Assembly: GCF_000219875.1 (NCBI RefSeq)
Contig: NC_017167.1
Coordinates: forward strand, 848,765 to 912,764
Reading direction: 5' to 3'
Length of the DNA: 64,000 nt
Source: Alicyclobacillus acidocaldarius subsp. acidocaldarius Tc-4-1
GTDB lineage: Bacteria > Bacillota > Bacilli > Alicyclobacillales > Alicyclobacillaceae
Part shown: one piece after another, positions 1 through 64,000 of the stretch
Position numbering within the stretch: the first letter of the stretch is position 1
Layout of the letters: each line of letters begins with the position of its first letter
Program-made: the position numbers and the translations under genes
The notes under the pieces: generated by a model
The model's input: the letters and a program-made list of their open reading frames with translations, nothing else
Databases searched by the model: none
What the model was told of the DNA's origin: nothing

Positions 1-1
1 G

Positions 2-352
2 CCGGCGCTTGTGAGCGAGCGCTTTGGCGGCCGGCCGGAGACGCTCGGCCTGATGATGGGCGCCACCGGCATCGGCGGCCTGGTCATCCTGGCCCTGTCG
101 GGCCCTGTGCGCCACATTCGGTCCGAAGGCAAAGCGATTCTGGTCGCCTGTGCCGCCTGGGCCATGGCTGCCGGGTGTCTCGTGGGGACGGGCGGTCCGC
201 AGCTCGGCAATCTCCGCGCAGGGCTTGTGGGGAGTCTGCTCCCGCCCGGTGCGGCCATTGCCGTCGGCGGACTTTCCACGCTCGCCGCCATCTTTTGCGT
301 CGGTTGGTTCGTGCCCGAGCTGCGGAGGGCGCGCGGGGATGGAGACTTCTGA
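2..352 (+). CDS. MFS transporter, C-terminal part (cut by window edge)
   Basis: The reading frame is already open at the window edge, so the N-terminus lies outside. About 116 residues remain. They contain three hydrophobic stretches separated by short charged loops (starting near TLGLMMGATGIGG, AILVACAAWAMAAG and AVGGLSTLAAIF) and end in a charged tail, ELRRARGDGDF. This fits the last helices of a 12-TM major facilitator permease of the EntS-like drug or siderophore exporter type; that assignment is inference from helix spacing and the glycine-rich loop. The substrate cannot be read from this fragment. It converges on the cupin gene 40 bp downstream. Confidence 0.6.
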   Translation, partial: PALVSERFGGRPETLGLMMGATGIGGLVILALSGPVRHIRSEGKAILVACAAWAMAAGCLVGTGGPQLGNLRAGLVGSLLPPGAAIAVGGLSTLAAIFCVGWFVPELRRARGDGDF

Positions 353-392
353 CCCCATTTGCCTTCTCCGCACTCGGTTTTTGAACCGTTTC

Positions 393-791
393 TCAACCGC
401 GCCGGTATTCGGCCTCCGTGACGTGCTCCATCCAATCGACCGGCGAGCCGTCGAGAGCTTCCTGAATCGCCACGTGCGCCATGGCGTGCTCTGGTGAAGC
501 GCCGTGCCAGTGCCTTTCGCCAGACTCGAACCAAACGATGTCCCCAGGGTAAACCTCCTGGACCGATTCGCCTTCTCGTTGGACCCAGCCTACGCCTTCT
601 AGGATGATCAACAGTTGGCCAAGCGGATGCGTGTGCCACGCCGTTCGTGCACCGGGTTCAAATCGGACGACCGCCGCGCCCACGCGGGATGGCTCCTCCG
701 CGTTCCAGACGGGCGTGATGGAGACGCGCCCTGTGAAGGTCGCGGAGGACCCAGCGGACGGTTTGCGCTCTCGGTTGCGGACAATTTTCAT
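393..791 (-). CDS. Small single-domain cupin protein
   Basis: A 132-residue protein with a metal-binding cupin core: GARTAWHTHPLGQ supplies the two histidines of motif 1, and PGDIVWFESGERHWHG supplies motif 2. Such proteins are close to the carboxymuconolactone-decarboxylase-associated cupins and bind a divalent metal; the substrate is unknown. The start at 791 is chosen because GGGAGGAG lies just upstream of ATG AAA, although the frame is open ten codons further. The gene follows the alcohol dehydrogenase on the same strand with about 30 bp between them, so the two are probably one transcript. Confidence 0.8.
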   Translation of the reverse strand: MKIVRNRERKPSAGSSATFTGRVSITPVWNAEEPSRVGAAVVRFEPGARTAWHTHPLGQLLIILEGVGWVQREGESVQEVYPGDIVWFESGERHWHGASPEHAMAHVAIQEALDGSPVDWMEHVTEAEYRRG

Positions 792-824
792 GAGAACTCC
801 TCCCTTGACGTCTCGCGACAAGAC

Positions 825-1847
825 TCACGCGTCCGGCCACAATAAGGCTTTGATGGCGCGGCGCTCGTGCATGGCTCGATAACCTTCCGCCACCTGTTCA
901 AGCGGCAGTTCGAGATCGAACACTTTCCCGGGCTGAATCTTCCCTTGCCAGACCAACTGGATGAGATCCGGCAGGTATCGGCGGACCGGCGCCGGACCTC
1001 CATGCAGGTGAATCTGTTTGTAAAACAGCAGCCGTCCGTCCAAGGACACGCCGTGTGGCACGCCGACGAAGCTCATATGTCCGCCCGGGCGCGTGCACTG
1101 GATGGCCTGCATCATGGCTTCCTGCGTGCCGACGCACTCGAGCACCGACTCCGCGCCGAGGCCGTCCGTCATGTCCAGAATGCGCTTGACCCCTTCGTCG
1201 CCTCGCTCCTCTACAATGTCCGTGGCGCCAAACTCCTTCGCCAGGGCCTGTCTCTTCTCGTGCCGGCTCATCACGATAATCCGCGAGGCGCCCATCTGCT
1301 TGGCCGCGATCACGGCGCAGAGTCCCACGGCGCCGTCGCCCACAACCACGGCGGTCTTGCCTGGACGTACTTCCGCAGCGTCTGCGGCAAACCAGCCTGT
1401 GCCCATCACGTCCGAGAGCGTGAGAAGGCTGGGAATGAGGGCGCGATCCGGCATGCCCGGGGTGGGCACGAGGGTGCCGTCTGCCCAGGGGATGCGCACG
1501 TAAGGCGCCTGGGCGCCGGGGATGCTGCGCCGATTGACGCACGAGGACGGGTACCCCGCTTGGCAGATGGGGCACGTGCCGTCGGTCGCGAAAAACGCCC
1601 CAATCACAAATTGTCCTGGCTTCACGTGGCGGACGTCCGGGCCGACCTCTTCGACGATGCCGACGTATTCATGTCCCATGGGGATGGGTTTCTCGATAGG
1701 GTTCAGCCCGCGATACGTCCAGAGATCAGAACCACATACGCAGGTGGCGACGATGCGAATGATGGCGTCGGTAGGTTCCTCAATCCGCGGGTCTTCTCGA
1801 TCTTCGTAGCGGACATCCCACGGAGCGTGGATCACGGTACCTTTCAT
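825..1847 (-). CDS. Zinc-dependent alcohol dehydrogenase family protein
   Basis: A 340-residue medium-chain dehydrogenase/reductase. Visible features are CVCGSDLWTYRG with the catalytic-zinc cysteine, GHEYVGIVEEVG with the second zinc ligand, a structural cysteine cluster reduced to CPICQAGYPSSC, and the Rossmann motif VVGDGAVGLCAV. It should oxidise an alcohol or reduce an aldehyde with NAD(P)H; the physiological substrate is not visible. The start at 1847 follows GGAGG; an in-frame codon seven residues upstream has no better ribosome site. It is the first gene of a two-gene unit with the cupin. Confidence 0.88.
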   Translation of the reverse strand: MKGTVIHAPWDVRYEDREDPRIEEPTDAIIRIVATCVCGSDLWTYRGLNPIEKPIPMGHEYVGIVEEVGPDVRHVKPGQFVIGAFFATDGTCPICQAGYPSSCVNRRSIPGAQAPYVRIPWADGTLVPTPGMPDRALIPSLLTLSDVMGTGWFAADAAEVRPGKTAVVVGDGAVGLCAVIAAKQMGASRIIVMSRHEKRQALAKEFGATDIVEERGDEGVKRILDMTDGLGAESVLECVGTQEAMMQAIQCTRPGGHMSFVGVPHGVSLDGRLLFYKQIHLHGGPAPVRRYLPDLIQLVWQGKIQPGKVFDLELPLEQVAEGYRAMHERRAIKALLWPDA

Positions 1848-2323
1848 GCGCAAGGCCTCCTTCGTCAAGGTTCAGGTCTATTCTTTCACATCGCTTGTCC
1901 CAATGCCTAATCGGTTGTGACTCGTTGCGAGGATCCGTGAGGATTTCTACACAGGGGGCAAGATTTCGTGTAGATTGATCAACTTGATGGTTCGTGATGG
2001 CGTGTTTGTCGCGGGTTGTCGCCTTGGTTCTTGTCTTGACGCGCAAGTGACCGGCCCCATAGTTCACGGCCCCAGGGGGCGGTCACTGCTCAAAGCTATT
2101 CAAGCGAATAGCAGCGCGCAGGGATCCTGCCCAGGCGTCGGTGCCTGAGCATCGGTGCCGCGAACTCCGGCGCTCTTCTCGTTGTTCGTAAGTGTACTAT
2201 ACTTGCAATATTCGTCCATGCGGCCGTTGTTCTGCCTCCGAGGTTCTTCGGCGTTGACGCGCTTCACCAGAAGTGATATGTTCAATTCTGACAGTCTGCA
2301 CGGAAGAGGGGAGGTCGAAGCCC
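1848..2323. other. Intergenic region between adh and the exporter leader
   Basis: A stretch of 476 bases with no gene I can support. It must hold the promoter of the minus-strand dehydrogenase and of the plus-strand exporter operon. Visible elements are TTGATCAA near 1975 and an AT-rich palindromic patch at 2190-2204. No convincing -35/-10 pair was found for either direction. Confidence 0.6.
2190..2204. promoter_or_regulatory. 15-bp imperfect palindrome, possible operator and -10 region
   Basis: AAGTGTACTATACTT is an imperfect palindrome of the pattern AAGTnTAnTAnACTT. It contains TATACT (2198-2203), which resembles a -10 element for the exporter transcript that begins downstream. MarR-, GntR- and PadR-type regulators of drug exporters bind palindromes of this size, so it may be an operator; that is inference. 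No matching -35 hexamer at 16-18 bp spacing was seen. Confidence 0.3.
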
Positions 2324-2404
2324 GTGGTTCGGATGACGAAGCGACCCGTCAACCCATTCGCGCTTTCATTTGCGGCTCGACCTCCTCGCGCGAGCGCCAT
2401 GTAG
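2324..2404 (+). CDS. 26-residue leader peptide of the exporter operon
   Basis: A GTG start preceded by GGGGAGG nine bases upstream opens a 26-codon frame that ends at TAG 2402-2404. An internal ATG at 2333 is a second possible start. The peptide is rich in Arg, Pro and Ala (it contains RPVNPF and RPPRASAM) and has no likely function as a protein. Its last codons run through the 5' arm and loop of the hairpin at 2385-2418, so a ribosome reaching or stalling near the stop would block that hairpin. By position it corresponds to BmrB of Bacillus subtilis; no sequence similarity is claimed. Confidence 0.6.
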   Translation: MVRMTKRPVNPFALSFAARPPRASAM

Positions 2405-2460
2405 GGCGCTGGCGCGAGCTGCACAGGCGGCTCGCGCCAACTCATTCCACACTCGGACTG

Positions 2461-2486
2461 GGCATGCCGCGTGGGCATGCCTTTTT
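2461..2486 (+). terminator. Intrinsic terminator in the exporter leader
   Basis: Two copies of GGCATGCC (2461-2468 and 2474-2481) form an 8-bp stem with loop GCGTG, followed by five T. It stands 20 bp before the GTG start of the first exporter subunit, so full termination would silence the operon. This supports a regulated attenuator rather than the end of an upstream gene. Confidence 0.75.
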
Positions 2487-2505
2487 GCGTCTAGGGGGCC
2501 TGTTT

Positions 2506-4341
2506 GTGTTTCAAGTGTTGTGGAAGCTTCGCCATTTTTTCTGGGAGGAACGCAAGCGATACGGGATCGCCGTCGGACTCCTGCTGTTCCTCAATGTCGT
2601 CGATGTCATTCCGCCCTATCTCATCGGGCGAGCTATCGACCTCATGAGCCAGCACGGGATGACGCTCAGGGCGCTTGCCGAGCTCGTCGGCGCTCTGCTC
2701 CTCACCATTGTGGTGTCGTACGTGTGCGGCGTGACGTGGCAGTATCAGCTGTATTCCGGCGCTCGGACGCTGGAATTGTCGCTGCGCCGTCGGCTCATGG
2801 AGCACTTTCTCAAGATGACCCCGCCCTTCTTCGAGCAGAATCGCACGGGCGACCTCATGGCGCGATCGACGAATGACCTGAATGCGGTCATGCAGACGGC
2901 GGGATTCGGCATCCTGACGCTCATCGATTCGACGACGTATTCGGCGACCATCCTCGTCACCATGGCTGTGCTCGACGGATGGAAGCTTACCTTGTTCGCG
3001 CTCGTGCCCATGCCGTTCATCGCGCTCGCCATGACGAAATTCGGCCAGATGCTGCACGACCGGTTCGAGCGGGCGCAGGACGCCTTCGGGGACATGAATG
3101 ATCGCGTCCTGGAGACGGTCGCGGGCATTCGCGTAGTGCGCGCGTACGCGCAGGAGCAGAACGAGGAGCGCCGCTTCGCCGAGACGATGGCGGACGTGTA
3201 TCGGAAGAACATTGCCGTCGCGAAGATCGACGCCCTGTTCGACCCGACCATCAGCCTCCTCGTCGGCGTGACGTACCTCATTGGCCTGGGCTACGGCACG
3301 TACCTCGTCTTCCAGAGCCAGCTCACCGTGGGGCAGCTCACTTCGTTCAACGTCTACCTAGGCATGCTGATCTGGCCCATGCTGGCCTTTGGGCAGCTCA
3401 TCAACATCATGCAGCGCGGCAATGCGTCTCTGGACCGCGTGAACGAGACGCTCGCCTACGAGCCCGACGTGGTGGACGCGGACGGAGCGGTGGAGGTGGC
3501 GCGCATCGACGAGATCCGCTTCGAGGGCTACTCGTTCCGCTACCCGTCGTCCGAGCGTGACAACCTGGTGGACATCGATCTCGTCATTCGCCGCGGCCAG
3601 ACTCTCGGTATCGTGGGCAGGACGGGCAGCGGCAAGTCGACGCTCGTGAAGCAACTCCTGCGTGAGTATCCCGTGGGGCATCGCGGCCGCCTGTTGGTGA
3701 ACGGCCTGCTCATTCAGGATGTCCGGATCGACGCGCTCCATCGTTTGGTGGGCTATGTCCCGCAGAATCCGATGCTGTTCTCGCGCAGCGTGCGGGACAA
3801 CGTCCGCTTCGCCAAGCACGACGCGACGGACGAAGAGGTCCTTCGCGCGCTCCATCTCGCCGGATTTGCGGAGGACATCCCGCGGCTCCCGGACGGGCTC
3901 GACACGCTCGTCGGCGAACGGGGCATTTCGCTGTCCGGCGGGCAGAAGCAGCGCATCGCGCTCGCCCGCGCGCTCATTCTGGATCCGGATCTGCTAATTC
4001 TCGACGACGCGATGTCGGCCGTGGACGCGCGCACGGAGGCGCACATCCTGCGCTCCATCCGCCGCGTGAGGCAGGGGCGCACTACGCTCATCGTCAGCCA
4101 CCGCATGTCGGCCGTTCAGCACGCGGACTGGATTGTGGTGCTCGACGAGGGACGCATTGCCGAAGCGGGCACGTTTCAGGACCTCATGCGGCTCGGGGGT
4201 TGGTACGCCAAGCAGTACCTGCATCAACAGGCGTTTGGCGAAGCCTCGGGCGATCTCGCCGAAGACGCGGAAACACCTGAAGAGGATGCGCCCGGCGCGC
4301 AACCGTCGCTCGCCGGGGCGGACAGGGGGGATGTGCGATGA
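2506..4341 (+). CDS. bmrC: ABC multidrug exporter subunit, BmrC/YheI-like (degenerate ATPase site)
   Basis: A 611-residue fusion of a six-helix exporter membrane domain and a nucleotide-binding domain. Walker A is GRTGSGKST, the signature is the canonical LSGGQKQR, and Walker B is LLILDDAMSAVD, with Asp where the catalytic Glu normally sits; the H-loop His is kept (IVSHRMS). This is the usual degenerate-site half of a heterodimeric exporter such as BmrCD. The GTG start at 2506 is chosen because GGGGG lies seven bases upstream and the start is just past the terminator. The frame is open further upstream, but that part is the leader RNA. Its end overlaps the next gene by four bases (ATGA), so translation is coupled. 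Confidence 0.85.
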   Translation: MFQVLWKLRHFFWEERKRYGIAVGLLLFLNVVDVIPPYLIGRAIDLMSQHGMTLRALAELVGALLLTIVVSYVCGVTWQYQLYSGARTLELSLRRRLMEHFLKMTPPFFEQNRTGDLMARSTNDLNAVMQTAGFGILTLIDSTTYSATILVTMAVLDGWKLTLFALVPMPFIALAMTKFGQMLHDRFERAQDAFGDMNDRVLETVAGIRVVRAYAQEQNEERRFAETMADVYRKNIAVAKIDALFDPTISLLVGVTYLIGLGYGTYLVFQSQLTVGQLTSFNVYLGMLIWPMLAFGQLINIMQRGNASLDRVNETLAYEPDVVDADGAVEVARIDEIRFEGYSFRYPSSERDNLVDIDLVIRRGQTLGIVGRTGSGKSTLVKQLLREYPVGHRGRLLVNGLLIQDVRIDALHRLVGYVPQNPMLFSRSVRDNVRFAKHDATDEEVLRALHLAGFAEDIPRLPDGLDTLVGERGISLSGGQKQRIALARALILDPDLLILDDAMSAVDARTEAHILRSIRRVRQGRTTLIVSHRMSAVQHADWIVVLDEGRIAEAGTFQDLMRLGGWYAKQYLHQQAFGEASGDLAEDAETPEEDAPGAQPSLAGADRGDVR

Positions 4342-6370
4342 ATCGTTCCGCATCGGTCCGCGTCGGACGGCGCCTCGTGCAGTATGCGGCGCACGCGCGC
4401 GGCGCCATTGCCGCGGCGCTCGTCTTGCTTGTGCTTGCGGTGGCCGCGCAACTCGCGGGTCCGTTTGTCGCCAAAACCATCATTAACCGGGACATCGAGG
4501 GCGTGCAGCAGGTCTGGTATCGAGCGCCTGCGGGCGTGCCCGGCGCGGTGCGCGTGGATGGACAACTGTACGTGCGTGGCGACAAGTTGCCACACGGAGC
4601 GCCGAGACAACAGCCGCACACGCTCATGACGCTCGGAACGACCGCATACTTCCTGCCGGGGACGGTGCAGGCCATTGCGGCGGGGCCTCGCTCCGGCGAA
4701 ATTCGCGAGGAAGTCGGGGGTCACTGGCGCACCGTATCTGCGCACCCCATCAGCCGGGCGCAGATGTTCGCGTTCTACCGGCCGGAAGTGCCGAACGTCA
4801 TCCGGCTCGCCCTATTGTACTTCGCACTGCTCGTCGCCTCCGCCGTCTTTTTATACGGCCAGCAGTATCTGTTGGAGGTGTCTGCCAACCGCATCCTGCA
4901 GCGCATGCGGCGCGATGTGTTTCATCGCATCCACTGCCTGCCCGTTTCGTACTTTGACAACACGCCTGCAGGAAAATCGTGTCCCGCATTACGAACGACA
5001 CGGAGTCGATTCGCGACTTCTACGTGAACGTGCTGGCGAACGTGCTCTCGAGCGCCGTGACGATGCTCGGCATCTATGTCGCGCTTTTCATCCTGAATGT
5101 CGATCTCGCCCTCCTGGCCTGCGCGCTTTTGCCTATCCTGTTTCTCTGGATCTGGCTGTACCGCCGGTACACGGTGCAGGTCAACCTGCGCGTGCGCGCA
5201 CTCATCTCCGAGATCAACGCCATGCTGAACGAGACCATCCAAGGCATGCCGATTATCCGCGCGTTCAACCGGGAGACGCGGACGGCCGCCGAGTTCAACG
5301 AGATGAACCAGGCCTACTACGAGGGCCAGACGAGGCTTCTGCGCGTCAACTCTGCTACGGGGTTCAACCTCGCGGCCGTCCTGCGCAACTTGTTCTTCGC
5401 GGCTATCATCGCGTGGTTCGGGTGGCGATCCCTCCATCTCGAGTCCATCGTGTCGCTCGGCGTGCTGTACGCGTTTGTCGATTACCTGAACCGCCTGTTT
5501 CAGCCGCTCACCCAGATTGTCAACCAGCTCGCGACGCTCGAGCAGGCGCGGGCATCCGCCGCGCGCGTCTTTGAGCTCCTCGACGAACCTGGCGTGGAGC
5601 CCGAATACGGCGCCATCCCGCGCTTTCGCGGCGAGGTCGAGTTCGATCACGTCTGGTTCTCGTATGACGGCGTTCATCCGGTGCTGCGCGATATCACGTT
5701 TACCGCGAAGCCCGGGCAGACCGTCGCGCTCGTCGGCCACACCGGCTCCGGCAAGAGCTCCATCATGAATCTCCTGTTGCGCTTCTACGATCCGGATCGC
5801 GGCGCCATCCGGATCGACGGGCAGGATATCCGCGAGATTCCTCCGCAACAGCTGCGGCAGCACATGGCCATCGTGCTTCAGGATCCGTACCTGTTCACGG
5901 GGACCATCGCGTGGAACGTCGGCCTCGGGGACCCTCGTGTAAGCCGCGAGCGCATCGAAAAGGCGCTTCGGGACGTCGGGGCGGATCGGCTGCTGAGGAA
6001 CCTGCCGGGCGGCATCGACGAGCCCGTGCTCGAAGGCGGCAGCACCCTTTCCGCCGGCGAGCGCCAGCTCATCTCGTTCGCACGCGCACTCGCCTTCGAT
6101 CCGGCCATCCTGGTGCTCGACGAGGCCACCGCGAATGTCGACAGCGAAACCGAGCGCCTCATCCAAGATGCGCTCCAGGTCCTGAAGCGGGGGCGCACCA
6201 CGTTCATCATTGCGCACAGGCTGTCGACGATTCGCGATGCGGATCTCATTCTGGTGCTCGACCAGGGCGAGATCGTCGAGCGTGGGACGCACGACGAGCT
6301 GATGGCGCTCGGCGGCCGCTATCGCCAGATGTACGAGTTACAGACGAAGGCGCTGGGTGTCACAGGTTGA
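4338..6370 (+). pseudogene. bmrD: ABC multidrug exporter subunit, BmrD/YheH-like, with a 1-nt frameshift
   Basis: Two frames together give about 677 residues, matching the roughly 670-residue BmrD/YheH family, including its long insert between the first two membrane helices. The frame breaks at the A run 4973-4976: the sequence reads GCA GGA AAA TCG, while the family sequence TPAGKIVSRITNDTE needs one more A. The first frame ends at 5027; the second runs from about 4973 to 6370. The second half is intact: Walker A GHTGSGKSS, a degenerate signature LSAGERQL, and a canonical Walker B ILVLDEATANVD with Glu. It would therefore supply the catalytic Glu that its partner lacks. The cause may be a sequencing error, a real mutation, or slippage on AAAA; the first is the simplest. 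Confidence 0.8.
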
Positions 6371-7358
6371 CGACGGCGCGGCCCTTCATCCGGCCCGCGA
6401 GGATCTCCTTCAGGGCGCTGTCGAGATCGTCGAGTGTGATGTCGTGGCCGATGTGGCTGAGCGCCTCGTCGCTCGGCTTCCACGGCCCGGCGAGCCGCCG
6501 CCAGATCTCGCGGCGCGTCTCCATGTCGAGCCACACGGAGTCGATGCCGATGATGGCCGCCTGGCGGCGGAGGAACGGGAACACGCTGGCGGTGAAGTCC
6601 GGCCCGCCCGTGTAACCGCTGATGGCGATGACGCCGCCGTACTCGAGGCGCTGGAGCAGGTGTGGCACGTACTTGCCCGACACCGGGTCGATCACACCGG
6701 CGTAGCGAGCCTGCACATTCAGGTACGATTCGCCTTCCTGCAGCAACAGCGCGTCGGGGCGCACCACGTCGTCCGCGCCGAGAGTTTTCAGCCAGTCGGC
6801 GGCTTCATCCTTGCGGGTCGACGCCACCACGCGGTACCCGGCCCGTTTGGCAATGGCGATGCCGGTCGCGCCGACGCCGCCGGTGGCGCCCGTCACGAGC
6901 ATGGTGCCCATGGCGGGAGACACGCCGTTTTGCTCCATGCGGTACAGGGACAGTGCGGCGGTGAACCCGGCGGTGCCGAGCACCATGGCGTCGCGCAGCG
7001 ACAGCCCGTCGGGAAGCGGGACCACCCAGTCGGCAGGCACGCGAGCGTATTCGCTGAAGCCCCCGAAGTGGCCCGTGCCGAGATCGTAACTGGTGCAGAT
7101 GACGGGATCGCCCGGTCGGAACCGGGCATCCCGCGATTCGACGACTTCCCCGGCGAGATCGATTCCGAGCACCATGGGGTAGCGCGTCACGAGTCGGCTG
7201 GCGGGCTGGGAACAGATCCCGTCCTTGTAGTTGACGCTCGAGTAGCGGACGCGGATGAGCACCTCGCCTTCGGGCAGTTGGTCCAGGGTGAGCTCGCGGA
7301 CGCCGGCGCGGTGTGCGTGGCCGTCCTGTTCCACCATGTAGGCGCGAAACGTGGTCAT
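6360..7358 (-). CDS. YhdH/AcuI-family NADPH quinone or acrylyl-CoA reductase
   Basis: A 332-residue medium-chain reductase without zinc ligands. It shows the N-terminal YSSVNYKDGI motif of the YhdH/AcuI group, the hallmark GTAGFTAALSLYRME, and the nucleotide-binding loop VTGATGGVG. Family members reduce acrylyl-CoA to propionyl-CoA or act as NADPH-dependent quinone reductases; which applies here is not visible. The start at 7358 has GAAGGAGG at good spacing. Its stop overlaps the end of the convergent bmrD gene by 11 bp. It lies 32 bp behind oligopeptidase B on the same strand, so the two may be cotranscribed. Confidence 0.87.
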   Translation of the reverse strand: MTTFRAYMVEQDGHAHRAGVRELTLDQLPEGEVLIRVRYSSVNYKDGICSQPASRLVTRYPMVLGIDLAGEVVESRDARFRPGDPVICTSYDLGTGHFGGFSEYARVPADWVVPLPDGLSLRDAMVLGTAGFTAALSLYRMEQNGVSPAMGTMLVTGATGGVGATGIAIAKRAGYRVVASTRKDEAADWLKTLGADDVVRPDALLLQEGESYLNVQARYAGVIDPVSGKYVPHLLQRLEYGGVIAISGYTGGPDFTASVFPFLRRQAAIIGIDSVWLDMETRREIWRRLAGPWKPSDEALSHIGHDITLDDLDSALKEILAGRMKGRAVVNL

Positions 7359-7390
7359 CTCGTGTACCTCCTTCGGTAGGCATGAGTGCA

Positions 7391-9463
7391 TCAGGAAGCG
7401 GTTGAACGCTTTGGCGACACGCCGATGTGGTAGAGCAAAAACGCGTGGATCTCGGCCGACTCCCGCAAATGCTCGAGCCTGCCAGAGGATCCGAAGTGCC
7501 CGGCGCCCATGTGGGTTTTGAGCACGAGCGCCTCCTGGCCTGTCTTGGTGGCGCGCAGCTTCGCGACCCACTTGGCAGGTTCCCAGTACGCGACGCGCGG
7601 ATCGTTGAGCCCTGTGGTGACAATCAGATGCGGGTAGCGCTTCGGCTCGACATTGTCGTACGGGCTGTACGACTTCATGTAAAAGTAGTACGTCTCGTCC
7701 CGCGGATCGCCCCACTCGTCCCATTCGAGCGTCGTCAGCGGGATGGTGGGATCGAGCATGGTGGTGACGACGTCGACAAACGGGACGCCGGCGGAGATGG
7801 CGGCAAACCGATCCCCGCCCATGTTGGCCACGGCGCCCATGAGGAGGCCGCCCGCGGACCGCCCGTCGGCCGCCAGTTTTTCGGGCGACGTGTAGCCCTC
7901 GCGGATGAGCGCATCTGCACAGGCGATGAAGTCGGTGAACGTGTTCTTCTTCCGCAGCATTTTGCCGTCTTCGTACCAGTGCCGGCCCATCTCGGATCCG
8001 CCCCGGACGTGCGCGATGGCGTAAATCACGCCGCGATCGAGCAAGGGGAGGAGCAGCGTCGGCATGAAGACGGGATCCAGGTTGTGTCCGTAGGAGCCGT
8101 ATCCGTAGAGAATGCACGGCGCGGGTCCGTCTGCGCGCGCATCCTTCCGGTACACGAGCGAGACGGGGACGTCGGTCCCGTCGTTCGCCTTCGCCCAGAG
8201 GCGCTCCTGTACGTAGTCGGACGGATGGTACGGGCCGTTGACCGGCTGGCGGTGAAGTTCCTTCCTGGTGACGCTCACGGGATCGAGCGCGTAGGTGGTG
8301 CGCGGCGTCAGAAACGACTCGTATTGAATCAGCACCTCGCGCGTGTCGTAGCGGCGATTCGCCGATACGGAGACGGTGTAAAGCGGCTCGTCCCACTCGA
8401 GCCGCGTGAGGCGCCCGTTGGCAAACGTCCAGATCTGCGTCAGGCCGCCTTCCCGGCCTTCGATCACGACGGCCTCACGGAACGGGTGAACGCCGGTGAG
8501 ATACCGGGCCTCGTCGTACGGGAACAGCTCCTCCAGGCGCTCGTCATCGCACGGCGCGATGGGGTGGCGAAACAGGCTGAAGTTCGGGCGATGGAGATTC
8601 GTCAGGACGAGAAACGCGTCGTCCCAGTGCTCGAGCTCGTATTCCACATCGGCCTGGCGCGGGCGAAACACGGTCCACTCGCTGAGCGGATCGTCCGCCG
8701 GCAGGTAACGGACCTCCGTCGAGGTCTTCGTGGAGGAGGTGAGGAACAAATACCTGCCGCTCTGCGACTTCGCGAGCGTGAGGATGCAGGTCTCGTTGTC
8801 CTCCTGGTACAAGAGCGCGTCGTGCTCGACCGGATCGCCAAGCCGATGCCGGTACAGGCGGTACGGTCGCTGCGCCTCGTCGACCGTGATGTAGAACAGG
8901 TACTGGCCATCCGCGCTCCAGGCGACGCTGCCGTCGATGAATACGCCCTCGATGCGATCCGGCAACATTTCACCCGTGGTGAGATCCTTCACGAGAAGCG
9001 TGTACCGATCCGTCCCGTCCCGGTTTTCCAGGTACGCGAGCCGCTTCTCGTCCGGGCTCGTGGCGAGCACGGTCACACTCAGGTAACCGTCGCCGGCGAG
9101 GTCGTTCAAATTGAGGACAATCTCCTCCTCGGCAGCGGCCAGGGCCTCGCGCGAGGCCGCCCGCTTGCGAGCGTGAATGGGATATTGCAAGGACTTTTCC
9201 ATGCGCGTGTAGTAGAAGTATTGGTCTCCCTGGACGGGAACGCGCTCTTCCGCGTCGGGAATGCGGGCCACCATGTCGTCGTACAGCTCGTCGGTGAGCG
9301 GCTGGATGCGCTCCATGAACCACCGGTAGTATGTATTCTCGTCTTCGAGATACTGGATCACATCGGGATTGTCGCGTTCACGAAGCCAATAATACGGGTC
9401 CATTCGGCGGTCTCCGTGAATTTCGAGCACTTTCGGAATCGCTTTTGCCTTCGGCGCTTCCAT
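7391..9463 (-). CDS. ptrB: Oligopeptidase B (S9 prolyl-oligopeptidase family)
   Basis: A 690-residue serine peptidase with an N-terminal beta-propeller and a C-terminal alpha/beta hydrolase domain. The nucleophile motif is GRSAGG near residue 520. Nearby motifs ILYGYGSYGH and AHVRGGSEMGRHWYE are typical of the family, and the catalytic His lies in KTHMGAGHFG near the C-terminus. The enzyme cleaves short peptides after basic residues in the cytoplasm; no signal peptide is present. The start at 9463 follows AAGGAGTG; the 12 codons upstream in frame are unlikely to be translated. It is divergent from the second ABC exporter. Confidence 0.92.
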   Translation of the reverse strand: MEAPKAKAIPKVLEIHGDRRMDPYYWLRERDNPDVIQYLEDENTYYRWFMERIQPLTDELYDDMVARIPDAEERVPVQGDQYFYYTRMEKSLQYPIHARKRAASREALAAAEEEIVLNLNDLAGDGYLSVTVLATSPDEKRLAYLENRDGTDRYTLLVKDLTTGEMLPDRIEGVFIDGSVAWSADGQYLFYITVDEAQRPYRLYRHRLGDPVEHDALLYQEDNETCILTLAKSQSGRYLFLTSSTKTSTEVRYLPADDPLSEWTVFRPRQADVEYELEHWDDAFLVLTNLHRPNFSLFRHPIAPCDDERLEELFPYDEARYLTGVHPFREAVVIEGREGGLTQIWTFANGRLTRLEWDEPLYTVSVSANRRYDTREVLIQYESFLTPRTTYALDPVSVTRKELHRQPVNGPYHPSDYVQERLWAKANDGTDVPVSLVYRKDARADGPAPCILYGYGSYGHNLDPVFMPTLLLPLLDRGVIYAIAHVRGGSEMGRHWYEDGKMLRKKNTFTDFIACADALIREGYTSPEKLAADGRSAGGLLMGAVANMGGDRFAAISAGVPFVDVVTTMLDPTIPLTTLEWDEWGDPRDETYYFYMKSYSPYDNVEPKRYPHLIVTTGLNDPRVAYWEPAKWVAKLRATKTGQEALVLKTHMGAGHFGSSGRLEHLRESAEIHAFLLYHIGVSPKRSTAS

Positions 9464-9564
9464 GAGGTCACTCCTTCGCGGCGTTGATGGCGGTTTCAAC
9501 GCGATTTCAAGGCTTCACAAGTATCATACCATGCGGCGTTTGCTGGCGCCTGTCGCTGGCGCAC

Positions 9565-11307
9565 ATGGGGGTGGGTGGCTTGCGCAAGCTGTTTCCCTAT
9601 CTGCGGCCGTACCGGCTGCGCATTGTTCTCATCGTGACGTTTATCTTCCTGCAGGTGCTCGGAAACCTGTATTTGCCGACGCTCATGTCCGAAATTGTCG
9701 ACAACGGTGTCTTGAAAGGCAACCTGGCGTACATCGTCCGCATGGGCGGGTTCATGCTCGGGGTCTCCATCGTCGCGGTGGGCTTCTCCATCACGGCGAG
9801 CTACCTGTCCTCGCAGACGGCGGCGAGCTTCGGCAAGCACCTCCGGCGGGACCTGTTTGCGCACGTGCAGACGTTTTCACTGGAGGAGATCGACCGGTTT
9901 TCGACGGCGTCGCTCATCACCCGGACGACGAACGACATCACCCAAGTGCAGCAGCTCGTCAACATGATGCTGCGCATGATGATCATGGCGCCGCTCAACT
10001 GCATCGGCGGCGTGCTCATGGCTGTCTACACGGATGCCAGGCTCTCCGTCGTGGTCTGGATGATGCTCCCAGTGCTCGCGGGCGTCATTGTGCTCGTGTT
10101 TGGACGGGCGAGCCGGCTGTTCCGCCTCATGCAGGGAAAGATTGATGTGCTGAATCGCGTGTTGCGCGAGAACCTGACCGGTATTCGCGTCATCCGGTCG
10201 TTCAACCAGGTTGCGCGCGAGGCGGCGCGGTTCGATCGCGCCAACGCCGATCTCACGGGCACAACCACGCGCGTGCAAAAGATCATGGCTGCCTTGTCGC
10301 CGGCGCTTATGCTCGTCATCAACCTGGCCGTGATCGCCATCCTCTGGTTTGGCGGTGTGCGCGTGGCGAGCGGAAAGATGGAAATTGGCTCGCTGATGGC
10401 GTTCATCCAGTATGTGACGCAGCTGTTGTTCGCCATCATGATGGTGTCCATGATGTTCTTCATGATCCCGCGCGCAAATGCGTCTGCCAACCGCATCTGG
10501 GAGGTCCTGTCGAGCGAGACGCGCATTCGCAATCCGGAATCGCCAAGGTCGGAACCTCAGGCCGCAGGGCTGGTCGAGTTTCGGGGCGTGACGTTCCGGT
10601 ATCCCGGCGCGGAGGCGCCTGCGCTGTCGGACATTTCGTTCGTCGCAAGGCCGGGTGAGGTGACGGCCATCATCGGCGGGACGGGATCGGGCAAGTCGAC
10701 GCTCGTGAGCCTCATCCCTCGCTTCTACGACGTGGAGTCCGGGTGCGTGCTCGTGGGCGGGATCGACGTGCGCGCGTGGGACCAGGAGGCGCTGCGCGCG
10801 CAGATTGGCTATGTGCCACAGAAATCCGTCCTGTTTAGCGGCACCATCGCGGACAACATCCGGGTGGGCCGCGAGGACGCGACGGACGAAGAGGTGCGCG
10901 AAGCGGCCCGCATCGCGCAGGCGCTCGAGTTCATCGAGCAGATGCCAAACGGCTTCGACGCGGTGGTGGAGCAGGGCGGGAGGAATCTTTCGGGCGGTCA
11001 GAAGCAGCGCCTTTGCATCGCCCGGGCACTTGTGCGCCGAGCACCCATTTACATCTTCGACGACAGCTTCTCGGCGCTCGACTTTCGGACCGACGCGCGC
11101 CTCCGCCAGGCGCTTCGCGAGGCCGTGAGCGCGGCGACGGTCATCATTGTCGCGCAGCGCGTCAACACGATTCGCGATGCGAACCAAATCGTTGTGCTGG
11201 ACGAGGGACGCGTGGCCGGGATCGGCACACATGAGGAGTTACTCGCCAACTGTCAGGTGTACCGGGAGATTGTCCGGTCGCAGCTCGGAGAGGAGGTCAC
11301 GGCATGA
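9565..11307 (+). CDS. ABC exporter subunit A of the second heterodimer (degenerate site)
   Basis: About 580 residues: six membrane helices followed by an ATPase domain similar to B. subtilis YfiB and the TM287/TM288 pair. Walker A is GGTGSGKST and the signature LSGGQKQR is canonical. Walker B is YIFDDSFSALD, with Asp in place of the catalytic Glu, and the H-loop reads IIVAQRVNTI, with Gln in place of His. This half therefore builds the non-hydrolytic site. The start is uncertain: ATG 9565 lacks a clear ribosome site, while TTG 9580 has GGGGGTGG upstream and begins LRKLFPYL like its relatives. Its end overlaps the partner gene by four bases. Confidence 0.87.
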   Translation: MGVGGLRKLFPYLRPYRLRIVLIVTFIFLQVLGNLYLPTLMSEIVDNGVLKGNLAYIVRMGGFMLGVSIVAVGFSITASYLSSQTAASFGKHLRRDLFAHVQTFSLEEIDRFSTASLITRTTNDITQVQQLVNMMLRMMIMAPLNCIGGVLMAVYTDARLSVVVWMMLPVLAGVIVLVFGRASRLFRLMQGKIDVLNRVLRENLTGIRVIRSFNQVAREAARFDRANADLTGTTTRVQKIMAALSPALMLVINLAVIAILWFGGVRVASGKMEIGSLMAFIQYVTQLLFAIMMVSMMFFMIPRANASANRIWEVLSSETRIRNPESPRSEPQAAGLVEFRGVTFRYPGAEAPALSDISFVARPGEVTAIIGGTGSGKSTLVSLIPRFYDVESGCVLVGGIDVRAWDQEALRAQIGYVPQKSVLFSGTIADNIRVGREDATDEEVREAARIAQALEFIEQMPNGFDAVVEQGGRNLSGGQKQRLCIARALVRRAPIYIFDDSFSALDFRTDARLRQALREAVSAATVIIVAQRVNTIRDANQIVVLDEGRVAGIGTHEELLANCQVYREIVRSQLGEEVTA

Positions 11308-13226
11308 GTCAGGATCGGCGGGAGATGCCGGCCATGCGTCCGCCCATGCCGATGCGCCACGGCGGCATGAGACCGGGAATGCCCGTGCAGAAGCCGAAGG
11401 ATTTCGGCGGCACTGCGCGCCGGCTCATGCGGTACTTTCGGCCGCACGCATGGCGCATCGGGCTGGTGTTCGTGATGACCGTGCTCGGGACGCTCTTTTC
11501 CATCCTCGGCCCGGACGTCATGAAGGGCATCACGAACGATCTCGTCGCAGGCCTGCGGCACAAGTGGATGCATTTGCCCGGTCCTGCATTCAATTGGACG
11601 GACATTGTGCGCGTGCTGGAGGAACTGACAGGTCTCTACGTCCTGTCGAGCCTGTTCAATTACCTGCAGCAGTACATGATGGCTGGCGTGGCTCAGAAGA
11701 CTGTGTACGCGCTCCGGCGGGACGTGTACGCGAAGCTCGAGCGTTTGCCGCTTTCGTTCTTCGACGGCCGGCCCATCGGCGATGTCATGAGCCGGTTTGT
11801 GAACGACTTCGACAACATCGGCAACACCCTGCAGCAGGCGTTGCTCCAGTTCGTATCGAGCATCGTGACGTTTGTCGGCGTGATCGCGGTGATGTTGTCC
11901 ATCAGCCCGCTGATGACACTCGTGATGTTTCTCACGTTGCCGCTGTCGTTTTACGTGACGCGGTTTGTCACGAAGCGATCCCAGGGGTTTTTCGTGGGCC
12001 AGCAGCGGGCGTTGGGGCTCTTGAACGGCCACATCGAAGAGATGTACACCGGACACGCCATCGTGCGCGCGTTCAACATGGAGCGGCGGGCGCTGGAGAC
12101 GTTCGATCGGCATAACGAGGCGCTGTACGAATCCGGATGGAGGGCGCAGTTCGTCTCGGGTCTCATCTTCCCGCTTAACAACTTTATTGGCAACCTGGGG
12201 TACGTGCTTGTCAGCGTGATTGGCGGGCTGTTTGTGGCGCGCGGCGCCATCAGCATTGGGGACATTCAGGCGTTCATCCTGTACGCTCGCCAGTTCTCCC
12301 AGCCCATCACCCAGCTGTCCAGCATCTCGAACGTCATCCAGTCGACCATCGCGTCTGCGGAGCGGATCTTCGAGCTGTTGGATGAGCCGGAGGAGGCGCC
12401 GGATCCCGCGGACCCTGTGTGCCTCCGTGAGCCGCGCGGCGCCGTGGCGTTTCACCACGTCTCCTTCCGCTACAGGGACGATCAGCCGCTCATCGAGGAT
12501 CTGAACCTCGAGGTCGCCGCAGGCCAGACCGTGGCCATCGTCGGCCCGACCGGGGCTGGCAAGACGACGCTCGTGAATCTGCTGATGCGGTTCTACGACG
12601 TGCGCGAGGGTTCCATCACCATCGATGGCATCGATATCCGCGACATGACGCGCGCGGATCTCCGCAGCCTCTTTGGCATGGTGCTCCAGGACACGTGGCT
12701 GTTCCATGGCACGATACGAGAGAACATCGCATACGGACGACCGGGGGCAAGCGAAGAGGAAATCCTGCGCGCCGCGCGCGCCGCGCGGGCGGATCACTTC
12801 ATTCGAACCCTGCCGGACGGCTATGACACCGTCATTAATGAAGAGGCATCGAACCTGTCTCAGGGACAGAAGCAGCTCATCACCATCGCCCGCGCCATTT
12901 TGGCCGATCCCGCCATTCTCATTCTCGACGAGGCCACTTCGAGCGTGGACACGCGTACCGAGCTTCTGATTCAAGAGGCGATGCAGCGATTGATGGAAGG
13001 CAGGACGAGTTTCGTCATCGCGCACCGGCTGTCCACCATTCAAAACGCCGATCAGATCCTCGTCATGAACCGAGGGCGCGTCATCGAACAGGGCACGCAC
13101 CGCGAACTCGTGCAGAAAGGTGGCTTCTACGCCGAGTTGTATCGCAGCCAGTTTGCAGGATCCAGCGTCGACGAAGCCCTGCGCGAGGCGTCCCGAAGCG
13201 GGGCGGCGCAAATCAGCGGCTTGTGA
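11304..13226 (+). CDS. ABC exporter subunit B of the second heterodimer (catalytic site)
   Basis: A 640-residue ABC exporter half with a Met- and Pro-rich cytoplasmic N-tail (first 35 residues), six membrane helices and an ATPase domain. Walker A is GPTGAGKTT, Walker B ILILDEATSSVD has the catalytic Glu, and the H-loop is IAHRLST. The signature is LSQGQKQL instead of LSGGQ. It complements subunit A, so the heterodimer has one working and one degenerate ATP site, as in YfiBC and TM287/288. The ATGA overlap and the GGAGAGGAGG ribosome site inside the upstream gene support coupled 1:1 synthesis. The likely role is multidrug or lipid export; the substrate is unknown. Confidence 0.9.
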   Translation: MSQDRREMPAMRPPMPMRHGGMRPGMPVQKPKDFGGTARRLMRYFRPHAWRIGLVFVMTVLGTLFSILGPDVMKGITNDLVAGLRHKWMHLPGPAFNWTDIVRVLEELTGLYVLSSLFNYLQQYMMAGVAQKTVYALRRDVYAKLERLPLSFFDGRPIGDVMSRFVNDFDNIGNTLQQALLQFVSSIVTFVGVIAVMLSISPLMTLVMFLTLPLSFYVTRFVTKRSQGFFVGQQRALGLLNGHIEEMYTGHAIVRAFNMERRALETFDRHNEALYESGWRAQFVSGLIFPLNNFIGNLGYVLVSVIGGLFVARGAISIGDIQAFILYARQFSQPITQLSSISNVIQSTIASAERIFELLDEPEEAPDPADPVCLREPRGAVAFHHVSFRYRDDQPLIEDLNLEVAAGQTVAIVGPTGAGKTTLVNLLMRFYDVREGSITIDGIDIRDMTRADLRSLFGMVLQDTWLFHGTIRENIAYGRPGASEEEILRAARAARADHFIRTLPDGYDTVINEEASNLSQGQKQLITIARAILADPAILILDEATSSVDTRTELLIQEAMQRLMEGRTSFVIAHRLSTIQNADQILVMNRGRVIEQGTHRELVQKGGFYAELYRSQFAGSSVDEALREASRSGAAQISGL

Positions 13227-13297
13227 TCAAAAAATGGATGAAATGGGGGAATAGCGGGCAAGCTAGGGTCATCGAAATTCGATGGAGGCGATGACCC

Positions 13298-13846
13298 ATG
13301 GGGCCCGCTCTTCTGCTTTCTATCGCGTTCTTCGGATGGTCCCATCCGAGCACGAACCCCGCCCTCGCTGCGACGCGGCAGGCGGTGTACGGGCCGATGA
13401 TGCACGCCGTTCACCTGGACGAGGCACATCACGTGGTGACGGTCGATCTGCAGCCCGTGGCAGGACCTCGCGCGTCTTCGCCGCTGGAGGCGACGGACGG
13501 GCGCGGCGTGACGGCGCCTGTCTCTCCCGACGCGTACACGGACGGCCGGGACACGGGCCGCACGATGCGTGCCAACCGCGGCGCGCTCGTGCTGTCCGTG
13601 CCGCTTGGCTGGGAGCTCGACGTCGAGGGGATAGGGGCCGACAGGTGCCAGATGCGCACCGCGGACCTCGATCACCTGGCGTTTCAACCCATCCCTGGTG
13701 CGGCGGATGGGCTTCATCGTCGTTTCCTGCTGGGGCATCCCGGCACGTATCGGCTCGTAACCGCTGACGCCGGGCAGGTGTCGAGCGTACTCGACACCGT
13801 CGTCGTATCGCCCCACTTGCGCGAACCCGTCATCGGTGCGCCGTAA
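13298..13846 (+). CDS. Predicted secreted protein of unknown function
   Basis: 182 residues, with GGAGG nine bases before the ATG. The N-terminus has a short hydrophobic stretch (MGPALLLSIAFFGW) ending near ALAAT, which looks like a signal peptide with an Ala-x-Ala cleavage site. The remainder is soluble, with a beta-rich pattern (HHVVTVDLQPV, ALVLSVPLGWELDVEGIG, YRLVTADAGQV) that suggests an immunoglobulin- or cupredoxin-like fold, but no metal-ligand motif can be asserted. I do not recognise the family. The gene is alone between the exporter operon and the convergent dioxygenase. Confidence 0.65.
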   Translation: MGPALLLSIAFFGWSHPSTNPALAATRQAVYGPMMHAVHLDEAHHVVTVDLQPVAGPRASSPLEATDGRGVTAPVSPDAYTDGRDTGRTMRANRGALVLSVPLGWELDVEGIGADRCQMRTADLDHLAFQPIPGAADGLHRRFLLGHPGTYRLVTADAGQVSSVLDTVVVSPHLREPVIGAP

Positions 13847-13875
13847 CCGTTCGCACGCTCGGGCATCGCTCGCCG

Positions 13876-14715
13876 TCACACCAACTGCGCGCACAGCATG
13901 CCGAAATAGGTCGGCCGCTCGTAGGACAACACGCGCGGGTGCCGCTCGCCCTTGGGCACGGCACCCGCGAGGACCAGGGCTTGCCACAGGCCGTCCGGCC
14001 GAGCGTGTTGAATCATCTCGCCTGGAAAGTCTGCTAGGCGTTCCAATTCTCCTGCCGCGATGACTCGCACCACTTCCTCGTCGAGCCTCGCGGCGTCTTC
14101 GTGGTAGCCGTACGGCCCGTCTTCTGCATGCGCGTGCGCCCAATCGCAGCTCGCAATCAGGGCGGCCCGGCGACGGAGCGCATCGCACGCGGCTCGGATC
14201 GCCTGGCCCAGGCGGACGTGTTCCTCAAACGGGCGGGATGGCGCCGTCTGAATCACGACCACAGGGCGATCTGGCACGAAGAAAAGCGGGATCATCGTTC
14301 CCCAGTCGAGCGGGAGCGTGGACAGAGGACCTTCCGCGGTGGCGAAGTTGAGGACCGCGATGGGCAGGTGGGGTGACGCGAACTTTGCGATCTCGCGCGC
14401 GAGTTCGCGATCCACGGCGCGGCGCATGTGAACGCGGTTGCCCTTGTCGAGGCGGTGCACACGCACCATCAGCGCCGCGGTCTGCTCGCTCAACTCGCCT
14501 TCCATGTAGGCGCTTGCAGTAAGGGTGAACTGGCCCTCCGCGCGGATGCCGTGCGGGGTGATGACGATGAACGCGTCGGGATCGGCAGTCTGGGCGGTGC
14601 GACCGAGTTCCACGAGACTTGCGCGCGTTTTGGCCATGAGATCCGGGCTCTCGCCGGCCAGTTCAGGGAGAACAGGCAGGCCGTGTGGTGCAATGGCTGC
14701 AAAGACGATGCTCAT
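13876..14715 (-). CDS. Extradiol ring-cleavage dioxygenase family protein (class III, LigB-like)
   Basis: A 279-residue protein of the LigB/AMMECR-associated class III dioxygenase family. The N-terminal IAPHGLPVLPEL supplies a metal-site His, AFIVITPHG a second conserved His, and ASCDWAHAHAEDGPYGYH the conserved catalytic region. Class III enzymes use non-haem Fe(II) to open catecholic rings; many genomic members have no known substrate. The start at 14715 follows AGGAGG seven bases upstream. No other aromatic degradation gene lies nearby, so the assignment is to a family and not to a pathway. Confidence 0.8.
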   Translation of the reverse strand: MSIVFAAIAPHGLPVLPELAGESPDLMAKTRASLVELGRTAQTADPDAFIVITPHGIRAEGQFTLTASAYMEGELSEQTAALMVRVHRLDKGNRVHMRRAVDRELAREIAKFASPHLPIAVLNFATAEGPLSTLPLDWGTMIPLFFVPDRPVVVIQTAPSRPFEEHVRLGQAIRAACDALRRRAALIASCDWAHAHAEDGPYGYHEDAARLDEEVVRVIAAGELERLADFPGEMIQHARPDGLWQALVLAGAVPKGERHPRVLSYERPTYFGMLCAQLV

Positions 14716-14766
14716 GGAATCGCCTCCTGACGCCACTGTAGACGAAATCTCGCGCGAACGCCACAT

Positions 14767-14795
14767 TTGGCTGACGTAAGAGAAGCGGCTACAAT
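14767..14795 (+). promoter_or_regulatory. Sigma-A type promoter of mpsC
   Basis: TTGGCT (14767-14772) and TACAAT (14790-14795) are separated by exactly 17 bp. The predicted transcript starts near 14802, which rules out the upstream TTG at 14767 as a start codon and supports ATG 14833. Confidence 0.7.
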
Positions 14796-14832
14796 AGAGT
14801 CAGAGGAGCGAGACGGCCGGGGGCGATGGGGA

Positions 14833-15246
14833 ATGCCGAAAAGTCGCGAACAGGCGTTTAACGAGATCGTTCGCAGGGTGCGAAAGGAGTGCTTCGGCAA
14901 GGGACCGGAGCGGATCCACACGGTGTTCGTCGATAACATGGCCATCTCCGTGCTGCAAGGTAATCTGACGCCGACGGAAAAGTTCATCAGCCGAACGCCC
15001 GAAGGGGCCGAGATGGTGCGCTTGGCGCGGACGAGCATGATTCAGGAGCTGTACAAGCGGAAGGTCCCGGAGGGTCTGGAAGAGGTGGCGGGCTCGAAGT
15101 TTCTATACCTGTTTTCCGACTTCAAGGTGGAGGAGGACATGGGGGTTTCGGTCTTCATTTTTGAGCGCCCCATTCCAAAAGAGCCCCTTCCGGACGGATT
15201 CATCTGCGGCAAACAGGCGAATCAAGCGCAAGAATCCGCAGAATGA
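14833..15246 (+). CDS. MpsC family protein (DUF2294)
   Basis: A 137-residue soluble protein of the DUF2294 family, named MpsC after a component of a staphylococcal membrane-potential generating system. Visible family features are the N-terminal helix (EQAFNEIVRRVRKECFGKGP), the segment HTVFVDNMAISVLQGNLTPTEKF and the C-terminal SDFKVEEDMGVSVFIFE. In many Bacillota this family sits next to formate or bicarbonate uptake genes, as here, but its biochemical role is unclear. ATG 14833 is chosen from the promoter position, with GGGGG upstream. A separate promoter follows before the formate channel. Confidence 0.82.
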   Translation: MPKSREQAFNEIVRRVRKECFGKGPERIHTVFVDNMAISVLQGNLTPTEKFISRTPEGAEMVRLARTSMIQELYKRKVPEGLEEVAGSKFLYLFSDFKVEEDMGVSVFIFERPIPKEPLPDGFICGKQANQAQESAE

Positions 15247-15252
15247 GTTGTA

Positions 15253-15280
15253 TTCGGATTCACTTCGAACGTGCTATAAT
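15253..15280 (+). promoter_or_regulatory. Extended -10 promoter of the formate leader RNA
   Basis: TGCTATAAT gives a consensus TATAAT (15275-15280) with the TGn extension. The -35 region is weak (TTCGGA at 15253-15258, 16 bp spacing). The predicted start lies near 15287, directly before the first base of the structured leader. Confidence 0.7.
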
Positions 15281-15287
15281 GTAAGTC

Positions 15288-15423
15288 CGTGGCGGGTGCA
15301 TTCGCGTGAGTGGGCGCGCTACGAAACCATTGGCTCGGCGCTTGAATGGTTGGCCTGTAGGTTCTGCAGGCGAACACATCGGCACAAGTTGACCGCAACA
15401 GGCGGCAATTTGTGTCTTTTTTT
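15288..15423 (+). ncRNA. Structured leader RNA with terminator/antiterminator upstream of the formate genes (candidate riboswitch)
   Basis: Read as RNA: hairpin 1 at 15288-15323 has a 7-bp base (CGTGGCG/CGCTACG, one G-U), an internal loop GGTG/GGCG and a 5-bp tip (CATTC/GAGTG) closed by GCGT. Hairpin 2 pairs AACCATT (15325-15331) with AATGGTT (15345-15351). Hairpin 3 pairs CCTGTAG (15354-15360) with CTGCAGG (15364-15370). A terminator follows at 15383-15423. GCCTGT (15353-15358) can instead pair with ACAGGC (15398-15403), with TTG/CAA extending the helix, which destroys both hairpin 3 and the terminator. Mutually exclusive pairing of this kind is typical of riboswitches. It matches no riboswitch consensus I can recall, and no leader ORF with a ribosome site was found. 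The span without a gene is 15247-15546. Confidence 0.6.
15383..15423 (+). terminator. Intrinsic terminator in the formate leader
   Basis: CACAAGTTG/CAATTTGTG and CCGC/GCGG form one nearly continuous stem around loop AACAG, with one unpaired A. TCTTTTTTT follows at once. It lies about 120 bp before the channel gene start and about 100 nt after the promoter. Confidence 0.8.
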
Positions 15424-15546
15424 GTGCGCGCAGCGGATAGGTCATGATGGTTTTCGTTTTAGGTATGAAGCTCGCCGCGCTGCACAAGGTAAGGTTGGGC
15501 ACGATGTGAACGAGAAGAGCGCTGAGGAGAAAAGGGTGAGAGTCGA

Positions 15547-16338
15547 ATGAGCAACGGGTTCTTGAGTCCAGCGGAAATTGCGCAACTGGCAGTGGAGGTC
15601 GGGGAAAAGAAGTCGAAGGAAGCATGGTGGAAGCTGCTCATTCTCGGCATTCTGGCGGGCGCGTTCATCGCACTGGGGTTCCTCGTCGACATCCGGGTGA
15701 CGGCCAGCCTGCCGGACAGCCTGGCGTCCATCAAGAGTCTGATAGGCGGCGCGGTATTTCCTGTCGGCCTCATGCTGGTAGTCATCGCGGGTGGCGAACT
15801 TTTGACCGGCAACATGATGACGGTGCCCATTGCCGTGCACGCGGGGCGCGCGAGCATCGGCGGTCTCGTGTACAACTGGTTCTGGGTGCTCGTGGGCAAT
15901 CTCCTCGGTTCGCTGTTCGTCGCGGGCGCGTTTGGCGTCGGCGCGCACCTGCTCACGGCGGATCCGTTCAAGGCGACGGTGATTGCCATCGCGACGGCCA
16001 AAGCGAAGCTCGCGTTTGGGCCGACCATTCTCTCAGCCATTGGGTGTAACTGGTTGGTCTGCCTCGCGGTCTGGATGGCGTATGGTGCCAAGGACATCGT
16101 GGGCAAGATCTTCGCCATCTGGTTCCCCATCATGGCGTTTGTGGCCATTGGCTTCCAGCACGTCGTGGCCAACATGTTCGTGCTCCCGGCAGGTCTGTGG
16201 GTCGGCGCCGACTACTCGTGGGGCAAAATCATCGAGGAATGGTGCGGTGCGTTCATCGGCAACGCCATCGGCGGCTGGATTTTCACCGCGCTTGCGTATT
16301 ACCTCGTCTACCTGACGAAGTCTCGGCGCGAGGCTTGA
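15547..16338 (+). CDS. Formate/nitrite transporter family channel
   Basis: 263 residues with six predicted membrane helices and the FNT signatures: GGELLTGNMM at the first re-entrant loop, NWLVCLAVW at the second, and the conserved pore His in FQHVVANMF. FNT channels are pentameric and move formate, nitrite or hydrosulfide. The formate dehydrogenase directly downstream makes formate the most likely substrate, as for YrhG beside YrhE in B. subtilis; this is inference from context. The gene starts downstream of the leader RNA and is followed by fdhA after about 115 bp. Confidence 0.9.
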   Translation: MSNGFLSPAEIAQLAVEVGEKKSKEAWWKLLILGILAGAFIALGFLVDIRVTASLPDSLASIKSLIGGAVFPVGLMLVVIAGGELLTGNMMTVPIAVHAGRASIGGLVYNWFWVLVGNLLGSLFVAGAFGVGAHLLTADPFKATVIAIATAKAKLAFGPTILSAIGCNWLVCLAVWMAYGAKDIVGKIFAIWFPIMAFVAIGFQHVVANMFVLPAGLWVGADYSWGKIIEEWCGAFIGNAIGGWIFTALAYYLVYLTKSRREA

Positions 16339-16452
16339 TTCGCTCGTTCCGTCGCCCGCCCGCCATGACCGCGCCCTTGCCGTGGGGCGCGGCCCGTCTA
16401 CGCGGCCGTCTGTCTCCTCTCGCGCAAACTGAAAGAGAAAGGGGATATCGGC

Positions 16453-19437
16453 ATGATCGATATCAGGACCGAAGCACAGGTCGAGGCGCGGACCGTGCAA
16501 GTCGAGATCGACGGCAAGGAAGTCACGGTGGAACAAGGCGCGTCTGTGCTCGACGCCATCCTGTCCACGGGGCAGGAACATCCGCATGTCTGTTATCATC
16601 CGGCCCTCGGCCCCATTGAGACGTGCGACACCTGTATTGTCGAGATTAACGGCAAGCTGATGCGCGCTTGTTCGACACCTGTCGAGGACGGAATGGTGGT
16701 TCGAACCAAATCCGTCGCCGCGCGGTACGCCCGCAAAGAGGCGATGGATCGCATTTTGAAGAACCACGAACTGTATTGCACCGTGTGCGACAACAACAAC
16801 GGCAACTGCGTGCTGCACAACACGGTGATGCAGATGGGCGTGGAACATCAGGCGTACCCGTTCACGCCCAAGCCGTACGAGGTCGACATGTCGAACCCGT
16901 TCTATCGGTACGATCCGCAGCAGTGCATCCTTTGCGGCCGCTGCGTCGAGGCGTGTCAAAACCTGCAGGTGAGCGAGGTTCTCTCCATCGCGTGGGACCG
17001 CGAGGTGCCGCGGGTCATCTGGGACAACGACGTGCCCATCAACGAGTCGTCGTGTGTGTCATGTGGCCACTGCGTGACCGTCTGTCCGACCAACGCGCTC
17101 ATGGAAAATCCATGCTTGGGGAAAGCGGGTTTCCTCACGGGCATTGAAAAGCCCACTCTCGAGAAGATGATCGACATCACCAAAAAGGTCGAACCCGGTT
17201 ACTCGTCCATCTTCGTCGTCTCCGAGATAGAGCACGAGATGCGCGAGGCGCGCATTCGGAAGACGAAGACGGTCTGCACGTATTGCGGCGTGGGCTGCGC
17301 GTTCGACGTATGGACGAAGGATCGGCATATTTTGAAGGTCGAGCCGCAGATGGAGGCGCCGGTCAACCAGATCTCCACGTGCGTCAAGGGGAAGTTCGGC
17401 TGGGACTTCGTGAACAGCCCGGATCGCTTGACCAAGCCGTTGGTGCGCAAGGGCGATCGGTTCGTGGAAGTGACCTGGGACGAGGCGCTCGACGTGATCG
17501 AACGGCGCATCAAGGAGATCCAGGCGAAGTACGGGTACGACGCGGTGGCGTTCATCTCGTCGTCCAAGACGACCAACGAAGAAAACTACTTGATGCAGAA
17601 GCTCGCGCGCGCCGTCATGCACACGAACAACATCGACAACTGCTCGCGCTACTGTCAGTCGCCTGCGACCGAAGCGCTGCGGCGGACCATGGGGCTCGGC
17701 GGCGACACCGGGTCCATCAAGGACCTCGAGTTGGCCGATCTCGTCCTGATCGTCGGTGCGAACCCTGCCGAGGCGCATCCTGTGTTGTCGACGCGCCTCC
17801 GCCGTGCGCAGAAGAAGCGCGGCCAGAAGCACATCGTGGCCGACGTGCGGCGCAACATCATGGCCACACGCGCCGACCTCTTCATTCAGCCGCGCCAAGG
17901 CACGGACTTGGTGTGGCTGTCCGCGGTGACGAAGTACATCATCGACCAGGGCCGGCACGACGAGGCGTTCTTGCGGGATCGGGTGAATGGCTTCGACGAG
18001 TACGTCCGGTCACTTGAGAAGTTCACGTTAGATTACGCGAGCGAGGTCTGCGGCCTTCGCAAAGAGGAACTCATTCGCGTGGCTGAGATGATCATGGAGG
18101 CAGAGCGCGTCGCCGTCTGCTGGGCCATGGGCGTGACGCAGCACCGCGGCGGCAGCGACACGTCGACCGCCATCTGCAACTTGCTCTTGGTAACGGGAAA
18201 CGTGGCGCGTCCTGGCACCGGCGCGTATCCGCTGCGCGGTCACAACAACGTGCAGGGAGCGGGCGACATGGGCTGTGCGCCTCCGTTCCTGCCTGGGTAC
18301 GAGCGAGTGGACAACGAAGAGCAGCGGCGGAAGTGGGAGAAACTATGGGGCGTCGAACTGCCGACCACGCCAGGTCTCAACAACCACCAGATGGTGGACG
18401 CCATTCACGAAGGCAAGCTCAAGGCGATGTATTTGTGCGGCGAAGACATGGCCGTGGTCGACTCCAACGCCAACTATGTGGAGGACGCCTTTCGGAAACT
18501 CGAGTTCTTCGTGGTTCAGGACGTCTTCCTTTCCAAAACCGCGCAGTTTGCCGATGTGGTCCTTCCGGCCTGCCCGAGCTTGGAGAAGGAGGGAACCTTC
18601 ACGAACACCGAGCGCCGCATCCAGCGCCTGTACAAGGTCCTGGATCCGCTCGGCGATTCCAAGCCGGATTGGGAGATCATTCAGATGGTCGCCAACCGGT
18701 TTGGCGCCAACTGGAACTACACATCTCCGCGGGAGATTTTTGAGGAAATGGCGAGCGCGGCCGATTTGTTCCGCGGGGCGTCGTATGACCGCCTCGAAGG
18801 CTATCGGAGTCTGCAGTGGCCCGTGCTTCCGGACGGCACCGATACGCCGCTTTTGTACACGGACGGCTTCGCATTCCCAGACAAAAAGGCCCGGCTGTAT
18901 CCTGTCGACTGGACACCGCCCATCGAAGTCGGCGAGGAATACGATCTCGAATTGAACAATGGGCGGTTGCTCGAGCACTTCCACGAGGGCAATATGACGA
19001 GCCGCGTGCCCGGGATCCACGAGAAGGTGCCGGAGACCTTCGTCGAAATTTCGCCGGAGCTCGCAAAGGAGCGCGGCGTGCAGGACGGTGCGCTGGTGCG
19101 CCTTGTCTCCCCGTACGGCAGCATCAAGGTGCGCGTGGCCGTGACGGATCGCGTGTCCGGAAAACACGTGTACGTCCCGCTCTTGTCCCATGCGGACGAG
19201 GAGGCGGTGAACCGCCTGACATCGAGCGATCACGACACCGCCACCTATACGCCTGCCTATAAGGAGATGCGCGTGCGCATGGAGGTCATCCAATCGTGCG
19301 GTGAACCGCCCATCAAGCGCGGGAACTTCCGCTTGGGCAAGCCGAACCCACAGCCCGGTGTGAATGTCGAGCAAAAGTGGGCGCGCAAAGACTATGTGCC
19401 GTTGGTGACGGATCGCGCCCTCGTGAAGGAGGGTTGA
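16453..19437 (+). CDS. fdhA: Formate dehydrogenase, molybdopterin catalytic subunit with N-terminal Fe-S domains
   Basis: 994 residues in the order 2Fe-2S ferredoxin-like domain (cysteines in HVCYHPALGPIETCDTC and ACSTP), the NuoG-type His/Cys cluster segment (HELYCTVCDNNNGNC), a 2x[4Fe-4S] segment (CILCGRCVEAC and CVSCGHCVTVCP), the molybdopterin 4Fe-4S motif CTYCGVGCAF near residue 275, and the bis-MGD domain. The active-site Cys lies in NCSRYCQSP near residue 400; no selenocysteine codon is involved. The enzyme oxidises formate to CO2. The domain plan matches YrhE/YjgC of B. subtilis. The gene is followed by DUF1641 after three bases. No dedicated NADH- or quinone-reducing subunit is nearby. 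Confidence 0.95.
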   Translation: MIDIRTEAQVEARTVQVEIDGKEVTVEQGASVLDAILSTGQEHPHVCYHPALGPIETCDTCIVEINGKLMRACSTPVEDGMVVRTKSVAARYARKEAMDRILKNHELYCTVCDNNNGNCVLHNTVMQMGVEHQAYPFTPKPYEVDMSNPFYRYDPQQCILCGRCVEACQNLQVSEVLSIAWDREVPRVIWDNDVPINESSCVSCGHCVTVCPTNALMENPCLGKAGFLTGIEKPTLEKMIDITKKVEPGYSSIFVVSEIEHEMREARIRKTKTVCTYCGVGCAFDVWTKDRHILKVEPQMEAPVNQISTCVKGKFGWDFVNSPDRLTKPLVRKGDRFVEVTWDEALDVIERRIKEIQAKYGYDAVAFISSSKTTNEENYLMQKLARAVMHTNNIDNCSRYCQSPATEALRRTMGLGGDTGSIKDLELADLVLIVGANPAEAHPVLSTRLRRAQKKRGQKHIVADVRRNIMATRADLFIQPRQGTDLVWLSAVTKYIIDQGRHDEAFLRDRVNGFDEYVRSLEKFTLDYASEVCGLRKEELIRVAEMIMEAERVAVCWAMGVTQHRGGSDTSTAICNLLLVTGNVARPGTGAYPLRGHNNVQGAGDMGCAPPFLPGYERVDNEEQRRKWEKLWGVELPTTPGLNNHQMVDAIHEGKLKAMYLCGEDMAVVDSNANYVEDAFRKLEFFVVQDVFLSKTAQFADVVLPACPSLEKEGTFTNTERRIQRLYKVLDPLGDSKPDWEIIQMVANRFGANWNYTSPREIFEEMASAADLFRGASYDRLEGYRSLQWPVLPDGTDTPLLYTDGFAFPDKKARLYPVDWTPPIEVGEEYDLELNNGRLLEHFHEGNMTSRVPGIHEKVPETFVEISPELAKERGVQDGALVRLVSPYGSIKVRVAVTDRVSGKHVYVPLLSHADEEAVNRLTSSDHDTATYTPAYKEMRVRMEVIQSCGEPPIKRGNFRLGKPNPQPGVNVEQKWARKDYVPLVTDRALVKEG

Positions 19438-19440
19438 GCC

Positions 19441-19938
19441 GTGGCGGAACCGATTCAGGTCATTCAGCGCCGGGAGGAGACGCTCGAGGAGCGGCGCCAA
19501 CGCGTCCTCGAGCGCCTGGCGGACGAGGTGGTGCACGAGGAGCAGGCGGCGGAGCGTTTGATTCGACTCGTGGCGCTGGCCGAGGAGAAAGGGCTTCTGC
19601 CGATGCTCACTGCGCTTCTTGAACGCGGAGACCGGATTCTGGCGCACGTCGTGGATCTGCTGGCTCGCGATGAGTACTCCTCTGCGCTGCAGAACGCCAT
19701 CGGCTTGGCTCAGGCGCTCGGGAAATTTGATCCAAGTCTGCTAGCCAGGCTCGTGGACGCTGTCGCAGGTGGGCTCGCGGACGCAAAAGAGGCGACATCC
19801 GCTGACGGGAAGCCGCTCGGCGTGTTCGAACTGCTTGCGCTGCTGAAGGATCCGAATGTATCGTATGCGCTGAGGTTCCTTCTGCGCTTTTTGTCCGGAA
19901 TGGGCAAGGCTCTTCAGTCGCAAGGCTCCTCAGACTGA
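19441..19938 (+). CDS. DUF1641 protein, YrhD/YjgD-like formate dehydrogenase partner
   Basis: 165 residues, mostly helical, beginning with a GTG three bases after the fdhA stop; GGAGGG in the end of fdhA serves as ribosome site. The C-terminal part (SADGKPLGVFELLALLKDP) carries the DUF1641 signature. Members almost always follow this type of formate dehydrogenase (YrhE-YrhD, YjgC-YjgD). The three-base gap predicts fixed stoichiometry, so a small structural subunit or assembly factor is likely. There is no signal peptide or membrane helix. Its own activity is unknown. Confidence 0.88.
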   Translation: MAEPIQVIQRREETLEERRQRVLERLADEVVHEEQAAERLIRLVALAEEKGLLPMLTALLERGDRILAHVVDLLARDEYSSALQNAIGLAQALGKFDPSLLARLVDAVAGGLADAKEATSADGKPLGVFELLALLKDPNVSYALRFLLRFLSGMGKALQSQGSSD

Positions 19939-19973
19939 AGGCGCAATTTCTCGGGAAATGTCGAACCAAAATG

Positions 19974-20002
19974 GGCCGCGGTCAGAAGCCGCGGCCTTGC
20001 TT
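19974..20002. terminator. Terminator hairpin between DUF1641 and ndh
   Basis: GGCCGCGG (19974-19981) pairs with CCGCGGCC (19989-19996) around a 7-base loop. The T tract is interrupted (TTGCTTG). It stands between convergent genes and could end both transcripts. Confidence 0.6.
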
Positions 20003-20008
20003 GTGTTG

Positions 20009-21196
20009 TCATATCTCCAGCCATTGTCGATAGCGCTTGAAGAGGATTACAGGACCTCCTAAATGCATTAAATATTTCATCTTCGATCCGTCCTTGAGCA
20101 CGAGCGCGGTGGCGCCGGTCGCGTGATGCTTGCCGATCTCAGCCACGCCGTACCTGGGTCCAAGCGAAGCCACCATGCCGTGATCGTGGTAGACAAATGG
20201 CAACGGAGGGCGCCCCTGTGCTCTTCGCACGAGATTCGCACCGAGGTGATGGCCCATCTGTTCAGCCACCTGCCCGGTGGGCGGCAGGACGTTGCCGCGA
20301 GCGTCGGTGAAGCGCGCGCAATCCCCAATGACGTACACGTCGGCCAAACCCCTGGCCATCAGGAACTCGTTCACGTCCACTCGGTTTCGCGCGTCCACCG
20401 GAAGCCCCGCTTCCTTCAACAGGGCGGGTGCTTCGACGCCGCCCGTCCAGACGAGCGTGCCGGCTTCGAGCTTTCGGCCCGACGCGAGCCGATACGCCTG
20501 CGGTTCGGCTCCGGCCACGCGCTCGTTGAGAATCAATTCCACGCCGCGTTCAACGAGCTTCGTCTGAGCCACAGCTCGGAGTTGGTGGTCCACGTCGGGA
20601 AGAATCTCGGCGTGCGCGTGGATCAAACCTAGGCGTAGGTCCGAAACGGGCAGTCCGAGCTCGCGCACGCGCTTCGGCAACCAGTCCGCCCATTCGCCAA
20701 TGAGTTCGACCCCTGTCAGGCCGCCGCCTGCCACGAGCACCCTGAGGTGGATGGGGTCCCCCGTTTGTTGGCACCGCTCGAGTTCTCGTTCCACATGGTG
20801 ATGGAGTTCCATCGCGGCGAGCAACGAATCCAGCCGGAACGTGTGCTCCGCCACGCCCGGAAGTCCGAAGGTGGCCGTGCGGCTCCCGAGCGCCACAATC
20901 AGCGTGTCGTATGCCAGCGTGGCGCCGTCGGTTTCGACGAGCTTGTCCGAAAGCCGCAGGTTCTTGACTTCAGCGATGACGATCTCGCTCGTCTTTCGAT
21001 GAAACAGGTCTTCCAGCGATAGCGCATACGTATGCGGGTCATGTCGCGCCCCAGCGACTTCGTGTAGAAGCGTCTTGAACGTGTGGTACGGCTCGCGATT
21101 TACAAGTGTAAACGGAATGCCATGCCGATCCAGTTCCAGCGCTACGGCGAGGCCACCGTATCCCGCCCCTAGAATCACAATTCCACCCAAATGCAC
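20009..21196 (-). CDS. Type II NADH dehydrogenase (NDH-2 family)
   Basis: 395 residues with two Rossmann motifs: FAD-binding VILGAGYGGLAVALEL at the N-terminus and NADH-binding VLVAGGGLTGVELIGEWA near residue 155. YVIGDCAR near residue 290 is the second FAD contact. NDH-2 moves electrons from NADH to menaquinone without pumping protons and attaches to the membrane through its C-terminus. The sequence is closer to the YumB/YutJ group than to sulfide:quinone reductase because the SQR cysteines are absent. The start is GTG 21196 or TTG 21190; both follow the same AGGAG. Next to a formate dehydrogenase it may help feed the quinone pool. Confidence 0.88.
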   Translation of the reverse strand: MHLGGIVILGAGYGGLAVALELDRHGIPFTLVNREPYHTFKTLLHEVAGARHDPHTYALSLEDLFHRKTSEIVIAEVKNLRLSDKLVETDGATLAYDTLIVALGSRTATFGLPGVAEHTFRLDSLLAAMELHHHVERELERCQQTGDPIHLRVLVAGGGLTGVELIGEWADWLPKRVRELGLPVSDLRLGLIHAHAEILPDVDHQLRAVAQTKLVERGVELILNERVAGAEPQAYRLASGRKLEAGTLVWTGGVEAPALLKEAGLPVDARNRVDVNEFLMARGLADVYVIGDCARFTDARGNVLPPTGQVAEQMGHHLGANLVRRAQGRPPLPFVYHDHGMVASLGPRYGVAEIGKHHATGATALVLKDGSKMKYLMHLGGPVILFKRYRQWLEI

Positions 21197-21272
21197 TCTC
21201 TCCTCTCGCTCTGATGATACACGAATCGAGAGAAGAGAGGAGCCGAGGAGACTCGACGGCGCTGTCGTCTCT

Positions 21273-21304
21273 TAAAAAATGGAGCCACGCTTGCGCGCGG
21301 CTCC
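21273..21304 (-). terminator. Terminator of the YjcZ-like gene
   Basis: On the minus strand GGAGCC and GGCTCC enclose a 12-base GC-rich segment and are followed by A then six T. It ends the small gene that reads toward ndh. Confidence 0.75.
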
Positions 21305-21313
21305 GGATGGGTC

Positions 21314-21415
21314 TCAATTCGTATAGGCGCCGTACGGAACGAGGAGGATGAACAGCACGAAGATGATGAGAAACACGACAGCCCAGCGGGTGTAACCACC
21401 GAAGACACCGTACAT
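21314..21415 (-). CDS. 33-residue YjcZ-like sporulation miniprotein
   Basis: ATG at 21415 with AAGGAGG ten bases upstream opens a 33-codon frame that ends at 21314. The peptide starts MYGVFGGYTRW and then has one hydrophobic helix containing FLIIFVLFILLVPYG. A short Gly/Tyr-rich head followed by a VLFILL-type helix is the hallmark of YjcZ-family sporulation proteins, found in Bacillus spores and membranes. A strong terminator follows, so the gene forms its own unit. The family call rests on this pattern only; the function is not established. Confidence 0.7.
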   Translation of the reverse strand: MYGVFGGYTRWAVVFLIIFVLFILLVPYGAYTN

Positions 21416-21544
21416 CGTCTCAGCACCTCCTTGTCGTTCGATGGTTCACTGTATGTACGCGGGCGCGACATTGGGTGGACGGATGCCCGGATCGGAGGCG
21501 TATAATGGTCAAGCAAGGATCTCTTTGGAGGAGGGCGAATTTTC

Positions 21545-21937
21545 GTGGCATTGACCTTTCGGCAGATGGTGCAAAAAGCCAAGGAGAACGTGCCAGGGCT
21601 GACCGCCGCGGAGGCGAAGAAGCGGCTGGAAGAAGACCCGAACACCCTCGTCATCGACGTGCAGGATGCGGCGGACGCCGGCGCTTGCGGGCTCATCCCG
21701 TCGAGCGTCAACATCTCGCTCGGGATGCTTCCGATTCGCGCTGATCTGGAGCTTCCGAAGGAACTGCGCGATGAGCGCCTCGCGGATCGCAATCGGCCCA
21801 TCATCACGACCTGTGGAGCCGGTGGACAAGCGGCTCTGGCGGCGTACGTGCTGAAACTCATGGGTTTCACGAACGTCGCGTACATCGAAGGCGGGACGGC
21901 TGCGTGGAAGCAAGCTGGCTATGAGGTCGTACACTGA
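21545..21937 (+). CDS. Rhodanese-like sulfurtransferase
   Basis: A 130-residue single rhodanese domain starting at GTG with GGAGGAGGG upstream. DVQDAADA is the conserved N-terminal loop, and the active-site Cys lies in ITTCGAGGQAALAAYVL, followed by the final motif YIEGGTAAWKQAGY. Rhodaneses hold a persulfide on this Cys and pass sulfur to acceptors in cofactor synthesis or detoxification. The loop CGAGGQ is not a classical CRxGxR, so activity on thiosulfate cannot be assumed. TATAAT at 21501-21506 is a likely -10 element. Confidence 0.87.
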   Translation: MALTFRQMVQKAKENVPGLTAAEAKKRLEEDPNTLVIDVQDAADAGACGLIPSSVNISLGMLPIRADLELPKELRDERLADRNRPIITTCGAGGQAALAAYVLKLMGFTNVAYIEGGTAAWKQAGYEVVH

Positions 21938-21960
21938 TGTACAAGGAGTGTTCGTAAAAG

Positions 21961-21990
21961 AGAAAGCGCCCCATTTGGGCGCTTTCTGCC
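21961..21990. terminator. Bidirectional terminator
   Basis: AGAAAGCGCCC (21961-21971) pairs with GGGCGCTTTCT (21977-21987), with A-rich and T-containing flanks on both sides. It separates the convergent rhodanese and aldo/keto reductase genes. Confidence 0.75.
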
Positions 21991-22815
21991 TTAAAAGGTG
22001 TCGGGATCGGGTCCGAAGCGATGGTTCTGGTTGAGCGCGCTGATGCGTCGCATGTCTTCATCGGACAGCGAGAAGTCGAACAGGTCCGCGTTTTCGAAGA
22101 TGCGCTCTCTGCGAACCGATTTGGGGATGGTCACCACCTCGTTCTGCAGATCCCAGCGAAGCACAATTTGGGCGGGCGTCTTGTGGTACTTCTGTGCCAG
22201 CTCTTGCAGGACCGGGAGATCGAGATTCCCTCGCATAATGGGACTCCACGCTTCCAGTTGAATGTGATGCTTCCGGCAGAACTGCCTCAGGGGTTCCTGG
22301 GTCAACAGAGGGTGATATTCCACCTGGTTGACCGCCGGGACGACGTTGCCGTGCGCGAGGATATCCTCGAGATGATGAATTTGAAAATTGCTTACCCCGA
22401 TGGCTCTGGCAAGTTTCTCGTCGTAGATGCGCTCGAGTGCACGCCAGGTCTCGCGATACTTCCCGCTCACCGGCCAGTGGACCAGATACAGATCCACGTA
22501 GTCGAAGCCGAGGCGCTTGAGGCTTGCTTCGAATGCACGAAGCGTCTGGTCGTAACCTTGATCGGTATTCCAAACCTTGGTCGTGACAAAGACCTCACTG
22601 CGGGGTAGTCCTGATTCACGGACAGCTTTCCCAACGCTCTCCTCATTGGCGTAAAAAGCCGCGGTGTCGATATGGCGGTAGCCGGCTTCGAACGCGAAGC
22701 GGATGGCCTGTTCGACTTCGGCACCTGCCTGCGCCTTGTAGACGCCAAGCCCGAGCCACGGCATCTTGACTCCGTTGTTCAGGGTGACGGTGTCCTGCGC
22801 GTGTTGTGCGACCAT
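21991..22815 (-). CDS. Aldo/keto reductase, YtbE/YvgN-like
   Basis: A 274-residue AKR5-type reductase. The catalytic tetrad is visible: Asp and Tyr in [15 protein letters not shown], Lys in VTTKVWN and His in [22 protein letters not shown] is the NADPH-binding tail. Enzymes of this group reduce methylglyoxal, glyoxal and other aldehydes with NADPH. ATG 22815 is chosen because GGGAGG lies ten bases upstream; the frame is open 14 codons further without a ribosome site. It is a single-gene unit. Confidence 0.92.
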
Positions 22816-22884
22816 TGCGGTGCAGCCTCCCTCTCGCAATTGGTATCCGAGTGCCAAACACGATTATACCGCAAGCGCGAAGCG

Positions 22885-22914
22885 GTGACCGTTCATGGGC
22901 TGGTGCCATACAAT
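22885..22914 (+). promoter_or_regulatory. Possible promoter of the interrupted transporter gene
   Basis: GTGACC (22885-22890) and TACAAT (22909-22914) are 18 bp apart and about 30 bp before the start codon of the truncated transporter. The -10 matches five of six consensus bases and the -35 four. Confidence 0.45.
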
Positions 22915-22946
22915 GCTCCAACACGCATCAGGTTGGAGGTTTCACG

Positions 22947-23027
22947 ATGGCACTGACCGCCTCGCACTGGCTGTATCTGGCTGTCGTCGCGTTGGTCGTC
23001 CTCGGCATGGCCATGCGCCGAGGGGCC
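22947..23027 (+). pseudogene. 5' fragment of a membrane transporter gene cut by the IS607 element
   Basis: ATG 22947 follows GGAGG and codes for MALTASHWLYLAVVALVVLG and then MAMRRGA, a first membrane helix with a positive cytoplasmic end. The frame then runs into the transposon and stops at 23096. The 3' part at 24855-25363 is in the same direction and codes for further membrane helices, so the two are probably remains of one permease. At least part of the middle is missing, so this is not a simple insertion. Confidence 0.55.
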
Positions 23028-23082
23028 GAGAACTGCTCATTGAATGATGGACAATCATGTACATTTGATGTATTTTATTTCT

Positions 23083-23670
23083 ATGAAAATAAGTGATTGG
23101 GCAAGAAAGAATGGAATCACGTACAAGACCGCCTGGCGTTGGGTAAAAGAAGGCCGGATGCCCGTGCCTTTTGAGCAAACTCCTTCGGGCACCATCCTTG
23201 TTCACGAACCCGAGTCTTCCACGGAGAATGCCGTGGCCTTGTATGCCCGCGTGTCAAGCGCCGATCAAAAAGCCGATTTGGATCGCCAAATCGCACGACT
23301 CATGGAATTTGCAACGGAACAGAGGCTTGTCGTGGTCAAGGCGGTCACGGAAATCGGCTCGGGCTCAACGGGACATCGACCGAAGCTCATGAAACTACTG
23401 TCCAATCCAGATGCGCATACGATTGTGGTGGAGCATCGGGATCGGCTCATGCGGTTCGGGTTTGAATACGTCGAGGCGGCTTTGGCGGCTCAAGGCCGAC
23501 GAATCCTCGTCGTGGAGCCAGGTGAGGTCAAGGACGACTTGGTGCAAGACATGATCGAAGTCCTCACGTCGTTTTGCGCGCGGTTGTACGGGCGACGTTC
23601 CGCTCGTCACCGCGCCAAGCGCGCTTTGGAGGTTTTCAAACGTGAAGATTCATCGGGCGTATCGGTATGA
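23083..23670 (+). CDS. tnpA: IS607 TnpA serine recombinase, copy 1 (intact)
   Basis: 195 residues. The N-terminal helix-turn-helix of MerR type reads MKISDWARKNGITYKTAWRW, and the small serine recombinase catalytic domain begins at VALYARVSSADQKADLDRQ with the nucleophile Ser after YARV. HTIVVEHRDRLMRFG supplies further active-site residues. It cuts and joins the element ends through a circular double-strand intermediate. ATG 23083 is preferred over the ATG at 23044, which lies too close to the element end. The end overlaps tnpB by 29 bp in another frame. Confidence 0.92.
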   Translation: MKISDWARKNGITYKTAWRWVKEGRMPVPFEQTPSGTILVHEPESSTENAVALYARVSSADQKADLDRQIARLMEFATEQRLVVVKAVTEIGSGSTGHRPKLMKLLSNPDAHTIVVEHRDRLMRFGFEYVEAALAAQGRRILVVEPGEVKDDLVQDMIEVLTSFCARLYGRRSARHRAKRALEVFKREDSSGVSV

Positions 23671-24793
23671 GTTGGCGCCGAATCGGATGCAACGGAGCCT
23701 GCTTGCCAAGCACGCAGGTGCGGCCCGATTTGCGTACAATTGGGGGCTTGCCAGACGCATCGCGCTCTATGAAGAGACGGGGCAAAGCACGAACGCCATC
23801 GAACAGCATCGGGAACTCAACCGCCTGAAGAAAACCGACTTCCCGTGGATGTACGAGGTCTCCAAATGCGCCCCGCAGGAAGCGCTGCGGGACTTGGATC
23901 GCGCGTTTCAACACTTTTTTCGCGGGTTGAAGGAGGGACGCAGGGTCGGATTCCCTCGCTTCAAGAAAAAAGGGCGCGACGATTCATTTCGCCTGACGGG
24001 TTCGATTCGCGTCTTGGACAACGCCATACAACTGCCTCGGCTCGGGCGGATTCGGCTGAAAGAAAAACCGCATGTCGAAGGCCGAATCCTGTCGGCGACG
24101 GTCAAGCGGGAGGCGGACCGATGGTATGTGAGTTTGTCGGCAGAAACGGAGATTCCGGACCCTGTTCCACCTTCGGGCGAGCCGGTGGATGTGGATCTGG
24201 GGGTCTCGTGGTTTTTGACGTTGTCTGACGGGACGAAAATCGAGGCGCCAAAGCCGCTCGCCCGATACCTTCGCCGCTTAAGGCGGTTATCGAAGCGGCA
24301 TAGCCGAAAGAAACCAGGCTCGCGAAATCGGCGGAAGTCGGCGCTGGCGCTTGCCCGGCTGCACCGGAAGATCCGCAACATACGGCAGGACTTTTTGCAC
24401 AAAGTGACGACGGAGCTCGCGAAAACCAAGCGAGCAATCGCCATGGAAGACCTGCATGTGCGAGGCATGGTGCAGAATCGAGCGTTGGCGCGAGCCATTT
24501 CGGACGTGGGTTTTGGCGAGTTTCGGCGAATGTTGACGTACAAGTGTGCGTGGTATGGCTCGGAACTCATCGTGGCACCACGGTTTTACGCGAGCAGCAA
24601 GACGTGCTCGGCGTGCGGGTACGTGATAAGCGAGCTGCCATTGTCGGTGCGGGAGTGGACGTGCCCGGCGTGCAGCACGCGGCATGACCGCGACATCAAC
24701 GCAGCGAAAAATCTTTTGAGAATCAGTACCGCGAGTTCCGCGGGAAGTGACGCCTGTGGAGATCCCTCTGGCGGGGCGGCCTTCGGCTGCTAG
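23642..24793 (+). CDS. tnpB: TnpB RNA-guided nuclease, copy 1
   Basis: 383 residues starting with GTG inside tnpA. The OrfB helix-turn-helix region is at the N-terminus. The RuvC residues are all present: Asp in VDVDLGVSWF, Glu in AIAMEDLHVRG and Asp in DRDINAAKNL. The zinc finger is CSACGYVISE...CPAC. TnpB proteins use an omega RNA from the element's right end to cut DNA matching the flank, which helps retain the element. Nothing in this copy looks inactivated. It differs from copy 2 at only about three positions. Confidence 0.92.
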   Translation: MKIHRAYRYELAPNRMQRSLLAKHAGAARFAYNWGLARRIALYEETGQSTNAIEQHRELNRLKKTDFPWMYEVSKCAPQEALRDLDRAFQHFFRGLKEGRRVGFPRFKKKGRDDSFRLTGSIRVLDNAIQLPRLGRIRLKEKPHVEGRILSATVKREADRWYVSLSAETEIPDPVPPSGEPVDVDLGVSWFLTLSDGTKIEAPKPLARYLRRLRRLSKRHSRKKPGSRNRRKSALALARLHRKIRNIRQDFLHKVTTELAKTKRAIAMEDLHVRGMVQNRALARAISDVGFGEFRRMLTYKCAWYGSELIVAPRFYASSKTCSACGYVISELPLSVREWTCPACSTRHDRDINAAKNLLRISTASSAGSDACGDPSGGAAFGC

Positions 24794-24854
24794 TCACGGG
24801 TCGTAGAAGCAGGAAGCGAGAAGTGGACATTTGTCCATGAATCGCAGAACGGTG
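24690..24854 (+). ncRNA. Predicted omega RNA of copy 1
   Basis: TnpB guides normally derive from the end of tnpB and the following right-end segment, with the flank as spacer. The region holds GC-rich hairpins such as CCGCGAGTTCCGCGG and the palindrome TGGACATTTGTCCA. The predicted guide would start at 24855 with CGGCCGCGTTCCACGTGATG. The boundaries are inferred from the known TnpB arrangement; only the right edge is supported by the copy comparison. Confidence 0.5.
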
Positions 24855-25363
24855 CGGCCGCGTTCCACGTGATGTCGTGTTTGCAGGACGGCTTCACATT
24901 CTCCGTACGGGTCTTTGCACCCGTCATTCCAATTTCAGGATTTTTTCTCATGGGATCGCCAGAGGTGTCACCCGAGATCCTCGGGCCTGGAGCACCTGGG
25001 TTTCTCTTCGATCTCGGACGTGCCCTCATCCACCACGTACCTCTGTCCGTCGCTCCTGTGGCCATCATGATTGTGCTGGTCGGCGTGATTGCAGGCCTCG
25101 ATGGGTCTGGGTTTTCTGGACTCGTGCTCGTGGGTACGCTCGCCCAGGCGCTCGGTCAGCCCATCGGCGCGAACGTCGCGATGCTTGCAGCGCTGGGACA
25201 GATGGGCTCCGTGTGGAGCGGAGGAGGAACATTAGTGCCGTGGGGCGTGTTGGATATCGCCGGCGTCACCGGTTGCGACCCCGAACTCTTGACGCGGCGC
25301 AATTTTCTACCGGTCATGTGTGGCCTGGCAGCAGCTACGGGTCTCGCCATCGCGCTTGCGTAG
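24855..25363 (+). pseudogene. 3' fragment of a membrane transporter gene
   Basis: The frame is open from the transposon edge and codes for about 169 residues with at least four membrane helices (stretches containing FAPVIPISGFFLMG, PVAIMIVLVGVIAGLDG, LAALGQMGSVWSGGG and VMCGLAAATGLAIALA). The Gly/Pro-rich helical pattern resembles the end of ion or organic-anion permeases, but I do not recognise the exact family. No ribosome site precedes an in-frame start near GTG 24869, so it is probably not expressed as a protein. It belongs with the 5' fragment at 22947. Confidence 0.55.
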
Positions 25364-25506
25364 CCGGGATCTTTTGTGTTCACCAGGGGTACATTTTACG
25401 TTCGAGTCGGTCTGGACATTTCCTAAGATTCCGTTCATATTGAAACATAGCATCCCTTCGATGGGTCTTAGATAGAGATTTCACGGAGTGGCGAGGAGAT
25501 GAACGA

Positions 25507-27108
25507 ATGAACTACGTGTATTTGCTTGATACCACGCTGCGCGACGGTACCCAGGGCGAGGGCGTCAGCCTGACGGTCGCCGACAAACTCAAGATTGCAG
25601 AAAAGTTGGATGATCTCGGCGTCGCCTACATCGAAGGCGGTTTTCCGGGAGCAAATCCGAAGGATGAGGAGTTTTTCCGAGCCGCGAAGTCGCTTCACCT
25701 CAAGCACGCGAAGCTCACGGCATTTGGCTCGACACGCCGTCCCGGCGTCCGCGTCGAGGATGACGCGGGTGTGCGGGCCGTGCTAAACGCTTCGACGCCC
25801 GTCGTCGCGATCGTCGGGAAGGCCTGGGATTTTCACGTCACGGAGGCCCTCCGCATCGATCTCGACGAAAACCTCGCGATGATCCGGGATACCGTGCGTT
25901 ACTTGAAACAGCACGGCCGCGAGGTCATCTTCGACGCGGAGCACTTTTTCGACGGATTCAAGCGAAACCGAGCGTATGCGCTCGCGACGGTTCGGGCGGC
26001 GTGGGAGGCCGGCGTGGACTGGGTGGCGCTTTGCGACACCAACGGCGGGAGCATGCCGCATGAGATCCACGAGGTGGTGGCCCAAGTCATTCAGGAAGTG
26101 CCAGTTCAAGTCGGCATTCACACGCATAACGACTGCGAACTAGCGGTGGCCAACAGCCTCGCCGCAGTTCAGGCGGGTGCCCGGATGGTGCACGGAACCA
26201 TCAACGGCATCGGGGAACGCTGCGGGAATGCCAATTTGGCCTCCGTGATTCCGAACCTTGAGCTGAAGCTCGGGTATCCGTGCCTGCCTTCCCGCGATCA
26301 CCTGCGGCTGTTGACGCCGGTGGCCCGGTTTGTTGGGGAAGTCTGCAATCTCGTGGCGCACAGTTACCAGCCATTCGTCGGACACAGCGCATTCGCCCAT
26401 AAGGGCGGCATCCACGTGAGCGCCATCCAGCGAGATCCCGAGACGTATGAGCACATTCCACCGGAAGTCGTCGGCAACGAGCGCCGTGTGCTCCTGTCCG
26501 AGTTGTCGGGCGTCTCGAACGTCTTGGCGCAGGCGCAGGCGTTCGGCATTCCCACGGAGGGACGCGAGACCGAGCTCAGGCGTTTGCTTGAGCGCATCAA
26601 GCAGATGGAGCACATGGGGTATCAGTTCGAAGGTGCCGAGGCGTCGCAGGAACTTTTGTTTCGTAGGGCCCTCAACGATTTCAGACCGCCTTTTCAAGTC
26701 CTTGCTGTGCGCGTGGATACCGACGTGCAACGCCAAGGCGAGGCGACATCTCAGGCCATCATCAAGCTCGAGGTGGACGGGGAGATCGTCCACACCGTGT
26801 CCGAGGGCAACGGCCCGGTCAATGCGCTTGACGCGGTGCTGCGCAAAGCGCTCGCCCCCTATCGTCCCGAGATCCGCCGCATGCATCTCACGGACTACAA
26901 GGTCCGCGTGTTGGACGAAAAGGATGCGACGGCGGCGAGAGTGCGCGTGCTGATAGAGTCGACGGACGGCGATCACGTCTGGCGGACCGTGGGCGTATCG
27001 GAGAACGTCATCGCGGCGAGCTGGGAGGCGCTCGTCGACAGCATCCAGTACTACCTGGCGCTCGTGGTACCGAGTCAGCCCTGGTCGAGGCTTGAAACAA
27101 TTGGATGA
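25507..27108 (+). CDS. cimA: (R)-citramalate synthase
   Basis: 533 residues of the DRE-TIM family. LLDTTLRDGTQGEGVSLT is the catalytic loop, GIHTHNDCELAVANS supplies the metal-binding histidines, and GERCGNANLASVIPNL is typical. The C-terminal allosteric LeuA domain is complete. The length and the segment AHKGGIHVSAIQRDPETYEHI match the CimA type rather than isopropylmalate or homocitrate synthase. It condenses acetyl-CoA and pyruvate to citramalate, the threonine-independent entry to isoleucine. ATG 25507 follows GAGGAG. Its stop overlaps the next start (ATGA), so the MFS gene is coupled to it. Confidence 0.93.
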   Translation: MNYVYLLDTTLRDGTQGEGVSLTVADKLKIAEKLDDLGVAYIEGGFPGANPKDEEFFRAAKSLHLKHAKLTAFGSTRRPGVRVEDDAGVRAVLNASTPVVAIVGKAWDFHVTEALRIDLDENLAMIRDTVRYLKQHGREVIFDAEHFFDGFKRNRAYALATVRAAWEAGVDWVALCDTNGGSMPHEIHEVVAQVIQEVPVQVGIHTHNDCELAVANSLAAVQAGARMVHGTINGIGERCGNANLASVIPNLELKLGYPCLPSRDHLRLLTPVARFVGEVCNLVAHSYQPFVGHSAFAHKGGIHVSAIQRDPETYEHIPPEVVGNERRVLLSELSGVSNVLAQAQAFGIPTEGRETELRRLLERIKQMEHMGYQFEGAEASQELLFRRALNDFRPPFQVLAVRVDTDVQRQGEATSQAIIKLEVDGEIVHTVSEGNGPVNALDAVLRKALAPYRPEIRRMHLTDYKVRVLDEKDATAARVRVLIESTDGDHVWRTVGVSENVIAASWEALVDSIQYYLALVVPSQPWSRLETIG

Positions 27109-28496
27109 AAGCGCGACAATGGAAGGCGAACATCGACGCGACGCGGAGCGCCGAAGCCCAAGCCCTGGCTCGGCGCTTCAGCTCTGAGTGGGGGGTGCCG
27201 GTGGAAGCATCGGGTGCAGAGCGCGCCAGGGACCGACGTGGACGCCCAGTGTCCTGGCAACGGACGCTTTGGACGATGTGCGCCGTGCAAGCCATCATGA
27301 TGATGGCCTTTTCGAGTATGAACCCGTTTCTGGCGCTTTTCATCAGTCAGCTAGGCGTCCACAACCCGCGCGCCGTGGATCTCTGGGCTGGAGCCGTGGC
27401 AAGTGCCAACTTCCTCATGTCGGCCATCATGTCCCCCGTGTGGGGATCCGTCGCGGATAAGCGCGGCAAGAAGCTAATGGTGATGCGGACTACCCTTGCC
27501 ATTGCCATTGCCACCAGTCTGATGGGATTGTCCCGGAACGTGTATGAGCTTCTTGTCATCCGCATGTTGCAGGGGGCGTTCAGCGGGTTTTCGGCGTCTG
27601 CCAACGCGCTCGTCGCGAGCACGATTCCGGAGGAGCGGCTGGGATTCGCACTGGGATGGCTTTCGACATTCGCCATGGTCGGGAGCCTCGTCGGCCCCCT
27701 TTTGGGCGGCGTGCTCGTCGACGCATTTGACCATAACTATCGCATGGTGTTCTATCTCACGGCGGCGTTCGCCACCACTGCGTTCCTCTTGACCTGGACA
27801 ATGATTCGAGAGCCGAAAACATCGTCTGGCGAATCGAATGGCATGGGCCGGCGCATGGGGCTCATTGCCCAGTTCAAGGCTGTGCGAGACCTCCGCAGCG
27901 TTCAGGTGATGTTTTTCGTCCTCTTTGCCGCTCAGTTCTCGGTCATGAGCGTACAACCGGTTCTTCCGCTGTACATCCGGGAGCTCGTTGGACGGGATCC
28001 GCAGCTGTTCGGCGTGATCGGCACGCTTTCCGGTGCATGCTTCGCCGTGACAGGCATCGCGGATCTGATCTTCTCTCCGTTTCTCGGCAAGCGAAGCGAC
28101 CGGATCGGTTACCGCAAGGTGTTGTCGATCTCGCTGGTCGGCGCCGCACTGTGCTACATTCCGCAGGCCCTCGCGCCGAACGTGTGGGTGTTTATGCTTG
28201 GACGGTTCCTGCTTGGGGCGTTTATCGGCGGCATCTTGCCCACCGCGAACGCGCTCGTGGGCCGCATGACGCCCAAGGAGATGCGAGGGCGCGTCTATGG
28301 ACTCACGGCCAGTTCCACCTTCCTCGGCAGCTTTGCCGGTCCCCTCATCGGGGGAGCTGTGTCTGCTGGATTTGGGATTCGCGTCATGTTGGCGGCGGTG
28401 ATCTTGCTCTACTTGGCCAACTTTGCGTGGGTGCGCTTGAGAGTCTGTGAGTGGCGAGAAGGCGAGGGCGGGCATTCGGCGGATAACGGGCCGTGA
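27105..28496 (+). CDS. MFS efflux transporter, MdtG/YqjV-like
   Basis: 463 residues with twelve predicted helices after a 45-residue basic cytoplasmic N-terminus. The motif-A loop is GSVADKRGKKLMV, and the equivalent in the second half is GKRSDRIGYRKVL. NALVASTIPEERLGFALG and NALVGRMTPKEMRGRVYG are typical of the drug:H+ antiporter DHA1 group. The overlap with cimA (ATGA) suggests cotranscription, although a functional link between isoleucine synthesis and this exporter is not evident. The long N-terminus may mean the true start is downstream, but no better ribosome site was seen. Confidence 0.88.
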   Translation: MKARQWKANIDATRSAEAQALARRFSSEWGVPVEASGAERARDRRGRPVSWQRTLWTMCAVQAIMMMAFSSMNPFLALFISQLGVHNPRAVDLWAGAVASANFLMSAIMSPVWGSVADKRGKKLMVMRTTLAIAIATSLMGLSRNVYELLVIRMLQGAFSGFSASANALVASTIPEERLGFALGWLSTFAMVGSLVGPLLGGVLVDAFDHNYRMVFYLTAAFATTAFLLTWTMIREPKTSSGESNGMGRRMGLIAQFKAVRDLRSVQVMFFVLFAAQFSVMSVQPVLPLYIRELVGRDPQLFGVIGTLSGACFAVTGIADLIFSPFLGKRSDRIGYRKVLSISLVGAALCYIPQALAPNVWVFMLGRFLLGAFIGGILPTANALVGRMTPKEMRGRVYGLTASSTFLGSFAGPLIGGAVSAGFGIRVMLAAVILLYLANFAWVRLRVCEWREGEGGHSADNGP

Positions 28497-30161
28497 TGCC
28501 GGGAAACCTGGAGAGGAAAACAATGGATTGGCCTGAGATCTGTAGCACAGGACGAGGAGGATGGCGGTGAATCGAGCGAACGGTCAGCCGGAGGCGCTTC
28601 GCCTTCCGCACGACGCAGCTTCTCGCCGCGCGATGGAAAAGTCGTACGAAGACGAGAGCCCTTTCGAGTTGCGGAACGAGCTCCTGGCGCTCGCGCGGCG
28701 TCACGACGAGAAGCGAGCCCGGGCGATGCTCGATGCGGCGCGCGGCAACCCCAACTAGATTGCGGCTGCTCCACGCGACGCGTTTTGGTGTATTGGCCAG
28801 TTCGCGCTGGAAGAGGCGAGGCGCGTCTGGCAGGAGGGCGATCTCGCCGGTATGCCGCATCCAGACGGGATCGCCCGACGGTTTGACGATTTCGTGCAGC
28901 GCTACGCAGAAACGCCTGGCTGTCAAGTGCTCCTCGAGTGCCTGGATGCGGCCGCACAGCGCGGCCTCGACCGCGAAGAACTCCTGTACGAACTTGTGGA
29001 CGGCGCCACAGGCGACAACTATCCCACGCCTGAACGCATGCTGCCGTATGTGGAGCGCGTCCTCGCCCACTATCTCAGCGAGGAGATCTGCGGAGGCCGT
29101 GTTCAACCGGCCGACTTGCAGCTGTTTGCCACGGAGGGCGCGACGGCCGCGATGTGTTACGTGTTCGATTCGCTCGCGGCGAACGAGCTCTTGTCACCTG
29201 GCGCGAAGGTCGCCGTGATGGTGCCCACTTTTCCGCCGTACGTGGAGATCCCTGCGCTTGACAGGTACCGGTTTGACGTGATCGAAATCCGGGCAACCGG
29301 TCGCAATCCAGGGGGCGAACCCACTTGGAAGTATCCACCAGACGAGCTCCGCAAGGTCGCGGATCCATCCGTGCAGGCACTGTTTCTCGTCCATCCATCC
29401 AATCCCCCGTCCGTTGCCCTCAGCCACGAGACGCGCGAGACGTTAGTGGATATCGTCCGCCGACACAACCCCGATCTCATGATGATCACGGACGATGTGT
29501 ATGGCACATTCGTCGAAGGTTTTCGATCGCTCGCCGCGGAACTCCCCGAAAACACGCTGCTCGTGTACTCCTTGTCAAAGCACTTCGGCGTGACAGGCTG
29601 GCGGCTGGGCGTCGTCGCTCTGCACCGCCAAAACGTGTTTGACAAGCGCCTTCAGCGACTGCCCGCTCAAGCGCGTGCTCGCCTCGGCGCGCGGTATCGG
29701 ATCCTTTCGCGCGAGCCCGACGGGCTTCCCTTCATCGACCGGATGGTGGCCGACAGTCGTCAAGTCGCGCTCAACCACACTGCGGGGCTGTCGGCGCCTC
29801 AGCAGGTACAGATGGCGCTCTTCGCGCTCTACGCCTTGACCGACCGCGGTCAGCGGTACAAGGCTCAGGTACGCGCTATCTGCCACAGGCGGATGGCACG
29901 CCTGTACCAGGCGCTTGGGGTCGAGATGCCCCACATTCCTCTCTGGACCGAGTACTACACCGAGGTCGATGTCGTCGCGCTCGCGCGGAGGCGGTACGGG
30001 GACAAGTTTGTCGAATATCTGCAGGCCCAGTACGAGCCGGTCGACATCCTCTTTCGCCTGGCTGAGTCGTCGGGCATTGTCTTGTTGAACGGCGGTGGCT
30101 TTCATGCGCCCGCGTGGTCCGTGCGCGTGTCGCTTGCGAATCTGCCGGACGACGCCTACGA

Positions 30162-30326
30162 CACCGTTCTGCGATTCATGGACAAATGTCCACTTCTCGC
30201 TTCCTGCTTCTACGACCCGTGACTAGCAGCCGAAGGCCGCCCCGTCAGAGGGATCTCCACAGGCGTCACTTCCCGCGGAACTCGCGGTACTGATTCTCAA
30301 AAGATTTTTCGCTGCGTTGATGTCGC
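30162..30326 (-). ncRNA. Predicted omega RNA of copy 2
   Basis: Same layout as copy 1: the end of tnpB and the right-end segment, nearly identical in sequence. The guide would be the aspD flank read from 30161 on the minus strand, TCGTAGGCGTCGTCCGGCAG. It targets the empty aspD allele. The call is by analogy with characterised TnpB systems. Confidence 0.5.
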
Positions 30327-31374
30327 GGTCATGCCGCGTGCTGCACGCCGGGCACGTCCACTCCCGCGCCGACAATGGCAGCTCGCTTATCACGTACCCG
30401 CACGCCGAGCACGTCTTGCTGCTCGCGTAAAACCGTGGTGCCACGATGAGTTCCGAGCCATACCACGCACACTTGTACGTCAACATTCGCCGAAACTCGC
30501 CAAAACCCACGTCCGAAATGGCTCGCGCCAACGCTCGATTCTGCACCATGCCTCGCACATGCAGGTCTTCGATGGCGATTGCTCGCTTGGTTTTCGCGAG
30601 CTCCGTCGTCACTTTGTGCAAAAAGTCCTGACGTATGTTGCGGATCTTCCGGTGCAGCCGAGCAAGCGCCAGCGCCGACTTCCGCCGATTTCGCGAGCCT
30701 GGTTTCTTTCGGCTATGCCGCTTCGATAACCGCCTTAAGCGGCGAAGGTATCGGGCGAGCGGCTTTGGCGCCTCGATTTTCGTCCCGTCAGACAACGTCA
30801 AAAACCACGAGACCCCCAGATCCACATCCACCGGCTCGCCCGAAGGTGGAACAGGGTCCGGAATCTCCGTTTCTGCCGACAAACTCACATACCATCGGTC
30901 CGCCTCCCGCTTGACCGTCGCCGACAGGATTCGGCCTTCGACATGCGGTTTTTCTTTCAGCCGAATCCGCCCGAGCCGAGGCAGTTGTATGGCGTTGTCC
31001 AAGACGCGAATCGAACCCGTCAGGCGAAATGAATCGTCGCGCCCTTTTTTCTTGAAGCGAGGGAATCCGACCCTGCGTCCCTCCTTCAACCCGCGAAAAA
31101 AGTGTTGAAACGCGCGATCCAAGTCCCGCAGCGCTTCCTGCGGGGCGCATTTGGAGACCTCGTACATCCACGGGAAGTCGGTTTTCTTCAGGCGGTTGAG
31201 TTCCCGATGCTGTTCGATGGCGTTCGTGCTTTGCCCCGTCTCTTCATAGAGCGCGATGCGTCTGGCAAGCCCCCAATTGTACGCAAATCGGGCCGCACCT
31301 GCGTGCTTGGCAAGCAGGCTCCGTTGCATCCGATTCGGCGCCAACTCATACCGATACGCCCGATGAATCTTCAC
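30223..31374 (-). CDS. tnpB: TnpB RNA-guided nuclease, copy 2
   Basis: 383 residues, differing from copy 1 at about three positions (AIAIEDL instead of AIAMEDL, LSAREW instead of LSVREW, SDGAAFGC instead of SGGAAFGC). The RuvC Asp, Glu and Asp residues and the four zinc cysteines are intact. Since tnpA of this copy is frameshifted, this element may move only with TnpA supplied by copy 1, while its TnpB may still act in retention. Confidence 0.92.
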   Translation of the reverse strand: MKIHRAYRYELAPNRMQRSLLAKHAGAARFAYNWGLARRIALYEETGQSTNAIEQHRELNRLKKTDFPWMYEVSKCAPQEALRDLDRAFQHFFRGLKEGRRVGFPRFKKKGRDDSFRLTGSIRVLDNAIQLPRLGRIRLKEKPHVEGRILSATVKREADRWYVSLSAETEIPDPVPPSGEPVDVDLGVSWFLTLSDGTKIEAPKPLARYLRRLRRLSKRHSRKKPGSRNRRKSALALARLHRKIRNIRQDFLHKVTTELAKTKRAIAIEDLHVRGMVQNRALARAISDVGFGEFRRMLTYKCAWYGSELIVAPRFYASSKTCSACGYVISELPLSAREWTCPACSTRHDRDINAAKNLLRISTASSAGSDACGDPSDGAAFGC

Positions 31375-31934
31375 GTTTGAAAACCTCCAAAGCGCGCTTG
31401 GCGCGGTGACGAGCGGAACGTCGCCCGTACAACCGCGCGCAAAACGACGTGAGGACTTCGATCATGTCTTGCACCAAGTCGTCCTTGACCTCGCCTGGCT
31501 CCACGACGAGGATTCGTCGGCCTTGAGCCGCCAAAGCCGCCTCGACGTATTCAAACCCGAACCGCATGAGCCGATCCCGATGCTCCACCACAATCGTATG
31601 GGCATTTGGATCGGACAGTAGTTTCATGAGCTTCGGTCGATGTCCGTTGAGCCCCGAGCCGATTTCCGTGACCGCCTTGACCACGACAAGCCTCTGTTCC
31701 GTTGCAAATTCCATGAGTCGTGCGATTTGGCGATCCAAATCGGCTTTTTGATCGGCGCTTGACACGCGGGCATACAAGGCCACGGCATTCTCCGTGGAAG
31801 ACTCGGGTTCGTGAACAAGGATGGTGCCCGAAGGAGTTTGCTCAAAAGGCACGGGCATCCGGCCTTCTTTTTACCCAACGCCAGGCGGTCTTGTACGTGA
31901 TTCCATTCTTTCTTGCCCAATCATTGAGTTTCAT
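31346..31934 (-). pseudogene. tnpA: IS607 TnpA, copy 2, frameshifted
   Basis: Starts MKLNDWARKNGITY at 31934. A run of five T on the plus strand (31868-31872) replaces the four A found in copy 1 (23145-23148). This 1-nt insertion shifts the frame after the helix-turn-helix; the catalytic domain from MPVPFEQTPSG onward is intact in another frame. Several further substitutions separate it from copy 1 (GSGLNGHRP against GSGSTGHRP). It is probably inactive unless slippage on the A run restores some protein. Confidence 0.85.
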
Positions 31935-32140
31935 AGAAATGAAATACATCAAATGTACATGATTGTCCATCATTCAATGAGCAGTTCTCAGCCCTCGGAC
32001 GCGAACTCGTCTCGGCGCTCGACGCGTACGCGGAGGAATGGAGGCGCGGCGGGGGCGAGGCATGACGGCGCGCTCGATGTGTTTCGCAGGCACATGTCTG
32101 TTCGCATCCCCACACGGCATAAATTTTTAACGACAAACTC

Positions 32141-32170
32141 TTGCGATTAGGTTCGTCTAACTTGTAGAAT
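32141..32170 (+). promoter_or_regulatory. ftr1 promoter with DtxR/IdeR-like iron box in the spacer
   Basis: TTGCGA (-35, 32141-32146) and TAGAAT (-10, 32165-32170) are 18 bp apart. The spacer holds TTAGGTTCGTCTAACTT (32147-32163), which matches the DtxR/IdeR consensus (TTAGGTTAG-S-CTAACCTAA) at most positions, eight of nine in the left half. Repressor with Fe(II) bound here would block RNA polymerase. A further inverted repeat, TTGACT/AGTCAA, lies at 32184-32200 in the leader. Confidence 0.7.
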
Positions 32171-32234
32171 ACCTCCTAGAAAGTTGACTCCGGAAGTCAA
32201 GTATGCGGCGCCGCGGATCTAGGAGGATGTTGAG

Positions 32235-33230
32235 ATGTCCATCGCATGGCGGAATATTGGGTGGAAGAAGGCGCTCGTGTGGGCATGTGCTGCTGTCGTG
32301 ATTGCCGCGCTGGTCTGGCAGGGCGTGACGGCTGGCGGCAACCCGGATCCCACGAGCCATAACATCGGGCGAGGAGCGGCCATCGTCGATACGGGCATCC
32401 TCGTCTTTCGCGAGGGGTTGGAGACCATCTTGGTGCTCTCCGCCATCACGGCGAGCCTGATGCGGACCGGCCAAGGGTACTGGCGCCCCATCTCGGCCGG
32501 CGCAGGCCTCGCGTTTGCGGCGACACTGCTCACGTGGTTTGTCGTCGTGGGCATCATTGCTCTCGTGGGTCAGACGGCGCCTGAACTGTCCATCCAGGCG
32601 GCCACCGGGCTCTTGGCGATCATCGTCCTGCTCATCGTCATGAATTGGTTCTTCCACCGGATCTATTGGACTGGCTGGATCAGCTTCCACAACCGAAAAA
32701 AGAAGGAGATTATCGATCAAGCGGAGCGGGGCGCACAGGCGAGATCGCTCGCGTACCGAGGCCTTGTGGTGTTGGGCTTTACCTCGGTGTACCGCGAAGG
32801 GTTTGAAGTGGTGTTGTTCCTGCAGAACACGCGAATGCAACTGGGCTCGGGCGTGGTGGTGATTGGCGCCGGCATTGGCCTCGCGCTGACGCTCATGGTG
32901 GCCGTGCTCACGTTCTTCGCCCACCGAAAGCTGCCCTACAAGCGCATGCTGGTGCTGACGGGCGTCATGCTCGGGGTGGTGCTTCTCGTGATGGTGGGCG
33001 AACAGGTGCAGGAGATGCAGCTCGCGGGCTGGCTGCCATCTACGCCGCTCAACCTCGGTCTACCGGACTGGGCGGGGCTCTGGTTCTCCTTGTTCAACAA
33101 TTTGCAGAGCATCGTCGCCCAGGCCCTGGCGGCCGTCATCGTCCTCGGCTCTTACTTCGGCGCCCAGTACCTCCGCGTCTGGCGCCCGCGCCGCGAAGCT
33201 GCTCGCGAGGCGCAGGCGCTCTCCGAATGA
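32235..33230 (+). CDS. FTR1-family iron permease (EfeU-like)
   Basis: 331 residues with seven to eight membrane helices and both REGLE-type iron motifs: VFREGLETIL near residue 58 and SVYREGFEVVLFL near residue 180. FTR1/EfeU permeases take up iron in a ferroxidase-dependent way or as Fe(II) at low pH. No EfeO or EfeB homologue is next to it. ATG 32235 follows AGGAGG. The iron box in the promoter supports induction under iron limitation. A strong terminator follows, so it is monocistronic. Confidence 0.9.
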   Translation: MSIAWRNIGWKKALVWACAAVVIAALVWQGVTAGGNPDPTSHNIGRGAAIVDTGILVFREGLETILVLSAITASLMRTGQGYWRPISAGAGLAFAATLLTWFVVVGIIALVGQTAPELSIQAATGLLAIIVLLIVMNWFFHRIYWTGWISFHNRKKKEIIDQAERGAQARSLAYRGLVVLGFTSVYREGFEVVLFLQNTRMQLGSGVVVIGAGIGLALTLMVAVLTFFAHRKLPYKRMLVLTGVMLGVVLLVMVGEQVQEMQLAGWLPSTPLNLGLPDWAGLWFSLFNNLQSIVAQALAAVIVLGSYFGAQYLRVWRPRREAAREAQALSE

Positions 33231-33261
33231 GCTCAAGCTCCGGCGGCTTCGCCCAAGCCAA

Positions 33262-33293
33262 CACTCACGTCCAGCGCGTGGGTGCTTTTTTTT
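33262..33293 (+). terminator. Intrinsic terminator of the iron permease gene
   Basis: CACTCACG (33262-33269) pairs with CGTGGGTG (33277-33284), with one G-T pair and a 7-base loop, followed by C and eight T. Confidence 0.85.
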
Positions 33294-33375
33294 CGTGCAA
33301 CCCCGCTTTGCCGAGCCGCCTCCGACGGGCTCCTTATGTTACCATGAGTTCAGAGAAAGCTAGGAGGGAGAGGCC

Positions 33376-34173
33376 ATGTCCATTCGCTTTGCGTTTTTTG
33401 ATATCGACGGCACGCTCATCGACGATCGGCGCCAGCTTTCGCCTCGCGTTGAGGAGGCCATCGCAGCGCTGAGGAGGCGAGGTGTCGAGACGGCCATCGC
33501 CACGGGACGGGCGCCGGACCAACTTCGGCCCATCGCCGAGCGTCTCGGATTTGATTCGTACGTGTGCTGCAACGGCGCTCTCGCCGTGTATCGCGGCGAA
33601 AAGGTGCTCGCGGCGCCTGTGCCGCGCGACGTAGTGGCCTCGTTCGTCGAACTCGCTGAATCGAGCGGCTTTTCCGTCGTGGTCGCCGGAGGCGAGGCGT
33701 GCTACGCCAATCGCCGCCATGACCCCGAAATCCGTGAGGCATACCGGTTCCTGGGCTTGCCGAGCGAGCCCGTCTACGATCCCGACGCGTGGAAGCGGGA
33801 AGACATCTATCAACTCTATCTCTTCTGCAAGCCGGGCCAGGAGTTTCCGTTTGTCGAAGCGTATCGCGATGCGCTTCGGTTCATACGGCCCCATCGCTTT
33901 TATCTCGATGTGTTTCCCGCAGGCGTGTCCAAAGCGACCGGTGTCGAGGCCATCTTGCGCCGCGCCGGCTGCAGCAAGGACGAGGTCGTGGCGTTTGGCG
34001 ACAGTGAGAACGACGTCGAGATGCTGACGTACGTGGGCATGGGCGTCGCCATGGGAAATGCCGCCGAGTCGGCGAAACGCGCGGCCAAGCGGATCACGGG
34101 CTCCGTGGACGAGGGCGGCATCTTCGCCGCACTTGTCGATCTCGGCCTCATCGAAGGGCAGCCGGTGTCGTGA
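33376..34173 (+). CDS. HAD-family hydrolase, Cof-type phosphatase
   Basis: 265 residues with all HAD motifs: FFDIDGTLIDD (nucleophile Asp), AIATGRAP (motif II Thr), a Lys in VSKATGVE (motif III) and AFGDSENDVEML (motif IV). The large C2B cap between motifs II and III marks the Cof subfamily, which dephosphorylates sugar phosphates, FMN or pyridoxal phosphate. The start follows AGGAGGGAG. The substrate is not visible. It is a single gene after a terminator, converging on the glycosidase. Confidence 0.9.
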   Translation: MSIRFAFFDIDGTLIDDRRQLSPRVEEAIAALRRRGVETAIATGRAPDQLRPIAERLGFDSYVCCNGALAVYRGEKVLAAPVPRDVVASFVELAESSGFSVVVAGGEACYANRRHDPEIREAYRFLGLPSEPVYDPDAWKREDIYQLYLFCKPGQEFPFVEAYRDALRFIRPHRFYLDVFPAGVSKATGVEAILRRAGCSKDEVVAFGDSENDVEMLTYVGMGVAMGNAAESAKRAAKRITGSVDEGGIFAALVDLGLIEGQPVS

Positions 34174-34188
34174 TGGCCTCCGTTTCGG

Positions 34189-35253
34189 TCACCGCTGAAC
34201 GACTACGATGGCCGTGGCGAGCGGGCGCTTGGGCGGCGTGAGATAACGCCCCTCATACCACAGTCCCACCGAGGAGCCCCCGTCCAGGTTCATCGCATCC
34301 CACAGGCCGAGCGCCTTGGCGATGGACGCCTCCTGCCACACGTTGGCCTCGTGGATCGTCAAAAAGATAAGGTGGCCCGCGCGGTCTGTCCCGACGACGG
34401 AGCGAAGGGTCTCCGCGTTCAGGATGTCGGCTGCGTTGAGTCCTTCAACGGACGGTTCGACGTCCACCCGCCCGTTGTGCAGGAGCATCGGGCCGGCGCC
34501 GATGGCGTTCGGATACGCGGAAAACGGTACTGGCCTTTCGCTCGGCAGCGCCAGCACGGTATCCGTCAATGTGGCCGGATCGCCGACGTGGACGCGCATG
34601 GCGATAGGCGTCTTCGCCTCGCCGGCCCCGAGCTCAATATCGTAGCCGTTGGACGGGATGGGGGTGATGCCTGCGTGAATCGCCGTCACTCTGCCGCGGA
34701 CGACTTGCGCCACGAGGGCGCTCGGATCGCGCGTTTCGGGGCCGAAGTACGGGGTCAGTACGTCAACCCGCATGGGATTCGTGCTCGTCCGATTCAGGTA
34801 CCAGGGCCACATCGCCGAGATGGAGCTTGACGGATCGTCCACGTCGAGGGACAGCGCTTCTGCCGCGCGCAGCATCGTGGTCTGGCCGTTAGGGCCGAAG
34901 CCAAGCAGCGTGCCGCGGGCGTTGAACACAAACGCGCCGTTGAGCTCGAGGGCACCGGCGGGAAAATTGTCGCCGCCGGCGTCGAAAAACGTGCCGTTGA
35001 TAGCTGCAATGGCGTGATTTTGCGCTGCGATCTCGGCGAGCGACGCGGTCGTGCCCAGCCGGTTGTTGGCGATGGCGGGCATCGCTTCGACGCCCGGCGC
35101 GCGGAGATTGATCACCAACTCCTGCACGGCCTGACCGTTCACCGTGAGTGTGTGCGCCGAGATGGCGTTTGGCAAAGGCGCGGCATGGACGCTCACGGCG
35201 GGAATCGCCGCCCTCGTTGCATACGGCAGAGCATCGACGTGCAGTGGAACCAA
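34189..35253 (-). CDS. Phosphodiester glycosidase family protein (NAGPA-like)
   Basis: 354 residues. AAINGTFFDAGGDNFPAG and LWDAMNLDGGSSVGLWYEG are the two signature regions of the NAGPA domain, which removes GlcNAc from phosphodiesters in animal homologues and acts on cell-wall glycan linkages in bacteria. No signal peptide is seen. The start is TTG 35253 with AAAGGAG eight bases upstream; the nearby ATG at 35258-35256 is in another frame. Lack of a signal is unusual because relatives are often exported, so the true start should be tested. Confidence 0.82.
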   Translation of the reverse strand: MVPLHVDALPYATRAAIPAVSVHAAPLPNAISAHTLTVNGQAVQELVINLRAPGVEAMPAIANNRLGTTASLAEIAAQNHAIAAINGTFFDAGGDNFPAGALELNGAFVFNARGTLLGFGPNGQTTMLRAAEALSLDVDDPSSSISAMWPWYLNRTSTNPMRVDVLTPYFGPETRDPSALVAQVVRGRVTAIHAGITPIPSNGYDIELGAGEAKTPIAMRVHVGDPATLTDTVLALPSERPVPFSAYPNAIGAGPMLLHNGRVDVEPSVEGLNAADILNAETLRSVVGTDRAGHLIFLTIHEANVWQEASIAKALGLWDAMNLDGGSSVGLWYEGRYLTPPKRPLATAIVVVQR

Positions 35254-35339
35254 ACGTCATTCTCCTTTCGTGTTCTGGCGGGACGTGCATGGATTTGGAA
35301 CGTATGGCTCATCTTGACCGAAAAGGGGCGTGGTCAAAG

Positions 35340-35900
35340 ATGAAGGTGAGAAGCCTCTGCGCGTGGGGATGCGCGTTCACGGCGTCGCTCGCGCTCAGCG
35401 CGGGATGTGGCGCGGCCAAGCAATCAGGGACGCCCGGCACGCCGCGTCAGGCCGACCGCTTGCCGCAGGCGAGCACGTCGAGCTCCGGGGTCCAGAACCA
35501 TCACATCTTGGTGGAACCCCTGCCTCAGGGCGTGAGGACCACGGCCGACCTGTACCATTGGCTTCTCGATCAGCGACTGGCGCAAATGGACAATCCAGCC
35601 CAGGGCGAAATCTGCCTCGATCCGTCGTGTCAAGTCGCGGCTACCGTGTTTTCCGGGCCGGCAAAAGGAAACGGTGGGGCGCTTGTCGCGTTGGTGGCCT
35701 TTCAGCCCAGGCCGGGTTGGCATGTCGTTTTGGGCCCGCTGCCGCAGGCGGACGATCCGCCGCGACAAGCGGAATCCCTCAACGTGCACCTCCGCAACTA
35801 TCCGCGGGCGCAAGGCGTGTGCGTCGTGAGCGCAGGCGAGATCGACTGGTATTGGATCGAGGCAGGGCACCTACAGATCATGCGCCAGCCGAAGCTCTAA
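35340..35900 (+). CDS. Predicted lipoprotein of unknown function
   Basis: 186 residues starting MKVRSLCAWGCAF. The lipobox LSAGC ends the signal near residue 23, after which a low-complexity Ser/Thr/Pro linker leads to a soluble domain (DLYHWLLDQRLAQMDNP, GGALVALVAFQPRPGWHVVLGP). GGGGC upstream serves as a weak ribosome site. The family is not recognised. It would be anchored to the outer face of the membrane. It lies between a glycosidase gene read away from it and convergent pepF. Confidence 0.7.
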   Translation: MKVRSLCAWGCAFTASLALSAGCGAAKQSGTPGTPRQADRLPQASTSSSGVQNHHILVEPLPQGVRTTADLYHWLLDQRLAQMDNPAQGEICLDPSCQVAATVFSGPAKGNGGALVALVAFQPRPGWHVVLGPLPQADDPPRQAESLNVHLRNYPRAQGVCVVSAGEIDWYWIEAGHLQIMRQPKL

Positions 35901-35933
35901 CGAGGTCTGCGGCTGGCTTGTTGCTTCTTGTGA

Positions 35934-37730
35934 CTAGACCCGCTTGTCTGCGAGCTGGACGAACTCGTCGAGATCGCGCAGGGCGAAGTCGATGGCGTTC
36001 TGCCAGAAGTCGGGCTTCGTCAAATCGGCGCCGATGTGCTTTTGCGCCAGGTCCTCGACGCGCATCCGGCCCGTATCGCGGAGCAGTTCGACGTACCGGC
36101 GGGAGAAGGCCTTGCCCTCCGCGGCCGCGATGGCGTGAATGCCGGAGGCAAACAGAAATCCAAACGTGTATGGGAAGTTGTAAAATGGCGTCCCGGTGAT
36201 GTAGAAGTGGAGCTTTGACGCCCAGAAGTGCGGATGGTATCGCCGAAGCGATCCTCGGTACGCCTCCTGTTGTGCCTCCACCATGAGCTGGTTCAGCCGT
36301 TCGGTGGGCACGTAACCGCGCTTGCGCTCCTCGTAAAATCTTATCTCGAACAGGAAGCGGGCGTAAATGTTCATCAACATCGCAGCAGCGCGCTGCAGCT
36401 TGTCGTTCAACAGTTCAAGCCGTTCGGCTTCGTCAGAAGCGGTTCGAATCGCAGCGTCGGAGACGATGGCCTCCGCGAACGTCGAGGCCGTTTCCGCGAC
36501 GTTCATCGCATACTGCGTCGCGAGGTAGGGGAGATCGCGCATCACGTGGTGATGATACGCGTGACCAATCTCGTGTGCGAGTGTCGCGACGTTGCCAGGC
36601 GTCCCCGAGAAGGTGACGAAGATCCGCGATTCGCCATGCAAAGGGAAGCTCGTACAGAATCCGCCTGGGCGCTTGCCTGGACGGTCTTCGGCCTCGATCC
36701 ACTTCCGCTCGAAACAAGCGTCGGCAAACGCAGCCATCTCCGGGCTGAACGCGGCGAACTGATCCACGATGAACCTCCGCGCCTCATCGTACGAGATGGC
36801 CTGATGGTGCGCGCCGACCTGAAGTGGCGCGTCCACGTCGACGAATGACAGTTTTTCCACCCCAAGCAGCCGGGCCTTCGCGGCAAAGTAGGGGACAAGG
36901 CGTTCCTGATTGCGCGTCACGGCGTCCCACATGGCCTCCAGTGTATCTCGGGACATTCGGTTCATCTCGAGCGGCTCTTCTAAGACCGAGTGCCAGCCGC
37001 GCGCCTCGTACACCTGCAGCCGAAAGCCGGCTAGGTGATTCAGCGCATCGGCGCAGAGGTCAGCTTCGCGGGCCCAGCACGATTCCCACACATCGAAGAG
37101 CTGGTCGCGATGGCGCTGGGCCGCTTGGGTCATCCGGTTCGAGAGCTGGCCCATCGAGACCGTCTCCCGGCACCCCTCCATCTCGATGTCTGCGGCCATA
37201 CGCCCGACAATCGTGTCATACAGCTCTCCCCACGCAACGTACCCGTCGGCCGACAGTCGTGCAATGAGCCGCTCCTGTTCCGCGGGCAATCGCCGCTTGG
37301 ACCGCTCGATCCGCTCCTCAATCGCAAACGCGAGAGGCTTCAGCTCTGAATCGTCCCAGACTGCTTGGATGCTGCTTTCCCCGGCCTGCCGAAGCCGCTC
37401 ATCCAACAGCGCCAGCGCGCTCGTGAGCGTGGACCGAATCCGGTTGACGCGCGTCTGCAGCTTCTTCGCCTCCGCGTCGTGCACGTTCTGGGCCGTCAGG
37501 CAGGACACGAACGCGCCCGCTTGCCGAAGCTGTTTGCTCAGATCCTGCATGGTGAGGATCATGGGCTTGAGCCCCATGTCGGGACTTTGCATGGCGCCTG
37601 GTGTGTTCTGCAGCACCATCGAGAAGGATGTGACATTGGTCTCCAAGTCGTCGAGAAAGTTTCGAAACGCAGGCGAATGGCTTCCCCCTGCGTACAGGGA
37701 CTCGAGATCCCACCGCTGTTGTTCGCTCAC
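35934..37730 (-). CDS. Oligoendopeptidase F family metallopeptidase (M3B)
   Basis: 598 residues. The zinc site is TLAHEIGHAYHHH near residue 380, with the downstream Glu in NVAETASTFAEAIV. M3B enzymes cut peptides of 7-23 residues in the cytoplasm. GTG 37730 is chosen because GGGAGG precedes it by seven bases; an ATG five codons upstream overlaps that ribosome site. It is a single-gene unit, divergent from tag. Confidence 0.92.
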   Translation of the reverse strand: MSEQQRWDLESLYAGGSHSPAFRNFLDDLETNVTSFSMVLQNTPGAMQSPDMGLKPMILTMQDLSKQLRQAGAFVSCLTAQNVHDAEAKKLQTRVNRIRSTLTSALALLDERLRQAGESSIQAVWDDSELKPLAFAIEERIERSKRRLPAEQERLIARLSADGYVAWGELYDTIVGRMAADIEMEGCRETVSMGQLSNRMTQAAQRHRDQLFDVWESCWAREADLCADALNHLAGFRLQVYEARGWHSVLEEPLEMNRMSRDTLEAMWDAVTRNQERLVPYFAAKARLLGVEKLSFVDVDAPLQVGAHHQAISYDEARRFIVDQFAAFSPEMAAFADACFERKWIEAEDRPGKRPGGFCTSFPLHGESRIFVTFSGTPGNVATLAHEIGHAYHHHVMRDLPYLATQYAMNVAETASTFAEAIVSDAAIRTASDEAERLELLNDKLQRAAAMLMNIYARFLFEIRFYEERKRGYVPTERLNQLMVEAQQEAYRGSLRRYHPHFWASKLHFYITGTPFYNFPYTFGFLFASGIHAIAAAEGKAFSRRYVELLRDTGRMRVEDLAQKHIGADLTKPDFWQNAIDFALRDLDEFVQLADKRV

Positions 37731-37893
37731 GCGATCGCCTCCCATGACGAATTATACCGCTTGCTCCACCACATGAGCTTGCTTCCAGAGGCTCTCCTTT
37801 TGCATGTGCGCGTTCACCTCACGGCATGGACGATCTCGCCTCAATGCGCCACAATGGGCGGAGAGGCCATGAACGGGGAGGGGAGAGTCGGCG

Positions 37894-38490
37894 ATGCAGC
37901 GCTGCAAGTGGGCGGGATCGAGAGAACTGTACGTGCGGTATCACGACGAGGAATGGGGCGTGCCCCAGTTTGACGATCGCGTCCTTTTCGAATTCCTGAC
38001 GCTCGAAGCCGCGCAGGCGGGGCTGCAGTGGTATTTGATTTTGTCGCGCAGGGAAGCGTATCGACAGGCATTCGCGGATTTTCAGCCGGAGGTGGTGGCA
38101 CGCTACGGGGAGGAGGATGTGGCACGCCTGTTGGCGCCCAACTCAGGGATCATTCGCAACCGGGCGAAGGTGGAAGCGGCCATTCACAATGCGCGGGTTT
38201 TTCTGGAGGTTCAGGATGCGCACGGTTCGTTTGCGCGCTGGTTGTGGCGATTCGTGGACGGCAAACCCGAAGTCCACGCCTTCGCGCGTGAAGAGGATGT
38301 GCCCGCCACGACCCCGCTCGCTAAGCGCGTGAGCCGAGAAATGCGTTCGCTCGGCTTCCGATTCGTGGGGCCCGTCATGGTCTATGCGTATCTGCAGGCT
38401 GTCGGCGTCGTCCTGGACCACGTCGTCGCGTGTTTCCGGTACGAGCCGCTCCGCGCCCTGGCGGAGTCCTTGAGACATGACGTCTGGTGA
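37894..38490 (+). CDS. tag: DNA-3-methyladenine glycosylase I
   Basis: 198 residues. The zinc ligands of the Tag family are in place: Cys in RCKWA at the N-terminus, His in YHDEEWGVP, and His and Cys in LDHVVACF near the C-terminus. The acidic catalytic region DEEWG is conserved, as is NSGIIRNRAKVEAAI. The enzyme excises 3-methyladenine from alkylated DNA. GGGGAGGGGAG lies just upstream of the start. Confidence 0.93.
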   Translation: MQRCKWAGSRELYVRYHDEEWGVPQFDDRVLFEFLTLEAAQAGLQWYLILSRREAYRQAFADFQPEVVARYGEEDVARLLAPNSGIIRNRAKVEAAIHNARVFLEVQDAHGSFARWLWRFVDGKPEVHAFAREEDVPATTPLAKRVSREMRSLGFRFVGPVMVYAYLQAVGVVLDHVVACFRYEPLRALAESLRHDVW

Positions 38491-38528
38491 CGCGGCGAGG
38501 TTTCGGGGACTCCCGTCCACGGCAACGT

Positions 38529-38558
38529 TTGACCAGCGGCCCACAAAAATGGTACTAT
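38529..38558 (+). promoter_or_regulatory. Promoter of trxA
   Basis: TTGACC (38529-38534) and TACTAT (38553-38558) are 18 bp apart and about 35 bp before the trxA start, a good sigma-A type pair. Confidence 0.6.
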
Positions 38559-38592
38559 AAAAATGCAAGTAAGTACCTTGGGGGGTATTCCG

Positions 38593-38913
38593 ATGGCGAC
38601 AATGACGTTGACAGACGCCAATTTCCGACAGGCGATTCAAGGCGATAAACCCGTGCTGGTGGATTTCTGGGCGGCGTGGTGCGGTCCTTGCCGCATGATG
38701 GCGCCGGTGCTCGAGGAATTCGCTGAGGCGCACGCCGACAAGGTGACCGTTGCGAAGCTGAACGTCGACGAGAACCCGGAGACCACCAGCCAGTTCGGCA
38801 TCATGAGTATTCCGACGCTCATCCTGTTCAAGGGCGGCCGCCCTGTGAAACAGCTCATCGGGTATCAGCCGAAGGAGCAGCTTGAGGCGCAGCTTGCGGA
38901 CGTCCTGCAGTGA
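38593..38913 (+). CDS. trxA: Thioredoxin
   Basis: 106 residues with the classical active site [12 protein letters not shown] and the cis-Pro loop [13 protein letters not shown]. It reduces disulfides in the cytoplasm with electrons from thioredoxin reductase. ATG 38593 after GGGGGG gives the standard N-terminus [11 protein letters not shown]; the frame is open ten codons earlier but no ribosome site fits. msrA follows after 16 bp, and thioredoxin is its natural reductant, so the pair forms a logical operon. Confidence 0.95.
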
Positions 38914-38929
38914 GGGAGCGGCGGATCCG

Positions 38930-39481
38930 ATGACATCCGAGGCGCAGCAGGACGCCAGCCTTGAACGGGCCACTTTCGCCGGCGGATGTTTCTGGTGCAT
39001 GGTCAAGCCTTTCGACACGTGGCCGGGGGTCGTGTCCGTGGTCTCCGGCTACACCGGCGGCCATGTGCCGAATCCGACTTACGAACAGGTGTGTTCCGGG
39101 ACCACGGGCCACGTGGAAGCCGTCCAGATCACGTATGATCCCCGCCAGATTACGTATCAGCAACTGCTGGACATCTTCTGGCGCCAGATCGATCCGACCG
39201 ATCCCGGCGGGCAGTTCTACGATCGCGGCCCGTCTTACAAGACGGCAATCTTCTATCATACCGAAGAGCAACGCCGCCTGGCTGAGGCGTCGAAGGCCGC
39301 GTTGGAAGCGTCGGGCCGATTTCAGAAGCCGATTGTCACGGAAATCCGCCCTGCGGGGCCGTTCTACCCGGCGGAGGAGTACCACCAGGATTTCTATCGA
39401 AAACAACCGCTCCACTACGAGCGATATCGGCGCGCGTCAGGCCGAGATGCGTTTATTGCCGCGCACTGGGAGCGGGAATGA
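38930..39481 (+). CDS. msrA: Peptide methionine-S-sulfoxide reductase
   Basis: 183 residues with the MsrA signature [13 protein letters not shown] (catalytic Cys in GCFWC), [15 protein letters not shown] and EEYHQDFY. It repairs the S form of methionine sulfoxide, using thioredoxin. ATG 38930 follows GAGGGAG. It is translated just behind trxA. The last 29 bp overlap the end of the convergent ABC ATPase gene. The C-terminal resolving cysteines found in some MsrA proteins are not seen. Confidence 0.94.
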
Positions 39482-40292
39482 CCCGTTCCGCGGCCTCGGC
39501 GCCTGGGGAAAGCACTGTCAAAAAGGCGCGATGGCCTTGCCAGACCGTGTGCACGGGGACGTGAAAAATGCGGGACAGCACGTCGTCCGTGAGCACGGCC
39601 TTTTTGTCTCCGCAGGCTGCGACGCGCCCGGCGTCGAGCGCGAGCACGTGCGTAATGGCGGGAATCATCTCGTCGATGTGGTGGGTGACGTACAGAAGTG
39701 CCGGCGCATCCGGGGCCTTTGCCATCGCGTTCAACGAGGTCAATAGCTCTTCCCGCGCACGCACGTCGAGTGCAGTACACGGCTCGTCGAGGATGAGGAG
39801 CGAAGGTTTGGCCATGAGTGCGCGCGAGATGAGGACGCGCTGTTTTTCACCTTGGGAAAGCGAGTGAAACGAGCTGTTGGCGAGGTGCTCAATCCCAAAC
39901 TGCCGGGCCAGCGCGCGCGCCCGTTCCCAATGAGCTTGCGTCGGCCTTTCCCACAGGCCGATGGAGGAAAAGGCTCCGCTTGCGATCACGTTAAGTGCGG
40001 TGTCTGTTCCGGCGTCCTGTTCCACGCGCTGCAGGAGGGCGTAGCTGACCCAGCCGATGTTCCGCCGGACTTCGCGGATGTCCACGCGGCCGTACGGGCG
40101 TCCAAGCACCGAGACCCGTCCTCGTGTGGGCCATTGATAGCCCGTGATGATTTGCAGGAGCGAGGTCTTGCCGGAGCCGTTTAAGCCGACCAGACCCCAG
40201 TGTTCCCCTTCGCGAATTTCAAATGACACATCGTCCAGAATGGTCCGTCCATTTCGAATCCACGTCACGTTCGAAACGGAGAGAATCGCCAC
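39453..40292 (-). CDS. ABC transporter ATP-binding protein, YlmA/ModF-like
   Basis: A 279-residue stand-alone ATPase. Walker A is GLNGSGKTS, the signature LSQGEKQR and Walker [13 protein letters not shown]; the H-loop His is in YVTHHIDEM. The sequence pattern is that of YlmA-type ATPases. No membrane subunit is nearby, so its partner is unknown, or it may act as a non-transport ABC protein. The start is GTG 40292 with GGGGGCGG upstream. Confidence 0.85.
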
Positions 40293-40385
40293 GTTTTCCG
40301 CCCCCTTGCTGTCCCTTTATCGTAACACAAAACCGGCCGCAGACGTAGCTGCGACCGGTCCAGGGGCAATTCCCGCCTCAGGCCC

Positions 40386-40919
40386 TCACTGTGCCTTCGC
40401 GGCTTGGATCTCGAGCTCGATGTTCACCTCGTCGCTCACGAGCACGCCGCCGGTCTCAAGCACGGCATTCCAAGTGAGGCCAAAGTCCTTGCGGTTGATC
40501 TTGGCCTGCGCCGTAAAGCCAGCCACTTCTTGGCCCCAGGGGTTTTTGCCCATGCCTTCGTACGTCACGTGAAAGGTGACAGGCTTGGTGACGTCACGGA
40601 TGGTGAGATCCCCCGTCATGTCGTACGTATTGGGGCCCGTCTTGACGATCTTAGTGGCCTTGAACGTCATGTGGGGATACTTCTCAACGTCGAAGAAGTC
40701 GGCGCCGCGGAGATGGTTGTCCCGGTTTTCGTCGCGCGTTTCAATGCTGGCGACGTCGACCGTGAAGTCGATCTCGGCCGTCGTCAGATCTTCTGGATCG
40801 GCGATGACGGTCGCCGAGAACTTCTTGAAATGACCGCGCACCGTCGTGAACATCATGTGCTTCACGCTGAAGCCGACCGTGCTGTGAGCCGGATCTACAT
40901 TCCAAGCGACTTTTGCCAT
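40386..40919 (-). CDS. YceI family protein
   Basis: A 177-residue lipocalin-like beta barrel without a signal peptide. WNVDPAHSTVGFSVKHMMF is the conserved N-terminus and LTIRDVTKPVTF the central motif. YceI proteins bind isoprenoid or other lipidic molecules; the cytoplasmic form found in Gram-positives has no proven role. ATG 40919 follows GGGAGG. It is divergent from an HxlR regulator, which likely controls it through the palindromes in the shared intergenic region. Confidence 0.9.
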   Translation of the reverse strand: MAKVAWNVDPAHSTVGFSVKHMMFTTVRGHFKKFSATVIADPEDLTTAEIDFTVDVASIETRDENRDNHLRGADFFDVEKYPHMTFKATKIVKTGPNTYDMTGDLTIRDVTKPVTFHVTYEGMGKNPWGQEVAGFTAQAKINRKDFGLTWNAVLETGGVLVSDEVNIELEIQAAKAQ

Positions 40920-40945
40920 AGGTCAACCTCCCGACAGATCGATGT

Positions 40946-40963
40946 GCACTCATGGCTGAGTGC
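40946..40963. promoter_or_regulatory. Inverted repeat in the yceI leader
   Basis: GCACTC and GAGTGC separated by six bases form a short hairpin or an operator 27 bp before the yceI start. Confidence 0.4.
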
Positions 40964-40981
40964 TTCTGCCTGCTCTTATTA

Positions 40982-40996
40982 TTCATCAGTGATGAA
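40982..40996. promoter_or_regulatory. 15-bp perfect palindrome in the yceI/hxlR intergenic region
   Basis: TTCATCAGTGATGAA is a palindrome around a central base. On the minus strand it lies where the promoter spacer of yceI would be (TTATCA, then 18 bp, then ATAATA). An HxlR-type repressor bound here would block yceI transcription. The link is inference from position. Confidence 0.5.
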
Positions 40997-41031
40997 AAAA
41001 TGATAAGTAGGAACATCGAAGTGCTTTGGTA

Positions 41032-41042
41032 TACTTGAAGTA
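41032..41042. promoter_or_regulatory. Palindrome TACTTGAAGTA near the hxlR start
   Basis: An 11-bp palindrome overlapping a TATACT-like -10 of the hxlR gene. It could serve autoregulation; YodB-type HxlR regulators bind TACT-containing inverted repeats. Confidence 0.35.
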
Positions 41043-41076
41043 ACCTACCTATAGCGAAAGGCAGGCGTTCATTTCG

Positions 41077-41436
41077 ATGTCGTCCGGCCATTCCGCAGAG
41101 TCGCCCTGTTCGGCTGTCTCCACGCTTCAAGTGCTAAGTGGGAAATGGAAGTGGCTCATTCTGTACCACCTGTTTCAACACCCTTCGCTGAGATTCTCCG
41201 AGCTCATGCGCCGCATTCCCGGCATCACGCAGCGCGTCCTCACCAAGCAGTTGCGCGAACTGGAAGAAGAGGGCATCGTCGAGCGGACCGTGTACCCCGA
41301 GGTGCCCCCGCGCGTGGAGTACGCTATCACGCCATACGGGCAATCCCTGCGACCCATCCTTGACCTCATGCATGCGTGGGGACTCGAGCACTTGCGCCGG
41401 AAGGCGGAGCGAGCCCACCAAGAGCCCAAGCTGTAA
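41077..41436 (+). CDS. HxlR-family transcriptional regulator
   Basis: A 119-residue winged helix-turn-helix protein. SGKWKWLILYHLFQHPSLRF begins the HxlR domain, and TQRVLTKQLRELEEEGIVER is the recognition helix and wing. There is a Cys near the N-terminus (SPCSAV), at a position comparable to the redox-sensing Cys6 of YodB and CatR. This suggests a thiol- or quinone-responsive repressor; that is inference. It is divergently paired with yceI. Confidence 0.9.
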   Translation: MSSGHSAESPCSAVSTLQVLSGKWKWLILYHLFQHPSLRFSELMRRIPGITQRVLTKQLRELEEEGIVERTVYPEVPPRVEYAITPYGQSLRPILDLMHAWGLEHLRRKAERAHQEPKL

Positions 41437-41532
41437 GCAAGACACCTCATGGTGGCCCTTGGCAGGCCCGCCTGGCGAGACGTGGAGAGCGGATTCCCGA
41501 GGGGAACCGGAAAACGATGGAGGTGGCGCGGA

Positions 41533-42651
41533 ATGCGCGTGGTCATCCGAGGGCTCCTTGGGGACGAGTGGAAGGACGTGATCGCCGAGGATGGCTGGAT
41601 CACAGACGTCGGCGAAGCGAAAATGGGCCAGCTCACCGGTGCTCGGCTCATCGACACGGGAGCGCACCTGTTCCCTGGTTTCGTCGACGTGCACGTGCAC
41701 GGAGGGGGCGGTGCGGACGTCATGGACGCGTCCATGGATGCGTTTGAACAGATTGCGACGACGCACGCCCGGCACGGGACGACTGCGCTCGTGTTGACGA
41801 CGGTTGCCGCTTCACGTGAGGCCACATCGGCGACGTTGTCGGCTTGGCGAAAGCCGGCGGAGTGGCGGGGTGCGGACGTGCTTGGCTTTCACCTGGAGGG
41901 CCCGTTCATCCATCCCGAGAGGCGCGGGGCTCATCCCGCCGAGCACGTGCGCACGCCATCGCCGGAAGAATTGAGAGCGTACGCGAGGGCGGGCCCGGTG
42001 CGCATCCTCACCATGGCGCCGGAGTTGCCAGGTGCGGATGAAACCCTTCTTACTGCCCGCGATCTCGGCATCCTCGTTTCGCTCGGCCACTCAGCGGCCA
42101 CGTACGGCGAGGCGATGCGGGCGTTCGATTTGGGCGCGAAAAGCGCGACGCACCTGTTCAACGCGATGGAAGGTCTGCATCACCGGCGGCCAGGCCTGGC
42201 TGCCGCGGCGCTGGATCGCGCGGACGCGATGGTCGAACTCATCCTCGACGGTGTCCACGTTCATCCAGCGCTCGCGCGCCTCGCGATGCGCATCAAGGGG
42301 CGCCATGGCGTGATGCTCGTGACCGATGCTGTATCGGTGGTGGACATGCCGGAGGGGCGGTACGGGTTTGCCGGTAGCGAGGTGGTCTACGAGGATGGCG
42401 TTGTGCGTCGGCCGGACGGGACGCTTGCGGGCAGCGCGTTGACGATGGAGCGCGCGGTGCAGATGGGCCTCGCGCACCACGTATTTTTGCCCAGGGACGT
42501 GCCGTACGTGGCGGCCGCAAACGCCGCGCGCCTCTTGGGCGAGCGGCGTGGGCGGATCGAGCCGGGATATCGAGCGGACCTCGTGGCTCTCTCGGAGGCG
42601 GGCGCCGTCACCCACACCATCGTCGGCGGCCGGCTCGTGCACTCCGCGTAG
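41533..42651 (+). CDS. nagA: N-acetylglucosamine-6-phosphate deacetylase
   Basis: 372 residues of the amidohydrolase fold: PGFVDVHVHGGGGADVMD near the N-terminus, the metal Glu in FHLEGPFIHPERRGAH, His in SLGHSAATY and ATHLFNAMEG, and the catalytic Asp in VTDAVSVV. It deacetylates GlcNAc-6-P in amino-sugar and cell-wall recycling. ATG 41533 follows GGAGG; the earlier GTG lacks support. No nagB or nagP is nearby, so the pathway is spread over the chromosome. Confidence 0.92.
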   Translation: MRVVIRGLLGDEWKDVIAEDGWITDVGEAKMGQLTGARLIDTGAHLFPGFVDVHVHGGGGADVMDASMDAFEQIATTHARHGTTALVLTTVAASREATSATLSAWRKPAEWRGADVLGFHLEGPFIHPERRGAHPAEHVRTPSPEELRAYARAGPVRILTMAPELPGADETLLTARDLGILVSLGHSAATYGEAMRAFDLGAKSATHLFNAMEGLHHRRPGLAAAALDRADAMVELILDGVHVHPALARLAMRIKGRHGVMLVTDAVSVVDMPEGRYGFAGSEVVYEDGVVRRPDGTLAGSALTMERAVQMGLAHHVFLPRDVPYVAAANAARLLGERRGRIEPGYRADLVALSEAGAVTHTIVGGRLVHSA

Positions 42652-42801
42652 ACGCGCAAATGGGTGAACACTTTGTGAACCGCCCGTCGTCGGGACCGCC
42701 CTCGCCAAAACGGGGTCGCGATGATACAATGTACATCATGTCTATCGGTTTACTTTATTTATGGCGATCTGACGGGATCTCATGCGTGAGGAGGAGTTGG
42801 C

Positions 42802-43962
42802 TTGTCAGTGACGAAACGCGAACGTGACGCGGTGCAGGAGCATCTGGTGCCGACGGATCAGACGGAAGAAGCGCGGCGGTCTTGGTCCGCGCTCAAGGTC
42901 ATTCAGCTGGACGAGATCGCCGTGTCCGATCTATACCAGCTGGGCATTGGCGCATTTTCCCCTCTGGACGGATTTGTTTCGCAGGAGGACTACCACTCGA
43001 TTGTGGAGACCATGCGCCTCACGACGGGGCACATCTGGTCCATCCCCGTGACGTTGCCCGTCTCGGAGGACGTGGCACGCACGCTGCGGCTGGACGACAC
43101 GGTGGCGCTCGTGCGGCCGGACGGCGTGATTTGTGGGCGCATGACCATTCTGCACATGTATCGCCCCAACTTGGATCACGAGGCGGAGCAGGTTTACCGG
43201 ACGCGGGATCTGGAACACCCTGGCGTCCGGCGACTCTACGAGCGCGGGGGCGTGTATCTGGGAGGCCCCGTGGAAGTGCTGCCAGATGAGCGCGTGGACG
43301 AGTTCACGCCATACGCGTACACGCCCAGGCAGACGCGCGCCGCGTTTCAGGAGCGCGGGTGGCGCACCATTGTCGGGTTTCAGACTCGAAATCCGGTGCA
43401 TCGCGCGCACGAATACATTCAGAAGGTGGCGCTCGAAGTGGTCGACGGGCTGTTCCTGAACCCGCTGGTCGGGCCCACCAAGGCGGACGACGTCCCGGCC
43501 GACGTGCGCCTTCGCGCGTATCAGGCCATCCTGGAGCACTACTATCCGCGGGATCGCGTGTTTTTCGGCGTGTACAAGGCCGCCATGCGCTACGCCGGTC
43601 CTCGGGAGGCCGTCATGCACGCATTGGTGAGGCGGAACTTCGGCTGCACGCACTTCATCGTCGGGCGCGATCACGCCGGCGTGGGCAACTACTACGGCAC
43701 CTTCGACGCGCAGCGGATTTTTGATCAGTTCGACGTTGCGGAGCTCGGCATCACGCCGTTGTTCTTCGACAATGCGTTCTACTGCCGCAAATGTCAGGGC
43801 ATGGCGACCGCTAAGACGTGTCCGCACGGCGACGAACATCACGTGACGTTGTCGGGCACCAAGGTGCGCCAGATGCTGCGAGAGGGCATTGCACCGCCGC
43901 CCGAGTTTAGCCGCCCGGAGGTCGTCCAAGTTCTGATGGAGTATTACGCGAAACAGGCTTAA
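42802..43962 (+). CDS. sat: Sulfate adenylyltransferase (ATP sulfurylase)
   Basis: 386 residues. The catalytic motifs are [13 protein letters not shown] and [15 protein letters not shown]. The [13 protein letters not shown] region holds the zinc-binding cysteines of the dissimilatory/thermophile-type Sat. It makes APS from ATP and sulfate. The start is TTG 42802 with GGAGGAG at the right distance; GTG 42808 is the alternative. No APS kinase or PAPS reductase lies beside it, so sulfate assimilation genes must be elsewhere. Confidence 0.94.
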
Positions 43963-44016
43963 ACTAGACGGTAGGCCCGCGAAGGCCGAGTCAAGCGAGC
44001 TTGGAGGCTTGTCGTG

Positions 44017-44478
44017 ATGACCGAACGACCGCTCCTGAGTCTGGACGAACACCTGTGCTTCGCCGTGTACGCCTGCGCCCGCGAAACGATGCGACTCTAT
44101 CGCTCGTTCTTGGAGCCCCATGGGTTGACCTTTCCGCAATACATGGTGCTGGTCGCGCTGTACGAACTCGGCGCATGCACAGTGAAGGCGCTCGGGGAGC
44201 GGCTTTACCTGGATTCTGGCACGCTAACCCCACTTTTGAAGCGAATGCAGGAGAGCGGCCTCGTGGACCGGCGGCGAGACACCGATGACGAGCGCAAGAT
44301 GTGCGTGTCGCTGACGGAAAAGGGTCGCGCGTTGCGCGAAGAGCTCGGCGTGGTCCCCGACTGTGTCAAGGATCAGATTGACGACCTTCAGGACGAGGAA
44401 ATCGCGGATCTCCGGGCGCGCGTGCGCGCCCTGCTCGAGCGCATCCACCGCGCCAACGAACGGTTGCCCGGCGAGTAG
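44017..44478 (+). CDS. OhrR-like MarR-family regulator
   Basis: 153 residues. LDEHLCFAVYACARETMRLY carries the reactive N-terminal Cys of the OhrR family (Cys15 in B. subtilis), and FPQYMVLVALYEL and LTPLLKRMQESGLVDR form the winged helix. OhrR senses organic hydroperoxides and represses an ohr peroxidase gene. No ohr gene lies next to it, which is unusual. TGGAGG precedes both GTG 44014 and ATG 44017; either can be the start. The last 91 bp overlap the convergent DUF2071 gene. Confidence 0.87.
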   Translation: MTERPLLSLDEHLCFAVYACARETMRLYRSFLEPHGLTFPQYMVLVALYELGACTVKALGERLYLDSGTLTPLLKRMQESGLVDRRRDTDDERKMCVSLTEKGRALREELGVVPDCVKDQIDDLQDEEIADLRARVRALLERIHRANERLPGE

Positions 44479-45179
44479 GGAAGGCCGATAACGGGCCGTG
44501 GCAAGCCGATGCGCGCTGTGCGCGCTTCCGCTGAATAGGCCAGCGCCGGGTGGCCGTCACATCCGTACATTTGGAGGAGTGACGTTTCTCCGACGCGGGC
44601 CTCCGCCGGCTGGATCACCCACGGCCGGTGAACCACGCGGGTCTCGAGCACCATGCCGAGGGCGTGCGCATAAAGTGCGTACCGATTGAGAAGCCATGCC
44701 TCGATGGAGTCGGGCGCGGGCTCATACCAAGGCATGCGGCTGCCGGCCCGACGAAACCCGAGGGACAGTGCCGGCCCGCGGCCCGCTCGGCTCACCAGGC
44801 CCACGGTGAGGCCATTTTCCGCCTCCCTCACGACCATGTCCGCCGGCTCGAACGGCAGCGCGTAAGCGAGTTTTCCGAGCCGTGCAGGCCACGCCCGACT
44901 CGTCTCCAAGCGGAGGAACCACACGCCCGGCTCTCCTCCGCGCCGGACGTACGTGCGGAGGTTCAGTTGCCAAAACCTGCGCATGCCCCGGATGGGCGGC
45001 AGTCCCCGCAGTCGAAACGGATCCACAGAAAACAACACCGCGCTGACGTACGCATGCCCGTCGAACCGGTCGAGCTCCAGTCCCGGCGGAATGTGGCGCA
45101 TCAGAACATCAGGATCGACGCGCCAGTGCGCCATCGCCAGGTGCCGCCACGTTTGTTCCACACACCATGCCTCTCGCAT
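44388..45179 (-). CDS. DUF2071 (YqjF-like) protein
   Basis: 263 residues with the YqjF pattern: QTWRHLAMAHWRVDPDVL, HIPPGLELDRFDGHAYVS and RRFWQLNLRTYVR. The family has an acetoacetate-decarboxylase-like fold of unknown function. ATG 45179 is chosen for its ribosome site (AAGGGGGAAGG). The last ~30 residues are Arg/Ser-rich and read antisense to ohrR; they look like a read-through extension rather than part of the family core. Confidence 0.82.
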   Translation of the reverse strand: MREAWCVEQTWRHLAMAHWRVDPDVLMRHIPPGLELDRFDGHAYVSAVLFSVDPFRLRGLPPIRGMRRFWQLNLRTYVRRGGEPGVWFLRLETSRAWPARLGKLAYALPFEPADMVVREAENGLTVGLVSRAGRGPALSLGFRRAGSRMPWYEPAPDSIEAWLLNRYALYAHALGMVLETRVVHRPWVIQPAEARVGETSLLQMYGCDGHPALAYSAEARTARIGLPRPVIGLPYSPGNRSLARWMRSSRARTRARRSAISSS

Positions 45180-45271
45180 AGACCTTCCCCCTTCTTGGGT
45201 ATCGTGTGCGCGGCTTCGCGGGACATCACCAGCAAGTTTTGCTAACATGAAGGCGAAGAGAGGTGTGCCGG

Positions 45272-46261
45272 TTGACACCCTCGTACAAGGGTCGATTTGC
45301 GCCGAGTCCCACCGGCTATTTGCACGTGGGCAACGCCTGGGTGGCCATCCTCGCCTGGCTCGACGCGAGGCAAAAGGGCGGTGCGTTCATCCTGCGCGTC
45401 GAAGATCTGGACGAGGCGAGGTCCCGCGACGTGTACCGGGGGGCGATGATGGAGGATCTGCGTTGGCTCGGCGTGGATTGGGACGAAGGCCCAGACGTGG
45501 GCGGGCCCGCTGCGCCGTACGAGCAACGCTTTCGGCGCGGATTGTACGAGCAGGCGCTTGCGCGCCTCCAAGAAGCACGCGAACTGTACCCGTGTTTCTG
45601 TGCGCGATCTCGGCTTTTGTCCATCGCCTCGGCGCCACAAGGGCAAGGGCTGTTCTCCGATGAGCCCCGTTACGATGGCCGCTGTCTTCGGCTTTCGGAC
45701 GCCGAGCGGGCGGAACGAGCCGCGAGCAAGCCGCCGTCGTTTCGCCTTCACGTCTCAGACGAGGCGCTTGTCACGGTCGACGATCGCCTGCTCGGCCGGA
45801 CCACCGCTCGGCCGGCCGAAGGCGGCGACTTCGTCGTCCGCCGGGCGGATGGGGTGATTGCGTATCACCTGGCCGTGGTCGTCGACGATCACGCCATGGG
45901 CGTCACCGACGTGATCCGCGGCGCCGATTTGTTTCCGTCGGCGTTTCGCCAGGTCTATCTCGCTGAGCGCCTGGGCTATGCTCCCCCGCGCTACGCGCAC
46001 GTGCCACTCGTCGTGGACGAGGAAGGGCGGAGGCTCGCAAAGCGCCACGGGGACCTGTCGCTCCGCGCCCTTCGCCAGGCGGGCGTGCGGTCCGAGCATC
46101 TCGTCGGATTCCTTCTGTGGCTTGCTGGGCAACTGGACCGCCCGGAGCCTGTGCGTCTAGCCGAGGTCATGGACCGGTTCGATCTCGCCCGGTTGCCTCG
46201 CCATCCCGTCGTATGGCGGGCGGCGTACACGAGGTGGCTTCAGGCGCATGCCGATGCGTAG
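45272..46261 (+). CDS. gluQ: Glutamyl-queuosine tRNA(Asp) synthetase
   Basis: About 329 residues, resembling the catalytic half of glutamyl-tRNA synthetase without an anticodon domain. FAPSPTGYLHVGNAW is the HIGH region and RRLAKRHGDLSL the KMSKS region. The zinc ligands follow the pattern CFC, then a Tyr in PRYDGRC and the final Cys. GluQ attaches glutamate to queuosine in tRNA(Asp). TTG 45272 is chosen because GAGAGGTG fits it; GTG 45263 would overlap the ribosome site. The gene is common in Proteobacteria and rarer in Bacillota. Confidence 0.92.
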   Translation: MTPSYKGRFAPSPTGYLHVGNAWVAILAWLDARQKGGAFILRVEDLDEARSRDVYRGAMMEDLRWLGVDWDEGPDVGGPAAPYEQRFRRGLYEQALARLQEARELYPCFCARSRLLSIASAPQGQGLFSDEPRYDGRCLRLSDAERAERAASKPPSFRLHVSDEALVTVDDRLLGRTTARPAEGGDFVVRRADGVIAYHLAVVVDDHAMGVTDVIRGADLFPSAFRQVYLAERLGYAPPRYAHVPLVVDEEGRRLAKRHGDLSLRALRQAGVRSEHLVGFLLWLAGQLDRPEPVRLAEVMDRFDLARLPRHPVVWRAAYTRWLQAHADA

Positions 46262-46306
46262 CCGAGGAAACGCTGTGCAGAGAATCTCCTGCAGGAGGAT
46301 GAAACC

Positions 46307-47761
46307 GTGAGCAAAGCGAGTGAAGTGGGGAAGACCCATCTGTTCATCGACGGCGACTGGGAAGAGGCGGCGCGCCACGTCGAACTGCGGAGCCCGTACA
46401 GCGGAGAGCCCCTGGCGAAGATTGGGTACGCGTCGCCGGAACAGGCGGCGCGGGCCATCGAGGTGGCCGCGCGAGCGCAAAAGTCGTTTCGCAAGGTGCC
46501 GGCCTGGCAGCGGGCGCAGATCCTGCGCAAGGTGGCGGAGATCATCGCCGACCGGAAAGAAGAACTTGCCGAGACCATCGCGCGCGAGGCGGCCAAGCCC
46601 ATCCGGGCCGCGCGCCAGGAGATTGATCGGACCATCGAGACATACCGCTTCTCGGCCGAGGCGGCCAAGTCCATCCGCGGCGAGACGGTGCCTATGGATG
46701 CAGCGCCGCGCGGCGAACACCACGTGGCGTTCACGCTTTGGGAGCCGCTTGGCGTCGTGACGGCCATCACGCCGTTCAACTTCCCGATGAACCTGGTGGC
46801 GCACAAGGTCGGCCCGGCCATCGCGGCGGGGAACGCGATTGTGCTGAAGCCGGCCGAGCAGACGCCGCTTTCGGCCCTGGTGCTCGGACACATTTTCCAG
46901 GACGCGGGCCTGCCGCCTGGTGTGCTGAACATCATCCCGGGAGACGGCAAGGAGTTGAGCGAGGTGCTGACGACGCACCCGGACGTCGCGTTTGTGACCT
47001 TCACGGGAAGCCCGGCGGTGGGCAAGATCATCCGCCAGCAGGCGGGCCTGCGGCGCGTGACGCTGGAGCTCGGTTCGAACTCGCCGCTCGTGGTGGATGA
47101 CGGATTCACCGCGCGCGAGCTCGACAAGATGGCGGCCGAGATCGTCCAGGGTGGGTTTTCGTACAACGGACAGGTGTGCATCTCGATTCAGCGCGTGTAC
47201 ATCCACGACGCGGTGTACGACGAGTTGGTGGAGCGAATTGTGGCCGGCGCGAAGGCGCTCAAAGTGGGCGATCCGCTTGACGAGGCGACGGATGTCTCGG
47301 CGCTCATCAACGAGCAGGCGGGCGTGCGGCTCAAGGCGTGGCTGGACGAGGCCGTCGATCGCGGCGCCAAGGTGCTTGTCGGCGGGCGGATTGAGGGCAA
47401 CCGCATGGAGCCGACGGTGGTGACGGGTGTCCCGTTCGATGCGAAGCTGTGCACGGAGGAGGCGTTTGGGCCCATCCTGCTCGTGGAGCGGGTGTCGAGC
47501 TTCGAGAAGGGGCTGGAACTCGCGAACCGGAGCAAGTTCGGGCTGAACGCGGGCGTTTTCACGAAGCGGATGGATCACGCCATGCTGGCCATCGAGACGG
47601 TGCAGGCGGGGGCCGTGCTCATCAACCAGGTGCCGACGTACCGCGTGGATCACATGCCGTACGGCGGCGTGAAGGAGAGCGGCGTCGGACGCGAGGGCGT
47701 GCTGTACGCGATGTACGACATGATGGAAAGGAAGCTCGCCGCCATTCGCACGAACTTCTGA
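46307..47761 (+). CDS. Aldehyde dehydrogenase family protein
   Basis: 484 residues. The cofactor loop TFTGSPAVGKI, the catalytic Glu in TLELGSNSPLVV and the nucleophile Cys in NGQVCISIQRV are present; PYGGVKESGVGREG is the C-terminal signature. The VCISIQR context is shared with lactaldehyde- and succinate-semialdehyde-type enzymes and with GapN relatives, so the substrate is open. The start is GTG 46307 after GCAGGAGG. It is alone, converging on an aldo/keto reductase that could act on related aldehydes. Confidence 0.9.
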   Translation: MSKASEVGKTHLFIDGDWEEAARHVELRSPYSGEPLAKIGYASPEQAARAIEVAARAQKSFRKVPAWQRAQILRKVAEIIADRKEELAETIAREAAKPIRAARQEIDRTIETYRFSAEAAKSIRGETVPMDAAPRGEHHVAFTLWEPLGVVTAITPFNFPMNLVAHKVGPAIAAGNAIVLKPAEQTPLSALVLGHIFQDAGLPPGVLNIIPGDGKELSEVLTTHPDVAFVTFTGSPAVGKIIRQQAGLRRVTLELGSNSPLVVDDGFTARELDKMAAEIVQGGFSYNGQVCISIQRVYIHDAVYDELVERIVAGAKALKVGDPLDEATDVSALINEQAGVRLKAWLDEAVDRGAKVLVGGRIEGNRMEPTVVTGVPFDAKLCTEEAFGPILLVERVSSFEKGLELANRSKFGLNAGVFTKRMDHAMLAIETVQAGAVLINQVPTYRVDHMPYGGVKESGVGREGVLYAMYDMMERKLAAIRTNF

Positions 47762-47780
47762 GCATCTGAAGAGCCAAAAG

Positions 47781-47824
47781 ACCGGGCCCGCGGCGAGGAG
47801 GTGAGTCTCTCCCGTGGGCCCGGT
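47781..47824. terminator. Hairpin between convergent aldehyde dehydrogenase and reductase genes
   Basis: ACCGGGCCCGCGG (47781-47793) pairs over 13 positions with CCGTGGGCCCGGT (47812-47824), with one G-T pair. T tracts are weak in both directions. Confidence 0.55.
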
Positions 47825-47842
47825 GCCTGGTTTCGGAACGGA

Positions 47843-48820
47843 TTAGTAGGCGCCGCGGATAAAGGGAAGCACCTCGTCCTCGTAAAACCGGCGCAGTCGC
47901 GCGCGCTCATCCGGGGAGAAGGGCCTGACCTCGAGCGCGGCCAGATTGTCTTCCACCTGGTGCCGGTTTTTGAAGCCCGGGATGGCGCAGGTCACCTCGT
48001 CGTGATCCAGGATGAAGCGGAGCGCGGCTCGCGTCATGTTGCCGCGGCCTTCGCCGATCCAGCGCAGCTTCTCCGCCAACTCGACGCCCTTCGCAAACCC
48101 GAGGCCGGCGAACGTCTCCCCCACGTTGAACTGCTCACCGTGTTCGTTGAACGAGCGGTGGTCGTCGGGATCGAAGCGGTGGTCGGGCTTGAACTTGCCG
48201 GTCAACAGGCCGCTCGCGAGCGGCAGTCGGGCGAGGATGCCCACCCCCTGCGCCTTGGCTTTGGGAAGCAACTCCTCAGCCGGTTTCTGACGGAAGATGT
48301 TGAAGATGACCTGCAAGGCTCGGACGCCCGGGACCTGGAGGCACAAAAGCCCCTCTTCGACCGTCTCCACGCTGACGCCGTAATACCGAATTTTCCCTTC
48401 CGACTGCAGCTTGTCTAGCACCTCGAACACGGCGCCATCGCGGAGGATCTCGGTGGGCGGACAATGAATCTGGTACAGGTCGACAACCTCCCGCCGCAGT
48501 CTGCGGAGACTTCCCTCGAGGAAGCGGCGCACCGAGGACTCGCTGTAGGTTGCCGGATCGTGAATGTCGCCCGCTCGGCAGAACTTGGTGGCGATATAGA
48601 TCTCATGTTCGCGTCCCCTCGTGGCCTTGGCTAGCAGTTCCTCACTTCGGCCGTTGCCGTACACGTCCGCGGTATCAAAGAAGTTGACGCCCGCGTCCAT
48701 CGCGGCGGCCAGCCCGTCGAGGGCATCGCGTTCGTCCACGCGCCCCCAGTCTCCTCCAATGGCCCAGGTCCCAAAGCTGATTTCGCTCACTTGCAGTTCG
48801 CCCAATGGCCGGTACTTCAT
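47843..48820 (-). CDS. Aldo/keto reductase (AKR11/YhdN-like)
   Basis: 325 residues. The tetrad is Asp and Tyr in FFDTADVYGNGRSEE, Lys in IATKFCRAG and His in LYQIHCPP. CAIPGFKNRHQVEDN is the NADPH tail. It resembles the general-stress reductases YhdN and IolS, which act on aldehydes such as methylglyoxal. ATG 48820 follows GGGGAGG. It is preceded by trmB on the same strand, with a terminator between, so transcription is probably separate. Confidence 0.9.
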   Translation of the reverse strand: MKYRPLGELQVSEISFGTWAIGGDWGRVDERDALDGLAAAMDAGVNFFDTADVYGNGRSEELLAKATRGREHEIYIATKFCRAGDIHDPATYSESSVRRFLEGSLRRLRREVVDLYQIHCPPTEILRDGAVFEVLDKLQSEGKIRYYGVSVETVEEGLLCLQVPGVRALQVIFNIFRQKPAEELLPKAKAQGVGILARLPLASGLLTGKFKPDHRFDPDDHRSFNEHGEQFNVGETFAGLGFAKGVELAEKLRWIGEGRGNMTRAALRFILDHDEVTCAIPGFKNRHQVEDNLAALEVRPFSPDERARLRRFYEDEVLPFIRGAY

Positions 48821-48853
48821 TCGCTCGCCTCCCCGACGAATGCGCTTTCGCTA

Positions 48854-48878
48854 CAAAAGACGCCCATTGAAGTGGGCG
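48854..48878 (-). terminator. Terminator of trmB
   Basis: On the minus strand CGCCCA and TGGGCG enclose a six-base loop and are followed by TCTTTTG. It lies between trmB and the aldo/keto reductase start. Confidence 0.55.
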
Positions 48879-48885
48879 CCCGGCG

Positions 48886-49536
48886 TCATCGAGCCGGGCG
48901 AGCCCGCAGGTAGTAGATGGGTTGTCCCAGCTGACGGAACCTCGTCTCGTATTCGGTCTGCACGTATTTGCCCGACAACGTCCCGCCCGGATCGCCTGGT
49001 GGAAACCCTCGCTCGACCTCCGCGATTTCCCAACCGCTCGCGCGGAAGGACTCAAGCGACCACTCGAAGAACTCGAGGTTGTCGGTTTTCTGTTCGAGCC
49101 AGGCTTCCGGCCGCATCCACTGCGCGTACCACGCGAGCTTGGCCGGCGCCGTCAGGCGCCGCTTGTGGTGGCGCTTTTTCGGCCAGGGATCCGAGAAATT
49201 CAGATACAGCCACGCGACCCTTGGTTCCGTCCACAGAGGGCCGAAGCGCTCGACGTCTCCGACGAGAAACGAGAGGTTGCCGAGACCGTAGAGCGCAGCG
49301 CCATAGGCTGCTTTCGCGGCGACAGCCAGAACTCTGTCCACGCCGACGAAGCGCGTTTCGGGATGCAGGCGGGCCATTTGACGGATGAATCCGCCGCGGC
49401 CGCAGCCAATTTCGAGCGCGATGGGCTCGGTCAGGGCCTGGTACCAAGCGGCGGGATCGCCCTGGTACGCGTCGAACAGATGATCACGACCGCCTTCCAA
49501 CCATTTCTCGAGGCGGTGTCCCGTGCGAAAGCGCAT
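48886..49536 (-). CDS. trmB: tRNA (guanine-N7-)-methyltransferase
   Basis: 216 residues. The SAM-binding loop is LEIGCGRGGFIRQMA, and NFSDPWPKKRHHKRRL is the diagnostic TrmB motif. It methylates G46 of tRNA with SAM. ATG 49536 follows GAGGGAG; the open frame upstream has no ribosome site. It is divergent from the cysteine hydrolase gene. Confidence 0.95.
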   Translation of the reverse strand: MRFRTGHRLEKWLEGGRDHLFDAYQGDPAAWYQALTEPIALEIGCGRGGFIRQMARLHPETRFVGVDRVLAVAAKAAYGAALYGLGNLSFLVGDVERFGPLWTEPRVAWLYLNFSDPWPKKRHHKRRLTAPAKLAWYAQWMRPEAWLEQKTDNLEFFEWSLESFRASGWEIAEVERGFPPGDPGGTLSGKYVQTEYETRFRQLGQPIYYLRARPAR

Positions 49537-49648
49537 CTTGTCTCCCTCACTTCTCGCTCGATGGTACAAAAGACCCGGCGGCCAATGCAAGCGACGTGAC
49601 GGGCCGATGCAGCAACTGGTACAATGAGGACGAAAGGGGGCGATCCGC

Positions 49649-50185
49649 ATGGGCGAAGCGCTGTTGATTGTGGACATGTCCAACGATTTTGTTCATGACG
49701 AGGGTACCCTGACGGTCGGCAAGCCCGGACAGGCTATCGTGCCCTATATCGTTTCTCTCGCGGACCGCATGCTCGCCTCGGGAGGCGTGGTGGCCGTTTG
49801 CATGGACGAGCACGACCCCGATGACCGCCACTTTCGCGACTGGCCTCCGCACAACGTGCGCGGTACGTGGGGGCAGCAGTTGTATGGGGATTTGGCCACG
49901 TGGTACGAGCGGCACAAGGAGCACCCTGACGTGTGGTATGTCCCCAAGCGGAGTTACAACGCCTTTTACGGCACTGGACTGGGAGGGCGTCTGCGCGAGC
50001 GCGGCGTGGATGCCGTCCACGTGTGCGGCGTTTGCACGGACATCTGCGATTTTCTCACTGTCGCGGGCGCGTACGACGAGGGGTTTCATGCCGTGGTGCA
50101 CCGACAGGGATGCGCCACCTTTACGGATCTCGGCGACATCTTCCTGGAGCACATGCGCAGGCTGTTTCATGCCGAGATCGCCTGA
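49649..50185 (+). CDS. Cysteine hydrolase of the isochorismatase family (nicotinamidase-like)
   Basis: 178 residues. The catalytic triad is visible: Asp in LIVDMSNDFV, Lys in VPKRSYNAF and Cys in CGVCTDICDFLT. MDEHDPDD after strand 2 provides the metal-site Asp/His typical of nicotinamidases. It may convert nicotinamide to nicotinate or hydrolyse another amide; the nearest named group is PncA/YrdC-like. The ATG follows AAAGGGGGC. TACAAT just upstream may be a -10 element. Confidence 0.87.
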   Translation: MGEALLIVDMSNDFVHDEGTLTVGKPGQAIVPYIVSLADRMLASGGVVAVCMDEHDPDDRHFRDWPPHNVRGTWGQQLYGDLATWYERHKEHPDVWYVPKRSYNAFYGTGLGGRLRERGVDAVHVCGVCTDICDFLTVAGAYDEGFHAVVHRQGCATFTDLGDIFLEHMRRLFHAEIA

Positions 50186-50189
50186 AGGT

Positions 50190-51431
50190 TCAGCCGAGGG
50201 GCTGCCAGGTGTCGCCCGCGTCGGACGATTCGTACAGGGTTGGCGACAGCCGAGCGTCGAGCGCCACGAGGAAAAAGGCATTGGGAGAGGGCGACGACAA
50301 ATCGACGGAAGCCGCATCCGCAACGCTCGCAGGCAGGCCTACGGCGGTCTGGGTGTACCAGGTCTGGCCGCTGTCGGGGCTCACCATCCACGTCTGCTGC
50401 CCGGATTTGTCTTCCAGCGCGGCGAGATCGCCGGCGGGCGAGGCGCACATGGCTTCCAGGTTGTCGACGCCGATCTCGGCCACATCCCAATTGGAGCCGT
50501 AAGACGAGTTCATCACCAGGAGCTGCGAAGCAGAGCCCACCTGGACCTCGATGGCGAGTTGGAGCGCTTCTCCAGGCCCGGCGAGCACGAGTTCCACGGA
50601 CGGAGGCTGCGTGATGCCGCTCGGGAGACTGATGCTCGTGGGCTGCCAATGGAGGCCGCCGTCGTTGGTCTCTACGACGTCCACCTCCTTCTCCAGGTCA
50701 TCCACCACGACCATCAAGCCCGTCTTGCCATTGGGCGCGAACGACATCGCGGTGCGGACCCCATTATGTGGCAGGTCACCCGTGGATGTGGCCACGAGTT
50801 GCCATGAGTTCCCGCCGTTCTCCGTTCGATACAAGTACTTGGCCGCAACTCCGCCGTAACCGGCGCTTTCAAAGAGCATCCAGCCCAGTCTCCCGGCCAT
50901 CCACTGGCCGGCGGCAAACTGAATCGCTCCTGCTGGCAGCGCAAGCGTCGTCTCACGCCAGTGCCGTCCCGCATCCTTGGTGATCCAGACGCGAGCCGCC
51001 TGACGGCTCACGCTCACCAGCGACCACATGGTGGAGGAGTCGATCACGGCCGCCACGTCGTGCGCGCCTCCCGGCCCATAGGCGGAGACGTCGTCTGTCG
51101 GCAACGTCGGCAGGGGTACCGATTTCCACGTGTGTCCGCCGTCCGCTGTCTCGTACATGACAAAGCGGTTGGCGCGATAGCCCCACAGCAGCCCGGTGCG
51201 AGTGGTGATCATGCGCATGTGCACGTCAATGGCGCGCAGGCTCGAGGCCAAGGTGGCCACTTGCGCACTCGCACGTGACGCAAGGCGCACACCCGTCGCG
51301 ACGGATGCCTGGCCCGATGGGGCGCGGACCCCGGCAGAGGTGTGCGGGTGGGAAGGCGAATCGGTTCCGCATCCCGACAGGATGACCACGACAGCTGCCA
51401 TTCCCAAACGCACGAGCGTTGACGGACGCAT
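50190..51431 (-). CDS. Asp-box beta-propeller lipoprotein
   Basis: 413 residues. The signal MRPSTLVRLGMAAVVVILSGC ends in a lipobox, so the protein is anchored outside the membrane. Six Asp-box repeats follow: DGGHTW, DAGRHW, NGGNSW, DGGLHW, DSGQTW and DAGDTW, spaced by 50-70 residues. This is the pattern of a six- or seven-bladed BNR/YCF48-like propeller. No sialidase active-site residues are claimed. ATG 51431 follows GGAGG. It may be a binding or scaffold protein at the cell surface. It is divergent from the SGNH esterase. Confidence 0.82.
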   Translation of the reverse strand: MRPSTLVRLGMAAVVVILSGCGTDSPSHPHTSAGVRAPSGQASVATGVRLASRASAQVATLASSLRAIDVHMRMITTRTGLLWGYRANRFVMYETADGGHTWKSVPLPTLPTDDVSAYGPGGAHDVAAVIDSSTMWSLVSVSRQAARVWITKDAGRHWRETTLALPAGAIQFAAGQWMAGRLGWMLFESAGYGGVAAKYLYRTENGGNSWQLVATSTGDLPHNGVRTAMSFAPNGKTGLMVVVDDLEKEVDVVETNDGGLHWQPTSISLPSGITQPPSVELVLAGPGEALQLAIEVQVGSASQLLVMNSSYGSNWDVAEIGVDNLEAMCASPAGDLAALEDKSGQQTWMVSPDSGQTWYTQTAVGLPASVADAASVDLSSPSPNAFFLVALDARLSPTLYESSDAGDTWQPLG

Positions 51432-51564
51432 AGAGACCCTCCTCCGGTGCGGGGCGTCGCGGCCGAGCATCTCGACCGATTGTGATCTATCATGAACAAT
51501 AGGCGCTTTACAGCCGGAACACAAGCGAAACCATACATGCCAACTGTGGAGGGGAACAAACGCC

Positions 51565-52467
51565 ATGCCGGCACTCGGGCCTTGGCTGACGGCGCTTGGC
51601 GCCATGGTCTTGACCTCGCCCCTCGTCGTGCAGCCAGACGTCAGCTCATCATCGAACGGCACCGCGGACATCCAGGTGGCTCGCGAGGCTCGCGCGGCGC
51701 TCGCTTCCCAGCGAAGCCATGTGCTCGTGGCGCTCGGAGACTCCATCACATTCGGCTACAATCTTGGAAACAACGAGAAGCCATCACCGCTCGCGTTTCC
51801 GTATCTGTTCGCGAAAAAGGAAGGGTGGCGCGCCATCGATCTCGGCGTGCCCGGTTGGACGTCTGGGGATCTGTTGCGGGCGCTGACGACGGACGCCGCG
51901 ATGCGCTCCGACGTTGCCGCCGCGCAGGTCGTCACGGTCGACATTGGCAGTAATGATCTGTTGCTTCCCGCGCTCGCGATGCTGCCGAAGGGCGCGGACT
52001 GGGCGCGGGTCACGCCGACCTCGTCACAGGCGGCCAGGTTGTCGTCGGAACTCGCCCGGGGCGTTCAGGACGTGCGAAGCAACCTGGCATCCATCCTCGG
52101 CTTGTTGCATCGGTACAATCCGCGGGCGACCGTGATTGTCTACGATCTCTACAATCCCTTTCCGGCGTCGGACCCATGGCTGCACCAGACCGCGGAAGCC
52201 GCGATTGTAGCGGCGAACGCGGCCATCGTCGCCGATGCCGTCTCAGCTGGCGATCCCGTCGCGGACGCGTATGACACGCTGACGCAGCCTGCCGTGGACA
52301 TTCTGCCGCACGACGTGCATCCGACCGCGCTCGGACAGCGCCTCCTGGCCGAAGCTGGGGAACAGGCGCTCGCCATGGCCCCCATGTTCCAAGCGGCGGC
52401 CACGCCGCAGGGGCAAAACGCCATCCTGCAGTGGCTCGGCGACCAGCTCGCGGCCGGTACCTGGTGA
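51565..52467 (+). CDS. SGNH/GDSL esterase or lipase, exported
   Basis: 300 residues. After a hydrophobic N-terminus (LTALGAMVLTSPLVV) the blocks appear in order: ALGDSITFGYN (Ser), LGVPGWTSGD (Gly), DIGSNDLLLP (Asn) and HDVHPTALGQRL (Asp-His). It should hydrolyse esters at the cell surface or outside; in an acidophile such enzymes act at low pH, which is inference. GGAGGGG precedes the start. It is divergent from the propeller lipoprotein, so the two may share control. Confidence 0.9.
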   Translation: MPALGPWLTALGAMVLTSPLVVQPDVSSSSNGTADIQVAREARAALASQRSHVLVALGDSITFGYNLGNNEKPSPLAFPYLFAKKEGWRAIDLGVPGWTSGDLLRALTTDAAMRSDVAAAQVVTVDIGSNDLLLPALAMLPKGADWARVTPTSSQAARLSSELARGVQDVRSNLASILGLLHRYNPRATVIVYDLYNPFPASDPWLHQTAEAAIVAANAAIVADAVSAGDPVADAYDTLTQPAVDILPHDVHPTALGQRLLAEAGEQALAMAPMFQAAATPQGQNAILQWLGDQLAAGTW

Positions 52468-52581
52468 GGGCGTATAACCGTGCGCGGCCGCCGCGAGCAC
52501 AAGTGAGAGCGAGTGGCCGCGCTGAGAGAAGAAACACTGGAGAGAAGAGAAGATAGAAGCCAACACGAAGGGGGAGATTCT

Positions 52582-53838
52582 GTGAAGTCGGAAGTGGAGA
52601 TGACCAACACTCGCACCCTCGCCGAGGCGCCCACTTCGTTCGGCGCCCGCTTGCGCTTGGCCGCGCTCCTCGGGAGCTTGACCGCGATTGCGCCACTCTC
52701 TATCGACATGTACCTGCCGGCGCTGCCCTCCATGGCGCGTGATTTGCACGCCGCCACGTCGGTCGCCCAGCTCAGCCTCACGGCGTGTCTTCTCGGTTTG
52801 GCGGTCGGCCAGCTATTTGCCGGGCCCTTGAGCGATGCGCTCGGCCGCAAGCGCCCGCTGCTCGTCGGGCTGGGCCTGTATCTCTTGGCCTCCTTCGCGT
52901 GTGGCCTGATGCCGAGCGCGTGGGGGCTCGTCGCCGTCCGCCTGGTGCAAGGGCTTTGTGGATCCGCGGCCATCGTCATCGCGCGAGCCATCGCTCGGGA
53001 CTTGTTCAGCGGTGTGGAACTGACGCGGTTCTTTTCGCTGCTCATGTTGGTCAACGGCGTGGCGCCGATTCTGGCGCCGGTCATCGGGGGCCAGTTGCTC
53101 CGCTTCACCGACTGGCGAGGCGTGTTCGTCATCCTCGGATGTGTCGGCGCGGCGCTGTGGCTCTGGTCGCTCGTCGCTCTGCGGGAGACGCTCGAAGTGG
53201 AGCGCCGGAACCGGGCGGGACTCGTCGGTGCCCTGCGCGCGTTTGGCGTGCTGTTTCGCGATCCCGTCTTTGTCGCCTACGCCTTTTCGCAGGGGCTGGT
53301 GTCGGCCGCGATGTTCGCGTACATCTCGGGGTCGCCCTTCGTACTTCAGGACATCTACGGGCTCTCGCCGCAGGCGTTCAGCGCGTGCTTTGCGGCCAAC
53401 GGCATCGGGATCGTGATTGCGTCCCAGGTCTCCGGGCATCTGGCCCGGCGCATCGAGGGGCGGAAGATCTTCCGCTTCGGCGTGAGCCTCGCCGCGCTCG
53501 GGGGACTTGGGCTTCTCGCGAGCGTCCTTCTCGGGCTTGGGCTTCCTGGGATTCTGCCGTCGCTCTTCGTGCTTGTCTCGTGTGTCGGCATCGTGAGTAC
53601 TGTGGGATCGTCGCTGGCCATGCAGCATCACGGCAAGCAGGCCGGCAGCGCAGCCGGCCTCATTGGCGTGTCCCAACTTTTGCTCGGCGCAGCCGCGACG
53701 CCTCTCGCGGGGCTTGGCGGATCGCATGACAGCCTGCCCATGGGCGCCGTCATCGCGGTGGCAGACGTAGGCGCGCTCGCGTGGTACGCGCTGTGGTCCC
53801 TGGTCATGGTTCGCTCCAAGAGGGAGGTGGTTTCATGA
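52582..53838 (+). CDS. Bcr/CflA-family drug efflux transporter
   Basis: 418 residues with twelve helices. The Bcr/CflA signature is SIDMYLPALPSMARDLHA followed by GPLSDALGRKRPLL (motif A) and RLVQGLCGSAAIVIARAIARD. Members export bicyclomycin, chloramphenicol, sulfonamides or dipeptides using the proton gradient. GTG 52582 follows GGGGGAG. The stop overlaps the helD start by four bases, so the two proteins are made together. Confidence 0.9.
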   Translation: MKSEVEMTNTRTLAEAPTSFGARLRLAALLGSLTAIAPLSIDMYLPALPSMARDLHAATSVAQLSLTACLLGLAVGQLFAGPLSDALGRKRPLLVGLGLYLLASFACGLMPSAWGLVAVRLVQGLCGSAAIVIARAIARDLFSGVELTRFFSLLMLVNGVAPILAPVIGGQLLRFTDWRGVFVILGCVGAALWLWSLVALRETLEVERRNRAGLVGALRAFGVLFRDPVFVAYAFSQGLVSAAMFAYISGSPFVLQDIYGLSPQAFSACFAANGIGIVIASQVSGHLARRIEGRKIFRFGVSLAALGGLGLLASVLLGLGLPGILPSLFVLVSCVGIVSTVGSSLAMQHHGKQAGSAAGLIGVSQLLLGAAATPLAGLGGSHDSLPMGAVIAVADVGALAWYALWSLVMVRSKREVVS

Positions 53839-55973
53839 GCGAGACCGGAACGCCGCCTCGCCCGGCGCTCGATCCGTACGAGGAAGAGAGACAGCATCTG
53901 GAACAGGTGCGAAACATCATTCGAGGGGCGCTCGACGCGGGGCCCAGGATGCCGGTTCGGGACGAGGACGACGAAGATGCAGACGAGGCCCTGACGGCCG
54001 ACGTCGTCGCTGACGTGGCGGTCGCCGAGATGGCAGAGGAGCGGCGCCACCAGCTCCGGCGGGCGCTCAACGATCCATACTTCGGCCGCATTGATTTTCA
54101 GCCTGAGGGGGAGGCCCCTCAGAAGCTCTACATCGGCAAGCAAGGCATCGATCACCCGTCGACCGGCGAGCGCGTGGTCCTCGATTGGCGCGCCCCTGCC
54201 GCCAGCGTGTTTTACTCCTTCACCGGCCAGGGAGACGAGGCGCGCTACGAAGCTCCAGGCGGCGAGGTCCGCGGCACCGTGTCGCTCAAGCGAAACATCG
54301 TCGTGCGCGACGGCGATCTCGTCCGGGTCGTCGACAGCTACGTGAAAGGGCAGAATCAGGCGGGCAGCGTCGACGAATTTTTGCTCTACCGCCTCGCGGA
54401 TTCTAAGGACAGCCGGCTGCACGACATCGTGGCCACGATTCAGGCGGAGCAAAATGAGGTCATTCGCGCGGATAAGAATGTGCCCATCCTCATTCAGGGC
54501 GTCGCAGGAAGCGGAAAAACGACGGTCGCACTGCATCGGCTCGCCTATCTGCTGTACCAGCATCCGGAAAAGCTGAGGGCGGAGAAGATGGTCATCTTTG
54601 CGCCTTCCGCGATGTTCGTGGATTACATTTCCGAGGTGCTGCCCGAACTCGGCGTGGGGGACGTCCAGCAAACGACGTTCGCGGCGTTTGCGCTCCGCGT
54701 GTTGGACCATGTGGTGCTCCTGCCCGATCCGGCCAAGCGACTCCGCGAGCGGTTCGCGCTTCGGCCGTCGCAGGCGTACGAGGCGATGCGGCGCGAGATC
54801 GAGGTGAAGGGGCGGGTTGAGACGCTGGAGGCCCTCCAAGCCTTCCTGCAGGATATGGAGAAAAAGATGGTGCCAAGTCGGGACGTCCCGTCTCCGGTTG
54901 GGCCGCCCATTTCTGCAGAAACCATCGCCCGCTGGTTTCACGTGGAGTACGTGCGCTACCCGGTGCGCCAGCGGCGCGATCGCGTGGTCGCCCGTGTGAA
55001 GCGGCAGTGGGAGATGCAGGCGAAGGATGCGGGCAAGGCGGATAAGTCCACCAAGCGGCAGATTGCGGCCGCCGCGCGGGAGTTCGAGCGGGCGTGGCCG
55101 GACCTCGAGCCTCTGCCCATTTACGAAGCGTTTCTGCGGCATCATCCGGATCTGTCGCTCGCGTCCATCCAGCGGCCGGCGAAATACGGGGCCCGGCCGC
55201 TCGTGGAACCGGAAGATCTGCCGCTGCTCCTCGCCATTCACCAGTGGCTTCACGGTGTAGACGCGCGGGATGTGTTTCACCATGTCGTGATCGACGAAGC
55301 GCAGGATTTTTCTCCGGCGCACATTCGGGTGCTGCAGGCGTACTGTCCAAGCCTGTCCTTTACCATTCTCGGGGACCTGTCTCAGAGCATTCACAGCGAG
55401 GCGGGATTCCGGGACTGGGATGAGGTTCGCGCGCTGTTTCCAGGTGGAAGCCGGTACGTGGAAATGTCGGTGTCGTACCGCTCAACTTATGAGATTGTCT
55501 CGTTCGCAAACCGGATCCTCGGACCCTTCCGGCCGAAGGTCGTGGCAAAACCCGTGTTTCGCAGCGGCGATCCTGTCGTCGTCGAGCCCGTCGCGTGGGA
55601 CAGCCGGTTCGATGCGCTCATGGAGCGGCTGTCGGCAGAAAGCCGGAGGGCGACGACCATCGCGGTATTGACGCGGACGGAAGAGGATGCGCACGTCTAT
55701 CATCAGATGTGCCTGGAGTCGGGACTCGACGCTCACCTTCTCACGGCCGCCCAGACGCGGTACGAAGGTGGTATCAGCGTCGTGCCCGTTTACCTGGCCA
55801 AGGGGCTCGAGTTCGACAGCGTCATCCTTGTGGACGCCGACGAGGCCCATTACCGCGCCGACGAGCGGGATGCGAAACTGTTGTTCGTCGGATGCACGCG
55901 AGCGTTGCATCGCTTGCGGCTGTTGTACTGTGACCGCCCTTCGCCGCTCATCGAGTGGGCCGTGGCCGATTAA
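53835..55973 (+). CDS. HelD-type UvrD-like helicase (RNA polymerase recycling factor family)
   Basis: 712 residues. An N-terminal helical arm (EEERQHLEQVRNIIRG, rich in acidic residues near 40-60) is followed by the HelD region (DPYFGRIDFQPEG, VLDWRAPAASVFY), Walker A LIQGVAGSGKTTVALHRLAY, Walker B HVVIDEAQDFS and the C-terminal motif LAKGLEFDSVILVD. The length and the RIDF and WRAP motifs are those of HelD, which removes stalled RNA polymerase from DNA; related HelR proteins protect against rifampicin. It is coupled to a drug exporter gene, which suggests a joint resistance role. AGAGGGAGGT precedes the ATG. Confidence 0.9.
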   Translation: MSETGTPPRPALDPYEEERQHLEQVRNIIRGALDAGPRMPVRDEDDEDADEALTADVVADVAVAEMAEERRHQLRRALNDPYFGRIDFQPEGEAPQKLYIGKQGIDHPSTGERVVLDWRAPAASVFYSFTGQGDEARYEAPGGEVRGTVSLKRNIVVRDGDLVRVVDSYVKGQNQAGSVDEFLLYRLADSKDSRLHDIVATIQAEQNEVIRADKNVPILIQGVAGSGKTTVALHRLAYLLYQHPEKLRAEKMVIFAPSAMFVDYISEVLPELGVGDVQQTTFAAFALRVLDHVVLLPDPAKRLRERFALRPSQAYEAMRREIEVKGRVETLEALQAFLQDMEKKMVPSRDVPSPVGPPISAETIARWFHVEYVRYPVRQRRDRVVARVKRQWEMQAKDAGKADKSTKRQIAAAAREFERAWPDLEPLPIYEAFLRHHPDLSLASIQRPAKYGARPLVEPEDLPLLLAIHQWLHGVDARDVFHHVVIDEAQDFSPAHIRVLQAYCPSLSFTILGDLSQSIHSEAGFRDWDEVRALFPGGSRYVEMSVSYRSTYEIVSFANRILGPFRPKVVAKPVFRSGDPVVVEPVAWDSRFDALMERLSAESRRATTIAVLTRTEEDAHVYHQMCLESGLDAHLLTAAQTRYEGGISVVPVYLAKGLEFDSVILVDADEAHYRADERDAKLLFVGCTRALHRLRLLYCDRPSPLIEWAVAD

Positions 55974-55986
55974 ATTCTTGTCTTTT

Positions 55987-56020
55987 GGCGCCGAAACAGG
56001 GGATTTCGGCGCCTTTCTTT
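55987..56020 (+). terminator. Intrinsic terminator after helD
   Basis: GGCGCCGAAA (55987-55996) pairs with TTTCGGCGCC (56004-56013) around a 7-base loop, followed by TTTCTTT. Confidence 0.9.
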
Positions 56021-56145
56021 CGCAAACAAGTGCCAAGAAAGACAAGAACGACGGGATTTACGACTCCCCTGTGCGCAGGGATTCTTTTATAATGTTTCGA
56101 GAGAAACCGTTTTCATTCCTCGTGGGGCGCGAGGGGAGGGCTAAC

Positions 56146-57363
56146 GTGAGCGTGCGCATGCCGAAAAAGAGCAATGTTTCATCCTCGCTGCACGCCATCC
56201 GAGAAGTTCGCACGAGCTGGCCGTCTGTCACCTGGGACGTGCTGCAGCAACACCCCGTGGAACTCGATTTCCGAGAAGTGAAAAGGGCGCTGGAAAGCGT
56301 GCGGGATCGCCAGGCGTGGCTGGTGGTCGTCGTACGCAGTTCGCGCGTCGTGCCGATTTACCCGTTTTTGGCGCAGATTCAGTCGGCGGGTTTCGACTGT
56401 GTACATCTCGTGTCGTGTGACGCGGCCACGTACGTCATCACGCTCGCGGCTCATCACCCGGAGCGGGCCATGGAGGGCTTCGAGTCCGCACTCGCGAGGT
56501 TGGCCGCGGATCGGACGCTCGTCGGCGTGAGCACCGCGTGCGATGAGCGGGAGGTGGTGCGCTGGTGGCAGGCGCTGATGGAGGCCACGGCCGCGTCGCA
56601 CTGGAACGTGTTTGAATCGTCGGCATACTCGCAGGGAAGGCGCGAGTTGGCGCCGCTCCATGAAGAGGACAGAACGCGGTTGATCACGCGGGCCGTCACC
56701 CAGCTTGGCGATCGCGGCTATGAGGGCATCGCTTCGGTGGTGGAGGACTGGTTCGCGCAGTTGGCGGAGCGGCCGACGAAGCTCGAAGACGTGGCGGAAC
56801 TCTGCGCTCAGTTCATCATGGCAGCCGTCGGCCAGCGCCAGGCAGACGGGCGGGATCGGATGCTCCAAGTTCCCATCTCGACGCGCCAATGGCTCCGCTT
56901 TGTGGCGGAAGAATGTCCAAAATGGTGGGACTGGCGCGACAAGCTGAAGCACGCGCTGATGGTGGTGCTCGGGCGAGAAGAGGCGGCGCGCACGGCTCAC
57001 AGCGCGCAAATCGGTCAGGTCATCGAGATCATCGAACGGCACTATGACTCGGATCTCGACGTAGCCACACTTGCCAGCCAAGTTTTTCTGAGCCCGAGCT
57101 ACCTGTCCAAGCGATTCAAGAGCGAGACGGGCATGACGATTCGAGAGTTTATTGTGCAAACGCGCCTGAACAAGGCGAAGGATCTGCTGTTGCGCGATTT
57201 TCACCTCAAGGCGTACGAGGTGGGTGCACACGTTGGGTATCCGGATCCCACGTACTTCAACAAACTGTTCAAGCGGCAGGTGGGGCTCACGCCAAAGGCG
57301 TTTCGCGATCGCGCCATGCGGCAAGCTCGGGGATTCAAGCAGGAGGATTCACGGTCTAGTTGA
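56146..57363 (+). CDS. AraC-family transcriptional regulator with unknown N-terminal domain
   Basis: 405 residues. The last ~100 form the AraC DNA-binding domain: two helix-turn-helix units, DVATLASQVFLSPSYLSKRF and AYEVGAHVGYPDPTYFNKLF. The first 300 residues show no phosphoacceptor motif, unlike YesN-type response regulators, but have a similar helical middle region. GTG 56146 is chosen because AGGGGAGGG precedes it; a TATAAT at about 56088 is a probable -10. The gene stands between two terminators, so its target may be a neighbour (the exporter-helD operon or the DHA2 exporter). Confidence 0.87.
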   Translation: MSVRMPKKSNVSSSLHAIREVRTSWPSVTWDVLQQHPVELDFREVKRALESVRDRQAWLVVVVRSSRVVPIYPFLAQIQSAGFDCVHLVSCDAATYVITLAAHHPERAMEGFESALARLAADRTLVGVSTACDEREVVRWWQALMEATAASHWNVFESSAYSQGRRELAPLHEEDRTRLITRAVTQLGDRGYEGIASVVEDWFAQLAERPTKLEDVAELCAQFIMAAVGQRQADGRDRMLQVPISTRQWLRFVAEECPKWWDWRDKLKHALMVVLGREEAARTAHSAQIGQVIEIIERHYDSDLDVATLASQVFLSPSYLSKRFKSETGMTIREFIVQTRLNKAKDLLLRDFHLKAYEVGAHVGYPDPTYFNKLFKRQVGLTPKAFRDRAMRQARGFKQEDSRSS

Positions 57364-57377
57364 TGCAGGGGCCATCT

Positions 57378-57425
57378 GACGGCCGTCCGGCGGGGCCACG
57401 AAGGCCACGGCGGGCGGCCGTCTTT
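57378..57425. terminator. Terminator between araC-type gene and the DHA2 exporter
   Basis: GACGGCCG (57378-57385) pairs with CGGCCGTC (57415-57422), with an inner GGCC/GGCC stem, followed by TTTC on the plus strand. Confidence 0.65.
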
Positions 57426-57432
57426 CATGGCT

Positions 57433-58809
57433 TCAAGCTCGTCGGGGCAAGCGGAGGCTCATGGTGAGGACGAAGGCGCCGAGACATGCAAGGACGGCCG
57501 CAAGGACGTGCAACTCCGACGTCGTAAGGTGCGCACCGAACAACAGGCCGAGGACGACCGTCGACAGGATGGTCCCCATGTAGCGAGCCATCTGAAACAG
57601 CCCGGATGCCGTGCTGATGACCTCGCGCGGGCTCGCCGCAAAGAGAGCCGTCTGCAGGCCGACGTTGTTGAAGCCGTTGGACAGTCCGAGGACGGATAAC
57701 ACCACGCACAGCCACCACACAGGCGATGCCGTGTGCAAGGTCAACATGAGCAGGCTGCCCGCCGTCATGAACACTGCAGCGAGGACAAGTGGCGGTCGAG
57801 AGCCGCTGCGAGCCACCCAGCGTCCCGTGATGGGCGCCGTGATGAGGCTGAAACCGGCCACCGTGAGCATGATGAGCCCCGTCTCCTGCGAGTCAAAGCC
57901 GCGCACCTCCTGCAGATAGGTGGGCATGCCGAAAAAGATGGAATAGAAGATGATGTTCACCGTGGTGAACTGGATCAACACCCACGTGAGCGACATGTAC
58001 TGCTTGAAAAAGCGCAGGCTTAAGAACGGGCTTTGCGCGAGGTGCTCCCGCCACCCAAATGCTGTAAACGAAACGACGCCCGCCGCTGCGGCCCACCAGG
58101 CTGGTCGTTCCGTGAGCGAGAGCAGAAAGACGAGCGACGTGGCAATGGCGAGGATGAACAGGGCGATGCCGGGCAAATCGATTTCGCGCAGCACGTCGCG
58201 GGCCTTCTGGTGAACGCCGCGGCGAGGGTTCGGCAGCACGAAAATCGCGAGGAGGAAACTGGCGACGACGAACGGAAAGTTGACGAGGAAAATCCCCTGC
58301 CAGTCCAGATAGTTCATGATGACCCCGCCGATGGACGGGCCAAAGGCGGCCGCTCCCGAAGAAAACACGGACAAAAACGCGAGTGCCTGGGCCTGCCGCT
58401 CCGTGATGACGTTCCGCACAATTCCCATGCCCGCAGGGTAGATGGCGCCGCTCCCAAACGACTGAATGAGGCGGAAGATGACCAACCATGTGAACGACGG
58501 TGCGAAAGGGGCCAACGCGCACGACAGCGTCACAAGCGCGAGTCCGATGAGAAACAGCGGTTTTCGGCCGACGAGATCGGCCACCTTCCCCATGATGGGT
58601 TGGGCGACGGCGCTGGCGAGGTAATACGAGGAGATGAGCCAAGAGGCCGTGGTAAAATGGACATGAAACACGTGTTCGAATTTGGCCATGGCCACGGAGA
58701 TCATGGACGAGTTGAGTGGGTTCAAAAGCACGCCGAGCGCGATGGTCATCAAGAAGAGGATCCGTCGCCCGCCGCGCGGTTCCCCTGTCGACATGGTGAT
58801 AGTGGACAT
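57433..58809 (-). CDS. DHA2-family MFS drug exporter (EmrB/QacA-like)
   Basis: 458 residues with about fourteen hydrophobic segments. LGVLLNPLNSSMISVAMAKF is the first helix (DHA2 motif D1 region), GKVADLVGRKPLFLIGL is motif A, and FGPSIGGVIMNYLDWQGIF matches the motif C region of drug/H+ antiporters. It probably exports lipophilic drugs. ATG 58809 follows AAGGAGG. It is divergent from a GNAT gene with only about 80 bp between them. Confidence 0.9.
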   Translation of the reverse strand: MSTITMSTGEPRGGRRILFLMTIALGVLLNPLNSSMISVAMAKFEHVFHVHFTTASWLISSYYLASAVAQPIMGKVADLVGRKPLFLIGLALVTLSCALAPFAPSFTWLVIFRLIQSFGSGAIYPAGMGIVRNVITERQAQALAFLSVFSSGAAAFGPSIGGVIMNYLDWQGIFLVNFPFVVASFLLAIFVLPNPRRGVHQKARDVLREIDLPGIALFILAIATSLVFLLSLTERPAWWAAAAGVVSFTAFGWREHLAQSPFLSLRFFKQYMSLTWVLIQFTTVNIIFYSIFFGMPTYLQEVRGFDSQETGLIMLTVAGFSLITAPITGRWVARSGSRPPLVLAAVFMTAGSLLMLTLHTASPVWWLCVVLSVLGLSNGFNNVGLQTALFAASPREVISTASGLFQMARYMGTILSTVVLGLLFGAHLTTSELHVLAAVLACLGAFVLTMSLRLPRRA

Positions 58810-58887
58810 GCGCCTTCCTCCTTGCAGATTCCGGTTGAATTATACGCTTCTCGAAAGATGTCTTCCAAATCGCTGGGGGTGCTGGGG

Positions 58888-59337
58888 ATGCGCGCGGTGA
58901 AGGTCGTGAATGAGGCGCAGTTGCGCGATTGCCTGTCCATCCGGCGACAGGTGTTCATTGAGGAACAGCGAGTTCCGGAAGAGTTGGAAATCGACGAGTT
59001 TGATCATCCGGATCGGGCGGTGCATGTGCTCTTGTATGACGACGATGGGGCGCCGGTGGCCACGGCGCGGTTTCGCCCGTATCACCCTGGGGACCATCGC
59101 ACGGCCAAAGTGCAGCGCGTGGCCGTCCTCGGGCACCTGCGCGGCCGCGGACTCGGCCGGGAGGTGATGCAGGCCGTGGAGGAACTGGTGCGCGAAGGTG
59201 GATTTCAGGAGATTGTGCTCGACGCGCAGCTGCACGCCGAGCAGTTTTACCAAAAACTTGGTTACCGACGCGTCTCGAACGACGTATTCGAGGACGCCGG
59301 CATTCCTCACGTTCGCATGCAAAAATCCCTCACGTGA
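58888..59337 (+). CDS. GNAT-family N-acetyltransferase
   Basis: 149 residues. RAVKVVNEAQLRDCLSIRRQ begins the YjcF/ElaA-like fold. VQRVAVLGHLRGRGLGREVM is the acetyl-CoA binding motif A, and AEQFYQKLGYRRVSNDVFEDAGIPH is motif B and the C-terminus. The acceptor is unknown. ATG 58888 has GGGGGTG at good spacing; an ATG ten codons upstream (58858) is the alternative. Its end overlaps the convergent DUF985 gene by eight bases. Confidence 0.9.
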   Translation: MRAVKVVNEAQLRDCLSIRRQVFIEEQRVPEELEIDEFDHPDRAVHVLLYDDDGAPVATARFRPYHPGDHRTAKVQRVAVLGHLRGRGLGREVMQAVEELVREGGFQEIVLDAQLHAEQFYQKLGYRRVSNDVFEDAGIPHVRMQKSLT

Positions 59338-59836
59338 GGCGCGCAATGACGTCCTTCTGATCCGGAAACCGTGGAGCCACCTCTTCGCGCGACACGAGCT
59401 CAAAGTCCTGAAAGTCGAATCCGGGCGTCACCATGCAGCCCACGAGCGCGAATGCCGCGCCCTCTCCCGGGATGAGCTCGGCCCCGAAGATGGTTCCGGC
59501 GGGAACCAAGACCTGAGGTTCTCGGCCGGGCGCGTCGGGCAGGCCGAGCTCCCTCGCCTCGTAGCGGCCGTCGGCATGGAACAGATGTACGATGAGCGGT
59601 CGGCCGTAGTGAAAGTACCACAGCTCGTCGGAGCGGAGCCGGTGCAGGCGGGACACGTCGCCTTGTGGCAACAGGAAGTAGATGCTGGTGGCGCTGCGGC
59701 GCGCGCCGCCATATGCCGCGATGGTGGCCGGATCGCAGAGGTAGCGCGGCGAGTGATAGATTTCGCGATAGTATCCGCCTTCGGGGTGCGGGGCGAGTTG
59801 TAAGCGTTCGATCCATCTGCGTGCGTCGGTGTTCAT
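59330..59836 (-). CDS. Cupin protein, DUF985 family
   Basis: 168 residues. HPEGGYYREIYHSP at the N-terminus, SIYFLLPQGDVSRLHRLRSDELWYF in the middle and FGAELIPGEG further on are typical of DUF985, a cupin family related to RmlC-like enzymes. The exact function is unknown; some members are linked to plastoquinone- or sugar-related reactions. ATG 59836 follows AAGGAGG. Confidence 0.87.
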   Translation of the reverse strand: MNTDARRWIERLQLAPHPEGGYYREIYHSPRYLCDPATIAAYGGARRSATSIYFLLPQGDVSRLHRLRSDELWYFHYGRPLIVHLFHADGRYEARELGLPDAPGREPQVLVPAGTIFGAELIPGEGAAFALVGCMVTPGFDFQDFELVSREEVAPRFPDQKDVIARLT

Positions 59837-59978
59837 GGAAGACCTCCTTCATTCCATCGCGCGCTGGGAGGCATCCCTCGGCCATTTGAATCGGCCCCGA
59901 TGTTTTGGCACGATAGAGAACGTTGATTCTTGACCATTATCGCACAGGCACAAAACTCGGAAGAAGGTCAGGTGCTGC

Positions 59979-60353
59979 GTGTTGAAACCGATCGACGTGC
60001 AAGCAGTACAGGCTGCGTTAAACCGCTTTGTCGGAGACGACGTCTACTTGCACCTAGAGACCACCAATGGCGCGTATGCCGCGCACCGGTTCGGCCAGCC
60101 GATGGCGGTGTGTGCCTACATTCGAAACGGGCGCGTTCGCTTTGAGCGGGCCGCCATCGCCGGGAATCGGCCGTATCGCGTCGGGCTCAAGATGGAGAAT
60201 GGCTGGATTTACGCGGAGGGACTCACGGACTACGAAGTAGACGAGAAGGGCCGGTTGCTCTTGGCAGGCCACGATGACGAGGGGCGGCTCGCGGTTGCGC
60301 TGCAGCTTTCACGCACCCCCTGGCCCATGAGCGCGATGGAGGAGGAGGCGTGA
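59979..60353 (+). CDS. yojF: YojF family protein
   Basis: 124 residues beginning MLKPIDVQAVQAALNRF. LHLETTNGAYA and the AYIRNGRVRFERAAI strand are the DUF1806 pattern of B. subtilis YojF. In that genome yojF precedes bshB2 (yojG), and the same pair is seen here three bases apart. Its function is not established; the constant link points to bacillithiol synthesis or use. Confidence 0.85.
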   Translation: MLKPIDVQAVQAALNRFVGDDVYLHLETTNGAYAAHRFGQPMAVCAYIRNGRVRFERAAIAGNRPYRVGLKMENGWIYAEGLTDYEVDEKGRLLLAGHDDEGRLAVALQLSRTPWPMSAMEEEA

Positions 60354-60356
60354 GCG

Positions 60357-61046
60357 ATGGCACCCGTGGAAAAGACGCGTCACCTGCTGCTCGTATATCC
60401 CCATCCCGATGACGAGTCGTTCGGCAAGGCCGGGACCGTGATCTTGTTCACCCGCGCGGGCACGCCCGCCACCCTCATCTGCGGCACGCTCGGCGAACTG
60501 GGGCGCAACATGGGCAACCCTCCTATCGCCAACCGGGAGACCCTCCCGAAGATTCGCCGGAAGGAGCTTGAACAGGCGTGCGAGATCCTCGGCATTCGGG
60601 ATCTCCGATTGCTGGGCCTGCGGGACAAGACTGTCGAATTTGAAGATCCCGAGCGAATCGCAGATCGCATCGAGGCCGTGATCCGCGAGGTAAAGCCGTC
60701 GATTCTCATGACGTATTATCCTGGGCTCGGGGTGCATCCCGATCACGACGCCATGTCGAGTGCGGCGGTGATCGCCGTCAAGCGGCTGCCCAAAGAGGAG
60801 CGGCCAGTCATCTGGGGTTCGGCGGTCGTGCACGAGCCCGAGAAGATCCTCGGCGATCCCGACTTTGTGATCGACGTGTCGAGCGTCCTGGATCAGAAGC
60901 TGGCGGCGATGAAGGCCCACCGCTCGCAGTTCTCGGGCATCTTCGCGCGGGTGGAGGAGGCGCTCGCCGCTGGAGGACCGGCGCGGGAAGAAGTGTTGCG
61001 CCTGTTGGGCACGGAGCGGTATTGGGTCTACCGGATCGACGATTGA
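60357..61046 (+). CDS. bshB2: Bacillithiol biosynthesis deacetylase BshB2
   Basis: 229 residues of the PIG-L/LmbE fold. The zinc-binding motif is YPHPDDESFGKAG, with the third ligand in GVHPDHDAMS. It removes acetyl from GlcNAc-malate in bacillithiol synthesis and can also act on bacillithiol conjugates. The gene starts three bases after yojF, with GGAGGAGG in the end of that gene. Bacillithiol is the main low-molecular-weight thiol of Bacillota, which supports the host assignment. Confidence 0.92.
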   Translation: MAPVEKTRHLLLVYPHPDDESFGKAGTVILFTRAGTPATLICGTLGELGRNMGNPPIANRETLPKIRRKELEQACEILGIRDLRLLGLRDKTVEFEDPERIADRIEAVIREVKPSILMTYYPGLGVHPDHDAMSSAAVIAVKRLPKEERPVIWGSAVVHEPEKILGDPDFVIDVSSVLDQKLAAMKAHRSQFSGIFARVEEALAAGGPAREEVLRLLGTERYWVYRIDD

Positions 61047-61057
61047 GGAGGGTCCGC

Positions 61058-61525
61058 ATGATCCGCGTCCTATTTGTGTGTCTCGGAAACATCTGTCGAT
61101 CCCCGATGGCGGAGGCGGTCTTTCGCGACATGGTCCGAAAAGCCGGCCTCGAGGGTGAAATTGAGGTCGATTCCGCCGGCATCGGCGACTGGCACGCTGG
61201 CGACCCGCCGCATCACGGGACGCGCCGCGTGCTCGAACAAAACGGCATCGACTACGCGGGCATCGTGAGCCGGCAGATTCGTCCGGAGGACCTCGAGCGG
61301 TTCGACTACATCGTCGCGATGGACGAGTCCAACATGCGCGCCCTCGAGCGGCTCGGCGCGAAGCGGTCGGAACGCGTGTTCCGGCTGCTCGATCTCGTCC
61401 CCGACGAGCCGGACGAAGTGCCGGATCCGTACTACGACGGCCGCTTCGAAGAAGTGTATCGCCTGGTGCGCCTCGGCTGCGAGGCACTTCTCCGCCGCAT
61501 CCAGGCGGATCTCGCCAAGACCTGA
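61058..61525 (+). CDS. Low-molecular-weight protein tyrosine phosphatase
   Basis: 155 residues. The P-loop VCLGNICRSP holds the nucleophile Cys and Arg; the general acid Asp is in VPDPYYDG near residue 120. It dephosphorylates phosphotyrosine or phosphoarginine; YfkJ and YwlE are the Bacillus relatives. AGGAGGG lies 12 bp after the bshB2 stop, so it is the last gene of the yojF-bshB2 operon. Confidence 0.93.
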   Translation: MIRVLFVCLGNICRSPMAEAVFRDMVRKAGLEGEIEVDSAGIGDWHAGDPPHHGTRRVLEQNGIDYAGIVSRQIRPEDLERFDYIVAMDESNMRALERLGAKRSERVFRLLDLVPDEPDEVPDPYYDGRFEEVYRLVRLGCEALLRRIQADLAKT

Positions 61526-61547
61526 CCCCGTCTCGTTTTCTTTCATC

Positions 61548-61574
61548 CGCGGGCCCGGGATCTCCGGGCCCGCG
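61548..61574. terminator. GC-rich hairpin after the phosphatase gene
   Basis: CGCGGGCCCGG (61548-61558) pairs perfectly with CCGGGCCCGCG (61564-61574). No T tract follows, so it may only stabilise the mRNA end. Confidence 0.5.
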
Positions 61575-61647
61575 CTCGTCTTCGGCACCCACGCACCTCC
61601 ATCGGCATACACATGGGCGAACGGCTGAATCGAGTGGAGGATCCGAC

Positions 61648-62121
61648 ATGAAGACCATGTATCGAAACCCACTGCGGCGCGTGCGCACTGTGTTTCTCGA
61701 AGGCGTGTATCCCGACGGCCCGCTCGCCGGGCGAACCTTGGCCGCCGCTCGCTTGCCGCGCGGCAGCGTCTACCAGGTATGGATTGGTGGCGGAGATGAC
61801 GTTGCCGAATGGGCGCGCCGCGCGCGAGGAAAGCTAGGCGGCACCGTCGCGGTCGGCGCGTGGCAGGACGCACACCGGTTTGAGTTGTCCGTTGAGCGGT
61901 GGCGCCCGCTTTCGGCCATTGCGCCGAAAAGCGAGGGCAAGCGGGTGGCTGGGCTGGCGCGCCCGTTCCTTTTCGCCATGGCGGCTGCGGATCGTTACTT
62001 CATCGAGACGCACGACGGCGCCTCAGACGCCGAGATTGTGGTGCGCGATGCGAGCGGGGAGCGCTGGCCCGCAGGCACGTGGCGCGACTTTCTCCCCAAG
62101 CGAGTTCACCCTGTGCGTTAA
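61648..62121 (+). CDS. Conserved-looking protein of unknown function
   Basis: 157 residues starting MKTMYRNPLRRVRTVF, with GGAGG upstream. It is soluble, basic, and rich in Arg, Ala and Trp (VYQVWIGGGDDVAEWARR, GAWQDAHRFELSVERWRP, DRYFIETHDG). No motif is recognised and no partner gene is obvious. Codon choice and GC content match the neighbours, so it is probably a resident gene. Confidence 0.6.
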   Translation: MKTMYRNPLRRVRTVFLEGVYPDGPLAGRTLAAARLPRGSVYQVWIGGGDDVAEWARRARGKLGGTVAVGAWQDAHRFELSVERWRPLSAIAPKSEGKRVAGLARPFLFAMAAADRYFIETHDGASDAEIVVRDASGERWPAGTWRDFLPKRVHPVR

Positions 62122-62262
62122 AAAATATGACGAATCCAAAGAAAAATCTTTATCTATGTAAACTATCATTACAAAATGCATTGATCCGACCCCCGCGATG
62201 CGCTACGCTACAGACAACAGGGCACGCCCTGGTCCGCATTCTCTCGCGGAGGGTCGATCTCG

Positions 62263-62430
62263 ATGGAACCGCCATTCGAAACGGTCATCTTCACGCAGGC
62301 CGACGAAGCTCGCAACGAGTTGATGATGCGGGAGCTCAAGGAAGCGGTGGAACGGAGCCAAATCCGCGTCGTCGACATTCGGCGGTATCGGGATCAGTTG
62401 ATCGTCACCTTTCGCCGGCTCTCGTCCTGA
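62263..62430 (+). CDS. Small hypothetical protein, 55 residues
   Basis: ATG 62263 follows GGAGGG at nine bases. The peptide starts MEPPFETVIFTQADEARNEL and ends with RRYRDQLIVTFRRLSS. A central amphipathic helix (MMRELKEAVERSQI) and two short strands suggest a small folded protein. A terminator lies about 70 bp downstream. Upstream, 62122-62262 is AT-rich (AAAAATATG, TTTATCTATG, AAACTATCATTAC), unlike the rest of the window, and likely holds its promoter. Confidence 0.55.
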   Translation: MEPPFETVIFTQADEARNELMMRELKEAVERSQIRVVDIRRYRDQLIVTFRRLSS

Positions 62431-62496
62431 GACGGGCGGGAGCCGCCCCGGCCACGCGCCGGTCGCTTCAGGCTGTCCACGCCACTCCTTCTCCTG

Positions 62497-62526
62497 GGCG
62501 GATCGACTGGATCCGCCTTCTTTTTT
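62497..62526 (+). terminator. Intrinsic terminator after the small gene
   Basis: GGCGGATC (62497-62504) pairs with GATCCGCC (62510-62517), followed by TTCTTTTTT. Confidence 0.85.
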
Positions 62527-62607
62527 GTGCTCCTCCGCACTCTTTGTTCGGGCGAGTGGTTTTGGACACGGCGAGCAGTATAATGAAGGCAGAAGGGAGC
62601 GAGCGCC

Positions 62608-62928
62608 GTGGAAGAGATCCGCACGAGCGATAGGTATCGGGAAGCGGTGCAATCGGGCCGCGTGGTGGTGGAATTCTATGCGACGTGGTGCCCGGACTGC
62701 CGTCGCATTGAACCATATTTGGGCGAATGGGAGGAAAAGTACCGAGGGCAATTCACCTTGATCCGTGTAAACCGGGACGAGGTGCCAGAGCTGGCGGAAG
62801 AGCTCCAGATTCTCGGAATTCCGACCTTCCTCGTGTATGACCAAGGCCGCGAGGTCAAGCGGCTCTTCAGTCGGGATGCGAAGTCCAAGGAGCAGGTGGA
62901 GCAGTTCTTGGACAAGGCGTATGCCTGA
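62608..62928 (+). CDS. Thioredoxin-family protein with CPDC motif
   Basis: 106 residues. FYATWCPDCRRIEPYLG is the active site, with Pro-Asp between the cysteines instead of Gly-Pro; IPTFLVYDQGREVKR contains the cis-Pro loop. The motif resembles YtpP/YdbP-type thioredoxin-like proteins, some of which act in bacillithiol or general thiol homeostasis. GTG 62608 follows GGGAG. It is flanked by terminators, so it is monocistronic. Confidence 0.9.
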   Translation: MEEIRTSDRYREAVQSGRVVVEFYATWCPDCRRIEPYLGEWEEKYRGQFTLIRVNRDEVPELAEELQILGIPTFLVYDQGREVKRLFSRDAKSKEQVEQFLDKAYA

Positions 62929-62941
62929 TTTGTGCGATCAC

Positions 62942-62973
62942 GGCCGCGGGCGGATAACGCCCTTGCGGCCTTT
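62942..62973 (+). terminator. Intrinsic terminator of the thioredoxin-like gene
   Basis: GGCCGCGGGCG (62942-62952) pairs with CGCCC, a TT bulge and GCGGCC (62958-62970); TTT follows. Confidence 0.75.
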
Positions 62974-63000
62974 CGCGTCAGGAGAGGGGCAGAGAGCGGT

Positions 63001-64000
63001 ATGACGTCGTTGCACCACTTTTTTCATCCGAAGGTGGTTGCCGTCGTGGGCGCGTCGAGGAACAAGGATCGACTCGGCCACGTTCTGTTTCGTCACATCC
63101 TAAACAGCGACTTTCGCGGGACGGTGTACCCCGTCAATCCGTCCGCGCAATCAGTGGCCGCGGTTCGCGCCTACCCCAGCCTGCGCGACGTCCCGGAACC
63201 CGTCGATCTGGCGGTGCTGGTGGTGCCAGCGTCGCAGGTCTTGTCCGTCATCGATGACGTGATTGCGGCGGGCATCAAGCACGTGATGATCTTGTCGTCT
63301 GGGTTTTCCGATATGGATAAGCCTGGAGAAGAGTTGGAGCGCGAGATTTCGGAAAAGCTGCGCGCGGCGGGATGCCGTCTCATTGGCCCCAACAGCCTCG
63401 GTCTCATCCAGATGGACAGCGAGACGCGGCTCAACGCGAGCTTTGCGCCGAAGGTGCCAGAGTACGGTCACGTCGCCATCGCGTCGCATTCCGGCGCGCT
63501 CGGGATCACCATTCTGGACTATGCGGCCTACATTGGCTTGGGCGTCGCGAGCTTCGTCAGCCTGGGCAACCGCGCGGACGTCTCGGGCAACGACTTGCTG
63601 CAATATTGGGGCGACGATCCGGCCATCGAAATGATTCTCCTGTACCTCGAGTCGTTTGGGAATCCGAGGAATTTCTCTCGGCTCGCCCGGCGCATCACCC
63701 GCCAGAAGCCCATCCTGGCTGTGAAGAGCGCACGGACGCCCGTCGGGCACGATGTGGCGAACGCGCGGACCGTCTCCGTGGCGGCCGAAGACGCGACCGT
63801 GGAGGCGATGTTCCAACAGGCCGGCGTCATCCGCGTGGACACGCTACAGGAACTGTTTGATGTCGCTGTGCTGCTGAAGGCGGGTCCCACGCGCGGCGGG
63901 CGGCGGGTGGCGGTCGTGACCAACACCGCCGGAGGGGCCGTGATGACGGTCGACCGCATTGTCCGGGAGGGGCTGGAATTCGTCGGGCCGGTCATCAACG
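63001..64000 (+). CDS. NDP-forming acyl-CoA synthetase, N-terminal part (cut by window edge)
   Basis: ATG 63001 with AGGAGAGGGG upstream opens a frame that runs past the window end (333 codons seen). It starts HHFFHPKVVAVVGASRNKDR, the CoA-binding Rossmann domain, followed by LPS-type segments VMILSSGFSD, LIGPNSLGLI, IASHSGALGITILD and VSLGNRADVSGNDLL. This is the alpha-type part of ADP-forming acetyl-CoA synthetases and of protein-acetyltransferase fusions. In Bacillota the full protein is usually about 700 residues. Its role would be acyl-CoA/ATP interconversion; which acid is used cannot be seen. Confidence 0.88.
   Translation, partial: MTSLHHFFHPKVVAVVGASRNKDRLGHVLFRHILNSDFRGTVYPVNPSAQSVAAVRAYPSLRDVPEPVDLAVLVVPASQVLSVIDDVIAAGIKHVMILSSGFSDMDKPGEELEREISEKLRAAGCRLIGPNSLGLIQMDSETRLNASFAPKVPEYGHVAIASHSGALGITILDYAAYIGLGVASFVSLGNRADVSGNDLLQYWGDDPAIEMILLYLESFGNPRNFSRLARRITRQKPILAVKSARTPVGHDVANARTVSVAAEDATVEAMFQQAGVIRVDTLQELFDVAVLLKAGPTRGGRRVAVVTNTAGGAVMTVDRIVREGLEFVGPVIN

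What the first reader, a model, noticed from the sequence alone, without database searches (positions are those of the whole stretch)
15288..15423. Candidate new riboswitch or attenuator controlling formate uptake and oxidation
Directly after an extended -10 promoter there are three consecutive hairpins, one with a purine-rich internal loop GGTG/GGCG, then a strong terminator. The segment GCCTGT (15353-15358) can leave hairpin 3 and pair with ACAGGC (15398-15403) in the terminator. No leader ORF was found, so a ligand or protein sensor is more likely than ribosome control. The downstream genes are a formate channel and a molybdenum/tungsten formate dehydrogenase, so formate, a one-carbon folate, molybdopterin or a metal could be the signal.
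Basis: partly seen in the sequence, partly recalled or inferred. Interest (0 to 1): 0.8.

Follow-up and report, generated by a model that had tools for sequence, protein, structure and literature searches.

The report
Twin-hairpin RNA switch for formate genes
A conserved RNA made of two copies of one hairpin plus a transcription stop signal sits in front of formate-handling genes in many Bacillus-like bacteria; it looks like an undescribed genetic switch, possibly worked by a small protein encoded next door.

Summary
In detail: promoter, three hairpins and a terminator at 15272-15423, folding better than all 200 shuffles (z -5.4). Rfam 15 gives no plausible match. Custom covariance models find it in 49 of 398 sampled Bacilli genomes, 22 of 145 genera (one judged chance), including the Bacillus subtilis group; covariation is very strong. 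Of 116 matches, 52 precede formate dehydrogenase and 46 a formate channel; exceptions include monocarboxylate carriers and FdhD. New here: hairpins 1 and 3 are two copies of one module (UGG-N6-NRYA-loop-UGYN-N6-CUA) in identical register, and in most relatives the second copy can extend into the terminator's 5' arm (not better than shuffles in the window's own group). This is the layout of a protein-dependent antiterminator such as ANTAR, without ANTAR loops. The best candidate protein is the adjacent DUF2294/MpsC gene: its linked subtype occurs in 57 of 398 genomes and all 57 yield a leader, a few only weakly. RNA family: very secure; formate signal: likely; DUF2294 role: untested.

The parts
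15272..15280 (+). extended -10 promoter element TGCTATAAT
   Evidence: sequence; TGNTATNAT in 9 of 9 close leaders
15289..15322 (+). P1, first copy of the hairpin module (UGG-N6-CAUU-loop-AGUG-N6-CUA)
15325..15351 (+). P2, variable hairpin, not conserved; overlaps the 5' strand of the base of P3
15346..15379 (+). P3, second copy of the module (UGG-N6-UGUA-loop-UGCA-N6-C-a-CA, one bulged base); possible outward extension 15340-15383 into the terminator
   Evidence: extension, not better than shuffles in this group
15381..15423 (+). intrinsic terminator, stem 15381-15416 and T run 15417-15423
15547..16338 (+). formate/nitrite transporter (FNT) gene
   Evidence: PF01226
16453..19437 (+). formate dehydrogenase alpha subunit gene
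19441..19938 (+). DUF1641 gene
14767..15246 (+). DUF2294/MpsC-family gene, candidate trans-acting partner
   Evidence: PF10057; co-occurrence

Best explanation
The segment is the 5' leader of a formate-channel/formate-dehydrogenase operon and a member of a transcription-attenuator family that I find in no library searched. SHOWN by sequence: the leader folds into P1, P3 and an intrinsic terminator; P1 and P3 are two copies of one hairpin module; in most relatives P3 can extend into bases the terminator needs. INFERRED: by default the terminator forms and stops transcription. When formate (or a correlate such as weak-acid stress) rises, a trans-acting protein binds the two hairpins together, stabilises P3 and keeps the terminator from forming, switching on formate uptake and oxidation. 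The best candidate protein is the DUF2294/MpsC-family product of the neighbouring gene (YrhF in B. subtilis; that name is recalled). By step: conserved cis-acting RNA 0.98; transcription attenuation 0.85; formate as the signal 0.75; protein rather than direct ligand 0.7; DUF2294 as that protein 0.45.
For: Covariation: 92.5% of cells paired against 69.0% shuffled and at most 50.4% slid (44 sequences); 92.7% against 64.1% (113 sequences). Module repeat: G.U in the UGG/CUA step in 56 of 62 P1 and 58 of 70 P3; U.G or C-G beside the closing pair in 60 of 62 and 69 of 70; P1/P3 composition cosine 0.74 and 0.67 in register, at most 0.20 at other shifts. P3 extension uses at least two terminator bases in 66 of 70 leaders, mean energy -16.2 against -11.4 shuffled. 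Targets: FdhA 52, FNT 46 of 116; also MFS carriers, FdhD and a formamidase/MFS/FdhD cluster. Linked DUF2294 subtype in 57 of 398 genomes, leader in 57 of 57 (48, 7, 2). B. subtilis evidence: 139-nt 'new sRNA or yrhE leader region' (PMC3574147, passages); fdhD, yjgCD and yrhEFG induced together by benzoate and low pH (PMC2788229, passages).
Against: In the window's own group the P3 extension is not better than shuffles (L002, L007; likewise L027, L113 and the minus-strand leader of L110). P1 was not recovered in the alignment for 8 of 70 leaders; re-reading showed a copy further upstream in L060 and L033 but a degenerate or unclear P1 in others. The last two linked-subtype genomes (23.6 and 26.6 bits, 21.5 kb searched) score below chance matches of whole-genome searches (29.9 bits in control G044, 30.9 in G242). 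Linkage alone explains part of the DUF2294 association. The predicted DUF2294 fold gives no sign of RNA binding. No termination, binding or induction data exist for this leader.
Confidence: 0.6

Rival explanations
1. A true riboswitch: the RNA itself binds formate, a one-carbon folate or another small molecule and switches the terminator without protein.
For: Leader of aptamer size with a terminator; the targets share a metabolite theme; conserved sequence inside P1 and P3.
Against: The conserved bases are almost all in two simple copies of one hairpin, with loops of 5-6 bases in 45 of 62 P1 and 54 of 70 P3; I see no multi-branched core with conserved unpaired bases. Formate is very small and I recall no formate aptamer. 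No match to a known class at the thresholds used.
Confidence: 0.25
2. Protein-dependent antitermination by a factor other than DUF2294 that is encoded elsewhere (for example an unlinked RNA-binding protein).
For: The twin-hairpin layout says protein but not which one; DUF2294 lies next to most leaders for reasons that could be enzymatic; S. aureus mpsC deletion had no growth phenotype (PMC6689103, passages).
Against: Linked DUF2294 subtype and leader coincide in 57 of 57 genomes, also where one leader copy is far from the gene (G217, G097, G184, G308, G401).
Confidence: 0.25
3. The leader is mainly a stand-alone small RNA ended by its terminator, not a cis-acting switch.
For: The Hfq study lists it as 'New sRNA or yrhE leader region' (PMC3574147, passages); it has its own promoter and a strong terminator.
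Against: 98 of 116 matches lie upstream of FdhA or FNT on the same strand, within the distances printed, and some genomes hold two copies before two divergent operons.
Confidence: 0.05

Closest known systems
ANTAR-target RNAs (EutV, NasR, AmiR leaders)
   Same: Two tandem hairpins with shared conserved elements upstream of an intrinsic terminator, the second able to exclude the terminator; metabolite-related regulon (PMC3369931, passages).
   Different: Here 13-bp modules instead of 3-bp stems; A1/G4 hexaloops in 1 of 62 P1 and 0 of 70 P3; no ANTAR domain found in the window's genome, though the control genomes did not ring either.
B. subtilis yrhE leader / ncr2184 (ncr60) transcripts
   Same: Most likely the same RNA in B. 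subtilis: listed as 'New sRNA or yrhE leader region', 139 nt, between yrhF and yrhE, and an sRNA candidate between yrzI and yrhG (PMC3574147, passages). A computational riboswitch screen also lists a 200-nt window beside yrhE (PMC4448311, passage).
   Different: In the passages seen there was no structure, family, regulon or mechanism for it; the equation with my matches rests on gene order in L073, not on coordinates.
Known riboswitches near one-carbon and molybdenum metabolism (ZTP, THF, Moco; names recalled)
   Same: Related metabolism, terminator control.
   Different: No such match at E up to 10 in the window leader, up to 5 in seven Alicyclobacillus-type loci or up to 3 in seven further loci.

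Membership tests
ANTAR-target RNA | two tandem hairpins before an intrinsic terminator, one excluding it | tested here: met
   tandem modules; at least two shared bases with the terminator in 66 of 70 leaders, but no gain over shuffles in the window's own group
ANTAR-target RNA | hexanucleotide loops with A at position 1 and G at position 4 in both hairpins | tested here: not met
   1 of 62 P1, 0 of 70 P3
ANTAR-target RNA | ANTAR-domain protein in the genome | tested here: inconclusive
   no PF03861 match in the window's genome, but 0 of 14 control genomes rang
Any RNA family of Rfam 15 | covariance-model match at the family's gathering score | tested here: not met
   0 matches in the window; no leader match at relaxed E-values in the window or in the 14 relatives' loci given
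Riboswitch (direct metabolite binding) | ligand-dependent structural or termination change of the naked RNA | not testable with these tools
   needs in-line probing or in vitro termination
Transcription attenuator (generic) | intrinsic terminator between promoter and start codon, conserved across relatives | tested here: met
   terminator helices 97.2% and 90.9% paired over 113 sequences
Transcription attenuator (generic) | regulated read-through | not testable with these tools
   needs reporter or Term-seq data

The most novel reading that the evidence does not exclude
The linked DUF2294/MpsC-family proteins (YrhF type) are a new family of RNA-binding antiterminators that sense formate or weak-acid load and bind two copies of one 13-bp hairpin: a regulatory system parallel to ANTAR, spread over many Bacilli and overlooked in B. 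subtilis.
Probability: 0.4. Interest if true: 0.86.

Novelty: new variant of a known kind. Interest (0 to 1): 0.74.

Why it matters
It would give an RNA family with over 100 examples a clear regulon, explain how formate use is switched on in B. subtilis and relatives (regulator listed as unknown in the table passage of PMC2788229), and suggest a function for a protein family of unclear role (mpsC deletion showed no growth phenotype in S. aureus: PMC6689103, passages). A formate-responsive switch would also be a useful sensor part for one-carbon biotechnology. The key steps can be tested in B. subtilis 168.

Full report
What was checked. The sequence 15272-15423 carries an extended -10 (TGCTATAAT), hairpins and a terminator as described; the leader folds at -66.4 kcal/mol, below all 200 dinucleotide shuffles (z -5.37). 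Downstream lie an FNT channel, formate dehydrogenase alpha and DUF1641; upstream a DUF2294/MpsC gene. Rfam 15 gives nothing for the window at gathering scores and only an implausible partial match outside the leader at E up to 10.

Conservation. DNA search of 41 family genomes finds the leader in 9, the window's own included (a tenth match is a 23-base stretch in G030); in three of them (L007-L009) only 15289-15422 matches while the flanks have diverged.

Family. Model R1 (15 sequences) matched 24 of 41 family genomes at E up to 1 (one at 0.84 is doubtful) and, among 57 loci, records of the Bacillus subtilis group, Cytobacillus and Paenibacillus. Model R2 (44 sequences with my structure) matched 49 of 398 genomes sampled from the class, 22 of 145 genera (one, G242, I hold to be chance), and 4 of 398 sampled from the phylum, all Bacilli. 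R2 over 95 loci gave 116 matches at E up to 1. Covariation: 92.5% of cells paired against 69.0% in shuffles and at most 50.4% slid, score 0.681 against 0.246, for 44 sequences; 92.7% against 64.1%, 0.699 against 0.224, for 113 distinct sequences (there the count of pairs with changes on both sides, 31, was reached by 7 of 500 shuffles). The alignments were fitted to related structures, which leans the counts upward, but the margin is large.

Targets. By tblastn with window and Bacillus references, the first recognised gene downstream is FdhA in 52, FNT in 46, DUF2294 in 1, none in 15 and the locus end in 2 of 116. Many loci were fetched through FNT, so the FNT share is biased; the class-wide genome search is not. 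The 18 others: MFS carriers in five (L156, L158, L139, L143, L144), of which L156 and L139 were tested and fit SfMCT (L-lactate transporter) over its cut-off, with matches below cut-off to oxalate/formate antiporters; an unclassified membrane protein in four (L106, L110, L111, L112); FdhD in two (L146, and L163 whose leader match is weak at E 0.69; Pfam); a Gly_transporter-domain protein in one (L160); unassigned or doubtful in six. Further cases: Gly_transporter again in G097 (L179) and PsiE in G217 (L193); in G110 the order DUF2294, acetamidase/formamidase, weak leader, MFS, FdhD. Formate is the theme most of these genes share; the Gly_transporter, PsiE and unclassified membrane proteins are unexplained.

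The twin module. Reading the alignment I saw that P1 and P3 are the same hairpin twice: U-G-G, six bases, N-R-Y-A, a loop mostly of 5-6 bases, U-G-Y-N, six bases, C-U-A. Over 70 non-redundant leaders (P1 extracted in 62): the UGG/CUA step has a G.U in 56 of 62 P1 and 58 of 70 P3; the pair next to the closing pair is U.G or C-G in 60 of 62 and 69 of 70; the closing pair is A-U in 43 of 62 P1 (U-A in 11) and 68 of 70 P3; the second loop base is G in 40 of 62 and 59 of 70. Position-wise composition of P1 and P3 agrees in register (cosine 0.74 for the 5' arms, 0.67 for the 3' arms) and at most 0.20 at shifts of 1 to 5. In several Alicyclobacillaceae the base of P3 has a bulged base (window: AUGGU with AC-A-CAU). 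Among leaders where P1 was not aligned, a copy is visible further upstream in L060 and L033, while in others it looks degenerate.

Switching. If P3 is held formed, sequence just upstream pairs with bases of the terminator's 5' arm: at least two such pairs in 66 of 70 leaders, mean energy -16.2 against -11.4 when the upstream part is shuffled, z below -1 in 57. The mean number of terminator bases used is 4.1 against 3.0 shuffled, so energy is the stronger signal. For the window's own group (L002, L007) there is no gain over shuffles; there the competition could rest on P2 against P3 or on protein bound beside the terminator (inference). Two similar hairpins, the second excluding a terminator, is how ANTAR proteins work (PMC3369931, passages), but the A1/G4 hexaloops of ANTAR targets are absent.

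Candidate factor. PF10057 occurs in all 49 leader-positive genomes and in 175 of the 349 others. A profile of DUF2294 proteins from leader loci (A6, 23 rows, one of them, L053, not of the adjacent type) splits the family: 57 of 398 genomes score 191 bits or more, the next best 160.9. Of these 57, 48 had a leader, 7 more with laxer filters, and the last two when only the DUF2294 neighbourhood was searched (23.6 and 26.6 bits). Among 341 genomes without the linked type, one search gave one match (G242, judged chance); of 14 of them searched with lax filters one passed E 0.01 (G044, 29.9 bits, judged chance). So the weakest of the 57 rest on position as well as score. As most leaders sit beside DUF2294, linkage alone explains part of the association. 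More telling are second leaders far from the gene: 2.4 Mb away in G217, 1.0 Mb in G097, another contig in G184 and G308, 17 kb in G401; each of these genomes also has a leader near DUF2294. AlphaFold2 gives a confident small alpha-beta fold (mean pLDDT 88.2) with only weak neighbours, TRAPP subunits among them; nothing shows RNA binding. In S. aureus an mpsC deletion grew normally (PMC6689103, passages).

Literature. No paper in the held library has the phrase 'formate riboswitch', none has riboswitch, 'formate dehydrogenase' and Alicyclobacillus together, and 'DUF2294' appears in one paper, on a fungus (listing). Six papers hold formate, 'riboswitch candidate' and 'formate dehydrogenase' (listing only; not opened). 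In B. subtilis the RNA was probably seen: 'New sRNA or yrhE leader region', 139 nt, ratio 170, the highest in the table passage shown (PMC3574147, passages), and a riboswitch screen lists a window beside yrhE (PMC4448311, passage). The genes fdhD, yjgCD and yrhEFG are induced together by benzoate and low pH, with the regulator, as I read the table passage, unknown (PMC2788229, passages). The equation of yrhF with DUF2294 and yrhG with FNT rests on gene order in L073, these passages and recall. The absences hold only for this open-access library and Rfam 15.

Verdict. A real, widespread attenuator family for formate genes, built from two copies of one hairpin and not found in the libraries searched. 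The kind (terminator/antiterminator control) is known; the RNA motif and its probable protein partner appear not to be. The DUF2294 role is a testable hypothesis, not a result.

Noticed in passing
window 15248-15262: A conserved stretch TTGNATTCGNNTTCA lies upstream of the -10 in all nine close leaders, at a position that does not fit a normal -35; it may be an activator site.
   Followed up: no
window about 15422-15490: Between the terminator and the FNT start there is a further inverted repeat (TTGTGCGCGCAGCGG ... CCGCGCTGCACAA); its outer parts recur in some close relatives by eye.
   Followed up: no
G000:C1:735905-736231 (L118): The window's genome has a second DUF2294/MpsC gene, of the type not tied to leaders.
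   Followed up: partly
L160 and L179: In two genomes (G184, G097) a leader precedes a Gly_transporter-domain membrane protein gene away from the formate dehydrogenase locus; perhaps a carboxylate channel.
   Followed up: partly
L193: In G217 a leader precedes a PsiE-family membrane protein gene, 2.4 Mb from DUF2294.
   Followed up: partly
L106, L110, L111, L112: A leader precedes a roughly 200-residue membrane protein gene with no family match over cut-off, possibly a formate channel of a new type.
   Followed up: partly
L160 1958-2014 (+): Bacillaceae-1 RNA (RF01690) above its gathering score, unrelated to the finding.
   Followed up: no
L010 1501-1523: An exact 23-base match to the window's terminator end and following bases in G030, outside any leader.
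   Followed up: no
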